DNA of 64,000 bases from Pseudacidovorax sp. GTDB lineage: Bacteria; Pseudomonadota; Gammaproteobacteria; Burkholderiales; Burkholderiaceae_C. Position numbers and translations under genes: made by a program. The stretch is from assembly GCF_017991995.1 (NCBI RefSeq), contig NZ_JAGOPN010000001.1, positions 1 to 64,000 of the forward strand. The letters run 5' to 3'. The notes under the pieces were generated by a model. It made no database searches. It was not told where the DNA came from and saw only the letters and a list, made by a program, of their open reading frames with translations. Of this stretch, positions 1-64,000 are shown piece after piece. Positions within the stretch are counted from its first letter, which is position 1; the number at the start of each line of letters is the position of its first letter.

Positions 1-38
1 TTGCGCCCTTCGAAGGTCAATCTGGCATTCTTATGGCT

Positions 39-108
39 GTTCACTCGGAAGGTCCCTCTGGTGACTGAAGCGTGGTAACTCCAGTCTCCCAGACCCTTCC
101 GGGTGAAC
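39..108. repeat. Long imperfect inverted repeat (stem-loop) at window start
   Basis: The left arm at 39-54 and the right arm at 92-108 are near-perfect reverse complements (GTTCACTCGGAAGGTC against GTTCACCCGGAAGGGTC read on the other strand). Inside them a second pair (about 59-66 and 84-92) can extend the stem. No coding frame fits. It could be a small repeat element or the 3' end of an untranslated region belonging to a gene left of the window. I do not recognise a named RNA family. Confidence 0.45.
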
Positions 109-191
109 AACCTATTGAGACATGACATCTAGCTCGCCTGCTGTCGTCCGCGCGTGATCGCGCTCGATCGGCAGTGACGCGACCCTGCAAG

Positions 192-228
192 CAAAAAGCC
201 GCTGCAGCCCGTCGAGGCTGCAGCGGCT
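192..228 (-). terminator. Intrinsic terminator of the acyl-CoA dehydrogenase transcript
   Basis: A perfect 13-bp stem (197-209 with 216-228) has a 6-nt loop. On the minus strand a T-rich stretch (complement of the A run at 193-197) follows it. It lies about 25 bases past the stop codon of the acyl-CoA dehydrogenase gene, so it ends the minus-strand cluster. Confidence 0.85.
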
Positions 229-251
229 CTTGTCTCTGTGCGGCCCTGAAC

Positions 252-1523
252 TCAGAAGCGCGTGACGGGCGGCTCGATCGGCGTCTTGTCCGCTGCGTAC
301 TTGCCCAGTTCCCACTTCGCAATGGCATTGCGGTGCACTTCGTCCGGGCCGTCGGCGAAGCGCAGCGTGCGGGCATTGGCGTAAGCATAGGCCAGCGGGA
401 AGTCATCGCTCATGCCACCGCCGCCATGCACCTGCATTGCCCAGTCGATCACCTGGCAGGCCATGCTGGGCGCCACCACCTTGATCATGGCGATGTCCGT
501 CTTGGCGACCTTGTTGCCGGCGACGTCCATCAGCCAGGCGGCCTTGAGCGTCAGCAGGCGGGCCATGTCGATGCGGCAGCGTGCTTCGGCAATGCGCTCC
601 TGCGTCACCGTCTGCGCGGCCACGGCCTTGCCGAAGGCAACGCGGGAAGACGCGCGGCGGCACATGAGCTCCAGCGCACGTTCGGCCAGGCCGATCAGGC
701 GCATGCAGTGGTGGATGCGGCCTGGGCCCAGGCGGCCCTGGGCGATCTCGAAGCCTCGGCCTTCACCCAGCAGGATGTTGCTGGCCGGCACGCGCACGTT
801 CTCGAACACCATCTCCATGTGGCCATGGGGCGCGTCGTCGTAGCCCATCACGTTGAGCGGACGCAGGATCTTGATGCCGGGCGTGCCCTCGGGCACCAGC
901 ACCATGCTCTGCTGCGAATGCTTGGGCGCCTCCGGGTCGGACTTGCCCATGGTGATGAAGACCTTGCAGCGCGGGTCGCCGGCGCCCGAGATCCACCACT
1001 TGCGGCCGTTGATGACGTACTCGTCGCCCTGGCGTTCGATGCGGGTTTCGATGTTGGTGGCATCGCTGGAGGCCACCGCCGGTTCGGTCATGGCGAAGGC
1101 CGAGCGGATCTTGCCGTCGAGCAGCGGCGTCAGCCATTGCTCGCGATGCGCATCGGAACCGTAGCGTGCGATGGTCTCCATGTTGCCGGTGTCGGGCGCC
1201 GAGCAGTTGAAGACCTCGGATGCCCATGGCACACGGCCCATCAACTCAGCCAACGGCGCGTACTCCATGTTGGTGAGGCCACCGCCCTTCTTCTTGGCCA
1301 GTTCTGCGGTGTCGTTGGGCAGGAACAGGTTCCACAGGTCCTGGGCGCGGGCCTTGTCTTTCAGGCGCTCGATCACCTGCAGCGGCGTCCAGCGCTTGCC
1401 GGCGGCCGTATTGGCTTCCATCTCCTGCGCATACTCCGCCTCGGCCGGAAAGATGTACTCGTCCATGAAGTCGCTGACGCGCTTCTGCAGGTCCTTGACC
1501 TTGGGGGAAAAATCGAACTCCAT
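252..1523 (-). CDS. Acyl-CoA dehydrogenase family protein (ACAD10/11-like)
   Basis: Predicted 423-residue FAD enzyme of the acyl-CoA dehydrogenase family. It shows the usual helical N-terminal domain, a middle beta domain with the substrate/flavin loop [15 protein letters not shown], and a C-terminal helical domain ending [15 protein letters not shown] (about 389-402). Ordinary medium-chain enzymes carry a catalytic Glu near this C-terminal segment; here the local motif is DGPDEVH, as in the ACAD10/11 and LvaC-like branch. The start is the ATG at 1523, giving MEFDFSPKV, the usual N-terminus of this group; longer upstream readings run through the neighbouring gene. It follows the kinase-fold gene by 46 bases, mirroring the fused kinase-dehydrogenase layout of animal ACAD10/11. 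Family sure; substrate inferred. Confidence 0.9.
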
Positions 1524-1569
1524 GCTGTCTCCGGTGGTGGGTGTCGGGTCGTGAAAAGCGGCGCTGTCC

Positions 1570-2676
1570 TCAGGCGCGCTGGGCGAATTGCCAGGCCAAC
1601 TGCGCCATGGGACGGGCGCCCTTGGCGGAATTGACCGCCTGCTCGCTGGAGGCGGTGCCGGCTTCCACCCGCTTGGCGATGCCTTGCAGGATGGCGGCGA
1701 TACGGAACAGGTTGTAGGCGAGGTAGAAGTTCCAGTCCTGCGCCAGCGCCTCGGGGGTGGTGAGCCCTGTGCGCTCGCAGTAGCGGCGCACGTAGTCCTT
1801 CTCGGACGGAATGCCGAGAGGCGCCAAGTCCACCCCGCCGATGCCGCGGAAGGTGCCTGCCGGGATGTGCCAGGACATGCAGTGGTAGCTGAAATCGGCC
1901 AGCGGATGGCCCAGCGTGGACAACTCCCAGTCCAGCACCGCGATGACGCGCGGCTGATCGGCCGCGAACATGATGTTGTCGAGGCGGTAGTCGCCGTGGA
2001 CGATCGACACCTTCGATGCATCGAGTGCGCTGGCCGGAATGTTGGCCGGCAGCCACTCGAGCAGGCGCTCCATCTCGTCGATGGGCTGCGACAACTCGCC
2101 GGCGCCATCGGTGGAGGCCTTGTACTGCTTGCTCCAGCGGCCGATCTGGCGCTCGAAGTAGTTGCCGGGCTTGCCGTAGTCGCCCAGGCCGCGAGAGGCG
2201 AAGTCGACCGTATGCAGCGCCGCCATGACGCGGTTCATCTCGTCGTAGATCGCGGTGCGCTCGGCATTGGACATGCCGGGCAGCGTCTGGTCCCACAGTA
2301 CGCGGCCCTGCATGCACTCCATGACGTAGAAGGCGCGGCCGATCACCGATTCGTCCTCGCACAGGGCCAGCATCTTCGGCACGGGCACATCGGAGCCTGC
2401 CAGGCCATGCATCACCTTGTATTCGCGCTCCACGGCATGGGCCGAGGGCAGCAGCTTGGCCACCGGGCCTGGCTTGGCGCGCATCACGTACTGACGGCCG
2501 GGCGTCAGCAGCTTGTACGTGGGATTGGACTGGCCGCCCTTGAACATCTCGATGCTCAATGGGCCCTTGAAGTCTTCCACGTGCGTGGTGAGCCAGGCTT
2601 CGAGAGCCTGCACGTCGACCGCATGCTGGGAGGACACCGCGCGGGTGCCGACGAAGGTGCTGAAGTCCTGGCTCAT
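1570..2676 (-). CDS. Aminoglycoside-phosphotransferase-fold kinase, ACAD10/LvaA-like
   Basis: Predicted 368-residue protein of the APH/choline kinase fold. The catalytic loop [10 protein letters not shown] is at about 225-234 (HGD 227-229, metal-binding Asn 234) and the DFG-equivalent VLDW is at 247-250 (Asp 249). The N-lobe has a glycine-containing [14 protein letters not shown] loop. Homologues beside acyl-CoA dehydrogenases are not antibiotic kinases. In levulinate catabolism and in animal ACAD10/11 the equivalent domain phosphorylates the 4-hydroxyl of a 4-hydroxyacyl-CoA, and the dehydrogenase-fold partner then removes the phosphate. That function is inferred here from pairing alone. The start at ATG 2676 (MSQDFSTF) is chosen because upstream codons enter the previous gene's terminator region. 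Confidence 0.85.
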
Positions 2677-2703
2677 GTCTCTTGGCTTTTTCTTTGTTCT
2701 TGA

Positions 2704-2734
2704 AAGGGAGCGGGGCGGCCCTGTCGCGCCCCGC
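2704..2734 (-). terminator. Candidate terminator after the Crp/Fnr gene
   Basis: An 8-bp G+C stem (2710-2717 with 2727-2734) lies in the 67-base gap between the Crp/Fnr stop and the kinase start. On the minus strand it is followed by a short, imperfect T-rich tract. It may only partly separate the two genes. Confidence 0.4.
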
Positions 2735-2743
2735 ACGGCGCGC

Positions 2744-3463
2744 TCAGCTGTCCGCCTGCGAGATGCGGGTGAGCGCGTCGCGGTCCAGCACCACCAGCCC
2801 CGCCGGCTCGATGCGGATCGCGCCCTCGCGCTCCATCGTCTTGAGTTCCTGGTTGACGCGCTGACGCGAGGCACCCAGCAATTGCGCCAACTCTTCCTGT
2901 GCCAGCTGCAGGCCGATGCGCGTCTGGCTTCCGTCGGCCAGATTGGGGACGCCGTAGCTGCGCACCAGATGCACCAGCTGCTTGGCCAGCCGCGCCCGAA
3001 GGGGCAGGGTGTTCAGGTCTTCCACCAGGCCAAAGAGCGTGCGGATGCGTCGCGCCTGCAGGCGCATCAGCGCCTCGTACAACTCCACGTGGGCGGTGAG
3101 GATCTTGTTGAAGTCCGCACGTGCCACGCACAGGATGGTCGTGTCGCCATGCGCATAGGCGTCGTGCGTGCGCCGGTCGCCATCGAACATCGCGACGTCC
3201 CCGAACCAGATGCCCGGCTCGACGTACGTCAGCGTCACTTGCTTGCCCGAGACCGCCGTCGAACTCACACGCACCGCGCCCTTCGCACAGGCGATCCACT
3301 GGTCTGGCGGATCGCCCCGTGCGGCGATCAGGTCGCCGTCCTTGTAGCGTTTGACGAAGGCACATCGGAGGATGTCGTGACGGAGCGAAGGGGAGAGTGA
3401 AGTGAACCAGCGGCCACTGTTGATGGCTTCTCGTTCTTCGATGGTAAGAATGGGGTCATCCAT
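2744..3463 (-). CDS. Crp/Fnr family transcriptional regulator
   Basis: 239 residues. The N-terminal cyclic-nucleotide-binding-like beta barrel spans about 20-140, with the glycine turn GDVAMFDGDRRTHDAYA. A dimerisation helix follows (about 125-150). The C-terminal winged helix-turn-helix has recognition segment QEELAQLLGASRQRVNQELKTMEREGAI (about 188-215). No N-terminal cysteine cluster is present, so it is not an oxygen-sensing FNR with a 4Fe-4S centre. It sits inside the minus-strand acyl-CoA cluster, between the crotonase-fold gene and the kinase gene, and probably controls it. The ligand is unknown. The start ATG at 3463 gives MDDPILTIEE and fits the family length. Confidence 0.9.
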   Translation of the reverse strand: MDDPILTIEEREAINSGRWFTSLSPSLRHDILRCAFVKRYKDGDLIAARGDPPDQWIACAKGAVRVSSTAVSGKQVTLTYVEPGIWFGDVAMFDGDRRTHDAYAHGDTTILCVARADFNKILTAHVELYEALMRLQARRIRTLFGLVEDLNTLPLRARLAKQLVHLVRSYGVPNLADGSQTRIGLQLAQEELAQLLGASRQRVNQELKTMEREGAIRIEPAGLVVLDRDALTRISQADS

Positions 3464-3520
3464 GGCGTGTCGTTTGCGTGACTGGATCTTGCGGGCTTGT
3501 CGCAGGGGCGACCAGCATGC

Positions 3521-4300
3521 TCATTGGTAGTTCGGCGTGGTCTTGCCGAGGAAAGCGCCGATGCCGATGCCGGCGTTGGCATGGTGGAGGTTGCGCACGA
3601 AGTGTTCGCGCTCCTGGCCCAACTGCTCGCCGAGCGTGCGGCCCCGGGCCTCGCCCAGAAGCTCCTTGATGCTGGCCAGCGCATTGGGAGCACGGGCCTC
3701 CAGCTTCTGGGCAAGGGCCATCGCTTCGTCCAGCGCATTGCCGGTCTCGGTCAGCGTGTTGACCAGGCCGAGTTCGTGCAGGCGCGATGCGGTGATGCGC
3801 TCACCGTTCATCAGCCATTCGGTGGCCAGTTGTCGCGGCAGCCACTGCGCCAGATGCCAGCTGAGGCCACCATCGGGGGACAGGGCAACGTTGCTGTATG
3901 ACGCCGCGAACACGGCATCGCGCGCCGAGATCACCAGATCGCACGCCATGGCCAACGAGAACCCCGCGCCGGCGGCGGCACCTTCCACGGCGGCGATCAC
4001 CGGCTTCGGAAAACTGCGGATGGCCTCGATCCAGTTGTGCAGTGCGTCGATGCTTTCGGCCTGCACGCTGGGATCGCGCTCCCGGTTGGATTGCAGCCGC
4101 TGCAGTGACCCGCCTGCGCAAAACCAGCGGCCTTCGCCGACCAGCACCACGCAGCGTATTTCGGCATTGCTGCCAGCGCCGTACAGGGCCTCGACGCCGG
4201 CGGCATACATCTCGGGGCCGAGCGCGTTGCGCTGGGCAGGATTGGACAGGGTCAGCACCATCGTGCGGCCCTGCGTGGTGCTCTTCAATTCCGCGCTCAT
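3521..4300 (-). CDS. Crotonase-fold enoyl-CoA hydratase/isomerase (possible oxepin-CoA hydrolase type)
   Basis: 259 residues of the crotonase superfamily. The oxyanion-hole loops are GRWFCAGG and AVEGAAAGAGFSLAMACDL. The two Glu residues that classical enoyl-CoA hydratases use are not in place: the first position reads FSLA and the second segment reads NVALSPDGG. The PDGG loop resembles PaaG-like isomerases, which use Asp. I recall close relatives annotated as an alternative-type oxepin-CoA hydrolase of phenylacetate breakdown, but no other paa gene is here. The start is set at ATG 4300 (MSAELKS); a longer frame would run through a leader hairpin. First gene of the minus-strand cluster. Confidence 0.8.
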   Translation of the reverse strand: MSAELKSTTQGRTMVLTLSNPAQRNALGPEMYAAGVEALYGAGSNAEIRCVVLVGEGRWFCAGGSLQRLQSNRERDPSVQAESIDALHNWIEAIRSFPKPVIAAVEGAAAGAGFSLAMACDLVISARDAVFAASYSNVALSPDGGLSWHLAQWLPRQLATEWLMNGERITASRLHELGLVNTLTETGNALDEAMALAQKLEARAPNALASIKELLGEARGRTLGEQLGQEREHFVRNLHHANAGIGIGAFLGKTTPNYQ

Positions 4301-4365
4301 CGGGAAGGCTCCGTGGCAGCGTCGGGCCGGGGCGAAAGAGGCATGGCAGTTGTCTCCAGAAATAC

Positions 4366-4393
4366 AAAAAACCCGGCGATTGTCATCGTCGGG
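4366..4393 (-). terminator. Leader terminator/attenuator upstream of the crotonase-fold gene
   Basis: A 9-bp stem including one G-U pair (4372-4380 with 4385-4393) has a 4-nt loop. On the minus strand six T follow directly (complement of 4366-4371). It lies about 70 bases upstream of the crotonase-fold start codon and downstream of the AT-rich divergent promoter region, so it would interrupt the leader transcript. No known riboswitch fold was recognised. Confidence 0.6.
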
Positions 4394-4513
4394 AGGGTGT
4401 CGCAATGCGGGGGAAATGGCGTCGAGGCGAGGCCAATTGCGTCGGGATGCGGGGCGGAGGCGCCAGCCCTGTTAGAAATATGCATCTTGTTTGTTCATAA
4501 ACGTCAGGGTGGT

Positions 4514-6610
4514 GTGAAAATATTTAAACCTTTTACTTCCCCTCGACGCCCCGCTGTGCCTCCGAAACCTGCATCGACTGCTTCGTTTGTACTCGGACTG
4601 GGGCTTGTGCTTCCCGTTGCCGCCTCGGCGTTGACGATCGGCCGGCCGGAAGGGGCGGTGTGGATCGGCAAGCCGCTCGATCTGCGCGTGCCCGTGCAAC
4701 TGGAGGGCAGCGGCGGTGCGTGTCCCTCGGTCGGTGTGAAGCTGGGCGATGCCACGCTCTCCGACCGCGACTTCGGCACCACCGTGGAGCCGGGGCGTTC
4801 GCCGGAAGCGCCCTGGCTGCGCATCCGCACCACCCGGCCGATCGACGAGCCGGTCGTCACAGTGAATGTGCGTGTGGGTTGCGGCGCCACGATGGTGCGT
4901 GAGTTCGCGCTGCTGGCCGACCCGCCCCCGGTTTCGGCCATCGATGCCGACCGCGCCGAGCGAGCGTTGGGCGCGTCGCTGCCGCCCATGGGTGCTCAGC
5001 CGCCGCGCTCCGGGGCGCGCAGCACCGAGGGGCGCAGTGCCTCCACCGGCGCGCGCACGCGCGACACCGCACCGGCGCCGCGTGCCGGTGGTGCGGTCCG
5101 GGCCGCACCGCGGACCCCCGCGGTCACCACCGGCGGACGGCTGCGTGTAGATGCGCTCGACCCCCGCGCAGCGGCTGCGGCCGCCGGTGCTGCCGGCGTC
5201 GCTGCCGCGTCCGGCGCTGCAGACGACTACACATTGCCGCCCGCCTGGCTCAAGATCGCCACCCGGCTGAGGAACATCGAGGCCGGTGCCGTTGCGCCAC
5301 TGCCTCAGGGTGGTGCGAGCGATGCCGCCGCCACGCCGGCCGCTGCGGCGAGCGCCCCCCAGGACGCGCAGTCCGCCGACCGCCAGAGCGCGGCGCTGCG
5401 CGCACAGATGGCCCAGCGCGACCGCACCATCGAAAGCCTCAGGACCGAGCTGGCGCAGGCCCGCGAGGCCGCCTCGGAAAGGCCGTGGTGGCTCTGGCCG
5501 TTGCTGCTGTTGCTGGCCGTGCTGCTCGCCGTGGCCGGCGTGCTGTGGCGCCGTGCCAGGCGCCAGGCGGCGGAGGCATCCTGGTGGCAGCCCAGCGAGG
5601 TGGAGCCGGATGCCGATCTGCCTGCGGATCCGCCAATCAAGCCCGCTGGCCTGGCAGCCGTCGCCGCTGCCGGCGATATCGCGGGCGCCGGTGCCACGCC
5701 TGCCCCCGTGGCGGTGGCGGCCGACCCGGGGCCGGACACCATTTCCACGCTTCCCCCGGATGGGCCCGAGCCGGTGAGCGCCGACAGGCTGCTCGACGTG
5801 CAGCAGCAGGCCGAGTTCTGCCTGTCGCTCGGGCAGTTCGATCAGGCCGTCGGCGTGCTGGCCGATCACCTGGACGAGTACGGCGTCACCAGCCCGCTCA
5901 TGTACATGGAACTGCTGCGGCTGTTGCATTCCCAGGGGCGCAAGGCCGATTACGACACCACACGGCGCGAATGCCGCAAGGCGCTGGGGCTCGAGTTGCC
6001 GGCCTATGACGACTTCCAGGACGAAGGTCGTTCGCTGGCGGCCTATCCCGAGGCGGTCGAGCGCATCGAGAAGGCGTGGCCGCGCCGGGAGGTGTTGGGC
6101 GTCATCGAAGGCTTCCTGTTCCAGGCCGTGGACTCGCAGGGCCGCTCGCCCTTCGACCTGCCCGCGTATCGTGAGCTGCTGGCCCTGTATGGCGCTGCCC
6201 AGGAGCGCATCGCGAACGGCAGCATGATGATGGCCAGCGATGCCGGGACGACCTCGGCGATGGGGTTGCTGGCGCCGATGGCCGTCTCGCAGCCGCCGAC
6301 CGCGCCGCTGCCGCTGGCGGCGGGGACAGGCGGGGGCGCGGCGACTCCTGTCGTGTCAGGGCCGCCTCCCGGCACGATCGACTTCGACCTTTCAGACCTG
6401 GAAGCGTCGTCCATCGACACCATCCCCAAGGCGCTGAAGGGTCGCACGCTCCCCGCCGAGCCGGCGCCACCCGCCGCACACGAAGCCGATCCGGCGCTGA
6501 CCGTGCCGAACGATTTCGACCCGGTGCCGCCGGACTTCCAGCTCTTCGATCCGGAACTCGAGGACAGCATCCGGCCGGGCGCGTCCATCAAGAAGCCGCC
6601 GACACCTTGA
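4514..6610 (+). CDS. fimV: FimV-like cell-pole / type IV pilus assembly protein
   Basis: 698 residues with the GTG start at 4514. An earlier in-frame start at 4313 would add 67 non-signal-like residues across the divergent promoter. The GTG gives a basic N-terminus, a hydrophobic run and a signal cleavage site after PVAASA. A FimV N-terminal beta domain follows (LTIGRPEGAVWIGKPL...), then a long Ala/Pro-rich region, a coiled-coil stretch (about 290-320) and one membrane helix (about 326-346, WWLWPLLLLLAVLLAVAG). The C-terminal part has an acidic low-complexity stretch and a TPR/FimV-C-like segment from LLDVQQQAEFCLSLGQFDQA. FimV proteins bind peptidoglycan and organise the pole for pilus assembly and secretion. 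No LysM motif was recognised. The exact start is uncertain. Confidence 0.8.
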   Translation: MKIFKPFTSPRRPAVPPKPASTASFVLGLGLVLPVAASALTIGRPEGAVWIGKPLDLRVPVQLEGSGGACPSVGVKLGDATLSDRDFGTTVEPGRSPEAPWLRIRTTRPIDEPVVTVNVRVGCGATMVREFALLADPPPVSAIDADRAERALGASLPPMGAQPPRSGARSTEGRSASTGARTRDTAPAPRAGGAVRAAPRTPAVTTGGRLRVDALDPRAAAAAAGAAGVAAASGAADDYTLPPAWLKIATRLRNIEAGAVAPLPQGGASDAAATPAAAASAPQDAQSADRQSAALRAQMAQRDRTIESLRTELAQAREAASERPWWLWPLLLLLAVLLAVAGVLWRRARRQAAEASWWQPSEVEPDADLPADPPIKPAGLAAVAAAGDIAGAGATPAPVAVAADPGPDTISTLPPDGPEPVSADRLLDVQQQAEFCLSLGQFDQAVGVLADHLDEYGVTSPLMYMELLRLLHSQGRKADYDTTRRECRKALGLELPAYDDFQDEGRSLAAYPEAVERIEKAWPRREVLGVIEGFLFQAVDSQGRSPFDLPAYRELLALYGAAQERIANGSMMMASDAGTTSAMGLLAPMAVSQPPTAPLPLAAGTGGGAATPVVSGPPPGTIDFDLSDLEASSIDTIPKALKGRTLPAEPAPPAAHEADPALTVPNDFDPVPPDFQLFDPELEDSIRPGASIKKPPTP

Positions 6611-6652
6611 GCCTGGGTCGGCTGGGTCGGCCGGTCGCCCGCCCGCCGTGTC

Positions 6653-7822
6653 TCAGGCGGTAGCGCGGCCGCGTCGGCCCAGATTCAGGCTCAGCAGCAT
6701 GGCGGCCACCAGGCACGCCAAGCCGCACCAGTTCATCCACGAAGACGTGCCGCGGGCGAGCAGCCAGCCCCCCAGCCCTGCGCCTGCCGCCTGACCCATG
6801 TACATCGCGGAACTGTTGAGCGCGATGGACGCAGAGGCCAGCGTGGGCGCCAGCCCCACCAGCCTGGCCTGCTGCGACGAGTTGGCGGCGAAGCAGCCCA
6901 GGCCCCAGGGCAGCAGGACGGCCGTCAGCGCCGTCCAGCCCAAGGCCAGGCCCAAAGGCCACAACAGCAGGCTGACGCTGATCAGCGCCATCGCGAGCAT
7001 CGCCATCCCGGCACTGCCCAACCGGTCCATGTAGCGCGTGGCCAGCAGATTGCCCACCACGCCGCACAGGCCAATCCATAACCAGATCAGGCTGAGTTCG
7101 CCTGGGCCCGCGTGCAGTCGCTGGACGAGCAGCGGCCCGAAATAGCTGAAGAGCACGAACTGCCCCGCTGCCTGAAGCAGCGTGATGCCCACGACGGGCA
7201 CCAGGATCGGATGGCGCAGCACCTGCAACCAGCCTTCGCGCGAAAGCGGGGCAGGCTTGACCCCGGCCGGCATGGTGCGCCAGACCCACAGGGCGCCAAT
7301 CGCCGTCAGGGCGGCGATGACGCCGAAGGCCGCGCGCCAGCCCCAATGCCCGCCGAGGTAGGCGGCCATCGGCAATCCGAGCACCGAGGCCAGGGACCAT
7401 CCCAGGAAGATGAAGGCCACGGCCGCTGCGCGCCTGTGCGGTGGCACCAGCATGCCTACGCAAGCGGCCGCCTGGGGGGTGAAGACCGCGGGCGCGACCA
7501 GCGTGGCCATGCGGACAGGTAGCAGGGCGCCCAGCGTCGGCATCAGCGCAGACGCCAGGTGTCCAAGGGCAAACCAGGCCAGCGAGACGGCGAGGAGACG
7601 GCGTCTGTCCCAGCCCGCCACCAGGCCGGCCAGCAGCGGGGCGCCGACACACACCACCAATGCGCCGGCGGTAATCAACTGCCCCACCGCGGCGATGGAG
7701 GTCGAAAACGAAGCGGCCAACTCGGGCAGCGTGCCCGGCACCACCATCACGCCCGTGCCGATGGCGAAATTGCCGAAGAGCAAGGCCCACAGCGCCCCAG
7801 GCCAGGGCGCCTCGCGCCTCAC
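6653..7822 (-). CDS. MFS transporter
   Basis: 389-residue major facilitator with about twelve hydrophobic segments and the family loop AGWDRRRLL between TM2 and TM3. It starts with GTG at 7822, which overlaps the stop of the upstream D-2-hydroxyacid dehydrogenase by four bases (GTGA), so the two are translationally coupled. Substrate unknown. A sugar-efflux/arabinose-type or small-acid exporter would be compatible with its look, but I cannot choose. Confidence 0.88.
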   Translation of the reverse strand: MRREAPWPGALWALLFGNFAIGTGVMVVPGTLPELAASFSTSIAAVGQLITAGALVVCVGAPLLAGLVAGWDRRRLLAVSLAWFALGHLASALMPTLGALLPVRMATLVAPAVFTPQAAACVGMLVPPHRRAAAVAFIFLGWSLASVLGLPMAAYLGGHWGWRAAFGVIAALTAIGALWVWRTMPAGVKPAPLSREGWLQVLRHPILVPVVGITLLQAAGQFVLFSYFGPLLVQRLHAGPGELSLIWLWIGLCGVVGNLLATRYMDRLGSAGMAMLAMALISVSLLLWPLGLALGWTALTAVLLPWGLGCFAANSSQQARLVGLAPTLASASIALNSSAMYMGQAAGAGLGGWLLARGTSSWMNWCGLACLVAAMLLSLNLGRRGRATA

Positions 7823-8826
7823 CGGCGCACCTGCAGCGCCCCGGGATTGACGATGTTCGTGGGATTGCCGCGGATGAAGCTCACGACGTTGTCGAAGGCC
7901 TGGCCGAAGTAGAGCTCATAGCTCTCCTGCTCGACGTAGCCGATGTGCGGCGTGCAGATGCAGTTCTCGAGGCGCAGCAGCGCATGGCCTTGAAGGGGCG
8001 GTTCACTCTCGAAGACGTCGATGGCCGCCATGCCCGGCCGTCCACGGTTGAGTGCAGCGAGCAGGGCGTCGGACTCGACGAGTTCAGCCCGGCTGGTGTT
8101 GACGAACAGCGACGTCGGCTTCATGCGGGACAGATCCTCCAGCCTCACCAGACCGCGCGTGTCGTCATTCAGCCGAAGGTGCAGGGTGAGCACATCCGCC
8201 ATCTCGAAGAGCGCCTCGCGGCTGGGCGCCGTCTGGAAGCCGTCGTTGCGTGCGCGCTCGCAGCTCGCGTCACGGCCCCAGATCACAACCTGCATGCCAA
8301 AGGCCTGTCCGTACCGCGCCACCAATTGGCCGATGCGGCCATAGCCCCAGATGCCGAGCGTCTTACCCTTGAGCACGGAGCCCAGGCCGAAATTGGGCGG
8401 CATCGACGCGGACTTGAGCCCGGACTGCTGCCACGCGCCGTGCTTGAGGTTGCTGATGTATTGCGGCAGGCGGCGCGTGGCCGCCATGATCAGTGCCCAT
8501 GTGAGTTCGGCCGGTGCCAGGGGAGAGCCGGTGCCTTCGGCCACGGCCACGCCGTACTCGGTACATGCATTCACGTCCACATGACCACCCACGCGGCCCG
8601 TCTGCGAGATCAGCTTGAGGCGTGGCAGCTTCTCGACGAGCTGGCGGGAGATCTGGGTGCGCTCGCGGATCAGCACGATCACGTCCGCGTCCCGCAGCCT
8701 GACCGACAACTGCCCGATGCCCTTGACCGTGTTGGTGTAGACCTTGGCGGTGTAGGCGTCCAGCTTGGAGGCGCAGCGCAGCTTGCGTACGGCGTCCTGG
8801 TAGTCGTCGAGGATCACGATGTTCAT
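7819..8826 (-). CDS. D-2-hydroxyacid dehydrogenase (NAD-dependent)
   Basis: 335 residues. The NAD-binding Rossmann motif is GIWGYGRIGQLVARYGQAFGM (about 145-165). The catalytic triad typical of D-2-hydroxyacid dehydrogenases is visible as Arg in FVNTSRAELVE, Glu in VFESEPPLQG and His in CTPHIGYVEQ. Such enzymes reduce 2-keto acids or oxidise D-2-hydroxy acids (for example phosphoglycerate or hydroxypyruvate types). ATG 8826 (MNIVILDD) is chosen over the upstream reading, which has no plausible N-terminus. It overlaps the MFS gene downstream, suggesting that a hydroxy- or keto-acid is moved by that transporter. Substrate not assigned. Confidence 0.92.
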   Translation of the reverse strand: MNIVILDDYQDAVRKLRCASKLDAYTAKVYTNTVKGIGQLSVRLRDADVIVLIRERTQISRQLVEKLPRLKLISQTGRVGGHVDVNACTEYGVAVAEGTGSPLAPAELTWALIMAATRRLPQYISNLKHGAWQQSGLKSASMPPNFGLGSVLKGKTLGIWGYGRIGQLVARYGQAFGMQVVIWGRDASCERARNDGFQTAPSREALFEMADVLTLHLRLNDDTRGLVRLEDLSRMKPTSLFVNTSRAELVESDALLAALNRGRPGMAAIDVFESEPPLQGHALLRLENCICTPHIGYVEQESYELYFGQAFDNVVSFIRGNPTNIVNPGALQVRR

Positions 8827-8899
8827 GGCCGCCCATTTTGCCTCCGGCTCCGGCGGTCTTCCGCTCGTCCTCGAAAGGACGAGCGTCTGTCGCGCGACG

Positions 8900-9250
8900 T
8901 CAGTGCAGCGTGCTGCCAGATGGCCGGGCGGCTTCGCGCAATTCCCTCTCGACGAGGCGGTCGAGCTCGGCGCAGACGTCGGCCATGCGGCCGGCAATCA
9001 CCAGTCTCGAACCGTGGGAGCGCTGCTCTCCCGGCTCCACCACCCGCACGACGCGCAGCGGGGGGCGCTCGGCTGCATCGCGCCGGCTGCTTGCGGCATG
9101 CCGCATCTCCCGGCCGGGGCGAGGGCGGACATTCACATAATGCAGCTCCGTTGCATTGAGTCCACTGCTGCGGCGGGCATCGGAGTGGCGGGCAACCCAG
9201 GACTGGATCGGGGCGAAAAGACTGGACAAGGCGAGCAGAGCGGTTCCCAT
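8900..9250 (-). CDS. Hypothetical protein downstream of lexA
   Basis: 116 residues. The start ATG at 9250 is preceded by a clear ribosome-binding site (AGGAG six bases upstream). The N-terminus MGTALLALSSLFAPIQSWVA is hydrophobic and could be an anchor or amphipathic helix. The rest is Arg/Glu-rich and probably helical near the C-terminus (ADVCAELDRLVERELREAA). It lies 130 bases after lexA on the same strand, so it could be part of the SOS-controlled transcript. No family recognised. Codon usage and the good RBS support a real gene. Confidence 0.6.
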   Translation of the reverse strand: MGTALLALSSLFAPIQSWVARHSDARRSSGLNATELHYVNVRPRPGREMRHAASSRRDAAERPPLRVVRVVEPGEQRSHGSRLVIAGRMADVCAELDRLVERELREAARPSGSTLH

Positions 9251-9380
9251 GTTGAACTCCTGAGGATCGGAAGGGGTTTGGACACAGGCAGGATTGAGAA
9301 GCGAAGCCGACGCACCAGGGTGATGGCCATCCGGCCATACGCCCGCCACCTGGCGCGGCAGCAGCAAATGACGGTGGGGG

Positions 9381-10073
9381 CTACATCAGCATCGTGTTGC
9401 GGATCAGGCCGACGGCCAGGCCTTCGATCTCGAACGGCTCGCCGGGCTGGACGATGATGGTGGGGTAGTCGGGGTTCTCGGCATGAAGTTCGACCACGTC
9501 CTTGAGCCGCTTGAGCCGCTTGACGGTGACCTCGTCGCCCAGCCGGGCCACCACGATCTGGCCGTTGCGTGCCTCGCGGGTGCTTTGCACTGCAAGCAGG
9601 TCGCCGTCCATGATGCCGGCGTCGCGCATCGACATGCCGCGCACCTTGAGCAGGTAGTCGGGGCGATGCTGGAACAGCGTGCTTTCGACGTAATAGGTCT
9701 GGTCGACATGTTCCTGCGCCAGGATGGGAGCACCAGCGGCGACGCGGCCGATGAGCGGGAGGGACAGCTGCGACAGTCCAGGAATGGGCAGAGAGAACTG
9801 CGGCGTGCGGCTCTCCTGCAGGTTGCGCAGCGCCTCGCTCTTGAGCCGGATGCCACGCGAGGTGCCGCTCACCAGCTCGATGACGCCCTTTCGCGCGAGG
9901 GCCTGCAGGTGCTCTTCGGCAGCATTGGCGGACTTGAAGCCCAACTCGGCAGCAATCTCGGCGCGTGTCGGTGGCGCGCCCGTGCGAGCCATGGTGGCGC
10001 GGATCAACTCGAGAATCTGCTGCTGTCGGGCGGTAAGCTTGACCGACGCGGTGGGAGTGGGCACTTTGAGCAT
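9381..10073 (-). CDS. lexA: LexA SOS repressor
   Basis: 230 residues. The N-terminal winged helix-turn-helix spans about 10-75 ([12 protein letters not shown]... [26 protein letters not shown]). The C-terminal S24 self-cleavage domain has the Ala113-Gly114 cleavage site (VAAGAP), nucleophile Ser148 (GMSMRD) and general base Lys185. RecA-stimulated autocleavage lifts repression of DNA-repair genes. The start ATG at 10073 ([14 protein letters not shown]) is preferred to one 30 bases upstream because it matches the usual LexA N-terminus and leaves the two LexA boxes upstream of the gene. Autoregulated, from the boxes at 10105 and 10124. Confidence 0.97.
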
Positions 10074-10104
10074 GTGTCTGCGGCTCCAGCGGTTGATGCA
10101 CATA

Positions 10105-10120
10105 CTGTGTGCATATCCAG
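10105..10120. promoter_or_regulatory. LexA box 1
   Basis: CTGTGTGCATATCCAG fits the proteobacterial LexA operator rule CTG-N10-CAG. It is 31 bases upstream of the lexA start codon, in the gap shared with the divergent asparaginase gene. Confidence 0.85.
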
Positions 10121-10123
10121 TGT

Positions 10124-10139
10124 CTGTATTTTTAACCAG
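10124..10139. promoter_or_regulatory. LexA box 2
   Basis: CTGTATTTTTAACCAG is a second CTG-N10-CAG site, 19 bases (about two helical turns) from the first, so two LexA dimers could bind the same face. It ends 11 bases before the asparaginase start codon, so the repressor may also affect that gene. Confidence 0.85.
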
Positions 10140-10150
10140 TTTTCAAACCG

Positions 10151-11128
10151 TTGACAAGTCCTCATCTCACCCCCGCCCATCTCTCCCGCGTCGTGGTGCT
10201 CGGCACCGGAGGCACGATTGCCGGACGTGCGGCGATTGCTGGCGACAACCTCGGCTACGTGGCCGGACAGGTGGAGGTCGGCGAACTCCTTGCGGACGTG
10301 CCGATTCCTGAAGGCATCACCTGGGCCGCCGAACAGGTGTGCAACCTCGACAGCAAGGACATGTCGCATGCGCACTGGCGGGCGCTGGCCTCCCGGTGCC
10401 AGCAACTGCTAGATGACCCAGGCGTGCGCGGCATCGTCATCACCCATGGCACGGACACGCTGGAAGAGACGGCGTTCTTCCTCGGCGAGGTGCTGATGGC
10501 GCACAAGCCTGTGGTGCTCACCTGCGCCATGAGGCCGGCGAGCTCCGCCGCCCCGGATGGCCCGCAGAACCTGCGAGACGCCTTGGCCGTGGCGGTGGCC
10601 GAACGCGCGCGGGGTGTGCTTGCGGTCTGCGCCGGCACCATCCATCGCGCCCGGCAGGCGCGCAAGGTGCACACCTATCGGCTCGATGCCTTTTCCTCGG
10701 GTGAAAGCGGACCGGTCGGCTTCGTGGAGGAGGGGCGCATTCGGCGCGTCTGTCCGTGGCCCGAGGTGCTGGCCCCGAGGCTTTCCGCACAGCGGCTGCC
10801 TGCCGCCGATCTCTGGCCTTCGGTGCAGATCATCACCAGTCATGCAGGGGCCGACACGGCATTGGTCGATGCGCTTGTCCAGGCCGGCGGCGTGGATGGC
10901 ATCGTGGTGGCGGCGACTGGCAATGGCACAGTCCACGAGAGCCTCCAGGAGGCGCTCGCGAAGGCGCAGGCTGCGGGAATCGCCGTGGTACGTGCCACCC
11001 GCTGTGCGGACGGGGCGGTGCTGTCGAGTGGCGAGGATCGTTGTCCCCATGCCTTCGACCTGTCCCCGGTGAAGGCGCGCATCTCGCTCATGCTCCATCT
11101 GATGGACAGCCGCCATCGACCTGCATGA
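10151..11128 (+). CDS. L-asparaginase family amidohydrolase
   Basis: 325 residues with both catalytic motifs of the L-asparaginase/glutaminase family: LGTGGTIAG (Thr22 nucleophile) and THGTDTLEE (Thr101-Asp102), followed by the conserved ATGNGTVHESLQEAL segment. The enzyme converts asparagine to aspartate and ammonia. No signal peptide is seen, so it is probably a cytoplasmic type. The start is uncertain: TTG at 10151 (MTSPHLTP) gives the full length but has no clear ribosome-binding site, and a GTG near 10190 is possible. Divergent from lexA with overlapping control sequences. A strong terminator follows. Confidence 0.9.
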   Translation: MTSPHLTPAHLSRVVVLGTGGTIAGRAAIAGDNLGYVAGQVEVGELLADVPIPEGITWAAEQVCNLDSKDMSHAHWRALASRCQQLLDDPGVRGIVITHGTDTLEETAFFLGEVLMAHKPVVLTCAMRPASSAAPDGPQNLRDALAVAVAERARGVLAVCAGTIHRARQARKVHTYRLDAFSSGESGPVGFVEEGRIRRVCPWPEVLAPRLSAQRLPAADLWPSVQIITSHAGADTALVDALVQAGGVDGIVVAATGNGTVHESLQEALAKAQAAGIAVVRATRCADGAVLSSGEDRCPHAFDLSPVKARISLMLHLMDSRHRPA

Positions 11129-11131
11129 AGC

Positions 11132-11160
11132 AAAAAGGCCGGGCCTTGCGGCCGGCCTTT
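11132..11160. terminator. Terminator between asparaginase gene and adk
   Basis: The stem AAAGGCCGG pairs with CCGGCCTTT around a short loop. T and A runs on either side make it usable from both strands, which suits the convergent genes. Confidence 0.8.
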
Positions 11161-11201
11161 GGCGTGGGAATGCCGAGGGCGTAAGCCCCGGGGCGTGAGG
11201 G

Positions 11202-11876
<675 letters not shown>

Positions 11877-11976
11877 TTATGGAAATCGTGTGGGCGAGCA
11901 GTGCCGGCTCCTCCGGGCGCGCCATCCCGGCGAGGATAGCATGCGCCCCCCGCACCGATGGGCGTCCGCCACCCCT

Positions 11977-12723
11977 TCAGAAATGCAGGCGCACGCGGGC
12001 CAGATCCTCGGGCGTGTCGACACCCGTGCCCGGTGCGTGCGGGGTCACGTGCACGGCGATGCGATGGCCATGCCACAGCACCCGAAGCTGTTCGAGCGAT
12101 TCGACGCGCTCCAGCGGTGAAGCTGCCAAGCCCGGGAAGCTGCGCAGGAAGCCGGCGCGGTAGGCGTAGATGCCGATGTGGCGAAGCGCCGGGTGGTCCG
12201 CGGAAAGCCTGGGCGGCAACCCGCCGTCGCGCCAGAAAGGCAGGGGAGAACGGCTGAAGTAGAGCGCCTGCCCTGCCGCGTCGAGCACCACCTTCACGAC
12301 GTTGGGGTTGACGAAGTCGGCCTCGTCCTCGATGGCGTGCGCCGCCGTGCCCATGGGCGTGTCCGGGCGGGCGGCCAGCGACTGGGCGACGGCGTCGATC
12401 AGGGTCTGGTCGATGAGCGGCTCGTCGCCCTGGACATTGACCACGATGGTGTCGTCGGCCAACCCGAGCAGGGTGCAGGCCTCGGCCAGGCGGTCACTGC
12501 CGCTGGGATGGTCGGCGCGGGTGAGCAGGGCCTGCACACCAGCTGCCTCGCAGGCCTGTACGATGCGCGGATCGTCGCAGGCCACGCACACGGTGCTGGC
12601 GCCCGAACGTGCGGCTTGCTGCGCCACTCGCACCACCATCGGGAGGCCGCCGATATCCGCCAGGGGTTTATCGGGCAGGCGCGTCGACTTCATGCGCGCC
12701 GGAATCAGGACGGTGAAGCTCAC
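11977..12723 (-). CDS. kdsB: 3-deoxy-manno-octulosonate cytidylyltransferase (CMP-Kdo synthetase)
   Basis: 248 residues from a GTG start at 12723 ([19 protein letters not shown]). The N-terminal nucleotide-binding motif [24 protein letters not shown] and the C-terminal [12 protein letters not shown] segment identify KdsB. It activates Kdo with CTP for lipopolysaccharide inner-core synthesis. The GTG overlaps the stop of the Trm112-like gene by four bases (GTGA), so translation is coupled. This start leaves no long extension and matches the family N-terminus. Confidence 0.97.
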
Positions 12724-12902
12724 AGGCCGAGTTCTTCGTCCGTGAGCGGGCGCGCCTCGTTTTCGAGCATCACAGGAATGCCATCGCGCACCGGGTAGGC
12801 GAGGCGTGCACTGCGCGACCACAGTTCCTGACGCGCGGCGTCCCATTGCAGCGGTCCCTTGGTGACCGGGCAGACCAGCAGTTCAAGCAGCTTCGGATCC
12901 AT
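12720..12902 (-). CDS. Trm112 family small protein (YcaR-like)
   Basis: 60 residues, [18 protein letters not shown]..., ending with the [20 protein letters not shown] motif of the UPF0434/Trm112 family. Only one of the usual zinc-site cysteines remains (Cys11). Bacterial members are found between lpxK and kdsB, and their role is not settled. Its first 20 bases overlap the 3' end of lpxK and its stop overlaps the kdsB start, so it is embedded in a tightly coupled operon. Confidence 0.93.
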
Positions 12903-13860
12903 CGAGGGATGATAGCCGCGCGTCGAGGGCCTCGAAGAAGGCCGGCTCGATGGAGAACTCCAGCGGCACGGCCAGCGCCGAGGGCGCGCGTGTCCAGAGT
13001 TTGGCCGCATCCTTTTCCGTGCAGAGCAGCTGCACGCCCTCGGGCGGTGCCCAGTCCGTGTAGTCATGGTGATCCGGCAGCGCGATGCAGCGCTGCAGTC
13101 GCAGGCCCTGCGCCCGCAGCATGTCGAAGAAACGCTGGGGCTGGGCGATGCCCGCGACTGCCACCAGATCGTCCCGCGCCGCCAGTTCGGGCAGGAGCAC
13201 GGGCTGCTTCCGCTGGTCAAGCGCGTGCGCTGCCAGCGCCCGATGTCCGCGGAAGCCCGCGAAGGCCGGTTGCTCGCCGGTGTGCAGCACCAGATCGCAC
13301 TGGCGCGGCCAGGGCTCGCGCAGCGGGCCTGCCGGCAGCAGCCAGCCGTTGCCGACGCCGCGGTCGTCGAACACGCAGATCTCCACATCGCGGGCCAGCG
13401 GCAGGTGCTGCAGACCATCGTCGGCGACGATGAGGCGGGTGTCCGGGTGCAGCGCCAGGAGCCGGCGCCCGGCGGCCACCCGGTCGGCATCGACCACCAC
13501 GGGCGCGCCAGTCGCGCGATGAATCAGCAGAGGTTCGTCCCCCACGTCGCGCGGATCGCTGTCGGCGTGGACGACCTGCCCCTCCCGCGTGCGCCGCCCA
13601 TGTCCTCGGGAGATGACGCCAACCGACCAGCCCTGGGCCTGCGCATGCCGGACCAGCGACACCACCACGGGTGTCTTGCCTGCGCCGCCTGCCACCACGT
13701 TGCCGACCACGACAACGGGCACGGGCAGCCGGTGCACCGTACGCCAGCCACGGGCATACGCCTGCCGCCGAACGGCTGCAAGCAGGCCGAAGAGCCACGC
13801 CAGCGGCCGGAGCATCCAGGCCCGTGCGCCGCGGCGCTCCCAGACGTCGGCCGTCAGCAC
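12883..13860 (-). CDS. lpxK: Tetraacyldisaccharide 4'-kinase
   Basis: 325 residues from GTG 13860. The family is clear from the N-terminal membrane-associated helix ([28 protein letters not shown]), the P-loop [27 protein letters not shown], the Asp-rich [14 protein letters not shown] and the C-terminal CTEKDAAKL. It phosphorylates the lipid A precursor at the 4' position on the inner face of the inner membrane. The GTG start lies one base after the exbD stop. A start 36 bases upstream would overlap exbD and adds only an Arg-rich stretch, so I prefer the GTG. Confidence 0.96.
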
Positions 13861-13861
13861 G

Positions 13862-14362
13862 TCAGCGGGCCGCCTTGCCCGAGGTCTGCGTCGCAAAGGT
13901 GATCTGCATCAGCCCCGCACGCCGCGCCGCCTCCATCACGGTGATGACCGACTGATGGGCGGCGGCGGCATCTGCGCTGATGATGAGGATCGGCGCCGGA
14001 GCGCCGGCGTCGACCTTGGCGAGCGGCGCGAGGGCGCTGGCCAGGGCCTCCACGCTGCGGTCCGGCAGTGCCTGCCGGTCGACGGCATACCGGCCGTCCG
14101 CCGCCACCGCCACCACGATCTCGCGCGGGCGGGTGGTGGCCGTCTCGGCGTCGGCCGTGGGCAGTCGGACTTCCATCTCGGTGAACCGGTTGTAGGTGGT
14201 CGACAGCATCAGAAAGATCAGGATCACCAGCAGCACGTCGATGAAGGGGATCAGGTTGATCTCCGGCTCGTCGCGTGACGCGGCCCGCAGTTGAATCCGT
14301 CCGCTGCGGCGACTCCCCGGCGCGGAGGCGGGGCGGGCGCCCCCCGGCAGGGGCGCGCTCAT
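13862..14362 (-). CDS. exbD: Biopolymer transport protein ExbD
   Basis: 166 residues, longer than typical ExbD because of a Pro/Arg-rich N-terminal extension of about 28 residues. One membrane helix follows INLIPFIDVLLVILIFLMLS, with the proton-path Asp in PFIDVLL. The remainder is the periplasmic domain. With ExbB it uses proton motive force to drive TonB-dependent uptake or related envelope work. No tonB is in the window. It overlaps exbB by four bases (ATGA). Confidence 0.95.
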   Translation of the reverse strand: MSAPLPGGARPASAPGSRRSGRIQLRAASRDEPEINLIPFIDVLLVILIFLMLSTTYNRFTEMEVRLPTADAETATTRPREIVVAVAADGRYAVDRQALPDRSVEALASALAPLAKVDAGAPAPILIISADAAAAHQSVITVMEAARRAGLMQITFATQTSGKAAR

Positions 14363-14997
14363 GGGCGGGGGGCCGCCCGCAACCCGGCCAAGTGTTGGGC
14401 GAAGCGCTCGCCGGCCAGTTCGAGGTGCAGCAGATAGCCGTCGACGCGGCTGCGGAAGTAGCGCCAGAAGATCAGCGTGGGCACCGCCACGATCAGGCCG
14501 AAGGCCGTGTTGTAGAGCGCGATGGAGATGCCGTGCGCCAGTTGCGCCGGATTGCCGGCCGCGCCGGTTCCCGGTGCCTGCGAGCCGAAGATCTCGATCA
14601 TGCCGATGACGGTGCCCAGCAGGCCGAGCAGTGGCGCCGCCGAGGCAATGGTGGCGAGCGCCGGCAGATAGCGTTCGAGCCGGTGGGCGATCGCCCGGCC
14701 CGAGGTCTCCATGGCCGTGCGCGCTTCATCCGCCGGATGGCCCGCGCCGGCCTGGGCGGCACGGAAGCCGCTGGCGAGCATCTCGCCCAGCGCCGAATTC
14801 CTTTCCAGCTTGGCGATCACGTCGGCGGGAGGAATGCCGTCCTGGGAAACGGCGATGGCCTCGTTGAGCAACTGCGGTGGAAGCACCTTGGCCGCCTTGA
14901 GGCTGACGGAGCGCTCGATGACGAGCGCAGTGGCGATGATCGAGCACAAAAGCAGCGGCACGATGGGCCAGCCTGCGGCGACTAAGATCGAAAACAA
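14359..14997 (-). CDS. exbB: MotA/TolQ/ExbB proton channel family protein
   Basis: 212 residues with three membrane helices: an N-terminal one (FSILVAAGWPIVPLLLCSIIATALVIE) and two around ATIASAAPLLGLLGTVIGMI and GISIALYNTAFGLIVAVPTLIFWRYF. The start is TTG at 14997. It is preceded by a near-perfect Shine-Dalgarno sequence and gives the standard ExbB N-terminus, whereas the upstream ATG reading runs through a non-conserved stretch. Head gene of the exbB-exbD-lpxK operon and divergent from xseA. Confidence 0.95.
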   Translation of the reverse strand: MFSILVAAGWPIVPLLLCSIIATALVIERSVSLKAAKVLPPQLLNEAIAVSQDGIPPADVIAKLERNSALGEMLASGFRAAQAGAGHPADEARTAMETSGRAIAHRLERYLPALATIASAAPLLGLLGTVIGMIEIFGSQAPGTGAAGNPAQLAHGISIALYNTAFGLIVAVPTLIFWRYFRSRVDGYLLHLELAGERFAQHLAGLRAAPRP

Positions 14998-15007
14998 GGT
15001 TCCTCCT
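14998..15007 (-). promoter_or_regulatory. Strong ribosome-binding site fixing a TTG start for exbB
   Basis: On the minus strand AGGAGG (complement of 15002-15007) stands four bases before the TTG at 14997. No ATG lies at a comparable distance, so this site decides the start. Confidence 0.85.
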
Positions 15008-15301
15008 GCGTGGTCGCGAAGCGCTGCCCAACAGCCGAAAATTATGACCGAATGTTTCTCGCGACCCGGGGCGTCTGCGCTGCAGCCGCCCACATTTTCT
15101 GTGGATAACTTTGTGGCTAACCCTGCGGGCAACGTTGGCGCGCCCAGCATTGACGGGCCCGGCGTCAGGACGATCAGATTTTGAGCAGTCGTTTTTCTTT
15201 CTCCATCAAGCACTTGCACCACAAACCGTGGCTCTCCAGTGGCATGCGCCGCACGCGCGTCAGTGCCCGCGGTACTTGTGGAAGACGCAAGGCGGCGGGC
15301 C

Positions 15302-16615
15302 ATGGCTGAAGGCTTGGGCATCCAGCCGCGCGTGTGGGCTGTGGGGGCGCTGTGCCGGGCCGCGGCGGACGCGCTCGATGCGCGCTTCAACCCGGTGGCG
15401 GTGCAGGGAGAGGTGAGCGGCTTTTCTCGCGCCACCAGCGGCCATTGCTATTTCTCGCTGAAGGATGGCCAGGGGCAGGTGCGCTGCGCCATGTTCCGCC
15501 GTGCAGCATCGTTGGTCGACTTCGATGTGCGCAATGGCGATCTTGTCGAGTTGCGCGGACGGCTGACGGTGTACGAAGCCCGCGGCGACCTGCAACTGGT
15601 GGTGGAGAGCCTGCGCAGGGCGGGCCAGGGCACGTTGTTCGAGCAGTTCGTGCAGCGCAAGGCGAAGCTGGAGGCCGAGGGGCTGTTCGAACCCTTGCGC
15701 AAGCGACGGTTGCCGATGTTTCCCGCCCGCATCGGGCTGGTCACTTCCCTCGGTGCGGCGGCCTTGCACGATGTGGTGACTGCGCTGCGCCGACGCGCCC
15801 CGCATGTGGAGGTGGTGGTGGCGCCAGCGGCCGTGCAGGGCGGCCAGGCGCCGGGCGAACTGGTCGCTGCCCTGTCGGCCTTGCAGGAGATCGAACCGCG
15901 GCCCGATGCCATCCTGCTGGTGCGGGGCGGCGGCTCGCTGGAAGACCTGTGGGCATTCAACGACGAGCAACTGGCGCGCGCCATCGTGGCCAGCTTTGTG
16001 CCTGTGGTCGTCGGCGTGGGACATGAGACGGACTTCACCATCGCCGACTTCTGCGCCGACCTGCGCGCACCCACGCCGACCGCCGCCGCCGAACTCGTCG
16101 CGCCTTCGCGCGATGGCTGGCTCCAGGGGCTGGATGCGCTCGAAGACGATCTGCGAGATGCTTTGCAAGGCCGGCTGGACCGGCTGTCGCAGCGGCTCGA
16201 CCAGGCTGCCTCCCGGCTTGGCCGACCCTCCGGGCTCGCGGCGCGGCAGCAGGCGGTGCTGGCGCAGTGGGACCAGCGTCTGCATCGCGCCACCACCGCG
16301 TGGCTGCATCAGGCGCAGCGTCGGCTCGATGCCGCTGAAGGGCGATGGCCCGCCGCGGGTCGGGCCAGCTTGCGCAACCGTTCTGATCGGCTGGAGCGTG
16401 CTGCGTTGCGTCTCCAGATGCTCGACCCTGCGGTGGTGCTCCAGCGGGGCTATGCCTGGCTGACGGATGCCAAGGGACGCACCGTGACCCGCGTGGCCCA
16501 ACTGCGTCCGGGCGAATCCGTGAACGCCACACTGGCGGATGGCACGGCCAACCTGCAGGTCATCACCCTCCAGCAAGGGACGTCGTCCGACGCAGGCAGC
16601 GGCAATCCTTCCTAG
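15302..16615 (+). CDS. xseA: Exodeoxyribonuclease VII large subunit
   Basis: 437 residues from ATG 15302 (MAEGLGIQPRVW). The N-terminal OB-fold domain (about 10-100) carries GEVSGFSRATSGHCYFSLKD. The catalytic domain has GHETDFTIADFCADLRAPTPTAAAE, the family's conserved acidic/His block, followed by a long helical, coiled-coil C-terminal region. With XseB it degrades single-stranded DNA to short oligonucleotides. No xseB is in the window. Earlier in-frame starts (to 15239) have no family support. Divergent from exbB. Confidence 0.96.
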   Translation: MAEGLGIQPRVWAVGALCRAAADALDARFNPVAVQGEVSGFSRATSGHCYFSLKDGQGQVRCAMFRRAASLVDFDVRNGDLVELRGRLTVYEARGDLQLVVESLRRAGQGTLFEQFVQRKAKLEAEGLFEPLRKRRLPMFPARIGLVTSLGAAALHDVVTALRRRAPHVEVVVAPAAVQGGQAPGELVAALSALQEIEPRPDAILLVRGGGSLEDLWAFNDEQLARAIVASFVPVVVGVGHETDFTIADFCADLRAPTPTAAAELVAPSRDGWLQGLDALEDDLRDALQGRLDRLSQRLDQAASRLGRPSGLAARQQAVLAQWDQRLHRATTAWLHQAQRRLDAAEGRWPAAGRASLRNRSDRLERAALRLQMLDPAVVLQRGYAWLTDAKGRTVTRVAQLRPGESVNATLADGTANLQVITLQQGTSSDAGSGNPS

Positions 16616-16657
16616 AATCCCACGGTTTCTGTCAACCAACCCACGAACGAGCTTCAC

Positions 16658-17239
16658 ATGGAACATGTTCTGCCTCCCCTGCCGTACGCGATGGACGCGC
16701 TGGCCCCCGAGTACTCCAAGGAAACGCTGGAGTACCACTACGGCAAGCACCACAACGCCTATGTGGTGAACCTGAACAACCTGCAGAAGGGCACCGAATT
16801 CGAGAGCATGACGCTCGAAGAAATCGTGAAGAAGTCCAGCGGCGGCATCTACAACAACGCCGCGCAGATCTGGAACCACACCTTCTTCTGGAACTGCATG
16901 AAGCCGCAAGGCGGCGGCGCCCCTTCTGGCGCGCTGGCCAAGGCCATCGAGGCCAAATGGGGCAGCTACGACGCCTTCAAGGAAGCCTTCGTCAAGTCCG
17001 CCGTCGGCAACTTCGGCTCGGGCTGGACCTGGCTGGTGAAGAAGGCCGACGGCTCCGTCGACATCGTCAACACGGGCGCCGCCGGTACGCCCCTGACGAC
17101 CGAAGACAAGGCGCTGCTGACCGTCGACGTCTGGGAGCACGCCTACTACATCGACTACCGCAATCTGCGTCCCAAGTTCGTCGAGACCTTCCTGGCCAAG
17201 CTGGTCAACTGGGAATTCGCCGAAAAGAACTTCGCCTGA
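16658..17239 (+). CDS. sodB: Superoxide dismutase, Fe type
   Basis: 193 residues, very close in layout to E. coli SodB. The metal ligands are His27, His74, Asp157 and His161 ([13 protein letters not shown]). The Fe-type signature [15 protein letters not shown] has Gln70 in the position characteristic of Fe enzymes. It dismutates superoxide to oxygen and peroxide in the cytoplasm. It starts 42 bases after xseA, so it may be partly cotranscribed. A strong bidirectional terminator follows. Confidence 0.98.
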
Positions 17240-17283
17240 TCGTCGGGTGAGGACGGCCCGCCGGTCCTATGCTGGCGGGCTGC

Positions 17284-17325
17284 AAAGAAAAAGGCAGCAT
17301 GGATCCCCGTGCTGCCTTTTTCTTT
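17284..17325. terminator. Bidirectional terminator between sodB and the aminotransferase gene
   Basis: A perfect 16-bp stem (17284-17299 with 17310-17325) has a 10-nt loop. Its outer part is A-rich on one side and T-rich on the other, so it serves the two convergent genes. Confidence 0.93.
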
Positions 17326-17367
17326 GGTGCGCGGCCACCTCCGAGAGGAGGCAGCGGCCGCAACGCC

Positions 17368-18564
17368 TCAGACCACCTTGGCGATGCTCGCGCAGACGTG
17401 GTCGATGTTCTTGCTGTTGAGTGCGGCCACGCACATGCGGCCCGTGTCGGTGCCGTAGACGCCGAACTCGTTGCGCAGGCGCACCATCTGGTCCTTGGTC
17501 AGGCCCGAGTAGCTGAACATGCCGATCTGACTGGTGATGAAGCTCATGTCCTGCTCCACGCCGGTGGCCTTCAGGCCGTCCACCAGCTTCTGGCGCATGG
17601 CCTTGATGCGCACGCGCATCTCGCCCAGCTCCTTCTCCCACAGGGCGCGCAGCTCGGGGTTGCCCAGCACAGCCGCCACGACGGCGCCACCGTGCGTCGG
17701 CGGGTTGCTGTAGTTGGTGCGGATCATGATCTTCAGCTGCGACAGCACGCGCGCTGCTTCTTCCTTGTTCTCGCACAGCACCGACAGGGCGCCCACGCGC
17801 TCGCCGTACAGGCTGAAGCTCTTGGAGAAGGAGGTCGAGACGAAGAAGGTCAGGCCGGCGGCCACGAACTTGCCGATCACGGCGCCGTCCTCGGCAATGC
17901 CGTAGCCGAAACCTTGGTAGGCCATGTCCAGGAAGGGCGTCAGCTGGCGGGCCTTGACCACCTCGACCACCTGGTCCCACTGCGCGGGCGTGAGGTCGTA
18001 GCCGGTCGGGTTGTGGCAGCAGGCATGCAGCACGACGACGGTGCCGGCGGCCGCGCCTTGCAGGGCGGCCAGCATGCCGTCGAAGTCGATACCGCGCTTG
18101 GCGGCGTCGTAGTAGGCGTAGGTGCCGACCTCGAAGCCGGCCTGAGTGAATAGCGCGCGGTGGTTTTCCCAGCTCGGGTCGCTGATCAGCACTTTGGCCG
18201 ACGGCGAAAGCTTCTTGAGGAAGTCGGCGCCGACCTTCAGGCCGCCCGTGCCGCCCAGGGCCTGGATGGTCGCCACGCGGCCGGAGTTGACTGGCTCGCT
18301 GTCGGCGCCGAACACCAGGGCCTTGACGGCGTTGTCGTAGGCGGCGATGCCGTCGATGGGCAGGTAGCCGCGGGCCGAGGGGGCCTTCATCATGTCGGCC
18401 TCGGCCTTCTTGACGCATTCCAGCAGCGGCAGCTTGCCGTTGTCGTCGTAGTACACGCCCACGCCCAGGTTGACCTTGTTGGGGTTGGTGTCGGCGGCGA
18501 ATTGTTCGTTCAGACCCAGGATGGGGTCGCGCGGCGCCATCTCGACGGCGGAGAAGAGAGACAT
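17368..18564 (-). CDS. Aromatic/aspartate aminotransferase (class I, PLP)
   Basis: 398 residues of the aspartate/tyrosine aminotransferase subfamily. It carries GLNEQFAADTNPNKVNLGVGVYYDD at the N-terminus, CCHNPTGYDLTPAQWDQV, LDMAYQGFGYG and the PLP-binding lysine segment STSFSKSFSLYGERVG. It transfers amino groups between aspartate or aromatic amino acids and 2-oxoglutarate. TyrB and AspC cannot be separated by eye. ATG 18564 (MSLFSAVEMAPRDPI) is the standard start; the upstream 22-codon extension is not family-like. Divergent from uvrB. An 8-bp hairpin (18592-18612) lies in its 5' leader. Confidence 0.95.
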   Translation of the reverse strand: MSLFSAVEMAPRDPILGLNEQFAADTNPNKVNLGVGVYYDDNGKLPLLECVKKAEADMMKAPSARGYLPIDGIAAYDNAVKALVFGADSEPVNSGRVATIQALGGTGGLKVGADFLKKLSPSAKVLISDPSWENHRALFTQAGFEVGTYAYYDAAKRGIDFDGMLAALQGAAAGTVVVLHACCHNPTGYDLTPAQWDQVVEVVKARQLTPFLDMAYQGFGYGIAEDGAVIGKFVAAGLTFFVSTSFSKSFSLYGERVGALSVLCENKEEAARVLSQLKIMIRTNYSNPPTHGGAVVAAVLGNPELRALWEKELGEMRVRIKAMRQKLVDGLKATGVEQDMSFITSQIGMFSYSGLTKDQMVRLRNEFGVYGTDTGRMCVAALNSKNIDHVCASIAKVV

Positions 18565-18713
18565 GGAGAAAGTCCTTTGGATGCTGGGGCGAGCCTCGCG
18601 GCCGGCGAGGCTGGGTGCAGAACCGGGCATCGCCTTTGGGGTAGCCTTGCCGGTTCGCTTGGAATTTTACCGGCCGCCCCACAGTTGGACTGCTGCCCCG
18701 GAGCCTCATCACC

Positions 18714-20825
18714 ATGACCGCAGACCTTCAGACCGCCGACGATGCCGCCGCGCCGCGCCAGGGCGAATTCGTCCGCTACCCCGATTCGCCCTTCGAGCTG
18801 TTCCAGCCCTATCCGCCCGCTGGCGATCAGCCCAAGGCCATCGAGCAGTTGGTCGAGGGCATTCAGGACGGCGAGGTCTTCCAGACGCTGCTGGGCGTGA
18901 CGGGCTCGGGCAAGACCTACACCATGGCCAACGTCATCGCGCGCCTGGGCCGGCCGGCCATCGTATTCGCACCCAACAAGACGCTCGCGGCGCAGCTGTA
19001 CAGCGAGTTCCGCGAGTTCTTCCCGAAGAACGCGGTGGAGTACTTCGTCAGCTACTACGACTACTACCAGCCCGAGGCCTATGTGCCGCAGCGCGACCTG
19101 TTCATCGAAAAGGACTCGTCGATCAACGAGCACATCGAGCAGATGCGCCTGTCGGCCACCAAGAGCGTGTTGGAGAGGCGGGACGTGGTGATCGTGGCGA
19201 CGGTGAGCGCCATCTACGGCATCGGCGCCCCGGAGGACTACACCGAGATGCGCTTCATCATGCGCGTGGGCGACAAGATCGGCCAACGCGACGTGATCGG
19301 CCGGCTCATCCGCATGCAGTACACGCGCAACGAGCAGGACTTCTCGCGCGGCGCCTTTCGGGTGCGCGGCGACACCATCGACGTGTTCCCGGCCGAGCAC
19401 AGCGAGCTGGCCATCCGCATCGAGCTGTTCGACGACGAGATCGAGAGCCTGTCGCTGTTCGACCCGCTCACCGGCCGTGTGCGGCAGAAGATTCCGCGCT
19501 TCACCATCTACCCGTCCAGCCACTACGTCACGCCGCGCGACAAGACATTGCGCGCGGTCGACACCATCAAGCTGGAGCTGGCCGACCGCGTGAAGGAACT
19601 CGTCGGCGCCGGCAAGCTGGTGGAGGCGCAGCGCCTGGAGCAGCGCACTCGCTTCGACCTGGAGATGCTGGCCGAGATCGGCCACTGCAAGGGCATCGAG
19701 AACTACACGCGCCACCTGTCCGGCGCCGCGCCCGGCGACCCGCCGGCCACGCTGACGGACTACCTGCCCAAGGACGCACTGATGTTCCTGGACGAAAGCC
19801 ACCAGATGATCGGCCAGCTCGCCGCCATGTACAACGGCGACCGGGCGCGCAAGACCACGCTGGTGGAATACGGCTTTCGGCTGCCATCGGCGCTGGACAA
19901 CCGGCCGCTCAAGTTCGAGGAATTCGAGCGCCGCATGCGCCAGTGCATCTTCGTCTCGGCCACGCCCGCTGCCTACGAGCAGGAGCATGCCGGTCAGGTG
20001 GTCGAGCAACTGGTGCGGCCGACCGGCCTGATCGATCCCGAGGTCGAGGTGCGCCCCGCCACCCACCAGGTGGACGACGTGCTGGGCGAGATCCGCATCC
20101 GCGTCGAGAAGAACGAGCGCGTGCTGATCACCACGCTGACCAAGCGCATGGCGGAGCAGCTCACCGAGTACCTGAGCGACAACGGCGTGAAGGTTCGCTA
20201 TCTGCACAGTGACGTGGACACCGTGGAGCGGGTGGAGATCATCCGCGACCTGCGCCTGGGCAGCTTCGACGTGCTGGTGGGCATCAACCTGCTGCGCGAG
20301 GGCCTGGACATTCCCGAGGTGTCGCTCGTTGCCATCCTCGATGCGGACAAGGAAGGCTTCCTGCGCGCCGAGCGCAGCCTGATCCAGACCATCGGCCGCG
20401 CCGCGCGCAATCTGCACGGCAAGGCCATCCTGTATGCCGACATCATCACGGCGTCGATGAACAAGGCGATCGGCGAGACGCAGCGCCGCCGCGAGCGGCA
20501 GATCGCCTTCAACGAAGCCAATGGCATCGTGCCGCGCAGCATCGTCAAGCAGGTGCGCGAGCTGATCGACGGCGTCTACGGCGAGAAGTCGGCCAAGGAG
20601 GCGGGCAAGCGCGAGGTCGAACGCGCCCGCGTCGAGGACATGAGCGAGCGCGACGTGGCGAAGGAAATCAAGCGGCTGGAAAAGCAGATGCTCGAGCACG
20701 CCCGCAACCTCGAGTTCGAGAAGGCGGCCCGGGTGCGCGACCAGTTGGCGCTGCTGCGCGAGCAGGCGTTCGGCGCCGCCGGAAGCGACAACATCGCGGT
20801 GCTTCCGGTTGGCGGACGCAAGTAA
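18714..20825 (+). CDS. uvrB: Excinuclease ABC subunit B
   Basis: 703 residues. The helicase-like core has Walker A GVTGSGKT (61-68) and a beta-hairpin region [12 protein letters not shown]. Helicase motifs include [29 protein letters not shown] and QTIGRAARN. The C-terminal UVR motif that contacts UvrC is [27 protein letters not shown]. It verifies DNA damage in nucleotide excision repair. I searched its 149-base upstream gap for a CTG-N10-CAG LexA box and found none. Confidence 0.98.
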
Positions 20826-20830
20826 GAGGA

Positions 20831-20870
20831 AAAACCCGAGTTATCCCGAGCACGGCTCGGGGTTTCTGTT
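20831..20870 (+). terminator. Probable terminator after uvrB
   Basis: CCCGAG (20845-20850) pairs with CTCGGG (20856-20861) around a 5-base loop. An alternative, longer pairing uses AAACCCGAG at 20832-20840. The T tract (GGTTTCTGTT) is weak. It immediately precedes the IscR site. Confidence 0.5.
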
Positions 20871-20895
20871 ATACTTGAGCGAAACACTCAAGAAC
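20871..20895. promoter_or_regulatory. IscR-binding site (type 1-like) upstream of iscR
   Basis: A 25-base near-palindrome begins ATACTTGAG and ends CTCAAGAAC, with arms CTTGAG (20874-20879) and CTCAAG (20887-20892). It follows the pattern of the E. coli type 1 IscR operator (ATA-S-Y-Y-G-A ... R-R-S-TAT) at most positions. It lies about 145 bases before iscR, where [2Fe-2S] IscR would repress its own operon. Confidence 0.75.
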
Positions 20896-21027
20896 AAAGA
20901 ACTTCGCGATGAAGGGCCGGCTCCTACCTTTCGATGGGTGGGATGCCGGGCAGGGCGGAGACGGGCGCCACCGGATCCTGTGGATCCCAGGTGTTGTTTA
21001 ACGGTAAGCCAACTGAAGGAGCTTGCG

Positions 21028-21564
21028 ATGCGTCTCACTACCAAAGGCCGTTTTGCGGTCACCGCCATGATCGACCTGGCATTGCGCCAGAACTCCGGTC
21101 CGGTCACGCTGGCCGCAATCAGCCAGCGGCAGCAGATTTCGCTGTCCTATCTGGAACAGCTGTTCGGCAAGCTCCGTCGCCATGAGCTGGTGGAATCCAC
21201 CCGCGGCCCCGGCGGCGGTTATTCGCTGGGTCGCAAGGCGGCCGACATCACCGTCGCCGACATCATCGTATCGGTGGACGAACCGATCGACGCCACCCAC
21301 TGCGCCGGCAAGGAAAATTGCATGGGCGAAGCCGGCCGCTGTATGACGCATGAGCTGTGGGCCTCGCTCAACCAGAAGATGGTCGAGTTCCTGGATTCTG
21401 TCACGCTGCAGAAGCTGGTGGACGACCAGATCGCCAAGGGCGTGCAGGTCGAGAACAAGCCGGCCGTCAAGCGGGCGATCTCGAGCCAGCCGGTGGTCAA
21501 GCCGATCCGGGTGAATGCGCCCAACTCGGTGTTCGCCCTCGGCAACGCCTTCGCCAAGTCCTGA
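21028..21564 (+). CDS. iscR: Fe-S cluster assembly regulator IscR
   Basis: 178 residues, Rrf2 family. It starts MRLTTKGRFAVTAMIDLA and has a winged helix-turn-helix (ISLSYLEQLFGKLRRHELVESTRGPGGGYSLGR). The [2Fe-2S] ligand region is HCAGKENCMGEAGRCMTH (Cys92, Cys98, Cys105, His108), with one residue more between the last two Cys than in E. coli. It senses cluster supply and represses isc when loaded. ATG 21028 with AAGGAG just upstream is the start. Head gene of the isc operon. Confidence 0.97.
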   Translation: MRLTTKGRFAVTAMIDLALRQNSGPVTLAAISQRQQISLSYLEQLFGKLRRHELVESTRGPGGGYSLGRKAADITVADIIVSVDEPIDATHCAGKENCMGEAGRCMTHELWASLNQKMVEFLDSVTLQKLVDDQIAKGVQVENKPAVKRAISSQPVVKPIRVNAPNSVFALGNAFAKS

Positions 21565-21650
21565 TGCACGGCGGGCGAGCCGCGGCGGCCTGTCGCTGCC
21601 GGCTCCTCCGTTCGTGATTGTTTCCGTATCCACGCCAGCACGAGCGAGCC

Positions 21651-22871
<1,221 letters not shown>

Positions 22872-22896
22872 ATCCACCAAGAAAGAAGAGGACCCC

Positions 22897-23310
22897 ATGG
22901 CTTATTCGGACAAGGTCATCGACCACTACGAAAACCCCCGCAACGTCGGCTCCTTCGACAAGGGCGACGACACCGTCGGCACCGGCATGGTGGGTGCGCC
23001 CGCCTGCGGCGATGTGATGAAGCTGCAGATCAAGGTGAATCCGCACACCGGCGTCATCGAGGACGCGCGCTTCAAGACCTATGGCTGCGGCTCTGCCATC
23101 GCATCGTCGTCGCTTGTCACGGAGTGGGTGAAGGGCAAGACGCTCGACGAGGCCGCCTCGCTCAAGAACGCGCAGATCGCCGAAGAGCTGGCGCTGCCGC
23201 CGGTCAAGATCCACTGCTCGATCCTGGCGGAAGATGCCATCAAGGCCGCCGTGAACGACTATCGCGCCAAAGTTGGCGCGAAGACCGGCGCCGAAGCCCT
23301 CGCCTCGTGA
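22897..23310 (+). CDS. iscU: Fe-S cluster scaffold IscU
   Basis: 137 residues. The three scaffold cysteines sit in [22 protein letters not shown] and [11 protein letters not shown], and the HscA-recognition LPPVK motif is at [11 protein letters not shown]. It assembles the transient cluster using sulfur from IscS. It starts 25 bases after iscS with a good GAAAGAAGAGG leader. Confidence 0.98.
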
Positions 23311-23327
23311 CTGGAGCTTCAACCGCA

Positions 23328-23651
23328 ATGGCGATCACGCTGACCGAAGCTGCGGCGCGCCATGTCTCCCGCTACCTGAGCAAGCGTGGCAAGGGCATCG
23401 GCGTGCGACTGGGGGTCAAGACCACGGGCTGCTCCGGTCTTGCCTACAAGCTGGAGTACGTGGACGAGTCGGCGCCGGAGGATGTCATCTTCGAGGAGCA
23501 TGGCGTCAAGGTGCTGGTGGATCCCAAGAGTCTGGCCTACATCGATGGCACGGAGCTGGATTTCGTGCGCGAAGGGCTGAACGAAGGCTTTCGCTTCAAC
23601 AACCCGAACGAGCGCGACCGTTGTGGTTGCGGTGAGAGCTTCCGCGTCTGA
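23328..23651 (+). CDS. iscA: A-type Fe-S carrier IscA
   Basis: 107 residues, HesB/IscA family, with the three conserved Cys in [13 protein letters not shown] and [10 protein letters not shown]. It carries iron or clusters to target apoproteins. It starts 17 bases after iscU. An intrinsic terminator-like hairpin follows at 23673-23703, before hscB. Confidence 0.97.
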
Positions 23652-23672
23652 TTGCGACTCGGAAGGAGCGGG

Positions 23673-23703
23673 GCCGCCACCCGAAAGGGCTTGGCGGCTT
23701 TTT
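23673..23703 (+). terminator. Intercistronic terminator/attenuator between iscA and hscB
   Basis: GCCGCCA (23673-23679) pairs with TGGCGGC (23692-23698). Inside, CCC-GAAA-GGG extends the stem to a GAAA tetraloop with a two-base bulge, and five T follow. It lies inside the isc operon, so it probably reduces rather than abolishes transcription of hscB-hscA-fdx. Confidence 0.75.
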
Positions 23704-23726
23704 CTTGGCAGCACGAGGAATGGCCC

Positions 23727-24245
23727 ATGCAATTGACCGACGATGACTTCACGCTGTTCGCGGTGCGGCCCACGTTCGGGCAGGACCGGGGTGCATTGGA
23801 TGCGCGCTGGAAGGAATTGCAGCGCGAGGCGCATCCTGATCGCTTCGCGGCGCAGGGCACGGCGGCGCAGCGACTGGCCATGCAATGGTCCGTGCGCATC
23901 AATGAGGCCTATCAGCGACTGAAGGATCCGTTGAGCCGTGCGGCCTACCTGTGCGAAATGAACGGCGCGCCTGTGCAGGCCGAGAACAACACGGCCATGC
24001 CGGCGGACTTCCTCATGCAGCAGATGAGCTGGCGCGAGGAGTTGGAAGAAGCAGGCGACGCGTCGGCGCTCGATGCCTTGCAGCAGCAGGTGCAGTCCGC
24101 CCGCGCTCGCGCCCTCTCCAGCCTGGACTGGCTGATCGACGAGAAGGGCGACTACCCCGCCGCAGCGCAGCAGGTCAGAGCCCTCATGTTCATCGAACGC
24201 TTTTCGACAGAACTCGATGAGCGGCTCGACCGGCTGGGACAATAG
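23727..24245 (+). CDS. hscB: Fe-S assembly co-chaperone HscB
   Basis: 172 residues. The N-terminal J domain has the HPD motif (EAHPDRF) and the [21 protein letters not shown] helix. A C-terminal three-helix domain binds IscU. It stimulates HscA ATPase and hands over IscU. ATG 23727 ([11 protein letters not shown]) follows a GAGGAA site. An earlier reading from 23652 would run through the terminator hairpin and is rejected. Confidence 0.97.
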
Positions 24246-24253
24246 TTTTCTCC

Positions 24254-26110
24254 ATGGCACTTCTTCAGATCTCCGAACCCGGCCAGGCGCCGGACCCGCA
24301 TCAGCGGCGCATCGCGGTCGGCATCGACCTGGGCACCACCCATTCGTTGGTTGCCTCGGTGCGCAACGGCGTCGCCGAATGCCTGCCCGACGAGCAGGGC
24401 AGGGTGATCCTTCCATCGGCGGTGCGCTACCTGGATGCGCAGCGGCGGCAGATCGGCTTTGCGGCCCTGGATGCGCGCGCTTCGGATCCGGCCAATACCG
24501 TCACTTCGGCCAAGCGGCTCATGGGCCGCGGGCTGGGCGACATCGCCAACCGGTCTGCCATGCCCTACACGCTCCTCGATGAGGGCGGCATGGTGAAGGT
24601 GCAGACCGTCGCCGGCCCCAAGTCGCCCGTGGAGGTGAGCGCGGAGATCCTGGCCACGCTGCGCTACCGCGCAGAAGACACCTTCGACGGCGACCTGTAC
24701 GGCGCGGTCATCACCGTGCCGGCCTATTTCGACGAGGGCCAGCGACAGGCCACCAAGGATGCCGCGCAACTGGCAGGGCTCAATGTGCTGCGCCTGATCA
24801 GCGAGCCCACCGCCGCTGCCATCGCCTATGGGCTCGACAACGGCAGCGAGGGTGTCTATGCCGTCTACGACCTGGGTGGGGGCACCTTCGACATCTCGGT
24901 GCTGCGGCTGACGCAGGGCGTGTTCGAGGTCATTGCCACCGGCGGTGACTCGGCCCTGGGCGGCGACGACTACGACCATGCGCTGGCAGACCTGGTGAGC
25001 CAGCGCCTGGGACGGGTTCCGGGCAACGACGAGGAGCGGGCACGGATGCTGGTTGCCGCGCGTCACTGCAAGGAGGCCTTGACCGGTGCCGACACGGCGC
25101 CGCTCACGGTCGAACTGGCAGGTGCGACACATGAGCTGACCATCACGCGCACCGACTTCGACGCCGCCACGCAGCCCCTGACGCAGCGTACCCTCGCGGC
25201 CGTGCGCAAGGCGCTGCGCGATGCACGGCTGGCGCCGAACGAATTGCAGGGCATCGTGCTGGTGGGTGGCGCCACGCGCATGCCGCAGATCCGGCAGGCC
25301 GTGGGCGATTTCTTTGGGCGTCCGCCGCTCACCAACCTCAACCCGGACGAGGTCGTGGCGCTCGGCGCGGCGATCCAGGCCAATCAACTGGCTGGCAACG
25401 ATGGCGCGGGCAACCTGCTGTTGCTGGACGTGATCCCGCTGTCGCTCGGCCTCGAGACCATGGGCGGACTGGTGGAGCGCATCGTGCCGCGCAACACAAC
25501 CATCCCCACCGCGATGGCGCAGGACTTCACCACCTACCAGGACGGCCAGACTGCGCTGGCGCTGCATGTGGTGCAGGGCGAGCGCGATCTGGTTGCCGAC
25601 TGCCGCAGCCTGGCGCGCTTCACGCTGCGTGGCATTCCGCCGATGGCGGCCGGCGCCGCGCGCATCCGCGTGACCTTCACCGTGGATGCCGACGGCCTGC
25701 TTTCCGTTTCCGCCAAGGAGCAGAGCAGCGGCGTCGAGGCCAGCGTCACCGTCAAGCCTTCCTATGGCCTGTCGGACGACCAGATCGCCACCATGCTGCA
25801 GGAGGGCTTTGCGACCGCGCAAGCCGACATGCAGCAGCGCGCGTTGATCGAGGCGCGCGTCGAGGCCGACCGCATGTTGCAGGCGACCCGCACCGCACTG
25901 GCAGCCGACGGCGCGCTTCTGAGCGCGCCGGAGCGTCAGACCATCGATCAGTTGCTGGACGCCTTGGCTGCCGTGCGTGATGGCGACGACAAGTCGGCCA
26001 TCACCGAGGCCACCGAGGCGCTGGCCCATGGCACTGAGGCCTTCGCCGCGCAACGCATGAACAAGGGCATCGCCCAGGCGCTGGCGGGCCGCAGCATCGA
26101 ATCCGTTTGA
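24254..26110 (+). CDS. hscA: Fe-S assembly Hsp70 chaperone HscA
   Basis: 618 residues, Hsp70 family. The ATPase domain has [26 protein letters not shown] and [13 protein letters not shown]. The beta-sandwich substrate domain carries [15 protein letters not shown] and VPRNTTIP, and a helical lid follows. It binds the LPPVK motif of IscU and drives cluster release. It starts eight bases after hscB, and its stop nearly abuts fdx. Confidence 0.98.
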
Positions 26111-26115
26111 TACCC

Positions 26116-26454
26116 ATGCCCATCATCAAGATCCTTCCCCACGCCGAGTACTGTCCGCAGGGCACCGAGATCCAGGCGCCGGCAGGCACCTCCATCTGCG
26201 AAGCGCTGCTCGAAAACGGCATCGAGATCGAGCATGCCTGCGAGATGAGCTGCGCCTGCACGACGTGCCATGTGATCGTGCGAGAAGGCCTCGCTTCTCT
26301 GAACGAGGCCGAGGAAGAAGAGGAAGACCTGCTCGACCGTGCCTGGGGCCTGACGCCGCAGTCGCGCCTGTCGTGTCAGGCGATCCTGGCGCAGAAGGAT
26401 CTGGTCGTGGAGATTCCCAAGTACACGATCAACCACGCCAAGGAAAACCACTGA
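26116..26454 (+). CDS. fdx: [2Fe-2S] ferredoxin of the ISC system
   Basis: 112 residues, adrenodoxin-like. The cluster ligands are Cys42, Cys48, Cys51 and Cys87 (ACEMSCACTTCHV ... LSCQAI), with the extra Cys46 typical of Isc ferredoxins. It supplies electrons for cluster building. ATG 26116 (MPIIKILPHAEYCPQG) lies five bases after the hscA stop; a TTG nine bases upstream would overlap it and is less likely. Last isc gene; no iscX follows. Confidence 0.97.
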   Translation: MPIIKILPHAEYCPQGTEIQAPAGTSICEALLENGIEIEHACEMSCACTTCHVIVREGLASLNEAEEEEEDLLDRAWGLTPQSRLSCQAILAQKDLVVEIPKYTINHAKENH

Positions 26455-26500
26455 CTATGGCGGCGTCTTCCAACCCCGGGATGCCCTGCAAGGAGAGTGC

Positions 26501-27223
26501 ATGTCGCGCCTGATCGTCCTCGACACGGAGACCACCGGCCTGTCGGCGGAGAACGGCGACCGGGTGATCGAGCTGGGTTGCGTCGAACTGGTCAACCGCA
26601 AGCTGACCGGCAACGACCTGCATCTGTACTTCAACCCGGAACGCGAGAGCCACGAGGATGCGCTCCGGGTCCACGGGTTGACCACCGAGTTCCTGCGCGA
26701 CAAGCCCAAGTTCGCCACCATGGCGCGCGACGTGGTGGAGTACCTGCGCGGGGCCGAACTGATCATCCATAACGCGGCCTTCGACGTTGGCTTCCTCAAC
26801 AAGGAATTCGAGCGGGCGGGCCTGCAACCGTTGCGCGACTACGTGGCCGAGGTGACCGACACCCTGGTCATGGCCAAGCAACTCTTCCCCGGCAAGCGCA
26901 ACTCGCTCGATGCGTTGTGCGATCGCTTCGGCGTGGACCGGTCGAACCGGACCTTCCATGGCGCCAAGCTCGACGCGCAGTTGCTGGCCGACGTCTACAT
27001 CAATCTCACGCGCGGCCAGGACGCGCTGCTGATCGACATCGACACGGGCGAAAGCGAGGAGCAGGGCATCGTCGTCGATGTGGATCTGCGCCAGTTCAGC
27101 CTGCCTGTGCTGGCCGCGACCGTGGACGAACTCGCTTCGCATGAGCAGGCGTTGCTCGACCTGGACAAGGCCAGCGGCGGAAAAACCATCTTTCGGTTGC
27201 AAGATCAAAAAAGCATGGCATAA
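26501..27223 (+). CDS. dnaQ: DNA polymerase III epsilon subunit (3'-5' proofreading exonuclease)
   Basis: 240 residues, DEDDh exonuclease. Exo I is VLDTETTGLSAENGDRVIELGCVE, Exo II is HNAAFDVGFLN and Exo III is FHGAKLDAQLLADVY. The C-terminal tail would bind the polymerase alpha subunit. It starts 46 bases after fdx with AGGAGAG upstream. Its last codons contain the promoter of the tRNA-Val gene. Confidence 0.97.
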   Translation: MSRLIVLDTETTGLSAENGDRVIELGCVELVNRKLTGNDLHLYFNPERESHEDALRVHGLTTEFLRDKPKFATMARDVVEYLRGAELIIHNAAFDVGFLNKEFERAGLQPLRDYVAEVTDTLVMAKQLFPGKRNSLDALCDRFGVDRSNRTFHGAKLDAQLLADVYINLTRGQDALLIDIDTGESEEQGIVVDVDLRQFSLPVLAATVDELASHEQALLDLDKASGGKTIFRLQDQKSMA

Positions 27224-27224
27224 T
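27197..27224 (+). promoter_or_regulatory. Sigma-70 promoter of tRNA-Val, overlapping the dnaQ 3' end
   Basis: TTGCAA (27197-27202), a 16-base spacer and CATAAT (27219-27224), followed by a G+C-rich start region usual in stable-RNA promoters. It overlaps the final codons and stop of dnaQ. Confidence 0.65.
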
Positions 27225-27282
27225 CTAAGGCTTCGCGCAGCACTGCACGAAACTGAAGGAAAAGACGAAAGTCTTTCTCCTC

Positions 27283-27357
27283 GGGCGGTTAGCTCAGGGG
27301 TAGAGCACAGCATTCACACTGCTGGGGTCGGGGGTTCAAAGCCCTCACCGCCCACCA
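27283..27357 (+). tRNA. tRNA-Val (anticodon CAC)
   Basis: 75 bases with encoded CCA. The acceptor stem pairs GGGCGGT with ACCGCCC. The anticodon stem CAGCA/TGCTG encloses loop TTCACAC, anticodon CAC, reading GUG. The T-loop is TTCAAAG. A promoter and terminator flank it. Confidence 0.95.
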
Positions 27358-27370
27358 CCATTCCAAGAAA

Positions 27371-27396
27371 ACGCCACCATCCGGTGGCGTTTTTTT
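27371..27396 (+). terminator. Terminator of tRNA-Val
   Basis: ACGCCACC pairs with GGTGGCGT around ATCC, followed by seven T. Confidence 0.92.
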
Positions 27397-27509
27397 CGTC
27401 CGTATCACTGCGGTGGTGTGTCTCCATCGGCGGGGCGTGACACGCTCAAGCCCTCCTTTGGGGGCGAATGGCGGGACAATGGGCCTCTGGGTTTCAAGCC
27501 CGGCTTCCC

Positions 27510-28889
27510 ATGCCCATGCGCCGATTCGTTTCCGAAAACTTCCTGGACCTGTTGCTCGATGCCGTCTGTGCGGTCACGCCGTCGGGTGACTTCGTTTTCG
27601 TGAACGCGGCGTTCGAGCGAATCTTCGGCTACGGCACGCAAGAGGTCGTGGGTCGGAACATGATGGAGTTCGTGCATCCGGATGATCGGGCGCCCACCCT
27701 GGAGGCCGCCCGTCGGGTGATGCAGGGACATCTGCAACTCCACTTCGAGAACCGCTACATCCGCAAGGATGGGGGCGTCGTCCACGTCCGGTGGACGGCA
27801 CAGTGGGTGGAGAGTGCCGGCCTGCGCGTGGCCGTCGCGCACGACATCACCGAGCTGCATCAGAGTCGCGCCTTGCAGGCGGCGCTCTACGCCATCTCCG
27901 AAGCTGCGCATACGGCTCAGGACCTGTTCTCCTTGTTCGAAAGCGTGCACGGCATCGTCGGCACTTTGCTCGACGCGAGGAACTTCGCGGTACTGCTCTT
28001 CGATGACGCAAGGCAGTTGCTGCACCCTGCCTACCAGGTCGACGTGATGGGCAGGGCGCCTGGGCCGGTGAGCCCGGCAGATGCGCCCTGGCTGGCGCGT
28101 CTGCTTGGCCAGGCGTCAACCGAGGAGGGGGATTGCGAGTCGCCACCGGGGCTGCTGGCTGCCGCGCTGCCCACGCAGGACGGGCCGATCGGCGCACTGG
28201 TGCTGCGCAGCGAGGATCACGAGAAGGGCTATGGGGCCGCCGACGCCGAACTGCTGCATTTCATCGCATCCCAGGTGGCGACCGCGATCGAACGCAAGCG
28301 GCTCCATGTGGGTCTGCAGACCCTCGCCCAGCGAGACCAGTTGACCCAATTGCTCAACCGCCGCTCCTTTGTCGAGCGCCTGTCCGCCGCGGTACGCGCG
28401 GCGCAGGAGCGCGATTTGGAGCTGTCGTTGCTCTTCCTCGATCTGGACGAATTCAAGCGGGTGAACGACAGCATGGGCCACGCGATGGGCGACCACCTGC
28501 TGCAGTCCGTGGCTGACCGGCTGGGTGCAACGGTTAGGAGCGCCGATGTGTTGGCGCGGCTTGGCGGCGACGAATTCGTGGTGCTGCTGGAGCAGGACGT
28601 CGGCGGCCGCGGCGCCTACCTGTTGAGCAGCCGCATCGAGCAAGCCTTCATCCAGCCCTTTGTGGTGGGCGATGCGACCTTGGTGGTACGGCCGAGCATC
28701 GGGGCCGCGCGCTTCCCGGCCGATGGGAAGGATGCGGAGGAGTTGCTCGGCCATGCGGACGCGGCGATGTACGCGGTCAAACGCCAAAGAGCGGCAAGGC
28801 GTGAACCTGCCGCCCAGGAGATGAGTAGGCCTGGCCACAGCACTCCAGCGAGCGCTGCAGCCGAGGCGTTCTTTCGGTCTACGGACTGA
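27510..28889 (+). CDS. Diguanylate cyclase with PAS and GAF sensor domains
   Basis: 459 residues from ATG 27510 (MPMRRFVSENFLDLLLDA); an earlier in-frame start at 27468 has no better support. The PAS domain (about 8-120) is followed by a PAC-like segment FENRYIRKDGGVVHVRWTAQ. A GAF domain (about 135-275) and a C-terminal GGDEF domain follow, with intact catalytic GGDEF (352-356). The product-inhibition site RSAD (343-346) lies five residues before it. It should make cyclic di-GMP. No EAL domain is present. No membrane segment is seen, so it is a cytoplasmic sensor. The ligand is unknown. Confidence 0.92.
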   Translation: MPMRRFVSENFLDLLLDAVCAVTPSGDFVFVNAAFERIFGYGTQEVVGRNMMEFVHPDDRAPTLEAARRVMQGHLQLHFENRYIRKDGGVVHVRWTAQWVESAGLRVAVAHDITELHQSRALQAALYAISEAAHTAQDLFSLFESVHGIVGTLLDARNFAVLLFDDARQLLHPAYQVDVMGRAPGPVSPADAPWLARLLGQASTEEGDCESPPGLLAAALPTQDGPIGALVLRSEDHEKGYGAADAELLHFIASQVATAIERKRLHVGLQTLAQRDQLTQLLNRRSFVERLSAAVRAAQERDLELSLLFLDLDEFKRVNDSMGHAMGDHLLQSVADRLGATVRSADVLARLGGDEFVVLLEQDVGGRGAYLLSSRIEQAFIQPFVVGDATLVVRPSIGAARFPADGKDAEELLGHADAAMYAVKRQRAARREPAAQEMSRPGHSTPASAAAEAFFRSTD

Positions 28890-28895
28890 AGCGCG

Positions 28896-29144
28896 TCAGC
28901 GGCGGGCGCAGATCATTCCCATCAGGAACGCCGCAGCGGCGACGCCGCCGACGAGTCCCAGAGGGTGCTTCACGGCCATTTCGCGGATTTCGTCCAGCGC
29001 CTGCCCATAGCTCTGCTGAACAACGCCTTGTGCCTCGCGCATCTTGCCCTCGGCCTGCATGCCCGAGTCGTTGGTCACTTCGCCCAGCGCATCCTGGGCC
29101 TTGCCTGCCACGCGTTGGAAAGCGCCTTGTGCTTGTTCGAACAT
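28896..29144 (-). CDS. CsbD-like small stress protein with C-terminal membrane helix
   Basis: 82 residues. The N-terminal half (MFEQAQGAFQRVAGKAQDALGEVTNDSGMQAEGKMREAQG) has the repeated hydrophilic pattern of CsbD family proteins. The C-terminus (VKHPLGLVGGVAAAAFLMGMICARR) is one membrane helix, like DUF883/ElaB-type ribosome-associated anchors. Start ATG 29144 has AAAGGAT upstream. It converges with the GGDEF gene with only six bases between. Probably a general stress protein; function unproven in the family. Confidence 0.8.
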   Translation of the reverse strand: MFEQAQGAFQRVAGKAQDALGEVTNDSGMQAEGKMREAQGVVQQSYGQALDEIREMAVKHPLGLVGGVAAAAFLMGMICARR

Positions 29145-29323
29145 CGAAAGATCCTTTGAGTGTTGCCAGGGGCCCGGCTGCCACATTGCCGCCGGGGTCT
29201 GGTCTGAAGGATCGTTGGGCCTGGATGGCATCGATGTAGGTGGTGCTCGACGCCCTCGCGTAGTAGGAAGGCGCGCGAGGCTGTCAGCGTCCAGGCGCGC
29301 GAGCCGGGGCGCATGGGCGGCGA

Positions 29324-29779
29324 TCAGCGACCGGCCGCGAACGGCGCTCCCGCCAGCTTGGCACCTTTGCGCAGCCCCTTCTTGGCGAACCAGCCCTGAT
29401 TCATTTCGAGCACGTAGCGCACCGGCGCCTCGGAGCAGTGGCTGTCGGTGGTCTGCGGCTGCATGTCGGCCAGGTTCACGATGCGGCCGTCGTCGGCCAC
29501 GAAGGCGGCCGTCAGCGGCACGAGCGTGTTCTTCATCCAGAAGCACTGCACGGCGGGCTCCTCGAACACGAAGAGCATGCCTTCCTGCTGGGGCAGGTTC
29601 TCGCGGAACATCAGGCCCGTCTGCCGCTGCTGCGGCGTGGCGGCCACTTGCGCATCGATCCGGTACATGCCGGCCGTGAGGGGCACGCGGGGCAGATCGA
29701 GTTGCGGCTGCGCGAAGGCGAGGGCGGCGGTCCCGGCGAGCGCGGCTGCCGCAAGGGAGCGGAGAAGATGATGGAGCAT
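29324..29779 (-). CDS. Secreted DUF192 family protein
   Basis: 151 residues with a signal peptide (MLHHLLRSLAAAALAGTAALAFA, cut before QPQLD) and the DUF192 core: RQTGLMFRENLPQQEGMLFVFEEPAVQCFWMKNTLVPL ... MNQGWFAKKGLRKGAKL. DUF192 proteins are small periplasmic or surface proteins of unsettled function. ATG 29779 gives the clean signal peptide; upstream in-frame starts add residues before it. Its neighbour on the left (CsbD-like) is on the same strand, 179 bases away. Confidence 0.88.
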   Translation of the reverse strand: MLHHLLRSLAAAALAGTAALAFAQPQLDLPRVPLTAGMYRIDAQVAATPQQRQTGLMFRENLPQQEGMLFVFEEPAVQCFWMKNTLVPLTAAFVADDGRIVNLADMQPQTTDSHCSEAPVRYVLEMNQGWFAKKGLRKGAKLAGAPFAAGR

Positions 29780-29888
29780 GGCTGCTTCGATGCGGTGAAG
29801 TAGGGCGCGTTCCCGGCCGACCCGGGGCGTGCTGCGCCGGATTGTGGTCCAGCACGCGGATGGGCGTCGACTAACATCCGCGCCCACC

Positions 29889-30653
29889 ATGCAACTGCAA
29901 GAACTGCTTTTCAGCCAGGGGTTCGGAACGCGGCGCGTGTGCGCCGGCCTGATCCAGCATGGCCACGTCACGCTCGACGGACAGGCCGTCACCGACGCTG
30001 CCTTCGATGTCGACGCCCAGGAAGGTCTTCGCTACACGGTTCAGGGCAAGCCGTGGGAATACCACGCCAAGGCCTACGTGGTCCTGAACAAGCCGGCGGG
30101 GACGGAGTGCTCGCAAAAGCCTTCGACCTGGCCTTCGGTCTACACGCTGCTGCCGGATCCGTTGCGCCAGCGGCCGGTCAAGGGCGGTGTGGACGGGGTT
30201 CAGGCCGTTGGAAGGCTCGACCAGGACACGACCGGCTTGCTGCTGTTGTCGGACGACGGCAAGTTCCTGCACCGCATGGCTTCGCCGCGTCACCATGTTC
30301 CCAAGGTGTACGAGGCCGCGTTGAAGCACCCGCTGGATGAGGCGCAACTGGCGCGGCTGTGCGAAGGCGTGGTGCTCGATGACGATCCCAGGCCGGTGCG
30401 GGCGCTGGCCGCCGAGCGGCTGGAGGAGCGACTGCTGCAGTTGACGCTCGACGAGGGCAAGTACCACCAGGTCAAGCGCATGGTGGCGGCAGCAGGCAAT
30501 CGCGTCGAGGCGCTGCACCGGGCGCGTGTCGGGCAACTGCAATTGCCCCCGGAGCTCGCGCCGGGCGAGTGGCGCTGGCTCACCGCCGCAGAGGTCGAAT
30601 CGCTGTTCCAGGTCAAGAAGCTGACCACGAAGTCATCCTCTGCTGGGGGCTGA
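29889..30653 (+). CDS. rsuA: 16S rRNA pseudouridine synthase, RsuA family
   Basis: 254 residues. The N-terminal S4 RNA-binding domain (MQLQELLFSQGFGTRRVCAGLIQHGHVTLDG) is followed by the catalytic domain with VLNKPAGTEC and GRLDQDTTGLLLLSDDG, catalytic Asp111. RsuA isomerises U516 of 16S rRNA. RluB/E/F relatives share this fold, so the target base is inferred. ATG 29889 lies next to an S4 domain start; the upstream extension to 29829 is not family-like. Confidence 0.88.
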   Translation: MQLQELLFSQGFGTRRVCAGLIQHGHVTLDGQAVTDAAFDVDAQEGLRYTVQGKPWEYHAKAYVVLNKPAGTECSQKPSTWPSVYTLLPDPLRQRPVKGGVDGVQAVGRLDQDTTGLLLLSDDGKFLHRMASPRHHVPKVYEAALKHPLDEAQLARLCEGVVLDDDPRPVRALAAERLEERLLQLTLDEGKYHQVKRMVAAAGNRVEALHRARVGQLQLPPELAPGEWRWLTAAEVESLFQVKKLTTKSSSAGG

Positions 30654-30691
30654 CCGTTAGTATTTTTCGTCCCGCCTCCACAGGTTGAATC

Positions 30692-31684
30692 TTGCGCGCT
30701 CATTCCCTTCGTGCCGGCCGCCTCGCGGCCGTTTTGCTGTCCCTGGCCTGCAGTTGTCTGCCGGGCCTCGCGGCGGCGGCTCCCCCGCCCATCTTCGTGC
30801 TCAATTCGCTGGATGCGACCGTGAGCCTGATCGATCCCACCTCCTGGACCGAGATGCGCAGGGTCTCGGTGGGCAAGGAGCCTCACCACATCTACCTGAC
30901 GCCGGACCAGCGCTCGGTCATCGTGGCCAACTCGGCTGGCGACTCGCTGACCTTCTTCGACCCGAAGACGGGCGAGATCCAGCGCACCGTCAACGGCATC
31001 ATCGACCCCTACCAGTTGCGCTTTTCCCCCGACATGAAGTGGTTCGTCACCGCCGCGAACCGGCTGAACCATGTCGACATCTACCGCTGGGATGGCAGTA
31101 ACCTGCAACTGGCCAAGCGCCTCGTCACCGGCAAGACACCCAGCCACATCTGGATCGATTCCAAGAGCACCACGGCCTATGTCTCGATGCAGGACAGCGA
31201 CGAGTTGATCGCCGTCGACATCCCCACCCAGACCATTCGCTGGCGCGTCGCCACCGGGCCGATGCCTGCCGACATCTTCGGCGTCCATGACGACAAGACG
31301 CTGCTGGTCGGCCTGACCGGCGGCGAGGGCGTACAGGTGTTCGACGTGGCAGGCCGCGAGCCGAAGGCCGTGAGCATCCTGCCGACGGGCAAGGGCGCGC
31401 ACGCCTTCCGGGCGGCGGGCGATGGCAAGACGGTGTTCGTCAGCAACCGTGTGGCCAACACCATCAGCCGCATCGATTTCGCCACCCTCAAGGTGGTGGC
31501 CAATTACGCCGTGCCCGGCGGCCCCGACTGCATGGATGTCTCCGCCGACGGCAAGCGCCTCTACGTGACCTCGCGTTGGGCCAAGAAGCTCAGCGTGGTG
31601 GACCTGCAGACCGGCCAGCTCATGAAGCAGGTACCCGTCGGCAAGTCGCCGCACGGTGTCTGGACCCTCGACCATGCGCGTTGA
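30692..31684 (+). CDS. Secreted YVTN-type beta-propeller protein
   Basis: 330 residues from a TTG start at 30692, which yields a signal peptide (MRAHSLRAGRLAAVLLSLACSCLPGLAAAAPP). The mature part is a row of about seven 40-residue blades of the YVTN/NHL type (VIVANSAGDSLTFFDPKTGEIQRTVNG ... VFVSNRVANTISRIDFATLKVVANY ... LYVTSRWAKKLSVVDLQTGQLMKQVPVG). Such proteins are periplasmic binding or scaffold proteins. Its stop overlaps the deacetylase gene by 11 bases, so both are coupled. Confidence 0.85.
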   Translation: MRAHSLRAGRLAAVLLSLACSCLPGLAAAAPPPIFVLNSLDATVSLIDPTSWTEMRRVSVGKEPHHIYLTPDQRSVIVANSAGDSLTFFDPKTGEIQRTVNGIIDPYQLRFSPDMKWFVTAANRLNHVDIYRWDGSNLQLAKRLVTGKTPSHIWIDSKSTTAYVSMQDSDELIAVDIPTQTIRWRVATGPMPADIFGVHDDKTLLVGLTGGEGVQVFDVAGREPKAVSILPTGKGAHAFRAAGDGKTVFVSNRVANTISRIDFATLKVVANYAVPGGPDCMDVSADGKRLYVTSRWAKKLSVVDLQTGQLMKQVPVGKSPHGVWTLDHAR

Positions 31685-32495
31685 ACGCCTGGGCCGCGCC
31701 GCCCGCCGCGTGGCTGTCGCGGTGGTGGCTGCCGCGGGCGGCGCATCCGTCGTCGCTGCGGCTGCGGCCGATTGCAGCAAGCCGGTCTACCTGACGTTCG
31801 ACACGGGCCACATGGGCGTGGCGCCGCTGGTGGCCGATGTGCTCAAACGCCACGATGTGCATGTGACCTTCTTTGCCGCCGCCGAGCGCACCAAGGACGG
31901 GGGCGACAGCCTGGACGACCATTGGGCACCGTGGTGGAAGGCGAGGGCAGCCGACGGCGACGAGTTCGCTTCGCACACCTACGACCACGCCTACTGGCGC
32001 GCCGACCTGCCTGACGAGAACGGCCAGAAGCGCTTCATCATCCAGCCGTCGGCTGGACCGCAATCGGGTCAGCGCCTGACCTGGACGCAGGCGCAGTATT
32101 GCCAAAACATCCGCAAGTCCAGCGAGCGCCTGGCGCAGATCACCGGCAAGACGCCGCTGCCCTTGTATCGCGCGCCGGGCGGCAAGACCTCGCCCAAGCT
32201 TCTGGAGGCCGCACGCGCGTGCGGCTACATGTACGTGGGTTGGTCGCCTGCGGGCTTTCTGGGCGACGAGTTGCCCAGCGACAAGTATCCGAACCAGAAG
32301 CTGCTGGCCCAGGCGCTGGAGCGCATCCGCCCCGGCGACATCCTGCTGGCCCATCTGGGCATCTGGTCGCGCCAGGATCCGTGGGCGCCAGCCGTGCTCG
32401 AGCCGCTGGTTGCGGGCCTGCAGCAACGCGGCTTCTGCTTCCGCACACTGCGCGATCATCCTGACTACCGCGCCTGGATTGCGGCGCACCCCTGA
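31674..32495 (+). CDS. Polysaccharide deacetylase (NodB homology) with altered metal motif
   Basis: 273 residues with an N-terminal signal peptide (to about AAA-DCSKP). NodB motifs are visible: LTFDTG (Asp43 catalytic base, but Thr44 where most members have the metal-ligand Asp), SHTYDH (His101 and His105, metal ligands), RAPGG (Arg166) and LLAHLG (His228). It likely removes acetyl groups from a cell-surface or peptidoglycan sugar, if the altered motif still binds metal. ATG 31674 overlaps the end of the beta-propeller gene, so the pair is an operon, followed 27 bases later by the sterol-desaturase-like gene. Confidence 0.85.
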   Translation: MRVERLGRAARRVAVAVVAAAGGASVVAAAAADCSKPVYLTFDTGHMGVAPLVADVLKRHDVHVTFFAAAERTKDGGDSLDDHWAPWWKARAADGDEFASHTYDHAYWRADLPDENGQKRFIIQPSAGPQSGQRLTWTQAQYCQNIRKSSERLAQITGKTPLPLYRAPGGKTSPKLLEAARACGYMYVGWSPAGFLGDELPSDKYPNQKLLAQALERIRPGDILLAHLGIWSRQDPWAPAVLEPLVAGLQQRGFCFRTLRDHPDYRAWIAAHP

Positions 32496-32522
32496 GTCAC
32501 GAACAAGGACGGAGAGCTTCCG

Positions 32523-33506
32523 ATGGACTGGCATGCCTGGCTGACCGACCCGTTCGGCCTGATGCAACAGTGGCTGTTCGAAACCGTGGTCCAGCCGGTG
32601 ATGTTCGCGGCGGGCATGGGCAACCTGCTGGAGGATGGCTTCGATGCCACCGGCTGGCTGCTGGTGGGCCTGCTCGAGATCGCCGTGATGCTGGCGATCT
32701 TCGCGCCGCTCCAGCGCTGGCGTCCGGTGGAGCCGTTGCGGGACCGCCGGGCCGTGCGTGTGGATGTGATCTACACACTGATCCACCGGCTGGGCCTGTT
32801 TCGGGTGGGGATCTTCTTCGTGCTGCAGCCGCTGTTCGACATGGCGCTCGGCCACGTGCGTGCCGCTGGCTGGGGCACGATGCAGCTCGACGCGCTATGG
32901 CCCGGTGTGACCGATCGGCCATGGGTCACCTTCCTGCTGTACCTGGTCGTGCTGGATTTCGTCGAGTACCTGATCCACCGCGGGCAGCACACCATCGACT
33001 GGTGGTGGCGGCTGCATGCGCTGCATCATTCGCAGCGGCAGATGACGATGTGGAGCGACGCCCGCAATCACCTGCTGGACGACATCATCCACAGCACCAT
33101 CGTCGTCGTGGTCGCCCAGCTCATCGGTGTGCCGCCTGGACAGTTCGTCGTCCTGGTGGCGCTGACCCAACTCAGCCAGAGCCTGCAACATGCCAATCTT
33201 CGGCTGCACTTCGGTCGAGTGGGCGAGCGGTTGTGGGTCAGCCCGCGCTTCCATCGGCTGCATCATGCGATCGGCGTGGGCCATGAGGAGGTGGGCCGCC
33301 CCGGCGTGCTGGGGGGCTGCAATTTCGGCGTGCTCCTGCCATGGTGGGACATGCTGCTGCGCACCGCCAACTTCGATCTGCGGTATCTGCCCACGGGCGT
33401 CCGCGACCAGGTGGAGCCCGATGCCCAGGGCCGCCTGCGCGACTACGGCAGGGGCTTCTGGTCGCAGCAGTGGCTCGGCTTGCGACGGCTTGTGGGACGT
33501 GCCTGA
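32523..33506 (+). CDS. Sterol desaturase/fatty acid hydroxylase family membrane protein
   Basis: 327 residues with four or more membrane segments and the di-iron His clusters of the family: HRGQH, HALHHS and HRLHHA. It would hydroxylate or desaturate a lipid at the membrane. The natural substrate is not predictable. It sits in the same direction as the beta-propeller and deacetylase genes, suggesting a shared envelope-modifying role (inference). ATG 32523 follows GGAGAG. Confidence 0.9.
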   Translation: MDWHAWLTDPFGLMQQWLFETVVQPVMFAAGMGNLLEDGFDATGWLLVGLLEIAVMLAIFAPLQRWRPVEPLRDRRAVRVDVIYTLIHRLGLFRVGIFFVLQPLFDMALGHVRAAGWGTMQLDALWPGVTDRPWVTFLLYLVVLDFVEYLIHRGQHTIDWWWRLHALHHSQRQMTMWSDARNHLLDDIIHSTIVVVVAQLIGVPPGQFVVLVALTQLSQSLQHANLRLHFGRVGERLWVSPRFHRLHHAIGVGHEEVGRPGVLGGCNFGVLLPWWDMLLRTANFDLRYLPTGVRDQVEPDAQGRLRDYGRGFWSQQWLGLRRLVGRA

Positions 33507-33556
33507 CGCACCCGGCTCCATCGAGGGCGCACGGGCAGCGGTTATGCTGCGCGCCG

Positions 33557-34447
33557 ATGCGTCTTCTCGCTGATTCCTGCTGGCGCGCGGCCGCCTACTG
33601 CCTGCATCCGCGTGTCATCCTGCTGTCGCTCGTGCCGCTGGCGCTGATGGTGGCGGTCTCGGTGGGCCTGTCCTACTTCTACTGGGAGCCTGCGGTCGGC
33701 TGGATGCGCGGCGCGCTGGATGCCTGGCCCCTGCTGGCCGGCTTCTGGAACTGGCTCCAACGTCTTTTCGTCGGCGATGTCCGCAACCTGCTGGCGCCCC
33801 TGATCGTGCTGCTGGCCGCAACCCCGGTGCTGGCGATTGTGTCGCTGGTCGTCGTGGCGGCCTTCATGGCGCCCGCACTGACGCGTCTCGTGGCCGAACG
33901 GCGCTTTCCGACCCTGGAAAAGAAGCACGGTGCAGGCATGGTTGCCAGCGTGGTGCGCTCGGTGGCGCTGACGGTGGCAGCTGTGGTGGCCCTGCTCGTG
34001 TCGATGCCGCTGTGGCTGGTGCCGCCGCTGGTGCTCGTGCTGCCACCGCTGATCTGGGGTTGGCTCACCTGCCGCGTGATGAGTTTCGACGCCCTGGCCG
34101 AGCATGCCAGTGCAGACGAGCGGCGCATCATCGTGCGCCGCCATCGACTGCGCCTGCTCACCATCGGCATCCTGTGCGGCTATCTCGGCGCGGCGCCGAG
34201 CATCGTCTGGGCCTCCGGCTTGGTGTTCGCGGCGGCCTTCTTCATCCTGATTCCCGTGGCGATGTGGATCTACACGCTGGTGTTCGCCTTCTCCGCCCTT
34301 TGGTTCGCCCATTACGCGCTGGAGGCGCTGTCGCAGCTGCGGCGGGAGGCGGCGGGCGCTGGGCCATCCACACTGCTTCCGTCCGCGGGATCGCCGCCTG
34401 ACGTCGCCCCGCCGGCCCTGCCTTCCTCCGATCCCCCCGCACCATGA
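33557..34447 (+). CDS. EI24 domain-containing membrane protein (CysZ-like fold)
   Basis: 296 residues with about five or six membrane helices in the EI24/CysZ arrangement (HPRVILLSLVPLALMVAVSVGLSYFYW ... LLAPLIVLLAATPVLAIVSLVVVAAFMAPALTRLVAERRFP ...) and a Pro-rich C-terminal tail. CysZ relatives transport sulfate; others have unknown cargo. ATG 33557 (MRLLADSCWRAAAYCLHPRV) is chosen because upstream codons belong to the previous gene's tail. It overlaps the next gene by four bases (ATGA). Confidence 0.82.
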   Translation: MRLLADSCWRAAAYCLHPRVILLSLVPLALMVAVSVGLSYFYWEPAVGWMRGALDAWPLLAGFWNWLQRLFVGDVRNLLAPLIVLLAATPVLAIVSLVVVAAFMAPALTRLVAERRFPTLEKKHGAGMVASVVRSVALTVAAVVALLVSMPLWLVPPLVLVLPPLIWGWLTCRVMSFDALAEHASADERRIIVRRHRLRLLTIGILCGYLGAAPSIVWASGLVFAAAFFILIPVAMWIYTLVFAFSALWFAHYALEALSQLRREAAGAGPSTLLPSAGSPPDVAPPALPSSDPPAP

Positions 34448-35256
34448 GTTCCACTGAACGCCCCGCCTTCGGCCTGATCATCGTCGGCGACGAGATCCTC
34501 TCGGGCAAGCGCACCGACAAACACATGGCCCGCGTCATCGAATTGCTCGGTGCGCGGGGGCTGTCGCTGTCGTGGGCCGAATACGTTGGCGACGATCCCG
34601 CGCGCATCACGGCGGCCCTGCGACGGGCGTTCGCCGGGTCCGACATCGTCTTCTCAACCGGCGGCATCGGGGCCACACCCGACGACCACACCCGCCAGTG
34701 CGCAGCCGCGGCGCTCGGCGTGCCCCTCGCGCTCCACCCCGAGGCCGCCGAATTGATTCGCGAGCGTATGCAGGACACCGCACGCGAGCAGGGGGTGCCC
34801 TACGAGCCCGACCGCGCCGACAACGTGCATCGCCTAAATATGGGCGTGTTTCCGCAGGGGGCCTCAATCATCCCCAACCCGTACAACAAGATCCCCGGCT
34901 TCAGCGTCCGCGATGTGCATTTCGTGCCGGGCTTCCCTGTCATGGCGTGGCCCATGGTCGAGTGGGTGCTGGACCAACGCTACGCGCCCCTGCACCGTGA
35001 GGTGGCGATCGCCGAGCGTTCGCTGATCGTTTTCGGTGCGATGGAAGCCAGCCTCACGCCCCTCATGGAGGCGGTCGAGCGCGAGTTCTCGGGCATCAAG
35101 GTATTCAGCCTGCCCAGTGTGGATCACCCGAAGTACGGCCGCCACATCGAACTCGGCGTCAAGGGCGAGACGCGCCAACTTGAACCGGCATATGCACGCC
35201 TGAAACAAGGTGTGTCCGACTTTGGTGCATCAATAGGCGCAGAATTGGTGCGCTGA
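34444..35256 (+). CDS. Molybdopterin-binding-fold protein (MoaB/CinA-like)
   Basis: 270 residues with the MoCF-binding fold motif FSTGGIGATPDDHTRQ (about 70-85) and IIVGDEILSGKRTDKHM at the N-terminus, like the N-terminal half of CinA but without its amidase domain. The real substrate is uncertain; it may be a nucleotide-repair or cofactor protein. It is translationally coupled to the EI24 gene. Its last codons contain one NtrC-type site of the glnA promoter. Confidence 0.85.
   Translation: MSSTERPAFGLIIVGDEILSGKRTDKHMARVIELLGARGLSLSWAEYVGDDPARITAALRRAFAGSDIVFSTGGIGATPDDHTRQCAAAALGVPLALHPEAAELIRERMQDTAREQGVPYEPDRADNVHRLNMGVFPQGASIIPNPYNKIPGFSVRDVHFVPGFPVMAWPMVEWVLDQRYAPLHREVAIAERSLIVFGAMEASLTPLMEAVEREFSGIKVFSLPSVDHPKYGRHIELGVKGETRQLEPAYARLKQGVSDFGASIGAELVR
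35236..35252. promoter_or_regulatory. Candidate NtrC enhancer site (weaker)
   Basis: GGCGCAGAATTGGTGCG matches the right half and most of the left half of the NtrC site TGCACY-N5-GGTGCA. It sits within the last codons of the molybdopterin-binding-fold gene, roughly -124 relative to the predicted glnA start of transcription. Confidence 0.5.
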
Positions 35257-35263
35257 GTTGTGA

Positions 35264-35280
35264 TGCATCATATCGGTGCA
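35264..35280. promoter_or_regulatory. NtrC enhancer site upstream of glnA
   Basis: TGCATCATATCGGTGCA is a 17-base near-perfect match to the NtrC consensus. Its centre is about 96 bases upstream of the predicted sigma-54 start point, a normal enhancer distance. Confidence 0.75.
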
Positions 35281-35340
35281 TACGCTACTACCGCCAGCGT
35301 CAAACGCTGCCGTACGTGCCGCGTAGGACAACGAATGAAA

Positions 35341-35357
35341 ATGGCATAGAACCTGCG
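35341..35357 (+). promoter_or_regulatory. Sigma-54 promoter of glnA
   Basis: TGGCATAGAACCTGCG has GG (35343-35344) and GC (35355-35356) separated by exactly ten bases, the -24/-12 rule of sigma-54. The predicted transcript starts near 35368, about 42 bases before the glnA ATG. Confidence 0.75.
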
Positions 35358-35409
35358 TTCGTCCTGCTCGCAAATTTCGTCAACCCTTCCAATCCCCCAG
35401 GAGAACCTG

Positions 35410-36825
35410 ATGGCAAAGACCGTCGCCGACGTCATGAAACTCGTCAAGGAAAACGAGGTCAAGTTCGTCGACTTCCGATTCACCGACACCCGCGGCAAGG
35501 AGCAGCACGTCACCGTGCCGGTTTCGGCCTTTGATGAAGACAAGTTCACCGCGGGTCATGCCTTCGATGGTTCCTCGATCGCCGGCTGGAAGGGCATCGA
35601 AGCCTCCGACATGCAGCTGATGCCCGACCCGAGCACGGCCAACATCGACCCCTTCTACGAAGAGACGACGCTGTTCCTGCAGTGCGACGTCCTCGAGCCC
35701 GCCGACGGCAAGCCCTACGACCGCGACCCCCGCTCGGTCGCCAAGAAGGCCGAGGCCTATCTGAAGTCCACCGGCCTGGGCGACACCGCCTACTTCGGTC
35801 CCGAGCCGGAGTTCTTCATCTTCGACAGCGTGCGCTGGAGCAATGAGGCCGGCCGCGTGTTCAGCGAGATCGACGAATACGAAGCCCCCTGGAACAGCGG
35901 CGCGAAGATGGAAGGCGGCAACCGCGGCCACCGTCCCACCACCAAGGGCGGCTACTTCCCCGTTCCGCCGGTCGACAGCACCCAGGACATGCGCGCCGAG
36001 ATGGTGCTGGTGCTGGAAAGCCTGGGCATCCCGGTCGAAGTGTTCCACCACGAAGTGGCTGGCGCTGGCCAGAACGAGATCGGCACCAAGTTCTCGACAC
36101 TCGTCGAGCGCGCCGACTGGACGCAGGTCCTGAAGTACGTGGTCTGGAACGTGGCGAACAGCTACGGCAAGACCGCCACCTTCATGCCCAAGCCGTACGC
36201 CGGTGACAACGGCTCCGGCATGCACGTGCACCAGTCCATCTGGAAGGACGGCAAAAACCTGTTCGCCGGCGACGGCTATGCCGGCCTGTCGGACACCGCC
36301 CTGTACTACATCGGCGGCATCATCAAGCACGCCCGTGCACTGAACGCCATCACCAACCCCGGCACCAACAGCTACAAGCGGCTGGTCCCTGGCTTCGAAG
36401 CGCCGGTGAAGCTGGCCTACTCGGCCAAGAACCGCTCGGCCTCGATCCGCATCCCCTTCGTCGCCAACCCGAAGGGTCGCCGCATCGAAGCGCGCTTCCC
36501 CGATCCCTCGGCCAACCCGTACCTGTGCTTCTCGGCCCTGCTGATGGCTGGTCTGGACGGCATCGAGAACAAGATCCACCCGGGCGAAGCCGCCACCAAG
36601 GATCTGTACCATCTGCCGCCCGAAGAAGACGCGCTGGTGCCGACCGTCTGCCACAGCCTGGACCAAGCCCTCGAGTACCTCGACAAGGACCGTGCCTTCC
36701 TGACCAAGGGCGGCGTGTTCACCGACTCCATGATCGACGCCTACATCGACCTGAAGATGGGCGAAGTCACGCGCTTCCGCATGGCTCCGCACCCGGTCGA
36801 GTTCGACATGTACTACTCGCTGTGA
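35410..36825 (+). CDS. glnA: Glutamine synthetase type I
   Basis: 471 residues. It contains [27 protein letters not shown], the ATP-binding and latch segments [15 protein letters not shown] and [11 protein letters not shown], and the adenylylation loop DLYHLPPEE with Tyr400, so it is regulated by covalent modification. It makes glutamine from glutamate, ammonia and ATP. The sigma-54 promoter with NtrC sites gives nitrogen control. RBS AGGAG lies seven bases upstream. A terminator follows, then ntrB and ntrC. Confidence 0.99.
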
Positions 36826-36863
36826 TGGCCACGGGCGCTTCGGCGCCCGGCGGTATCGCGCAC

Positions 36864-36892
36864 AAGGACGGCCCCCGGGCCGTCCTTTTTCT
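36864..36892 (+). terminator. Terminator after glnA
   Basis: AAGGACGGCC pairs with GGCCGTCCTT around a 4-base loop, with a T-rich tail. The 17 bases CCTTTTTCTTTGGTGCG at 36884-36900 recur after the sodB terminator. Confidence 0.9.
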
Positions 36893-36989
36893 TTGGTGCG
36901 GGAACCGGCCTGCCGGCCTGTCTTCCAATTGCAAGACAATGTTGCGTGGCATCGCCCATGGCGCGCCAAGCTCTTTCTCTCCGGTCGCG

Positions 36990-37490
36990 ATGATGAAACC
37001 CTACCTGCCTCTTCTTGTGTTGCTCGGCCTCGGCGGCTCTCTTGGCGTGCAGGCGCAGGAGCGCATCTGGCGCTGCGGCAACGAATACACCAACAACGCC
37101 GCCGATGCGCAACGCCGTGGCTGCAAGGTCGTCGAAGGCGGCAATGTGACCGTCGTGCAAGGGACGCGGCCCGCCGGCGCGTCCACCCCTTCGTCCACCG
37201 CCTCCCCGCGGCCCGCCGGCAGCGGCCCTCGCGTCGATTCGCCGGAGCAGCGGGCGCGCGACAGCGACGCCCGTCGCGTGCTTGAAGGCGAACTGCGCCG
37301 GCTGGAGGCGCGCCAGTCCGAACTGATGAAGGACTACAACAACGGCGAGCCGGAGAAGCAGGGCAGCGAGGCGCGAAACTACCAGAAGTACCTGGACCGC
37401 GTGGCCGAGATGAAGGCCGAGATTGCGCGCAACGAGGCCGACTTGGCCAGTCTGCGCCGTGAACTGGACCGCCTGCCGGCGTCGCGCTGA
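36990..37490 (+). CDS. Small secreted DUF4124-like protein between glnA and glnL
   Basis: 166 residues. The signal peptide MMKPYLPLLVLLGLGGSLGVQA is followed by QERIWRCGNEYTNNAADAQRRGCKVVEGGNVTVVQG, with one Cys pair of the kind seen in DUF4124-type envelope proteins. A Ser/Pro-rich linker and a C-terminal charged coiled coil (ARRVLEGELRRLEARQSELMKDYNNGE ... KAEIARNEADLASLRREL) complete it. ATG at 36990 or the next codon at 36993 are equally plausible. Its stop overlaps the ntrB start (TGATG), so it is translated with the nitrogen sensor kinase. Function unknown. Confidence 0.8.
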   Translation: MMKPYLPLLVLLGLGGSLGVQAQERIWRCGNEYTNNAADAQRRGCKVVEGGNVTVVQGTRPAGASTPSSTASPRPAGSGPRVDSPEQRARDSDARRVLEGELRRLEARQSELMKDYNNGEPEKQGSEARNYQKYLDRVAEMKAEIARNEADLASLRRELDRLPASR

Positions 37491-38566
37491 TGGCCTTCGG
37501 TACGGTTGCGCGCGCCAGCAAGCGCTTCCAGGCCTTCGATCTGCTTGCCACCCTGGTGGTGGTGATCCGCCACGACGGCACCATCGTCTTCGCCAATTCG
37601 GCCCTGGAGGATGCGCTGGGCACATCGCGTCGCACGCTCGAAGGCGCAGCCCTGGGCAACTTCTTCGTCGATGCCGGGACCTTGCGCACGGCCATCGATG
37701 GCGCCCGCACCAACGACTTCGCCACGTTGCGCTACGAAGCACAGCTGCGCCGTGGTACGCAGGAGCCGCTGCCCGTGCAGGTCACGCTGGCCCAGACGGA
37801 CCGCAAGGCCGAACTGCTGCTGGAGATGTCGCCGCAGGAGCAGCAGGTGCGGCAGGATCGCGAGGTGCGGCTGCTCGACCAGGCCCAGGCCAACAAGGAG
37901 CTGATCCGCAACCTCGCGCACGAGATCAAGAACCCGCTGGGCGGCATCCGCGGCGCGGCGCAACTGCTGCAGATGGAGATCGAGTCGCGCGACCTGATCG
38001 AGTACACGCAGGTCATCATCCATGAAGCCGACCGCCTGCAATCGCTGGTGGATCGCCTCCTGGCCCCGCACCGCAGGCCTCATGTGGTGGGCGACGTCAA
38101 TATCCACGAGGTCTGCGAGCGCGTGCGCTCGGTGCTGCTGGCGGAGTTTCCGCATGACCTGGAGGTCGAGCGCGACTTCGATCCGTCCATTCCCGAGTTC
38201 CGCGGGGATCGCGAACAGCTGATCCAGGCCACGCTCAACATCGCGCACAACGCGGCGCAGGCGCTGGCCGAGCGCCGTGCGGCCGGCGATGCACGCATCA
38301 CCTTCCGCACGCGCATCGCCCGCCAGGTCATCCTCAACAAGCAGTGGTGGCGACTGGCACTGGAATTGCATGTCATCGACAACGGCCCGGGCGTCCCGGA
38401 CTCGATCAAGGACCGCATCTTCTATCCGCTCGTCTCGGGCCGTGAAGGCGGAACCGGATTGGGCCTGACGCTGGCGCAGACCTTCGTGCAACAGCACCAT
38501 GGGGTCATCGAATGCGACAGCGTGCCCGGCCGTACCGACTTCACGATATTGATACCGCTGCCGTAG
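37490..38566 (+). CDS. glnL: Nitrogen regulation sensor kinase NtrB
   Basis: 358 residues, cytoplasmic. An N-terminal PAS domain (about 10-115) is followed by a dimerisation/phosphoacceptor helix with His144 (NLAHEIKNPLGGIRGAAQLLQ) and the ATPase domain: N box NIAHNAAQALAE, G boxes DNGPGVPDSI and GREGGTGLGLTLAQTFV. It phosphorylates NtrC under nitrogen limitation and is controlled by PII. It overlaps the preceding small gene by one base and is followed 24 bases later by ntrC. Confidence 0.97.
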   Translation: MAFGTVARASKRFQAFDLLATLVVVIRHDGTIVFANSALEDALGTSRRTLEGAALGNFFVDAGTLRTAIDGARTNDFATLRYEAQLRRGTQEPLPVQVTLAQTDRKAELLLEMSPQEQQVRQDREVRLLDQAQANKELIRNLAHEIKNPLGGIRGAAQLLQMEIESRDLIEYTQVIIHEADRLQSLVDRLLAPHRRPHVVGDVNIHEVCERVRSVLLAEFPHDLEVERDFDPSIPEFRGDREQLIQATLNIAHNAAQALAERRAAGDARITFRTRIARQVILNKQWWRLALELHVIDNGPGVPDSIKDRIFYPLVSGREGGTGLGLTLAQTFVQQHHGVIECDSVPGRTDFTILIPLP

Positions 38567-38590
38567 CAGGAAAGGACAACAAGGAGCTGC

Positions 38591-40174
38591 ATGAAGCCGA
38601 TCTGGATAGTGGACGACGACCAATCGATACGCTTCGTGCTTGAAAAGGCGCTGTTGCGAGAGGACCTGCCGACGCGCAGCTTCACCAATACCCGCGAAGT
38701 CCTCGCCGCGCTCGAAGCCGCCAACGACGACGAGATGCAGGGACCGCAGGTGCTGGTCAGCGACATCCGCATGCCGGGTGGTTCGGGCCTGGACCTGCTG
38801 GACAAGATCAAGCAGAAGCATCCCGGCCTGCCGGTCATCATCATGACGGCCTTCTCCGACCTGGACAGCGCCGTGTCGGCCTTCCAGGGGGGCGCCTTCG
38901 AGTACCTGCCCAAGCCCTTCGACCTGCCGCGTGCGGTCGAGCTCATCCGCCGCGCGGTGGACGAGAGCCAGCGCGAGGAGGTGGCCGAGGAGCGCATGCA
39001 GGCCACGCCCGAGATGCTCGGCCAGGCGCCTGCGATGCAGGACGTGTTCCGCGCCATCGGCCGCCTGTCGCAGAGCAATGTGACGGTGCTGATCACCGGC
39101 GAATCGGGCTCGGGCAAGGAACTGGTGGCGCGCGCGCTGCACAAGCATTCGCCTCGGTCCAACGGGCCCTTCGTGGCCATCAATACGGCGGCGATCCCCA
39201 AGGACCTGCTGGAGAGCGAGCTCTTCGGCCATGAGCGCGGCGCCTTCACGGGCGCACAGACCATGCGCCGCGGCCGCTTCGAGCAGGCCGACGGCGGCAC
39301 GCTGTTCCTCGACGAAATCGGCGACATGCCCTTCGACCTGCAGACCCGCCTGCTGCGCGTGCTGTCGGACGGGCACTTCTACCGGGTCGGCGGGCACAAC
39401 GCGGTCAAGGCCAATGTGCGCGTGATCGCGGCCACCCACCAGGACCTCGAGCAGCGGGTGAAGCAGGGTGTGTTCCGCGAGGACTTGTTCCACCGCCTCA
39501 ACGTCATCCGCCTGCGGCTGCCGGCCTTGCGCGAGCGCAAGGAGGACGTGCCTTCGCTCACGCGCCACTTCCTGCAGCAAAGTGCCAAGCAACTGGGCGT
39601 GGAGCCCAAGCGCATCTCCGATGCGGCCCTGTCGCAGCTGTCGGCCTTCAACTTCCCGGGCAACGTGCGGCAGCTGGAAAACATCTGCCACTGGCTCACG
39701 GTGATGGCGCCAGCCCAGTTGATCGAGCCGAAGGACCTGCCGCCCGAGGTGCTGTCGAACGCGGCGTCGGAGGCGGGCCTCGGCACAGGCGCGCCGCTCC
39801 AGGCGGGCGTGCCGTCCGTCACGACGCCGGTGGAGACGGCCGCCTTCGAGCCTGCCGCTGGCGCTGCCGCGGCAATGCCGGTGTCCATGCCAATGGTCGC
39901 AGCGGCTCCAGCGGCGACGCCCATGGCGACGGTGGCCGCGGCTGCGACGGCCAGTTGGGAGCAGGGGCTCGACGCGGAAGCGCAGGCGATGCTGGCGGCC
40001 GGTCAGCCGGACGTCTGGGATGCCCTCTCGCGGCGCTTCGAATCGCATCTCATCCTGACCGCACTGTCCTTCACGCGTGGCCGCCGCATCGAGGCGGCGC
40101 AGAAGCTCGGCATCGGCCGCAACACCATCACGCGAAAGATCGCCGAACTCGGACTGGATCAGGACGACGCCTGA
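38591..40174 (+). CDS. glnG: Nitrogen regulation response regulator NtrC
   Basis: 527 residues. The receiver domain has phospho-acceptor Asp58 (VLVSDIRMPGGSG). The sigma-54 activator AAA+ domain has Walker A GESGSGKE, the GAFTGA loop that contacts sigma-54, Walker B GGTLFLDEIGDM and the arginine-finger region. The C-terminal Fis-type helix-turn-helix is RRIEAAQKLGIGRNTITRKIAELGL. Between the last two is an unusual Ala/Pro/Val/Thr-rich linker (about 395-455). It activates sigma-54 promoters such as the one at 35341. Confidence 0.98.
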   Translation: MKPIWIVDDDQSIRFVLEKALLREDLPTRSFTNTREVLAALEAANDDEMQGPQVLVSDIRMPGGSGLDLLDKIKQKHPGLPVIIMTAFSDLDSAVSAFQGGAFEYLPKPFDLPRAVELIRRAVDESQREEVAEERMQATPEMLGQAPAMQDVFRAIGRLSQSNVTVLITGESGSGKELVARALHKHSPRSNGPFVAINTAAIPKDLLESELFGHERGAFTGAQTMRRGRFEQADGGTLFLDEIGDMPFDLQTRLLRVLSDGHFYRVGGHNAVKANVRVIAATHQDLEQRVKQGVFREDLFHRLNVIRLRLPALRERKEDVPSLTRHFLQQSAKQLGVEPKRISDAALSQLSAFNFPGNVRQLENICHWLTVMAPAQLIEPKDLPPEVLSNAASEAGLGTGAPLQAGVPSVTTPVETAAFEPAAGAAAAMPVSMPMVAAAPAATPMATVAAAATASWEQGLDAEAQAMLAAGQPDVWDALSRRFESHLILTALSFTRGRRIEAAQKLGIGRNTITRKIAELGLDQDDA

Positions 40175-40207
40175 TCGCGTCCGGCACTGCCGGCCCGCGG
40201 TACAAGC

Positions 40208-40987
40208 TCAGCCGCCCAACTCCATCACCACGGGGGCATGGTCGCTGGGCTTCTCCCATTTGCGCGGCACACGGTCGATGGTGCATGAACGCACCTCGGG
40301 AACCAGCGGCTCGCTGACCAGAATGTGGTCGATGCGCAGGCCACGGTTCTTCTGGTAGCCGAGCATGCGGTAGTCCCACCACGAGAAGCTTTTCTCGGGC
40401 TGCTCGAACAGGCGGAAGCCGTCGACCAGGCCCAGTTGCAGCAGCGCCTGGAAATGCTGACGCTCTTCGGTCGTGTGGTGGATCGTCTCCTTGAGGCCCA
40501 CCGGGTCGTAGCTGTCACGGTCCTCCGGCGTGATGTTGAAGTCGCCCAGGAGCACCAGCCGCGGATGTGCGGCCATCTCGGCGCGCAGCCAGTCGCGCAG
40601 TGCGTCCAGCCAGCGCATCTTGTAGGCGAACTTGTCGGAGCCCGGCGCCTGGCCGTTGACGAAGTAGCCGTTGACCACGCGCAGCGGGCCGGTGGGCGTG
40701 TCGACGGTCGCGCTGATCACGCGCGAATGCTCGTCCTCGAAGCCGCCGATGTTGCGCTGGACCTCGCGCAGCGGCGACAGGCTCAGCAGCGCGACGCCGT
40801 TGTAGGTCTTCTGGCCGAAGCTCGCGGCCTCGTAGCCGGCGGACTTGAGCACCTCCAGCGGAAACTTGTCGTCGGTCATCTTGAGCTCCTGCAGGCACAG
40901 GAGATCGACGGGGTTGGCGATCAGCCAATCCAGCACATGCTGCAGGCGGGCCGTGAGAGAGTTGACGTTCCAGGTGGCGATTTTCAT
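40208..40987 (-). CDS. xthA: Exodeoxyribonuclease III
   Basis: 259 residues of the exonuclease III/AP endonuclease family: ATWNVNSLTARLQHVLDWL, LCLQELKMTDDKFP (catalytic Glu), VNGYFVNG, LLGDFNITPEDRD, RIDHILVSEPL and SDHAPVVMEL. It acts in base-excision repair of abasic DNA. ATG 40987 (MKIATWNVNS) is the conserved start; the longer upstream reading adds unrelated residues. It converges with ntrC, and no terminator hairpin is visible in the 33-base gap. Confidence 0.96.
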   Translation of the reverse strand: MKIATWNVNSLTARLQHVLDWLIANPVDLLCLQELKMTDDKFPLEVLKSAGYEAASFGQKTYNGVALLSLSPLREVQRNIGGFEDEHSRVISATVDTPTGPLRVVNGYFVNGQAPGSDKFAYKMRWLDALRDWLRAEMAAHPRLVLLGDFNITPEDRDSYDPVGLKETIHHTTEERQHFQALLQLGLVDGFRLFEQPEKSFSWWDYRMLGYQKNRGLRIDHILVSEPLVPEVRSCTIDRVPRKWEKPSDHAPVVMELGG

Positions 40988-41132
40988 GAGGTGACGTTGA
41001 TCCCAGTCGGTCAACGGGTTGAGGTGGCGGGGGAGCACGGGCCAGCGGCGAGCCGAGTAAGGCGTCCGTGGCGTGCCGGCCCGCCATCCTATCGGCAGGT
41101 GTGCCGGTCGTGCGGCAGCGGGGGCCTCCAGG

Positions 41133-41456
41133 TCACGGCGGATCGCTTTCCCACGGGAAGAGCTTGGAGCGCAGGGCCTGGACGGCCTCCGGGGTATGGG
41201 GCGACGCGGCGTCCTGGAGGGAGCGCACGTAGGCCCGCAGATGTTCCCTGGCGCCATCCGGCAGCGATCGCCCCGTCTCGGACTTTTCCAGGTGGCCGTT
41301 CAGGTAGTGGTCGAGCAGGAACTGGCAGTCTTCGTGCCGGGGGTGGGTGGAAATGATGGCCATGAGGGCGAAGAGCAGGCCCCGTCGTTCAAGTCGCATC
41401 GTCAGTACTTCGTTGCGCAGCGTGTTGAGCTTGGCTGCGAGTTCGTCATTGGTCAT
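41133..41456 (-). CDS. Hypothetical protein
   Basis: 107 residues, starting ATG 41456 with no clear Shine-Dalgarno sequence. The composition is normal for coding (MTNDELAAKLNTLRNEVLTMRLERRGLLFALMAIISTHPRHEDCQFLLDHYL...), mostly helical, with one Cys and a Pro-rich C-terminus. No family recognised. It lies alone between exoIII and an intergenic stretch, with 145 bases to the exoIII start. Confidence 0.55.
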   Translation of the reverse strand: MTNDELAAKLNTLRNEVLTMRLERRGLLFALMAIISTHPRHEDCQFLLDHYLNGHLEKSETGRSLPDGAREHLRAYVRSLQDAASPHTPEAVQALRSKLFPWESDPP

Positions 41457-41760
41457 GCCTTGGCCGTTGCCTCGGAGTTACGGGGCGGCCATTCTTTCGG
41501 GCAGTTCTTGCCCCACGCACCACGGGCGTTTCAACAGGCGGGGCAGGGCGTCTGCAGGAGTGGCTCAGCGCGTGGTGGCGCCATGCCTTCGGGTTGCGGC
41601 GGTGCGAGGAATCAATACGCCGGCGCGGATTCGCGAGTGAGTACCGGTGCCTCACCGCGAACGATCCTGGACGGCTGTGCGTGCCGGGTCGTGTCTGGCA
41701 GCGCAGGAGGCCTGGCGGGGCGACTGTCAGGGCAGCCTGCGCACTCTGGCGCGAGGCGGA
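41457..41760. other. Stretch without a recognisable gene
   Basis: No reading frame looks coding on either strand: the frames present are Arg-rich GC shadows. No repeat, hairpin with T tract or tRNA-like structure was found here. It separates two unrecognised small genes. Confidence 0.5.
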
Positions 41761-41961
41761 TCAGACTTGGCGTTTGCGGGCGGAGCGCTCGCGCAGACGT
41801 CCGAACGCGGCGTTTCGCAACTTCAGCAGATAGTTGCGCTTGGCACCCTCGGACATCTTGGATTGGAAAAGGTGCCGGAGATCGCCTCCTCCGGATTCCG
41901 TGGATCCCCCGCGCGGATCCGAACCCCCATCACCCGCGCCGCTGTTTGACCTGCTGTCCAT
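41761..41961 (-). CDS. Small basic hypothetical protein near tRNA-Ser
   Basis: 66 residues from ATG 41961, preceded by AAGGAG, eight bases away on the minus strand. Residues 1-27 are Gly/Ser/Asp-rich (MDSRSNSGAGDGGSDPRGGS...) and probably disordered. Residues 28-66 are strongly basic (LFQSKMSEGAKRNYLLKLRN... ERSARKRQV), possibly nucleic-acid-binding. No family recognised. Its upstream region (about 41985-42110) is AT-rich compared with the rest of the window, fitting a promoter or a locally acquired segment. Confidence 0.5.
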   Translation of the reverse strand: MDSRSNSGAGDGGSDPRGGSTESGGGDLRHLFQSKMSEGAKRNYLLKLRNAAFGRLRERSARKRQV

Positions 41962-42105
41962 GCTGTTGCGCTCCTTACGTGCTGTTTCGCGATTGTGAAC
42001 TCGCCCTCGTTGCGCTGTAAACAAAAGTGTGCGCAAAAATTAAGACAGTCGACAATTGCGCAAAAGTGGAGCATCTCTGGGGAGCAGATGGCAGCGCTGC
42101 AGACA

Positions 42106-42137
42106 TAAAAAAAACCCGTTGCGCATGCAACGGGTTT
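42106..42137 (-). terminator. Terminator of tRNA-Ser
   Basis: An 11-bp stem (42112-42122 with 42127-42137) with a 4-base loop. On the minus strand it is followed by about eight T (complement of 42107-42114). Confidence 0.92.
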
Positions 42138-42143
42138 CGTATT

Positions 42144-42234
42144 TGGCGGAGCAGGCGGGATTCGAACCCGCGGTGGGCTATTAACCCACACACGCTTTCC
42201 AGGCGTGCGACTTAAACCACTCATCCACCGCTCC
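42144..42234 (-). tRNA. tRNA-Ser (anticodon GGA)
   Basis: 91 bases with encoded CCA and a long variable arm, typical of class II serine tRNA. The anticodon loop is CTGGAAA with anticodon GGA, reading UCC/UCU. The acceptor pairs GGAGCGG with CTGCTCC (one G-U pair). The T-loop is TTCGAAT. A TAGAAT element on the minus strand (42252-42247) may be its promoter. Confidence 0.95.
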
Positions 42235-42249
42235 GTGGAGCCCATGATT

Positions 42250-43176
42250 CTAACCCGGATTTGAGCCGCTGCGGCCCGCGCGAACCATCTGCATCGCCGA
42301 GGCGATCAATCCGGCGGTGTCGGTCATGTTGCTGGGCACGATCAGGGTGGTCTTGGCGTCCGCCGCGACCTTGCTGTAGGCATCGACGGCGCGCTCGGCG
42401 ACCTTCAGCTGCACGGCTTGATCGCCCCCTGGCTGCCGGATGGCGGCCGCGATGCGCTCGATCGCGAGCGCCGTGGCCTCGGCCACTGCGGTGATGGAGG
42501 CGGCCTCGCCCTGTGCGTTGTTGATGGCCGCCTGCTTCTCGCCCTCGGAGCGGGCGATGTAGGCCTCGCGTTCGCCAGTGGCGATGTTGATCTGCTCCTG
42601 GCGCCGGCCCTCGGAGGCGGCAATCAGCGCCCGCTTCTCGCGCTCTGCCGTGATCTGCGCCTGCATGGCGCGCAGGATCTCGGCGGGCGGCGTCAGGTCC
42701 TTGATCTCATAGCGCAGCACCTTCACGCCCCAGTTGAGCGCGGCCTCGTCGATGGCGGCCACGACCTGGGCGTTGATGATGTCGCGCTCCTCGAAGGTCT
42801 TGTCCAGTTCCAGCTTGCCGATCACGCTGCGCAGCGAGGTCTGCGCCAGCTGGGTGACGGCCACGATGTAGTTGGAGGAGCCGTAGCTCGCCCGCATCGG
42901 ATCGGTCACCTGGAAGTAGAGGATGCCGTCCACCTGCAGCTGCGTGTTGTCACGCGTGATGCAGATCTGGCTGGGCACATCGAGCGGGATCTCCTTCAGG
43001 CTGTGCTTGTAGGCCACGCGGTCGATGAAGGGGATGAGGAAGTTGGGCCCCGGCGTCATCGTGCTGTGGTACTTGCCCAGCCGTTCACGGACCCAGGCGT
43101 TCTGCTGGGGCACGAACTTGATGGACTGCCAGATGAAGATGACGGCGATGACCAGGATGACGAGGGCGATTTCCAT
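42250..43176 (-). CDS. qmcA: SPFH-domain membrane protein (QmcA/stomatin-like)
   Basis: 308 residues. The N-terminal membrane helix (MEIALVILVIAVIFIWQSI) is followed by the SPFH domain (VPQQNAWVRERLGKYHSTMTPGPNFLIPFIDRV ...) and a long coiled coil (QITAEREKRALIAASEGRRQEQINIATGEREAYIARSEGEKQAAINNAQGEA...), as in QmcA. It forms large membrane assemblies that influence protease access. The NfeD partner gene lies directly upstream (57 bases), the usual pairing. It stops 15 bases before the tRNA-Ser gene. Confidence 0.94.
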   Translation of the reverse strand: MEIALVILVIAVIFIWQSIKFVPQQNAWVRERLGKYHSTMTPGPNFLIPFIDRVAYKHSLKEIPLDVPSQICITRDNTQLQVDGILYFQVTDPMRASYGSSNYIVAVTQLAQTSLRSVIGKLELDKTFEERDIINAQVVAAIDEAALNWGVKVLRYEIKDLTPPAEILRAMQAQITAEREKRALIAASEGRRQEQINIATGEREAYIARSEGEKQAAINNAQGEAASITAVAEATALAIERIAAAIRQPGGDQAVQLKVAERAVDAYSKVAADAKTTLIVPSNMTDTAGLIASAMQMVRAGRSGSNPG

Positions 43177-43233
43177 GGCAGTTCGATGAAGTGAGATTGA
43201 AAGGTTCCGCGAGCTCGGCGCAGTCCCGAATGA

Positions 43234-43659
43234 TCAGAGAGGCTCCAGCACAAGACGGTTGCCCTGCAACTCGACGACGCGGTGCGCTCCCGGCTGGCCG
43301 CGGCCGCTAGCGCGGAGCACGGCCGTCCATTGCGCACCCCGGTGACGCACGAGCGCCGTGCCATCCGCGAGCCAGGCGTCGACGTGCACGCGTTCGCCGA
43401 TGTCGAGGTTCATGTCGGGGCTGGCCTGCGGCGGCGGTCCAGCGGGGCGCGCGCGCTGCTTGAGATACCAGGCGCCCACCGTGCCCACGCCGACCACGGC
43501 GGCCACGACCAGTTGGACGGGCAGCGCGGCACCCAGATGCGCTGCGACGGCCGCGGCCGCGAAGGCTACGGCCGTCAGCAGAAGGTAGATGGTGCCGGAG
43601 ACCAGTTCCAGCGCGACGGCTGCACCGGCCAGCAGCCACCAGAGCGTCGATTGAGCCAT
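43234..43659 (-). CDS. NfeD family membrane protein
   Basis: 141 residues. The N-terminal hydrophobic half contains two or three membrane helices (LWWLLAGAAVALELVSGTIYLLLTAVAFAAAAVAAHLGAALPVQLVVAAVVG). The C-terminal OB-fold-like domain (NLDIGERVHVDAWLADGTALVRHRGAQWTAVL...) is of the NfeD/YbbK type. It works with the SPFH protein encoded next to it. ATG 43659 (MAQSTLWW) is preferred over a longer reading at 43701. Confidence 0.92.
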   Translation of the reverse strand: MAQSTLWWLLAGAAVALELVSGTIYLLLTAVAFAAAAVAAHLGAALPVQLVVAAVVGVGTVGAWYLKQRARPAGPPPQASPDMNLDIGERVHVDAWLADGTALVRHRGAQWTAVLRASGRGQPGAHRVVELQGNRLVLEPL

Positions 43660-43794
43660 GGACGAGTTCCTACAGCAAAGAGGTGGCGGGAAGCCCCACA
43701 TTCTGGGGCACGTCGCATGACGCGGCCGTCATCTGGATTCCTTACACTTCGCGCCTTCTTTGCGCACCCCCCAAAAGCCGGAGCCCGACAGCCC

Positions 43795-46089
43795 ATGAAA
43801 TTCCGCTTTCCCATCGTCATCATCGACGAGGACTTCCGCTCCGAGAACACCTCCGGACTGGGCATCCGCGCCCTGGCCCAGGCCATCGAAAGCGAGGGCT
43901 TCGAGGTGCTGGGCGTGACCAGCTACGGAGACCTGTCGCAGTTCGCGCAGCAGCAGAGCCGGGCGAGCGCCTTCATCCTGTCGATCGACGACGAGGAATT
44001 CACCATCGGCCCAGACCTCGACCCGGCCGTGCTGAACCTTCGCACCTTCATCGGCGAGGTGCGACGCAAGAACACCGACGTGCCGATCTACATCTACGGC
44101 GAGACCAAGACCAGCCGGCACCTGCCCAACGACATCCTGCGCGAACTGCATGGCTTCATCCACATGTTCGAGGACACGCCGGAGTTCGTGGCCAAGCACA
44201 TCATCCGCGAGGCCAAGAGCTACCTCGAGACGGTGCAGCCGCCGTTCTTCAAGGCACTGATCGACTACGCGGAAGATGGCTCCTATTCGTGGCACTGCCC
44301 GGGCCACTCTGGTGGCGTGGCCTTCCTCAAGAGCCCCGTCGGCCAGATGTTCCATCAGTTCTTCGGCGAGAACATGCTGCGTGCGGACGTCTGCAATGCG
44401 GTGGAGGAACTGGGCCAGCTGCTGGACCACACCGGTCCGGTGGCCGCCAGCGAGCGCAATGCGGCACGCATCTTCAACGCCGACCATTGCTTCTTCGTCA
44501 CCAACGGCACGTCCACGTCCAACAAGATGGTGTGGCACCACACGGTGGCGCCCGGCGATGTGGTGGTGGTGGACCGCAACTGCCACAAGTCGATCCTGCA
44601 CGCGATCATCATGACCGGCGCCATCCCGGTGTTCATGAAGCCCACGCGCAACCACTACGGCATCATCGGCCCGATCCCCAAGAGCGAGTTCGAGCCCGAG
44701 GCCATCAAGGCCAAGATCCGCGCCAACCCGCTGCTCAAGGACGTCGACGCCGACACCGTCAAGCCGCGCGTGCTGACGCTCACGCAGTCCACCTACGACG
44801 GCGTGATCTACAACACCGAGACCATCAAGACGATGCTCGACGGCTACGTCGACACGCTGCACTTCGACGAGGCCTGGCTGCCGCATGCGGCCTTCCATCC
44901 CTTCTACGGGCCGTACCACGCCATGGGCAAGCGCCGTGCGCGGCCCAAGGAATCGCTGGTGTTCGCCACCCAGTCCACGCACAAGCTGCTGGCCGGCATC
45001 AGCCAGGCCAGCCATGTGCTGGTGCAGGACTCGCAGAACCGCCAGCTGGACCGGGACCTCTTCAACGAGGCCTACCTGATGCATTCGTCCACCAGCCCGC
45101 AGTACGCCATCATCGCCAGTTGCGACGTGGCGGCCGCCATGATGGAGCCGCCCGGCGGCACCGCGCTGGTGGAAGAGAGCATCCTCGAGGCCCTGGACTT
45201 CCGTCGCGCCATGCGCAAGGTGGAGGAGGAGTTCGGCAAGGACGAATGGTGGTTCAAGGTCTGGGGCCCGGAGCACCTGGTCGAGGAAGGCATCGGTCGC
45301 GCCGACGACTGGATCATCAAGGGCGAGACCCGCGCCGGCAACGGCGGCAAGAAGAACGGCGCGCGCAACTGGCACGGCTTCGGCAAGTTGGCCGACGGCT
45401 TCAACATGCTCGACCCGATCAAGTCGACCATCGTGACGCCCGGCCTGGACCTCGACGGCAAGTTCGCGCCCACCGGCATCCCGGCGAGCATCGTCACCAA
45501 GTTCCTGGCCGAGCATGGTGTGATCGTGGAGAAGACGGGCCTGTACAGCTTCTTCATCATGTTCACCATCGGCATCACCAAGGGCCGCTGGAACACGCTG
45601 CTGACGGCGCTGCAGCAGTTCAAGGACGACTATGCCCGCAACCAGCCCATGTGGCGCATCCTGCCGGAGTTCTGCCAGCAGCATCCCATCTACGAGCGCA
45701 TGGGCCTGCGCGACCTGTGCCAGCGCGTGCACGAGCTGTATGCCAAGTACGGCATCGCCCGGCTGACCACCGAGATGTACCTGTCGGACCTGGAGCCGGC
45801 TATGAAGCCCAGCGAGGCCTTCGCCCACATCGCGCACCGCAAGACCGAGCGCGTGGAGATCGACCACCTCGAAGGCCGCATCACCACCAGCCTGATCACG
45901 CCGTATCCGCCCGGCATTCCGCTGCTGATCCCGGGCGAGGTCTTCAACAAGAAGATCGTGGACTACCTGAAGTTCGCGCGCCAGTTCAACCTGGAGTGCC
46001 CGGGGTTCGAGACCGACATCCACGGCCTGGTGGCCCGCGTGGACGAGAAGGGCAAGAAGCGCTACTACGCGGATTGCGTCAAGCGCTGA
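43795..46089 (+). CDS. Arginine/lysine/ornithine decarboxylase (PLP, fold type I with receiver-like wing)
   Basis: 764 residues. The N-terminal wing domain is response-regulator-like (IVIIDEDFRSENTSGLGIRALAQAIE...). The PLP domain has HCPGHSGG, FVTNGTSTSN, HFDEAWLPHAAFHPFYG and the Schiff-base Lys397 in ATQSTHKLLAG. The C-terminal domain is of the large inducible/biosynthetic group II decarboxylases (AdiA, CadA/LdcC, SpeC family). The amino acid cannot be fixed by eye. It makes a diamine (agmatine, cadaverine or putrescine) and consumes a proton. Start ATG 43795; divergent from nfeD. Confidence 0.93.
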   Translation: MKFRFPIVIIDEDFRSENTSGLGIRALAQAIESEGFEVLGVTSYGDLSQFAQQQSRASAFILSIDDEEFTIGPDLDPAVLNLRTFIGEVRRKNTDVPIYIYGETKTSRHLPNDILRELHGFIHMFEDTPEFVAKHIIREAKSYLETVQPPFFKALIDYAEDGSYSWHCPGHSGGVAFLKSPVGQMFHQFFGENMLRADVCNAVEELGQLLDHTGPVAASERNAARIFNADHCFFVTNGTSTSNKMVWHHTVAPGDVVVVDRNCHKSILHAIIMTGAIPVFMKPTRNHYGIIGPIPKSEFEPEAIKAKIRANPLLKDVDADTVKPRVLTLTQSTYDGVIYNTETIKTMLDGYVDTLHFDEAWLPHAAFHPFYGPYHAMGKRRARPKESLVFATQSTHKLLAGISQASHVLVQDSQNRQLDRDLFNEAYLMHSSTSPQYAIIASCDVAAAMMEPPGGTALVEESILEALDFRRAMRKVEEEFGKDEWWFKVWGPEHLVEEGIGRADDWIIKGETRAGNGGKKNGARNWHGFGKLADGFNMLDPIKSTIVTPGLDLDGKFAPTGIPASIVTKFLAEHGVIVEKTGLYSFFIMFTIGITKGRWNTLLTALQQFKDDYARNQPMWRILPEFCQQHPIYERMGLRDLCQRVHELYAKYGIARLTTEMYLSDLEPAMKPSEAFAHIAHRKTERVEIDHLEGRITTSLITPYPPGIPLLIPGEVFNKKIVDYLKFARQFNLECPGFETDIHGLVARVDEKGKKRYYADCVKR

Positions 46090-46135
46090 CCCTGTGCTCG
46101 ACGGGGCGCCGCCTTTTGTGCGCTGCGCGCCCGTG

Positions 46136-47002
46136 TCATCCGAACCGCAGTGCCATCACGCCGCCGACCACCACGGCGGTACCGAGGGCGCGCTGCAGCC
46201 CGAAGCGCTCCCGCAGGCACAGCGTGCCGATGAGCGCGGCGAAAAGCACCGAGGTCTCGCGCAGTGCCGCCACCACCGCCACGGGCGCCCGCGTCATGGC
46301 CCAGAGCGCGATGCCATAGCTGGCCAGCGAGGCCGCCGTGCCCAGCCACGCCACACCCAGGCGGCCACGCATGTAGGCGAGAGCATCACGCCGCCCCTGC
46401 GGACCGCGCCGCCACAGCACCAGCAGCATGAATGGCAGGCCGTCGAAGACGAAGAGCAGGGCGACGTATGCGGCGGCGTTGCCGCTGGCCCGCACGCCGA
46501 GGCCGTCCACGACCGTATAGAGCGCGATGATGCAGGCGTTGGCCAGCGCGAAGCCCAGGGCCTTGCCGCGGTGCCCTGACGTGTGCAGATGACCGGGTGA
46601 AAGACCGAGCGTGAGTACGCCAGCACAGATGCCGGCCACACCGAACCATGCGAGCCCCGAGAGGCGCTCGCCCATCACCGTGAGGCTGCTAAGGGCCACC
46701 AGCAGTGGCGCGCTGCCGCGCATCACCGGGTAGGCCAGCCCCAGGTCACCGTGCTTGTACGCGCCGGCCAGGGCCACGTAGTAGCCCACATGGATCACGA
46801 CCGAGGCGGCCAGATAAGGCCACGAAGCGGTGGCCGGCAGGCCGGTGAAGGCCAGGATGGGTAGCGCGATGAACAGTCCGAGGCTGTGGATCAGTGCCGT
46901 GTCCAGCGACTTGTCCGACGCCGACTTGATGAGTGCATTCCAGCTGGCATGGAGCACCGCGCCGAACAGCACGGCCAGCGCGACAGGGCCCGTCAGCGTC
47001 AT
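46136..47002 (-). CDS. EamA/DMT family transporter
   Basis: 288 residues with ten hydrophobic segments in two EamA halves (SLTVMGERLSG in the first, VAALRETSVLFAALIGTLCLRERFG in the second). Its start overlaps the stop of the HD-domain gene by four bases (ATGA), so it is coupled to the phosphonate genes and may move a substrate or product of that pathway (inference). Otherwise a general metabolite or amino-acid exporter. It converges with the decarboxylase gene, with 46 bases between. Confidence 0.88.
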   Translation of the reverse strand: MTLTGPVALAVLFGAVLHASWNALIKSASDKSLDTALIHSLGLFIALPILAFTGLPATASWPYLAASVVIHVGYYVALAGAYKHGDLGLAYPVMRGSAPLLVALSSLTVMGERLSGLAWFGVAGICAGVLTLGLSPGHLHTSGHRGKALGFALANACIIALYTVVDGLGVRASGNAAAYVALLFVFDGLPFMLLVLWRRGPQGRRDALAYMRGRLGVAWLGTAASLASYGIALWAMTRAPVAVVAALRETSVLFAALIGTLCLRERFGLQRALGTAVVVGGVMALRFG

Positions 47003-47553
47003 GCGCCTGGGGCCAGCATGCAGCGACGCGCGCGCGCCAGGTAGTGCGGCAGGTCGGGGGTGGCGAGGTCGGCCTGCTTGGCCGTGTCGTCCCACAGCCG
47101 CAGGCGGACCGCCTCCTGCGCATGCGGGCGCTGCATGAAGCGCATGGCTTCTTCGTCGCTGAATACGCCGCCCTGTAGAACCAGGCTGCGCTTGGAGTCG
47201 TCCGAGAGGGCGGCCCAGTAGTCCGGACGGGTCGCGCACAGGTAGCGCTTGGCGTCGACGTGCCAGGCAATGGCGTCGAGGACCCGATCCGGAAAGAGCC
47301 CGCGGAGGAAGGGCAGGGCATGGAACTGGTGCCGGTCGTCGATGCCGCGCAGCGTGGGCGTCTCGCCCTGGTCGTTGAGCAGGTGGCCGATGTCGTGAAG
47401 CAGGGCGGCCGTGACGAGCGCGTCGTCGGCATCTTCCTGCTCGGCCAGGTAGGCACTCTGCAGCGCATGTTCCAACTGGGTCACGGGTTCGCCGCTGTAC
47501 TGCTCGGCGCCGCGGCGCGCGAAGAGGTTCTCGATGTCGTGAAGGGTCAACAT
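46999..47553 (-). CDS. PhnZ-like HD-domain phosphonate oxygenase
   Basis: 184 residues of the HDIG family associated with phosphonate degradation. It keeps residues that match the PhnZ mixed-valent di-iron centre as I recall it: His29, His53-Asp54 (LLHDIGH), His75, His98 and an Asp near 155, plus the Tyr-x-Gly-Glu-x-Val-Thr-Gln segment at 19-26. PhnZ splits 2-amino-1-hydroxyethylphosphonate to glycine and phosphate; its hydroxylase partner PhnY is not in the window. Coupled to the EamA gene, nine bases after phnR. Substrate inferred. Confidence 0.82.
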   Translation of the reverse strand: MLTLHDIENLFARRGAEQYSGEPVTQLEHALQSAYLAEQEDADDALVTAALLHDIGHLLNDQGETPTLRGIDDRHQFHALPFLRGLFPDRVLDAIAWHVDAKRYLCATRPDYWAALSDDSKRSLVLQGGVFSDEEAMRFMQRPHAQEAVRLRLWDDTAKQADLATPDLPHYLARARRCMLAPGA

Positions 47554-47561
47554 GGCGGGCC

Positions 47562-48299
47562 TCAGGACGCGGCGAGCGAGGCACCGCCGCTGCCCGTGGT
47601 CGAGCCGCGCTGTTTCTCCCAGTTGAGGCGCGTGCGCTCGCGGCTGTTCATCACATGTTGGTACATGGCCTGGCCCGCGGCATCCGGGTCACCGGAGGCG
47701 ATGGCCTTGAGGATGGCGCGATGCTCGCGCGAGTAGACGGCCATCGATTCGTCGGTGAGGTTTTGCCGGCGGAACAGCGACAGCTCGTTCACCAGCTTGC
47801 GATAGGTGGCGACCAGCTTGGCGTTGCCGGCCAGCTCCAGCAGGCGGTCATGGAAGGCGAGGTTGAAGCGGTGGTAGTCCTTGGCGTCGCCCGCTTTCAC
47901 CGCCTGGTCCATGGCCTCGACCAGCTGCCGCAGTTCGCGCACCTGGGCCGGGGCGGCTGTCTCGGCCAGCTTGCGGCCCACATACAGGTCCATCACGGCA
48001 CGCACCTCGAAGATCTCCAGCGCTTCCTCGATGGGCACATCGCGCACGAAGACGCCGCGGTTCTTTTCGGTGCGTACCAGGCCGCCTTCCTCCAGCATGC
48101 GGAAGGCCTCGCGCACCGGCCCGCGCGAGACGCCCAACTGGTCGGCCAGCGTGGCCTCGGTGAGCTTGGCGCCGGGGCCGAGCTCGCCGTCCAGGATCAT
48201 GCGTTCGATTTCTGCCTGCACCACATTCGCCAGCGAATGGCACTGAAGCTGTGCGATGACGGGATGGGAAGAGACCTTCTTGGCAGGGGCGGCAGGCAT
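47562..48299 (-). CDS. phnR: GntR family (FCD domain) regulator of phosphonate utilisation
   Basis: 245 residues. The N-terminal GntR winged helix-turn-helix has LTEATLADQLGVSRGPVREAFRMLEEGGLVRTEKNRGVFVRDV. The C-terminal all-helical FCD effector domain has metal-site residues (HRFNLAFHDRLLEL ... SREHRAILKAI). It resembles the GntR subfamily found with 2-aminoethylphosphonate transport genes in Burkholderiales. It likely represses the divergent transport operon until AEP or a derivative binds. The shared gap holds palindromic TTGTCTA elements. Confidence 0.9.
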   Translation of the reverse strand: MPAAPAKKVSSHPVIAQLQCHSLANVVQAEIERMILDGELGPGAKLTEATLADQLGVSRGPVREAFRMLEEGGLVRTEKNRGVFVRDVPIEEALEIFEVRAVMDLYVGRKLAETAAPAQVRELRQLVEAMDQAVKAGDAKDYHRFNLAFHDRLLELAGNAKLVATYRKLVNELSLFRRQNLTDESMAVYSREHRAILKAIASGDPDAAGQAMYQHVMNSRERTRLNWEKQRGSTTGSGGASLAAS

Positions 48300-48322
48300 G
48301 GCGCGATGGTAGGTTCGAGAGC

Positions 48323-48358
48323 GTAGATTGTCTACGATCTACAAAGAACAATAGACAA
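48323..48358. promoter_or_regulatory. Candidate GntR (PhnR) operator region
   Basis: GTAGATTGTCTAC (48323-48335) is a 5-bp-arm palindrome. TTGTCTA (48328-48334) and TAGACAA (48352-48358) form a second, wider inverted repeat. It lies just upstream of phnR, in the 158-base gap to phnS. Which element is bound is not known. Confidence 0.5.
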
Positions 48359-48457
48359 AGAGGTGGAGCAGGCCCCGATTTTGCTTGGCGACCGTGTCAC
48401 GAAGATGTCGTTTCGCGGCGGCACATTCGCCCGGTCATTTCATCGAGGAGCCTGCCC

Positions 48458-49495
48458 ATGCACTTTTCCGTCAAGACCATCGCGACCGCCCTCATCGGCC
48501 TGGCCGCTACCGGCGCGGCCTTCGCGCAGAAGACCCAGCTGACGGTCTACACCGCGCTGGAGACCGACCAGCTCAAGGCCTACCAGAGTGCCTTCAACAA
48601 GGTCGAGCCCGACATCGAGATCAAGTGGGTGCGCGACTCCACCGGTGTGATCACTGCCAAGCTGCTGGCCGAGAAGGCCAATCCGCAGGCCGATGTGGTG
48701 TGGGGTGTGGCCGCCTCCAGCATGGCGCTGTTCGACAAGCAGGGCATGCTCGAGCCCTATGCGCCACTGAACCTGGACGCGGTGATGCCGCAGTACCGCG
48801 ACAAGAAGAACCCGCCCGCCTGGGTCGGCATGGACGTGTTCGGTGCCGTCGTGTGCTTCAACACGGTCGAAGCCAAGAAGAAGAACATCCCCGTCCCCAC
48901 CACCTGGAAGGACCTCACCAAACCCGAGTACAAGGGCCAGGTGGTGATGCCCAACCCCGCCTCGTCGGGCACCGGCTACTTCGACGTCGCGGCCTGGCTG
49001 CAACTGTGGGGCGACGACGCCGGCAAGGGCGGCGGCTGGAAGTACATGGATGCGCTGCACGAGAACATCGCGCAGTACACGCACTCCGGCTCCAAGCCCT
49101 GCAACATGGCGGCCTCCGGCGAATACGTGGCGGGCATCTCCTTCGAGTACCGCGGCTACACCAACAAGGCCAAGGGCGCGCCCATCGAGCTGGTGTTCCC
49201 CAAGGAGGGCCTGGGCTGGGACCTGGAGGCCGTCGGCATCTACAAAGGCACCAAGAAGCTGGACGCCGCGAAGAAGCTGGCGAACTGGGCGACGTCGAAG
49301 GACGCCATGCTGCTCTACGGCAAGAACTTCGCCGTGACTGCCCAGCCGGGCGTGGCCCCCAAGCTGGCGGGCATCCCCGGCGACTACGAGGCCCGCCTGA
49401 TCAAGATGGACTTCGAGAAGTCCGCCACCAACCGCGAGCGCACCCTGGCCGAGTGGACGCGCCGCTACGACGCCAAGAGCGAGGCGAAGAAGTGA
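48458..49495 (+). CDS. phnS: 2-aminoethylphosphonate ABC transporter, substrate-binding protein
   Basis: 345 residues with a signal peptide ([23 protein letters not shown], cut before QKTQL). The periplasmic binding fold of the iron(III)/AEP type 1 family follows ([21 protein letters not shown] ... [37 protein letters not shown] ... TPLTWKD-like [38 protein letters not shown]). It delivers AEP to the membrane complex encoded next. First gene of the plus-strand operon; its stop overlaps phnT (TGATG). Confidence 0.9.
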
Positions 49496-50661
49496 TGAAC
49501 GCGCCGGCGCATGTCCATGCGGCCGACCGCAGCATGGGTGCTGCGCCGGCGCCGCTGTCCCTGGTTGAAAGCGTGCCCCAGGCCGACTACCTGCGGCTGC
49601 AGGGCGTGCACAAGCGCTTCGGCGCCTTCACGGCGCTGGAGTCCATCGACTTGACCATTCCGCAGGGCGAGCTGGTGTGTTTCCTCGGCCCCTCGGGCTG
49701 TGGCAAGACCACCTTGCTGCGCATCATCGCGGGGCTGGAAGTGCAGACGGGCGGCCAGCTCTGGCAGGGCGGTACCGACATCTCGCGCCTGCCGCCTGCA
49801 CAGCGCGACTACGGCATCGTCTTCCAGTCCTATGCGCTCTTTCCCAACCTGAGCATTGCGGACAACGTGGCGTATGGGCTGGTCAACCAGCGGCGCCCGC
49901 GCAAGGACATCGCCGCGCGTGTCGACGAACTGCTGCAGCTCGTGGGCCTGCCCGGCAGCGGCGGCAAGTACCCGGCGCAGATGTCCGGCGGCCAGCAGCA
50001 GCGGGTAGCGCTGGCGCGCGCACTGGCCGCCTCGCCAGGCCTGCTGCTGCTGGACGAGCCCCTTTCGGCGCTCGACGCCATCGTGCGGGTGCACCTGCGC
50101 AACGAGATCCGTGCGCTGCAGCGCCGGCTGGGCGTCACCACCATCATGGTGACGCACGACCAGGAAGAGGCCCTGTCCATCGCCGACCGCATCGTGGTGA
50201 TGAACCATGGCGTGATCGAGCAGGTGGGCACGCCGTTGCAGGTCTATCGCGAGCCCGCGACGCCCTTCGTGGCCGAGTTCGTCGGCAAGGTCAACCGGCT
50301 GCCCGCCGTGGCCGAGGGCGGGCGCTGGTTCCGGTGCGGCGACCGGCGCTGGCAGGTCGAGGCTGGCCACGGCGCCGACTACCGACCGGGCCGGGAAGTG
50401 ATGCTCTACCTGCGTCCGGAAGACCGGGCGATGACCGGCTTCGACGCGGACCATCCGGGCCTGTGCATCGGCACGGTGGCGCACATCGAGTTCCTCGGCG
50501 GCAATTGCCTGGCCGAGCTGGTGGTGGAGGGGCTGCCGGGGCCGCTGCAGCTGCAGTTCTCGCTCAACCAGATGGACGAGTTCGGCGTGCAGCAGGGCCG
50601 TCGGTTGCGCTTCGCGCTGCGGCTGGACCGGCTGCGGGCCTTCCCCGCGGCGGAGGCCTGA
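49495..50661 (+). CDS. phnT: 2-aminoethylphosphonate ABC transporter, ATPase
   Basis: 388 residues. The ABC domain has Walker [10 protein letters not shown], signature [15 protein letters not shown], Walker [14 protein letters not shown] and H-loop [11 protein letters not shown]-terminal TOBE-like regulatory domain follows (about 270-385). It powers import through the adjacent permease. The N-terminal extension of about 30 residues before [12 protein letters not shown] is not conserved. Starts ATG 49495 within the phnS stop. Confidence 0.92.
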
Positions 50662-50663
50662 GC

Positions 50664-52364
<1,701 letters not shown>

Positions 52365-52383
52365 GCCAAAGGGATTCCCACGA

Positions 52384-53517
52384 ATGAGCAACACCCATTT
52401 CGACCTGATCGTGGTCGGTGCCGGCATCGTCGGCCTGGCCCATGCGTACACCGCCGCGCGGCGCGGCCTCAATGTCTGCGTGATCGAGAAGGACGCCGCC
52501 TGCGTCGGTGCGTCCATCCGCAACTTCGGCTTCGTGACCGTGACCGGACAGGGCGCCGGCGACACCTGGCGCCGCGCCCGACGCGCACGCGAGGTGTGGG
52601 GCGAGGTGGCGCCGCAGGCTGGCGTCGAGGTGGTCCACCAGGGCCTGTACCTCACGGCCTTCCGCGACAAGGCGCTGGCGGTGCTGGAGCAGTTCATGGA
52701 CACCGAGATGGCCGAAGGCTGCGAACTGCTGGACGTGGCCGAGGCCGCGCAGCGCGCACCGACGTTGCGGTTGGACGGGCCCGAAGGCCCGGCCCGTGCG
52801 GTCCTCTACAGCCCGCACGAGGCGCGTGTGGAGTCGCGCACCGCCATCGGCCTGCTGGCGGCCTGGCTGGCCGAGGCGCATGGCGTGGTCTTCCGCTTCA
52901 GCGAACAGGTGCTGGAGGTGGCGACGCCGCGCGTGCGCACCGCCCGCGCCACGCTGCATGCGGAGCGCGTGGTCGTCTGCACCAACATCGAACTGAACGG
53001 CCTGTTTGCCGAGCGGCTGGCGCCGCATCGCCTGCAGCTGTGTCAGTTGCACATGCTGCGTGTTCAGCCACCCAAGGGGTTCAAGCTGCCCGGCTCGGTC
53101 ATGGCCGACCTGAGCCTGGTGCGCTACCACGGCTACAGCAAGCTGCCGGCGGCGCAGGCGCTGCGGGCCCAGCTGGAGGCGGAGGAGGGCGGGTCGCTGG
53201 CTCATGGCATCCACCTGATCGTGGTGCAGAGCGCCGACGGCTCGCTGGTGGTGGGGGACTCCCACCACTACGGCCCGGTGCTTGAACCCTTCGCCGACAC
53301 GCAGGTAGACGCGTTGATGCTGCGTCACATGCAGGAGGCGCTGCACCTGCCCGACTACACCGTCACCCAACGCTGGGTGGGCACCTATCCCTCGTCGCCC
53401 GACACTGACTGCCTGATCGACGCGCCGGACGACGCCACCCGGCTGGTGATCGTCACCAGCGGCACCGGCGCCAGCACGGCCTTCGGCATCGCCGAAGAAG
53501 TCTTCGCCGCTTGGTAG
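52384..53517 (+). CDS. FAD-dependent oxidoreductase of phosphonate clusters (DAO family)
   Basis: 377 residues of the D-amino-acid oxidase/glycine oxidase superfamily. The N-terminal FAD site is LIVVGAGIVGLAHAYTAARRGLNVCVIEKD (about 8-37), with R-x-F-G-F near 50 and a C-terminal TSGTGASTAFGIAEEVF. This clade recurs beside phosphonatase and AEP transport genes. Biochemical work I recall shows related enzymes oxidise AEP or N-methyl-AEP to phosphonoacetaldehyde. With no PhnW transaminase here, it is the likely source of the PhnX substrate. It starts 19 bases after the permease and ends 20 before phnX. Confidence 0.85.
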   Translation: MSNTHFDLIVVGAGIVGLAHAYTAARRGLNVCVIEKDAACVGASIRNFGFVTVTGQGAGDTWRRARRAREVWGEVAPQAGVEVVHQGLYLTAFRDKALAVLEQFMDTEMAEGCELLDVAEAAQRAPTLRLDGPEGPARAVLYSPHEARVESRTAIGLLAAWLAEAHGVVFRFSEQVLEVATPRVRTARATLHAERVVVCTNIELNGLFAERLAPHRLQLCQLHMLRVQPPKGFKLPGSVMADLSLVRYHGYSKLPAAQALRAQLEAEEGGSLAHGIHLIVVQSADGSLVVGDSHHYGPVLEPFADTQVDALMLRHMQEALHLPDYTVTQRWVGTYPSSPDTDCLIDAPDDATRLVIVTSGTGASTAFGIAEEVFAAW

Positions 53518-53537
53518 GCCGGACCTCCGCATATCCC

Positions 53538-54356
53538 ATGACTGACCAGCAAAAACTCCAGGCCGTCGTCTTCGACTGGGCCGGCACCATCATCGACTTC
53601 GGCTCCTGCGCGCCCATGGGCGCCTTCGTGCGCTTGTTCGAGCGCTACGGCATCGACCTCAGCATCGCCGAGGCGCGCGGCCCCATGGGCGTGGCCAAGT
53701 GGGACCACATTCATGCGCTCAGCCAACTGCCAAGCGTGGCGGCCCAGTGGGAGGCGCGCTTCGGCCGCGGCTTCACGCGGGCCGACATCGACGAGCTCTA
53801 CGAGGTGTTCACGCCCATGAACGCGGCCGTGGTGCCCGACTTCTGCGACTTCATCCCGGGCGCGCTCGACACCGTGGCCGCCGTGCGTGCGCGTGGCCTG
53901 CGCATCGGCTCCACCACCGGCTACAACCGGCCGATCATGGAGGTGGTGACGCCCATCGCCGCGAAAGCCGGCTATGTGCCGGACAACCTCGTGTGCGCGG
54001 GCGACCTGGCGGCCGGCCGGCCTTCGCCCTTGATGATGTACCGCTGCTTCGCCGACCTCGGCGTGTGGCCGGCCCATACGGTGGTGAAGGTCGACGACAC
54101 CGGCGTGGGCGTGCAGGAGGGCCTGAATGCCGGCGCCTGGGCAGTGGGGCTGGCGATCAGCGGCAATGCGGCGGGCCTGACGCTGGCCGAGTGGCAGGCG
54201 CTCGATGCCGCAGGCCAGACAGCAGTGCGCACCCGTGCGACGGCGGAGCTGAAGAGCGCCGGGGCGCACTACGTGATCGACAGCGTGGCGGAACTGATGC
54301 CGCTGCTGGACGACATCGACGCGCGGATGGCGCGCGGCGAACGGCCGTCGGCCTGA
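53538..54356 (+). CDS. phnX: Phosphonoacetaldehyde hydrolase (phosphonatase)
   Basis: 272 residues, HAD superfamily. The nucleophile region is VVFDWAGTIIDFG with Asp13. The cap-domain Lys that forms the Schiff base is Lys54 in GPMGVAKWDHIHAL, and the acidic loop is VKVDDTGVGVQEGLNAG. It hydrolyses the C-P bond of phosphonoacetaldehyde to acetaldehyde and phosphate. ATG 53538 (MTDQQKLQAVVFDWAG) is chosen; a longer reading from 53511 overlaps the FAD gene end. Last gene of the plus operon. Confidence 0.96.
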   Translation: MTDQQKLQAVVFDWAGTIIDFGSCAPMGAFVRLFERYGIDLSIAEARGPMGVAKWDHIHALSQLPSVAAQWEARFGRGFTRADIDELYEVFTPMNAAVVPDFCDFIPGALDTVAAVRARGLRIGSTTGYNRPIMEVVTPIAAKAGYVPDNLVCAGDLAAGRPSPLMMYRCFADLGVWPAHTVVKVDDTGVGVQEGLNAGAWAVGLAISGNAAGLTLAEWQALDAAGQTAVRTRATAELKSAGAHYVIDSVAELMPLLDDIDARMARGERPSA

Positions 54357-54443
54357 ACCCCTGTCGGCGCGCGACGCGAGCCTGGCGTGCCGCCGAGGCG
54401 GCCATCCACGTCGATGCCCCCGGCCGCTGACACGATCCGAGTC

Positions 54444-54863
54444 TCAAGGCTCCGGCCGCCGCCAGAGCCAGATCAGCACGCAGGCCATGGCGCCGATCCC
54501 TGCGGCGGCCCCCCAGCGGGAGGGCGACAGCCAGATCAGCACGACGGCGCACACGACCATGGCCGCCGCCGCGCTGCGCTTGGCCCGTCGGCTGACGCGG
54601 CCGCCGGCGCGCCAGTTCAAGATCAGCGGCCCAAACAGCGGATGCCTTTCGAGCCAGCCCGCGAGCCGCGGCGAACTGCGGGCGGCCGCCCAGGCGGCCA
54701 GCAGCACGAAGGGCGTGGTCGGCAGGCCCGGCAGGACGACACCGGCCACGGCCAGGGCCAACGCCACCACGGCCAGCGCCATCATCAGCCAGCGCGCCGG
54801 GCCACGCAGATGGCGCGGCGCCTCGTACTGCCGTGGCGGCGAGGGCGGCGGATTGGGCTCCAC
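54444..54863 (-). CDS. DUF454 family membrane protein (YbaN-like)
   Basis: 139 residues from a GTG start at 54863 (MEPNPPPSPPRQYEAPRHLRG...). Three membrane helices in the DUF454 pattern: RWLMMALAVVALALAVAGVVLPGLPTTPFVLLAAWAAARSSPRLAGWLERHPLFG, followed by two more at the C-terminus. The family (E. coli YbaN) has no settled function. It begins six bases after the ligE stop, so it is cotranscribed with it. Confidence 0.85.
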   Translation of the reverse strand: MEPNPPPSPPRQYEAPRHLRGPARWLMMALAVVALALAVAGVVLPGLPTTPFVLLAAWAAARSSPRLAGWLERHPLFGPLILNWRAGGRVSRRAKRSAAAAMVVCAVVLIWLSPSRWGAAAGIGAMACVLIWLWRRPEP

Positions 54864-54868
54864 GGGCT

Positions 54869-55705
54869 TCAGCGGTCCGTGCGCACGCGCATGAATCGCG
54901 CGAAGCGTGGAACGCCCTGTGCCGTGAGCCCGTTGTAGCGGTAGGTCACCGTGCTGCCCACCGGCGGCGGATCGTCGCGCTGTGCATCGGTGAAGCCACC
55001 GCCCAGCTTGAAGACCAGGCCTTCGGGCGTTCGCACCTGCAGCGCGCCCATCCGGCCCGCATGCCGGCCCTGGCCCGGCAGGTGCGCGAGCACCACCGCC
55101 TCGGCATCATCGTAGGGCTTGACCTTGAGCAGGTCCGCGCTGCGGCCTGCGCCATAGAGCGAACTGCCCCGATGCAGCATCAGTCCTTCGCCGCCAGCCC
55201 GCACCGTGGCGTCGAGCTGCCGCCGGAGTGCCTCGGCCGTGGTGGCGCGTTCCTGCCGAACGGGCTCGAGCCAGGGGGTGGCCTTGACCGGCAGCAGCCG
55301 CTGCAGCACCTGCAGCCGATGGTCGAAGTCACCGGATTCGGCGGGCAGGTCGAAGACCATGAAGCGCATGGCGCGCCACGCTGCATCGTCAGGTGCCTGG
55401 CTGCGTACCGTGCCGGAGGCATGCTCGAAGCGCCCGCGGCCGGCCCAGAGCTCGCCATCCATGGGCTGCTGCGGCCAGCCGGCCGTGAACCACGCCGGCG
55501 CGGCGATACGCTCGCCGCCGCGCGTCCACAAGGCCTGCCCGTCCCAGAAGCCGCGAACGCCGTCGTACTTCTCGCTGACCCAGTAGCCGTCGAGCGGCAT
55601 GCCCGGGCGCCAGACCTCTGCCAGCATGAGGGCAGGCGGCGCGGCCCATGCCGGCGCGCACAGGGCGGCCGACAACGTCGCCAGCAGAAAACCGCGACGC
55701 CACAT
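54869..55705 (-). CDS. ligE: Secreted minimal ATP-dependent DNA ligase (LigE type)
   Basis: 278 residues with a signal peptide MWRRGFLLATLSAALCAPAWA. A two-domain ligase core follows: motif I SEKYDGVRGFWDG (AMP-accepting Lys46), ELWAGRGRFE, GEGLMLHRG and KVKPYDDAEAVV, then the OB domain to the end. It lacks any DNA-binding extension, as is typical of Lig E, which joins DNA outside the cytoplasm. ATG 55705 gives the intact signal peptide; the longer reading adds 26 unconserved residues. Confidence 0.9.
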   Translation of the reverse strand: MWRRGFLLATLSAALCAPAWAAPPALMLAEVWRPGMPLDGYWVSEKYDGVRGFWDGQALWTRGGERIAAPAWFTAGWPQQPMDGELWAGRGRFEHASGTVRSQAPDDAAWRAMRFMVFDLPAESGDFDHRLQVLQRLLPVKATPWLEPVRQERATTAEALRRQLDATVRAGGEGLMLHRGSSLYGAGRSADLLKVKPYDDAEAVVLAHLPGQGRHAGRMGALQVRTPEGLVFKLGGGFTDAQRDDPPPVGSTVTYRYNGLTAQGVPRFARFMRVRTDR

Positions 55706-55730
55706 GACCGTCACGCGAGGAGATGGATGA

Positions 55731-56525
55731 TCAGCCTTCGGACGGCTCGTCGATGCCGCCGACCACGTTGCTGAAGCCGCCATCCACGTAGGTGATCTCG
55801 GCGGTCACGCCACCGGCCAGGTCGGACAGCAGGAAGGCCGCCACATTGCCCACGTCGTCGATGGTCACGTTGCGGCGGATGGGCGAGACGGCCGCCACTG
55901 CGGGCAGCAGCTTGCCGAATCCCTTGATGCCGCTGGCAGCCAGCGTCTTGATGGGGCCGGCGCTGATGCCGTTGACGCGCACGCCCTTGGGGCCCAGCGA
56001 GCCGGCCAGGTAGCGCACCGAGGCTTCCAGGCTGGCCTTGGCCAGGCCCATCGTGTTGTAGTTGGGCACCACGCGCACGGCGCCCAGGTAGGTCAGCGTG
56101 AGCAACGCGGCCTGGTCGTTGAGGTAGGGAAGGGCGGCCTTGGCCATGGCCGGGAAGCTGTAGGCGCTGATGTCGTGCGCGATCTTGAAAGCCTCGCGCG
56201 ACAGGCCTTCGAGGAAGTCGCCGGCGATGGCCTCGCGCGGCGCAAAGCCGATGCTGTGGACGAAGCCGTCGAACTTGGGCCAGGTCTGCGAGAGGTCCTC
56301 GAACAGCTTGGCGATCTGGGCATCGTCGCCCACGTCGCAGTCGAAGACCAGCTTGGAATCGAAGTCGGCAGCGAACTCGGTGATGCGGTCCTTGAAGCGT
56401 TCGCCCACGTAGCTGAAGGCGAGTTCTGCGCCTTGCGCATGGCAGGCCTTGGCGATGCCGTAGGCGATGGAACGGTTGGAGAGGACGCCGGTGATCAGAA
56501 GTTTCTTGCCGCTGAGAAAGCCCAT
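55731..56525 (-). CDS. fabI: Enoyl-[acyl-carrier-protein] reductase (NADH) FabI
   Basis: 264 residues, SDR fold. It carries [18 protein letters not shown] and SIGFAP with Gly93 (the triclosan-sensitive position). The Tyr156-x6-Lys163 catalytic pair is in [11 protein letters not shown], numbered exactly as in E. coli FabI. It reduces the enoyl-ACP double bond in fatty acid elongation. ATG 56525 is the standard MGFLSGKK start. Divergent from yejA with only 37 bases between start codons. Confidence 0.97.
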
Positions 56526-56562
56526 GGGTCTGCCTTGAGAAAAACTTGGGCAGAATTCTCGC

Positions 56563-58359
56563 ATGCGACTCTGGCTGCTCCCGGCCCTCCTGGTTGCGGC
56601 GCTGCCCGTGTGGGGTGCGCACGCCTATGCCCAGTTCGGCGACATCAAGTACTCCGCCGGCTTCACCCACTTCGATTACGTCAATCCGGACGCACCCAAG
56701 GGCGGGGAGATCCGGCTGGTGCCGCCGATCGCGGTCACGCAGTTCGACAAGTTCAATCCCTTCACACTCAAAGGCACCGCGCCCGCAGGCCTCACGGACC
56801 TGGTGTTCGAGTCGCTGCTCGTGGGCAATCTGCAGGAGCCCTCGACGGCCTACGGCCTGCTGGCCGAGGATGTGGAGGTGGCGCCCGACCATCGCTCTGC
56901 CGTATTCCGCCTGCGGCCCGAGGCGCGCTTCAGCGACGGCACGCCAGTGCTGGCCGAAGACGTCGTGTATTCGTGGCGTACGCTCATCAGCAAGCAGGCG
57001 GCGCCGCAGTACCGCACGCTGCTGGCGGGCATCCGCAGCGTCAAGGCCGTCAGTGAGCGCGTGGTGCGCTTCGACTTCGATTCGGACAACCGCGAGTTGC
57101 CGCTGCTGGCCGGTGGCATCCCGGTCTTCAGCCAGCGCTGGGGCCAGGGCAAGCCCTTCGACCAAGTCATCACCGAACTGCCCATCGGCTCTGGTCCGTA
57201 TCGGCCATCCAGCGCCCGGCTGGGCCGTGACATCACCTACGTGCGCGACAAGAACTACTGGGGGCGTGACCTCGCGGTGCGCCGCGGGCAGTACAACTTC
57301 GACCGCATCACCTACAAGCTCTACCTGGACGATACGGCCCGCTTCGAGGGCCTGAAGGCGGGCGAGTACGACCTCAAGCGCGAGTTCATCTCGCGCAACT
57401 GGGCGCGCCAGTACACCGGCCGCGCCTTCGACCGCGGCGAGGTGAAGAAGCAGGTCTTTCCCAGCGGGGCACCGGGCGACTACCAGGGCTACATCTTCAA
57501 CCTGCGCAACCCCAAGCTGCAGGACGTGCGGGTGCGCCAGGCGCTGGCCCTGACCATGGACTTCGAATGGCTGAACCGCCAGATGTTCTATGGCATCTAC
57601 ACGCGCGTGCAGGGTTGGTTTCCCAACAGCCCCTTCCAGGCCAAGGGCCTCCCGGGCGCCGATGAACTGGCCTTGCTGGAGCCGCTGCGCGGCCAGCTCC
57701 GGCCCGAGGTCTTCGGGCCGGTGCCGCTGTCGCCCAGCACCGTGCCGCCCTCCAGCCTGCGCGAGAACCTGCGCAAGGCCCGCGATCTGCTCGCCCAAGC
57801 GGGCTGGACCTATCGCGACGGCGCGCTGCGCAATGCCAAGGGCGAAGCCTTCGCGCTCGAATACCTCAACGCCCAGCCTTCGGGCGTGCGGCTGGTGCTG
57901 CCGATGCAGGCCGCCATGGCCAAGCTGGGCATCCAGATGACGGTGCGCAACGTCGACGGTGCGCTGTACCAGCAGCGCATGAACGACTTCGATTTCGAGC
58001 TCGGCAGCATCCGCATCCCGGCACGGACCACGCCGGGCAGCGAACTGCTCGAATACTTCGGCTCCGAAGCAGCCGGCACGCATGGGTCGGCCAACTACTG
58101 GGGCCTGAAGGATCCGGCGGTGGACGCGCTCATTCGCCGCGTGCTGGCCGCCACCACGCGCGACGAGCTGGGCGCCGCCATGCGCGCGCTCGACCGCGTG
58201 CTCACCAACGGCTACTACGGCATCCCGCAGTGGTACAGCAGTGGCTTCCTGGTGGGCTACCGGCCCGCCGGCTTCGTGCTGCCGCCGAGCGTCCCGCCCT
58301 ACTACGAACCGGACAGCTGGGCCGCGGCAACGTGGTGGGCGTCCCCCAGCAACAAGTAG
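56563..58359 (+). CDS. yejA: Peptide/microcin ABC transporter substrate-binding protein YejA
   Basis: 598 residues with a signal peptide [23 protein letters not shown]. The periplasmic binding fold of the YejA/OppA family 5 type follows ([54 protein letters not shown]...). It captures small peptides or related compounds for import. First of yejA-yejB-yejE-yejF, each gene starting within a few bases of the last stop. Confidence 0.94.
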
Positions 58360-58369
58360 GCAGCGCGGC

Positions 58370-59404
58370 ATGCCCATCTACATCCTCAAACGTCTGCTGC
58401 TGATGGTGCCGACCCTGCTGGGCGTGCTGCTGGTGAGCTTCGCGGTCATCCAGTTCGTGCCGGGCGGTCCGGTCGAGCAGATGGTGTCGCAACTGCAGGG
58501 CCGATCGGCCGGGGGCGAGGGGCCTTCTGCCGGTGGGTCGGCCTACCGCGGCCGGCAAGGGCTCAGCGCGCAGCAGGTGGCCGAGATCAAGGCCCTCTAC
58601 GGCTTCGACAAGCCGGCGCCCGAGCGCTTCTGGCAGATGCTTAAAGCCTTCGCGCGCTTCGACCTCGGCCAGAGCTTCTACCAGCGCAAGGCGGTGTGGG
58701 ACCTGGTCAAGGAGAAGCTGCCGGTGTCTGTCAGCCTGGGCCTGTGGACCTTCTTCATCAGCTACCTCATCGCCGTGCCGCTGGGCGTCGCCAAGGCGGT
58801 GCGGGCGGGCACGCGCTTCGACTTCGTGACAACGCTGCTCGTGCTGGTGGGCTATGCGATTCCGGGCTTCGTACTTGGCGTGGCCCTTCTGGTGATCTTT
58901 GGCGGCCAGTTGCAGTGGTTTCCGCTGCGCGGGCTCACCTCGGCCAACTGGGAGCAGATGTCCTGGGGCGCGCGAATCGTTGACTACCTGTGGCACATCG
59001 CGCTGCCCATCACGGCTATGGTGCTGGGCAGCTTTGCCGTCACGGCCATGCTGACCAAGAACGCCTTCCTCGAAGAGATCCGCAAGCAGTACGTGCTGAC
59101 GGCCCGCGCCAAGGGCCTGCGCGAGAAGCAGATCCTGTGGAAGCACGTCATGCGCAATGCGCTGATCCCCATCATCACGGGCTTCCCGGCCGCCTTCATC
59201 GGTGCCTTCTTCACCGGCTCATTGCTGATCGAGACGCTGTTCTCGCTCGACGGCCTGGGCCTGCTCAGTTACGAGAGCGTGATCCGCCGCGACTATCCCG
59301 TGGTGCTGGGCACGCTCTACCTCTTCACGCTGATCGGCCTGGTGACCAAGCTGATCAGCGACCTCTGCTACGTGTGGGTGGATCCGCGCGTGAAGTTCGA
59401 CTGA
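58370..59404 (+). CDS. yejB: Peptide ABC transporter permease YejB
   Basis: 344 residues, OppB-type permease: N-terminal YILKRLLLMVPTLLGVLLVSFAVIQFVPGGPVEQ and EAA-like loop VLTARAKGLREKQILWKHVMRNALIPIITG, with about six membrane helices. ATG 58370 is ten bases after the yejA stop; a longer frame from 58241 overlaps yejA and is rejected. Confidence 0.95.
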   Translation: MPIYILKRLLLMVPTLLGVLLVSFAVIQFVPGGPVEQMVSQLQGRSAGGEGPSAGGSAYRGRQGLSAQQVAEIKALYGFDKPAPERFWQMLKAFARFDLGQSFYQRKAVWDLVKEKLPVSVSLGLWTFFISYLIAVPLGVAKAVRAGTRFDFVTTLLVLVGYAIPGFVLGVALLVIFGGQLQWFPLRGLTSANWEQMSWGARIVDYLWHIALPITAMVLGSFAVTAMLTKNAFLEEIRKQYVLTARAKGLREKQILWKHVMRNALIPIITGFPAAFIGAFFTGSLLIETLFSLDGLGLLSYESVIRRDYPVVLGTLYLFTLIGLVTKLISDLCYVWVDPRVKFD

Positions 59405-59406
59405 GC

Positions 59407-60450
59407 ATGAGCGACACCTCCGCGCCTTCCGTTCCCTTGTCGCCAGGGCGCCGTGCCTGGCGGCGCTTTCGCCGCAACCGGCTGGGCTTCGTCAGCCTGG
59501 TGCTGTTCACCGTGCTGGTGGTGCTGAGCCTCTTCGCCGAGGTGCTGTCGTCCGACCGGCCGCTGGTGGTGCGCTACGACGGCCAGCTCTATTTTCCGGT
59601 GCTGACCGACTATTCCGAGAAGACCTTCGGCGGCGACTTCGAGACACCGGCCGACTACCTCGACCCATTCATCCGTGAGCGCATCACGCAGGGGGGCAAC
59701 TGGGCGTTGTACGCGCCGAACCCGTACGGGCCCCGCACCCTGAACTACTTCGCCAGCCGGCCGAACCCGGCTGCGCCCTCGTCCGAGAACCTGCTGGGCA
59801 CCGACGACCGCGGCCGCGACCTCTTGGCACAGCTCATCTACGGCTTCAGGGTGAGCGTGCTGTTCGCGCTGGCGCTAACAGCCATCGGCGTGGTGCTCGG
59901 CGTGATCACCGGCGCCATCCAGGGCTTCTTCGGCGGCAGGACCGACCTGGCCTTCCAGCGCTTCATCGAGATCTGGGGCTCCATGCCCGAGCTCTACCTG
60001 CTGATCATCTTCAGCGCGATCTTCGCGCCCAGCGTGGCGCTCTTGCTGGTGCTGCTCTCGCTCTTCGGCTGGATGGGACTGTCGGACTATGTGCGGGCCG
60101 AGTTCCTGCGTAACCGACAGATGGACTATGTGCGCGCGGCCCGCGCCCTGGGCGTGGGCAACCTGGCCATCATGTGGCGACACATCCTGCCCAATAGCCT
60201 GGTGCCGGTGGTGACCTTCCTGCCCTTTCGCATGAGCGCGGCCATCCTGGCGCTGACCTCGCTGGACTTCCTCGGCCTCGGGGTGCCACCGGGCACGCCG
60301 TCCCTGGGCGAACTGCTCAACCAGGGCAAGGCCAACATCGACGCCTGGTGGATCTCGCTGTCCACCTTCGGTGTGCTGGTGGTGACGCTGATGTTGCTCA
60401 CCTTCATGGGTGACGCGCTGCGCGACGCCATGGATCCGCGGAAGGCCTGA
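59407..60450 (+). CDS. yejE: Peptide ABC transporter permease YejE
   Basis: 347 residues, OppC-type permease. The N-terminal AWRRFRRNRLGFVSLVLFTVLVVLSLFAEVLSS is followed by a long periplasmic stretch, the DRGRDLLAQLIYGFRVSVLFALALTAIGVVLG helix pair and the EAA loop YVRAARALGVGNLAIMWRHILPNSLVPVVTF. ATG 59407 lies two bases after the yejB stop. Confidence 0.95.
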   Translation: MSDTSAPSVPLSPGRRAWRRFRRNRLGFVSLVLFTVLVVLSLFAEVLSSDRPLVVRYDGQLYFPVLTDYSEKTFGGDFETPADYLDPFIRERITQGGNWALYAPNPYGPRTLNYFASRPNPAAPSSENLLGTDDRGRDLLAQLIYGFRVSVLFALALTAIGVVLGVITGAIQGFFGGRTDLAFQRFIEIWGSMPELYLLIIFSAIFAPSVALLLVLLSLFGWMGLSDYVRAEFLRNRQMDYVRAARALGVGNLAIMWRHILPNSLVPVVTFLPFRMSAAILALTSLDFLGLGVPPGTPSLGELLNQGKANIDAWWISLSTFGVLVVTLMLLTFMGDALRDAMDPRKA

Positions 60451-60453
60451 TTC

Positions 60454-62070
60454 ATGACCGAAGCGCTTCTTCGTGTGAACAACCTGCGCATCGCGTTCGA
60501 CGGCAAGCCGGTGGTGCATGGCGTCGACTTCGAGCTGGCACCGGGCGAGAAGCTGGCGCTGGTGGGCGAGTCCGGTTCGGGCAAGACCGTCACGGCGCTC
60601 AGTCTGCTGCGTCTGCTGCCCGATGCGCAGGTCAGCGGCGAGGCCCGGCTGGCGGGTGATCCGCCGCGCGATCTGCTGGCGCTGCCCGAACGCGCGTTGC
60701 GCGGCATCCGTGGCCGCGAGATCGCCATGATCTTCCAGGAGCCGATGACGGCCCTGAACCCGCTCTACCCGGTGGGCGACCAGATCGCCGAGGTGCTGCG
60801 ACTGCACGAAGGCCTCGACGCCCGCTCCGCCCATGAGGCGGCCGTGCAACTGCTGGCCGACACCGGCGTGCCGGAGCCGGCGCGGCGCGCGCGCGCCTTT
60901 CCGCATCAGCTGTCGGGCGGGCAGCGCCAGCGCGCCATGATCGCCATGGCGCTGGCCTGCAAGCCGCGGCTGCTGCTCGCCGACGAGCCAACGACGGCAC
61001 TGGACGTCACCTTGCGCGTGCAGATCCTCGACCTGCTCGACACCCTTCAGCAGCGCCATGGCATGGCGGTGCTGATGATCACGCACGACCTCAACCTCGT
61101 GCGGCGCTTTGCCGACCGTGTGGCCGTGATGGAGCATGGGCGCATGGTGGAGCAGGGGAGTGTGCGGCAGGTCTTCGACGCGCCGCGGCATCCCTACACC
61201 TGCAAGCTGATCGACAGCCGGCCCGAGCGGCGCGTGGCCGAGGTGCCGGCGAAGGGCGACGAAGCGCCGGTGCTGTCGGCCCGCGAGGTCGCGGTCAGCT
61301 ATCCCGTGCCGCGTCCGGGCGTTCGCGGCTGGTTCGGCCGCGACCGGTTCGTCGCGGTGCAGGACGCCGACCTTCTGATCCGACCCGGCGAGACGCTGGG
61401 CGTCGTCGGCGAGTCCGGATCCGGCAAGTCGACCTTGGCGTTGGCTGCACTGGGCTTGCTGCCCTTTGCGGGCGAGATGCGCGTGGCCGGGCTGGCGTGG
61501 CGCCGCGGCGCCAGGGCCGACCGGGCGCTGCGGCGGCAGGTGCAGGCCGTGTTCCAGGATCCTTTTTCGTCGCTGTCGCCGCGCATGACGGTGGCGCAGA
61601 TCGTGGGGGAGGGCATGTCGGTCCACGCCCCCGAACTGCAGGCGCCGCAACGGCATGCGCGGGTCGTGCAGGCGCTCGCAGAAGTCGGGCTCGAAGAAGC
61701 GCAGTTCCCGCAGTTGCTGTCGCGCTATCCGCACGAGTTCTCGGGCGGACAGCGCCAGCGCATCGCTATTGCGCGCGCGCTGATCGTGCAGCCGCGCCTG
61801 CTGGTGCTGGACGAGCCCACCAGCGCGCTCGACGTCACCATCCAGAAGCAGGTGCTGGCCCTGCTGCAGCGGCTGCAGCGTGAGCAGGGCCTGGCCTACC
61901 TGCTCATCACGCACGACGTCGAGGTCGTCCAGGCGATGGCGCACCGGGTGGTCGTCATGAAGGACGGACACATCGTCGAGCAGGGGCCGGTCGATGCCGT
62001 GCTCGGCGCACCGGTCCATGCCTATACCCGTCAGCTCGTCTCCGCGGCGCTGATGGGGCATTCCACGTGA
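60454..62070 (+). CDS. yejF: Peptide ABC transporter double ATPase YejF
   Basis: 538 residues with two ABC domains in one chain. The first has Walker A GESGSGKT (38-45) and [15 protein letters not shown]. The second has [26 protein letters not shown] and [15 protein letters not shown]. Each is followed by an oligopeptide-type C-terminal tail. It powers the YejBE channel. Its stop overlaps the following MFS gene (GTGA). Confidence 0.96.
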
Positions 62071-63272
62071 GCGGCGCCGGCCAGGGCGGCCCGCGCTCCG
62101 AAAGCGCCCAGGCCTGGCGCGCCGCCCTGGGTTGCATGGTGGCGCTGGCGGTCGCCATGGGTCTGGGCCGTTTCGCCTTCACGCCCATGCTGCCGGTCAT
62201 GCTCGGCGAGGGACAGATCGATCTGCAGGCGGGCGGCGTGCTTGCCTCGCTCAACTACCTGGGCTATTTCCTCGGCGCCTTGTCCAGCGCCTGGCTGTGT
62301 GCGCCTGCGCGCACGCTGGTTCGCGGGGGGCTGATGGCCACGGCCGCGCTGCTGGTCGGCATGGGGTTGCTGCATGGCTTTGCCGCCTGGGCCACCTTGC
62401 GCACGGCGGCCGGGCTCGCGAGCGCCTGGGTCTTCGTCTTTGCCAGCGGATGGGGTGCGCGCCGCCTGGCCGAGGCGCATGCGCCCGGACTGGGGGGCGT
62501 CATCTATGCGGGGCCGGGCCTGGGCATTGCGATCACGGGCTTCCTGGGTGGGCCGGCAGGGCGTTGGGGGGCTTCGATCGCCTGGTGCGTATATGGCGGC
62601 TTGGCCATGGCCTTGATTGCGCTGGTGTGGCGTGTTTTCGACGATGGGCGCGAGGGAGTGCCTGCGTCCGCAGCGGCTTCGCCCATCCCGCCGGCCGCGG
62701 CCAGCGGCGGCGCCGAGGCGGCCTGGCTGGTCGGGCTCTACGGCCTGGCGGGCTTCGGCTACATCATCACGGCGACCTTCCTGCCGGTCATCGCCCGGCA
62801 GGCGTTGCCGGGCTCGACCTGGCCCGACCTGTTCTGGCCGCTTTTCGGGCTGGCCGTGGTGCCGGGGGTGCTGATCGGCGGCCAGGCACCGCAGCACTGG
62901 GACAATCGGTTGCTGCTCGCCAGTGGCTATGTCATGCAGGCGCTGGGTGTCCTGCTGTCGGTGACGTGGCCGACGATCACGGGCTTTGCGGTCGGCAGCA
63001 TGCTCCTGGGCCTGCCTTTCACCGCGGTCACCCTGTTCGCGGTGCGGGAGGCGCGCCGGTTGCGCGGCAATGCCGCGGCCGGACTGATCGGCTATGCCAC
63101 GGCCTCCTACGGACTGGGGCAGATCGTGGGGCCGCTCTTCGCCGCACCGGTGGCGCAGCGCTGGGGCAGCTTTGCGCCGGCACTGTGGGTGGCTGCGGCA
63201 GCGCTGATGCTGGGGGCTTTGCTGTTCGTGATCGTCTGGCACCGCACTGCATCCAAGGGGCGAGGGCGCTGA
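62067..63272 (+). CDS. YbfB/YjiJ family MFS transporter
   Basis: 401 residues with about twelve membrane helices: the ALAVAMGLGRFAFTPMLPVMLGEGQIDLQAGGVLASLNYLGYFLGALSS start is characteristic of the YbfB/YjiJ group. Starts GTG 62067, which overlaps the yejF stop by four bases, so it is cotranscribed with the peptide transporter. Substrate unknown. A 16-base palindrome (63361-63376) follows, but no clear terminator precedes the rimP promoter. Confidence 0.88.
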   Translation: MSGAGQGGPRSESAQAWRAALGCMVALAVAMGLGRFAFTPMLPVMLGEGQIDLQAGGVLASLNYLGYFLGALSSAWLCAPARTLVRGGLMATAALLVGMGLLHGFAAWATLRTAAGLASAWVFVFASGWGARRLAEAHAPGLGGVIYAGPGLGIAITGFLGGPAGRWGASIAWCVYGGLAMALIALVWRVFDDGREGVPASAAASPIPPAAASGGAEAAWLVGLYGLAGFGYIITATFLPVIARQALPGSTWPDLFWPLFGLAVVPGVLIGGQAPQHWDNRLLLASGYVMQALGVLLSVTWPTITGFAVGSMLLGLPFTAVTLFAVREARRLRGNAAAGLIGYATASYGLGQIVGPLFAAPVAQRWGSFAPALWVAAAALMLGALLFVIVWHRTASKGRGR

Positions 63273-63360
63273 ATCCGGCGCGCTCGGTACGGCAAGGAAT
63301 GCGAAAGGAAAGAGCGGCCATTCGGGCTCCTATTTGCCTTTCTGCGTGAGTGTTGGCCGC

Positions 63361-63376
63361 CCTGCTGCGCAGCAGG
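63361..63376. repeat. Perfect 16-base palindrome upstream of rimP promoter
   Basis: CCTGCTGCGCAGCAGG is self-complementary. It overlaps the expected -35 region of the rimP promoter, so it could bind a regulator or form a hairpin in transcripts from yejF-MFS. Confidence 0.6.
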
Positions 63377-63398
63377 TGCAATTGCGACACAAATTCCC

Positions 63399-63404
63399 TA
63401 TAAT
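63399..63404 (+). promoter_or_regulatory. -10 element (TATAAT) of the rimP operon promoter
   Basis: Perfect TATAAT. The -35 (near 63376-63382, GTGCAA/TGCAAT) is weak. The transcript would start near 63411, just before the leader hairpin. Confidence 0.6.
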
Positions 63405-63423
63405 CGGAGGCTCACGACCAAAC

Positions 63424-63451
63424 GGGCGGGTACTCACCGCCCTTTTTTTTT
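63424..63451 (+). terminator. Leader terminator/attenuator of rimP
   Basis: GGGCGG (63424-63429) pairs with CCGCCC (63437-63442) around a 7-base loop, followed by nine T. It begins only about 15 bases after the predicted transcript start and 138 bases before the rimP start codon, so transcription must pass it to reach rimP. Confidence 0.8.
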
Positions 63452-63588
63452 GGTTGTCCCCCCTTCTTCGCCGCCTCGGGTACTTGATGTTCAGGCCCGC
63501 CGGATGCACTGCCGTCCGGCAGGCCTTCGGTTCTGGTGCGGCAGCAAAGATCGGCCAGGGCTCTCAGTCAGAAGGACGCACGCGAACG

Positions 63589-64000
63589 GTGGCATTGCAG
63601 CAGACGGTAGAAAAAACGGTAGCCCAGACAGTGTCTGGGCTGGGTTACGACTTGGTCGAGATCGAGCGCTCGGCCGGTGGGCTGCTGCGTGTCACGATCG
63701 ATCTGCCCTGGGCGGGCCCCGTTGCCGAAGGCGTTGAAGAAGCCTTCGTGACCGTCGAGGACTGCGAGAAGGTCACCCGCCAGTTGCAATACACCCTCGA
63801 GGTCGAAGGCGTCGACTACCAGCGGCTCGAGGTCTCCTCGCCCGGCATCGACCGCCCCCTTCGCCACGACCGCGATTTCGAGCGTTTCGTGGGCGAGGTC
63901 ATCGACATCGTGCTCAAGGCGCCCATGGGCCAGGCGGCCGCCGGCCAGGTCAGCGCCAACCGCAAGAAGTTCCGCGGCACGCTCGAGCGCGTGGAGGCGG
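63589..64000 (+). CDS. rimP: Ribosome maturation factor RimP (5' part, cut by window end)
   Basis: The first 137 codons of RimP from a GTG start at 63589 (VALQQTVEKTVAQTVSGLGYDLVEIERSAGGLLRVTIDLPW): N-terminal alpha-beta domain with VTVEDCEKVTRQLQYTLEVEGVDYQRLEVSSPGIDRPLRHDRDFERFVGE, then the start of the C-terminal SH3-like domain (KFRGTLERVE). RimP assists 30S subunit maturation. AAGGA at 63572-63576 is the likely ribosome site. The frame is open at the last base; nusA and infB would be expected beyond. Confidence 0.95.
   Translation, partial: MALQQTVEKTVAQTVSGLGYDLVEIERSAGGLLRVTIDLPWAGPVAEGVEEAFVTVEDCEKVTRQLQYTLEVEGVDYQRLEVSSPGIDRPLRHDRDFERFVGEVIDIVLKAPMGQAAAGQVSANRKKFRGTLERVEA

What the first reader, a model, noticed from the sequence alone, without database searches (positions are those of the whole stretch)
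46136..54356. Phosphonate locus with PhnX but no PhnW: FAD oxidoreductase as the amine-removing step
The locus has a complete AEP transporter (phnS, phnT, double-length phnU), GntR regulator and PhnX, which needs phosphonoacetaldehyde. The enzyme that normally makes it from AEP, the PhnW transaminase, is absent from the window. The gene between transporter and phnX is an FAD-dependent DAO-family oxidoreductase with an intact FAD site. This implies an oxidative (peroxide-producing) rather than transaminating route, possibly acting on AEP or N-methylated AEP.
Basis: partly seen in the sequence, partly recalled or inferred. Interest (0 to 1): 0.7.

Follow-up and report, generated by a model that had tools for sequence, protein, structure and literature searches.

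The report
PhnW-free aminophosphonate locus with PbfD oxidase
A bacterium, most likely a Pseudacidovorax, carries a gene cluster that probably strips the amine from natural phosphorus compounds with a flavin enzyme instead of the usual transaminase; the route was already described in 2023, so this is a new example rather than a new kind.

Summary
The locus (46136-54356) carries phnR, phnS2, phnT2, double-length phnU2, an FAD oxidoreductase and a true PhnX. The genome (6.24 Mb, estimated 100% complete) has no PhnW over curated cut-offs. It is most likely a Pseudacidovorax. The FAD gene is NCBIfam TIGR03364, the PbfD family. A similar gene set is described in Achromobacter. What I add: among 64 PhnX-bearing genomes, PhnW is missing in 25 of 27 with pbfD beside phnX and in 7 of 37 others, but few contrasts are independent and they are not significant. 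The same backbone in relatives carries W, W-X, W-pbfD-X or pbfD-X tails and a conserved putative operator. The function of this protein is inferred, not tested.

The parts
46136..47002 (-). EamA-type membrane protein, TIGR03340-like (phosphonate-associated DUF6)
   Evidence: 235.6 bits, below the 288.15 cut-off; PF00892; start codon; beside the HD gene in several related loci
46999..47553 (-). Phn-HD: oxygenase of the PhnZ/TmpB kind
   Evidence: TIGR03276 241.7 (cut-off 214.6); TmpB 6npa E 7.4e-39, PhnZ 4mlm E 3.9e-31
47562..48299 (-). PhnR, GntR/FCD regulator
   Evidence: TIGR03338 301 bits; FCD and GntR domains
48326..48339 (.). putative PhnR operator GATTGTCTACGATC
   Evidence: 11 or more of 13 positions in 18 of 18 phnR-phnS2 intergenic regions (window and 17 loci); only site in the window with up to 1 mismatch (0.11 expected). 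Pattern chosen after seeing the alignment
48394..48411 (+). possible Pho box (two TGTC repeats 11 bases apart)
   Evidence: 11 of 14 positions, shuffle p 0.06 in the window; 11 of 18 regions at p <= 0.05. Suggestive only; consensus recalled
48458..49495 (+). phnS2, substrate-binding protein of the AEP ABC transporter
   Evidence: TIGR03261 501.5 bits
49495..50661 (+). phnT2, ATP-binding subunit
   Evidence: TIGR03265 493.1 bits
50664..52364 (+). phnU2, double-length permease
   Evidence: TIGR03262 773.5 bits; start codon
52384..53517 (+). pbfD, FAD-dependent aminophosphonate oxidoreductase (TIGR03364, also called HpnW)
   Evidence: 428.9 bits (cut-off 285.1); tree; model pLDDT 89.5; fold of glycine/sarcosine oxidases and L-proline dehydrogenase
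53538..54356 (+). phnX, phosphonoacetaldehyde hydrolase
   Evidence: TIGR01422 339.5; 2iof E 3e-63, with FDWAGT and PMGxxKxDH motifs aligned

Best explanation
The locus is an aerobic, transaminase-free aminophosphonate pathway. PhnS2-T2-U2 import AEP and N-methyl-AEP. PbfD oxidises the C-N bond with FAD; the imine hydrolyses to phosphonoacetaldehyde plus ammonia (from AEP) or methylamine (from N-methyl-AEP), and O2 reoxidises the flavin to give H2O2. PhnX then splits phosphonoacetaldehyde into acetaldehyde and phosphate. PhnR controls the operon from the shared intergenic region. Shown here: gene identities, family membership, operon layout, lack of PhnW over cut-off in the genome. Inferred from published homologues: substrates, products, O2 as acceptor. 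Inferred from comparison: that PbfD stands in for PhnW in vivo.
For: Families; no PhnW over cut-off; no PhnJ; tight operon, 19- and 20-base gaps around pbfD; PhnW missing in 25 of 27 genomes with pbfD beside phnX versus 7 of 37 other PhnX genomes; related loci have phnW after phnU2 where the window has pbfD; the window's PbfD falls in the tree group in which PhnW is found in 6 of 35 searched genomes, against 9 of 13 in the other group; published enzymology of PbfD1 and PbfD2.
Against: This protein has never been assayed. PbfD1 of A. baumannii discriminates 18-fold against AEP and PbfC 400-fold, so AEP use cannot be assumed. I had no sequence of the tested PbfD1 or PbfD2 and could not place the window's enzyme beside either. 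Two related genomes keep PhnW in the same cluster as pbfD and phnX (L092, L095). In the family sample alone the contrast is weaker: PhnW in 2 of 17 PhnX genomes with pbfD adjacent and in 6 of 10 without. On the PhnX tree only 5 independent contrasts lie on starred branches, on average 3.2 with, 0.1 against and 1.7 without a difference, not significant. An unassigned class-V aminotransferase remains in the genome and class-III aminotransferases were not searched.
Confidence: 0.75

Rival explanations
1. PbfD serves N-methyl-AEP only; AEP is not used, or is transaminated by an unrecognised aminotransferase elsewhere in the genome.
For: The three purified enzymes all prefer N-methyl-AEP: PbfC 400-fold, PbfD1 18-fold, PbfD2 4-fold. 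An unassigned class-V aminotransferase exists on C33.
Against: That protein scores 89.5 of 360.8 bits on the AEP aminotransferase model. In the phylum sample 17 of 18 PhnX genomes without pbfD keep a true PhnW, while 0 of 11 with pbfD beside phnX do; in the family sample the first figure is only 4 of 8.
Confidence: 0.2
2. The FAD enzyme acts on a different amine, such as 1-hydroxy-AEP (the old TIGR03364 guess) or glyphosate-like secondary amines (in-silico proposal for Achromobacter HpnW).
For: TIGR03364 description as quoted in PMC10590968; in-silico ligand prediction in PMC11203657.
Against: [quoted passage not shown] PbfB showed N-methyl-AEP activity in extracts. PhnX needs phosphonoacetaldehyde.
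Confidence: 0.05
3. The Phn-HD oxygenase is the main C-P cleaving route for AEP here and PbfD-PhnX is accessory.
For: An HD gene of the PhnZ/TmpB kind sits in the same cluster.
Against: No PhnY partner was found: the single PhyH protein scores 43 of 500 bits on the nearest phosphonate hydroxylase model and lies on another contig.
Confidence: 0.05

Closest known systems
PbfD (PbfD2 of Mariniblastus fucicola, PbfD1 of Acinetobacter baumannii), Zangelmi et al. 2023, PMC10590968
   Same: Same family (PbfD1 is annotated TIGR03364), same PhnX neighbour, same absence of phnW as in the PbfD2 organism; PbfD2 was proposed to surrogate PhnW. The paper also names pbfD-phnX in Rhodoferax koreense.
   Different: The window's enzyme is untested and I could not align it with the tested proteins.
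Achromobacter phosphonatase cluster (hpnW, phnX, phnSTU, phnHD), PMC11203657
   Same: Same enzymes and transporter, including a PhnZ-like HD oxygenase.
   Different: LysR regulator instead of GntR PhnR; the Achromobacter strains keep a phnW elsewhere and have C-P lyase genes, while this genome has no PhnW or PhnJ over cut-off.
Classic PhnWX and PhnWAY pathways
   Same: The backbone EamA-HD-PhnR/S2-T2-U2 recurs around phnW in related genomes; PhnX is shared with PhnWX.
   Different: phnW is missing and pbfD-phnX follows phnU2.

Membership tests
PbfD / TIGR03364 | NCBIfam curated cut-off | tested here: met
   428.9 of 285.1 bits, profile positions 2-365 of 365
PbfD / TIGR03364 | gene lies in a phosphonoacetaldehyde-using cluster | tested here: met
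   phnX follows after a 20-base gap
PbfD / TIGR03364 | amine-oxidoreductase fold with FAD motif | tested here: met
   model pLDDT 89.5; best PDB folds include L-proline dehydrogenase 1y56 and glycine oxidase 4ysh, TM 0.74-0.78
PbfD / TIGR03364 | oxidises N-methyl-AEP to phosphonoacetaldehyde and methylamine | not testable with these tools
   needs an assay
PbfD / TIGR03364 | falls with tested PbfD2 rather than PbfD1 | not tested
   the tested reference sequences were not in hand; by proxy it falls away from a PhnW-rich group
PhnX | TIGR01422 cut-off and catalytic Asp/Lys motifs | tested here: met
   339.5 of 220 bits; motifs aligned to 2iof
PhnZ/TmpB HD oxygenases | TIGR03276 cut-off and alignment to PhnZ/TmpB | tested here: met
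   241.7 of 214.6; alignments to TmpB and PhnZ. Below the TmpB equivalog cut-off (174.9 of 300) and the hydroxymethylphosphonate dioxygenase one (150.6 of 300)
PhnY/PhnZ oxidative pathway | PhnY hydroxylase partner | tested here: not met
   one PhyH protein in the genome, 43 of 500 bits to the nearest phosphonate hydroxylase model
PhnWX pathway | PhnW transaminase | tested here: not met

The most novel reading that the evidence does not exclude
In the window's family the phosphonate locus is a fixed backbone (EamA, HD oxygenase, PhnR, S2-T2-U2, one conserved operator) whose catabolic tail is swapped: W with other genes, W-X, W-pbfD-X or pbfD-X. The window shows the state in which transaminase and PhnY are both absent, and one locus handles AEP, N-methyl-AEP and, through the orphan HD oxygenase, imported (R)-hydroxy-AEP.
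Probability: 0.35. Interest if true: 0.4.

Novelty: new member of a known kind. Interest (0 to 1): 0.22.

Why it matters
It is a clean example of a hydrolytic aminophosphonate pathway in a genome without PhnW or PhnJ over cut-off. The claim that PbfD replaces PhnW rests on work in vitro (limitations section) and would here be testable by a single knockout. Related loci with W-X, W-pbfD-X and pbfD-X tails on one backbone are natural comparators.

Tried and rejected
Considered that phnX might be the TIGR03351 PhnX-like hydrolase: rejected, 88.2 of 218.9 bits. Considered a phnW elsewhere: not found at curated cut-offs, with one unassigned class-V aminotransferase left open. Considered C-P lyase: no PhnJ. 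Considered a PhnY for the HD oxygenase: the only PhyH protein is not one by score. Considered strict exclusion of phnW and pbfD: rejected, both occur together in L092 and L095.

The phylogenetic control of the phnW-pbfD association did not reach significance (5 independent contrasts on starred branches, median p 0.25); the raw Fisher p of 4e-9 counts related genomes as independent and should not be read as such. The Pho box is weak. A list of residues that differ between the two PbfD groups (for example R247 and D242 in the window's group, H and G in the other) was computed but has no functional test and is not used as evidence. A second look with VIA-align was not available.

Rows dropped: of 26 loci, four weak partial matches (L042-L045) were left out of all counts. 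Of 70 PbfD sequences (window plus 69) two duplicates (L094, L099) were left out of the tree, giving 68 rows. One PhnX counted as present in the family sample (G003) is partial and below its cut-off. PhnW-like matches below cut-off (G398, G183, G260 as only matches) were counted as no PhnW.
Full report
What is there. The interval 46136-54356 holds eight genes. Reading left: phnR (47562-48299, minus), a PhnZ/TmpB-like HD oxygenase (46999-47553, minus) and an EamA membrane protein (46136-47002, minus). Reading right: phnS2, phnT2, double-length phnU2, an FAD oxidoreductase and phnX, with gaps of 19 and 20 bases around the FAD gene. Seven of the eight pass NCBIfam's curated cut-off for a phosphonate family; the EamA protein does not.

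Where it is. The FAD protein is 99% identical to one of Pseudacidovorax intermedius DSM 21352, so the organism is most likely a Pseudacidovorax. The genome held is 6.24 Mb in 38 contigs, 100% complete and 0.63% contaminated by the tool's estimate.

PhnW in the genome. Neither PhnW model finds a gene over its cut-off; the best hits are 56.7 of 360.8 bits and 47.3 of 400.8. Four of the five distinct hit regions were rescanned: two IscS, one nearest SufS, and one class-V aminotransferase on C33 with no assignment (89.5 of 360.8 bits). There is no PhnJ.

What the FAD gene is. It is TIGR03364, 428.9 bits against 285.1. PMC10590968 (abstract, the results and discussion sections and the bioinformatics methods read; introduction and supplements not) describes the PbfD group, whose A. 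baumannii member PbfD1 is annotated TIGR03364. Purified PbfD1 and PbfD2 oxidise N-methyl-AEP to phosphonoacetaldehyde and methylamine, use O2 well, and act on AEP (PbfD2 4-fold and PbfD1 18-fold less efficiently than on N-methyl-AEP). pbfD genes outside PbfD1 are most commonly with phnX alone, Rhodoferax koreense is named with pbfD-phnX, and PbfD2 is proposed to surrogate PhnW. PMC11203657 (abstract, results sections 2.5 and 2.7 and passages read) describes hpnW (TIGR03364), phnX, phnSTU and PhnHD together in two Achromobacter strains without phnW in the cluster. PMC11356716 (passages read) cites a thesis for pbfD replacing phnW where phnZ and phnX occur. PMC10574752 (passages read) repeats the replacement idea. 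One search for Pseudacidovorax with phosphonate found 1 paper, on arsenic-related genes by its title (listing only), so this instance seems not to be in print in that library.

Structure. An AlphaFold model from 19 sequences has mean pLDDT 89.5, with a weak stretch at 38-46. The nearest solved folds include L-proline dehydrogenase, D-arginine dehydrogenase, glycine oxidase and sarcosine oxidase, at 15-20% identity in the 50 rows listed. By sequence the nearest solved protein is monomeric sarcosine oxidase, E 8e-6. The fold fits an amine oxidoreductase but does not fix the substrate.

Comparative test. I searched 150 genomes of the family and 388 of the phylum for TIGR03364 (23 and 26 genomes), PhnW (29 and 39 over cut-off) and PhnX (27, one of them below cut-off, and 39). 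Phylum sample: 21 genomes have both pbfD and phnX. In 11 the two genes lie within 2.5 kb, and PhnW over cut-off is in 0 of 11 (one, G398, has a PhnW-like gene below cut-off). In 10 they lie apart, and PhnW is in 7. In 18 genomes with phnX but no pbfD, PhnW is in 17. Family sample, weaker: 19 genomes have both, 17 of them adjacent; PhnW is in 2 of the 17 and 2 of the other 2; in 8 genomes with phnX and no pbfD, PhnW is in 4. Both samples together, each genome once: no PhnW in 25 of 27 with pbfD beside phnX, against 7 of 37 others. Related genomes are not independent: on the PhnX tree only 5 contrasts on starred branches could be made, on average 3.2 in the expected direction, 0.1 against and 1.7 without difference, not significant. 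In the phylum searches at most 5 or 6 candidates per genome were scored. In 22 loci (L020-L041), phnX follows pbfD in 17 and no PhnW was found in the fetched flanks of any (up to 9 kb a side, shorter at contig ends).

Module exchange. The backbone EamA-HD-PhnR / S2-T2-U2 recurs with other tails: phnW after phnU2 without phnX (L129-L133), where the one locus I read (L132) has what look by sequence like phnA, phnY and a Na/Pi transporter gene between PhnR and HD (these three names are mine, not from a model search); W-X (L134); W-pbfD-X (L095); and pbfD-X (window and L020-L024, L027, L082; also L087 without HD and L090 without EamA). Not all relatives keep the backbone: L025, L026 and L088 lack S2-T2-U2 hits, and many more distant loci have only pbfD-phnX with or without a transporter. 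A GATTGTC-N-ACAATC-like palindrome upstream of phnS2 matches at 11 or more of 13 positions in 18 of 18 intergenic regions, in W-type and pbfD-type loci alike; it was picked from the same alignment, so the shuffle p-values are optimistic. A Pho-box-like pair is weaker (p <= 0.05 in 11 of 18, 0.06 in the window).

Tree. PbfD sequences (68 rows, quick tree) split into a group of 13 and a group of 55 that holds the window. PhnW over cut-off is found in 9 of 13 genomes of the first group and in 6 of the 35 genome-searched members of the second. This resembles the published contrast of PbfD1 with other PbfD, but I had no tested sequence to anchor it.

Open points. The HD oxygenase has no PhnY partner found; PMC11203657 notes the same lack in pseudomonads with this kind of protein. 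Direct import of (R)-hydroxy-AEP is one answer (inference). The main substrate of this PbfD, AEP or N-methyl-AEP, and the need for it in vivo are untested.

Verdict. Confirmed observation, supported interpretation, already described kind. Interest is modest: a clean PhnW-free and PhnJ-free example with a useful series of related loci.

Noticed in passing
46999-47553 (-): Phn-HD oxygenase (PhnZ/TmpB kind) with no PhnY partner found in the genome; substrate source unknown.
   Followed up: partly
48326-48339 and 48394-48411: Conserved palindrome and a possible Pho box in the phnR-phnS2 intergenic region, shared by phnW-type and pbfD-type loci.
   Followed up: partly
L087 (G022): Related genome with two phnX genes about 14 kb apart, one beside pbfD (76% identical to the window's) and one distant (46%).
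   Followed up: no
L111, L113, L114, L115 (family f15 genomes): Diverged pbfD (34-36% identical) in a phnT-U-S-pbfD-HD cluster without phnX, while a phnW-phnX pair lies elsewhere in the genome.
   Followed up: partly
L139, L140, L141, L142 (G015, G053, G079, G128): Four related genomes with phnX but neither PhnW nor PbfD over cut-off; their source of phosphonoacetaldehyde is unknown.
   Followed up: no
L025, L026, L088: Close relatives with HD and pbfD-phnX but no hits to the S2-T2-U2 transporter in the fetched flanks.
   Followed up: no
L055 (C24): PhyH-family oxygenase beside an ABC permease and a periplasmic binding protein (names by eye); weakly like methylphosphonate hydroxylase (43 of 500 bits).
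   Followed up: partly
43729-46089 (+): Orn/Lys/Arg decarboxylase next to the locus.
   Followed up: no
54869-55783 (-): Small ATP-dependent DNA ligase.
   Followed up: no
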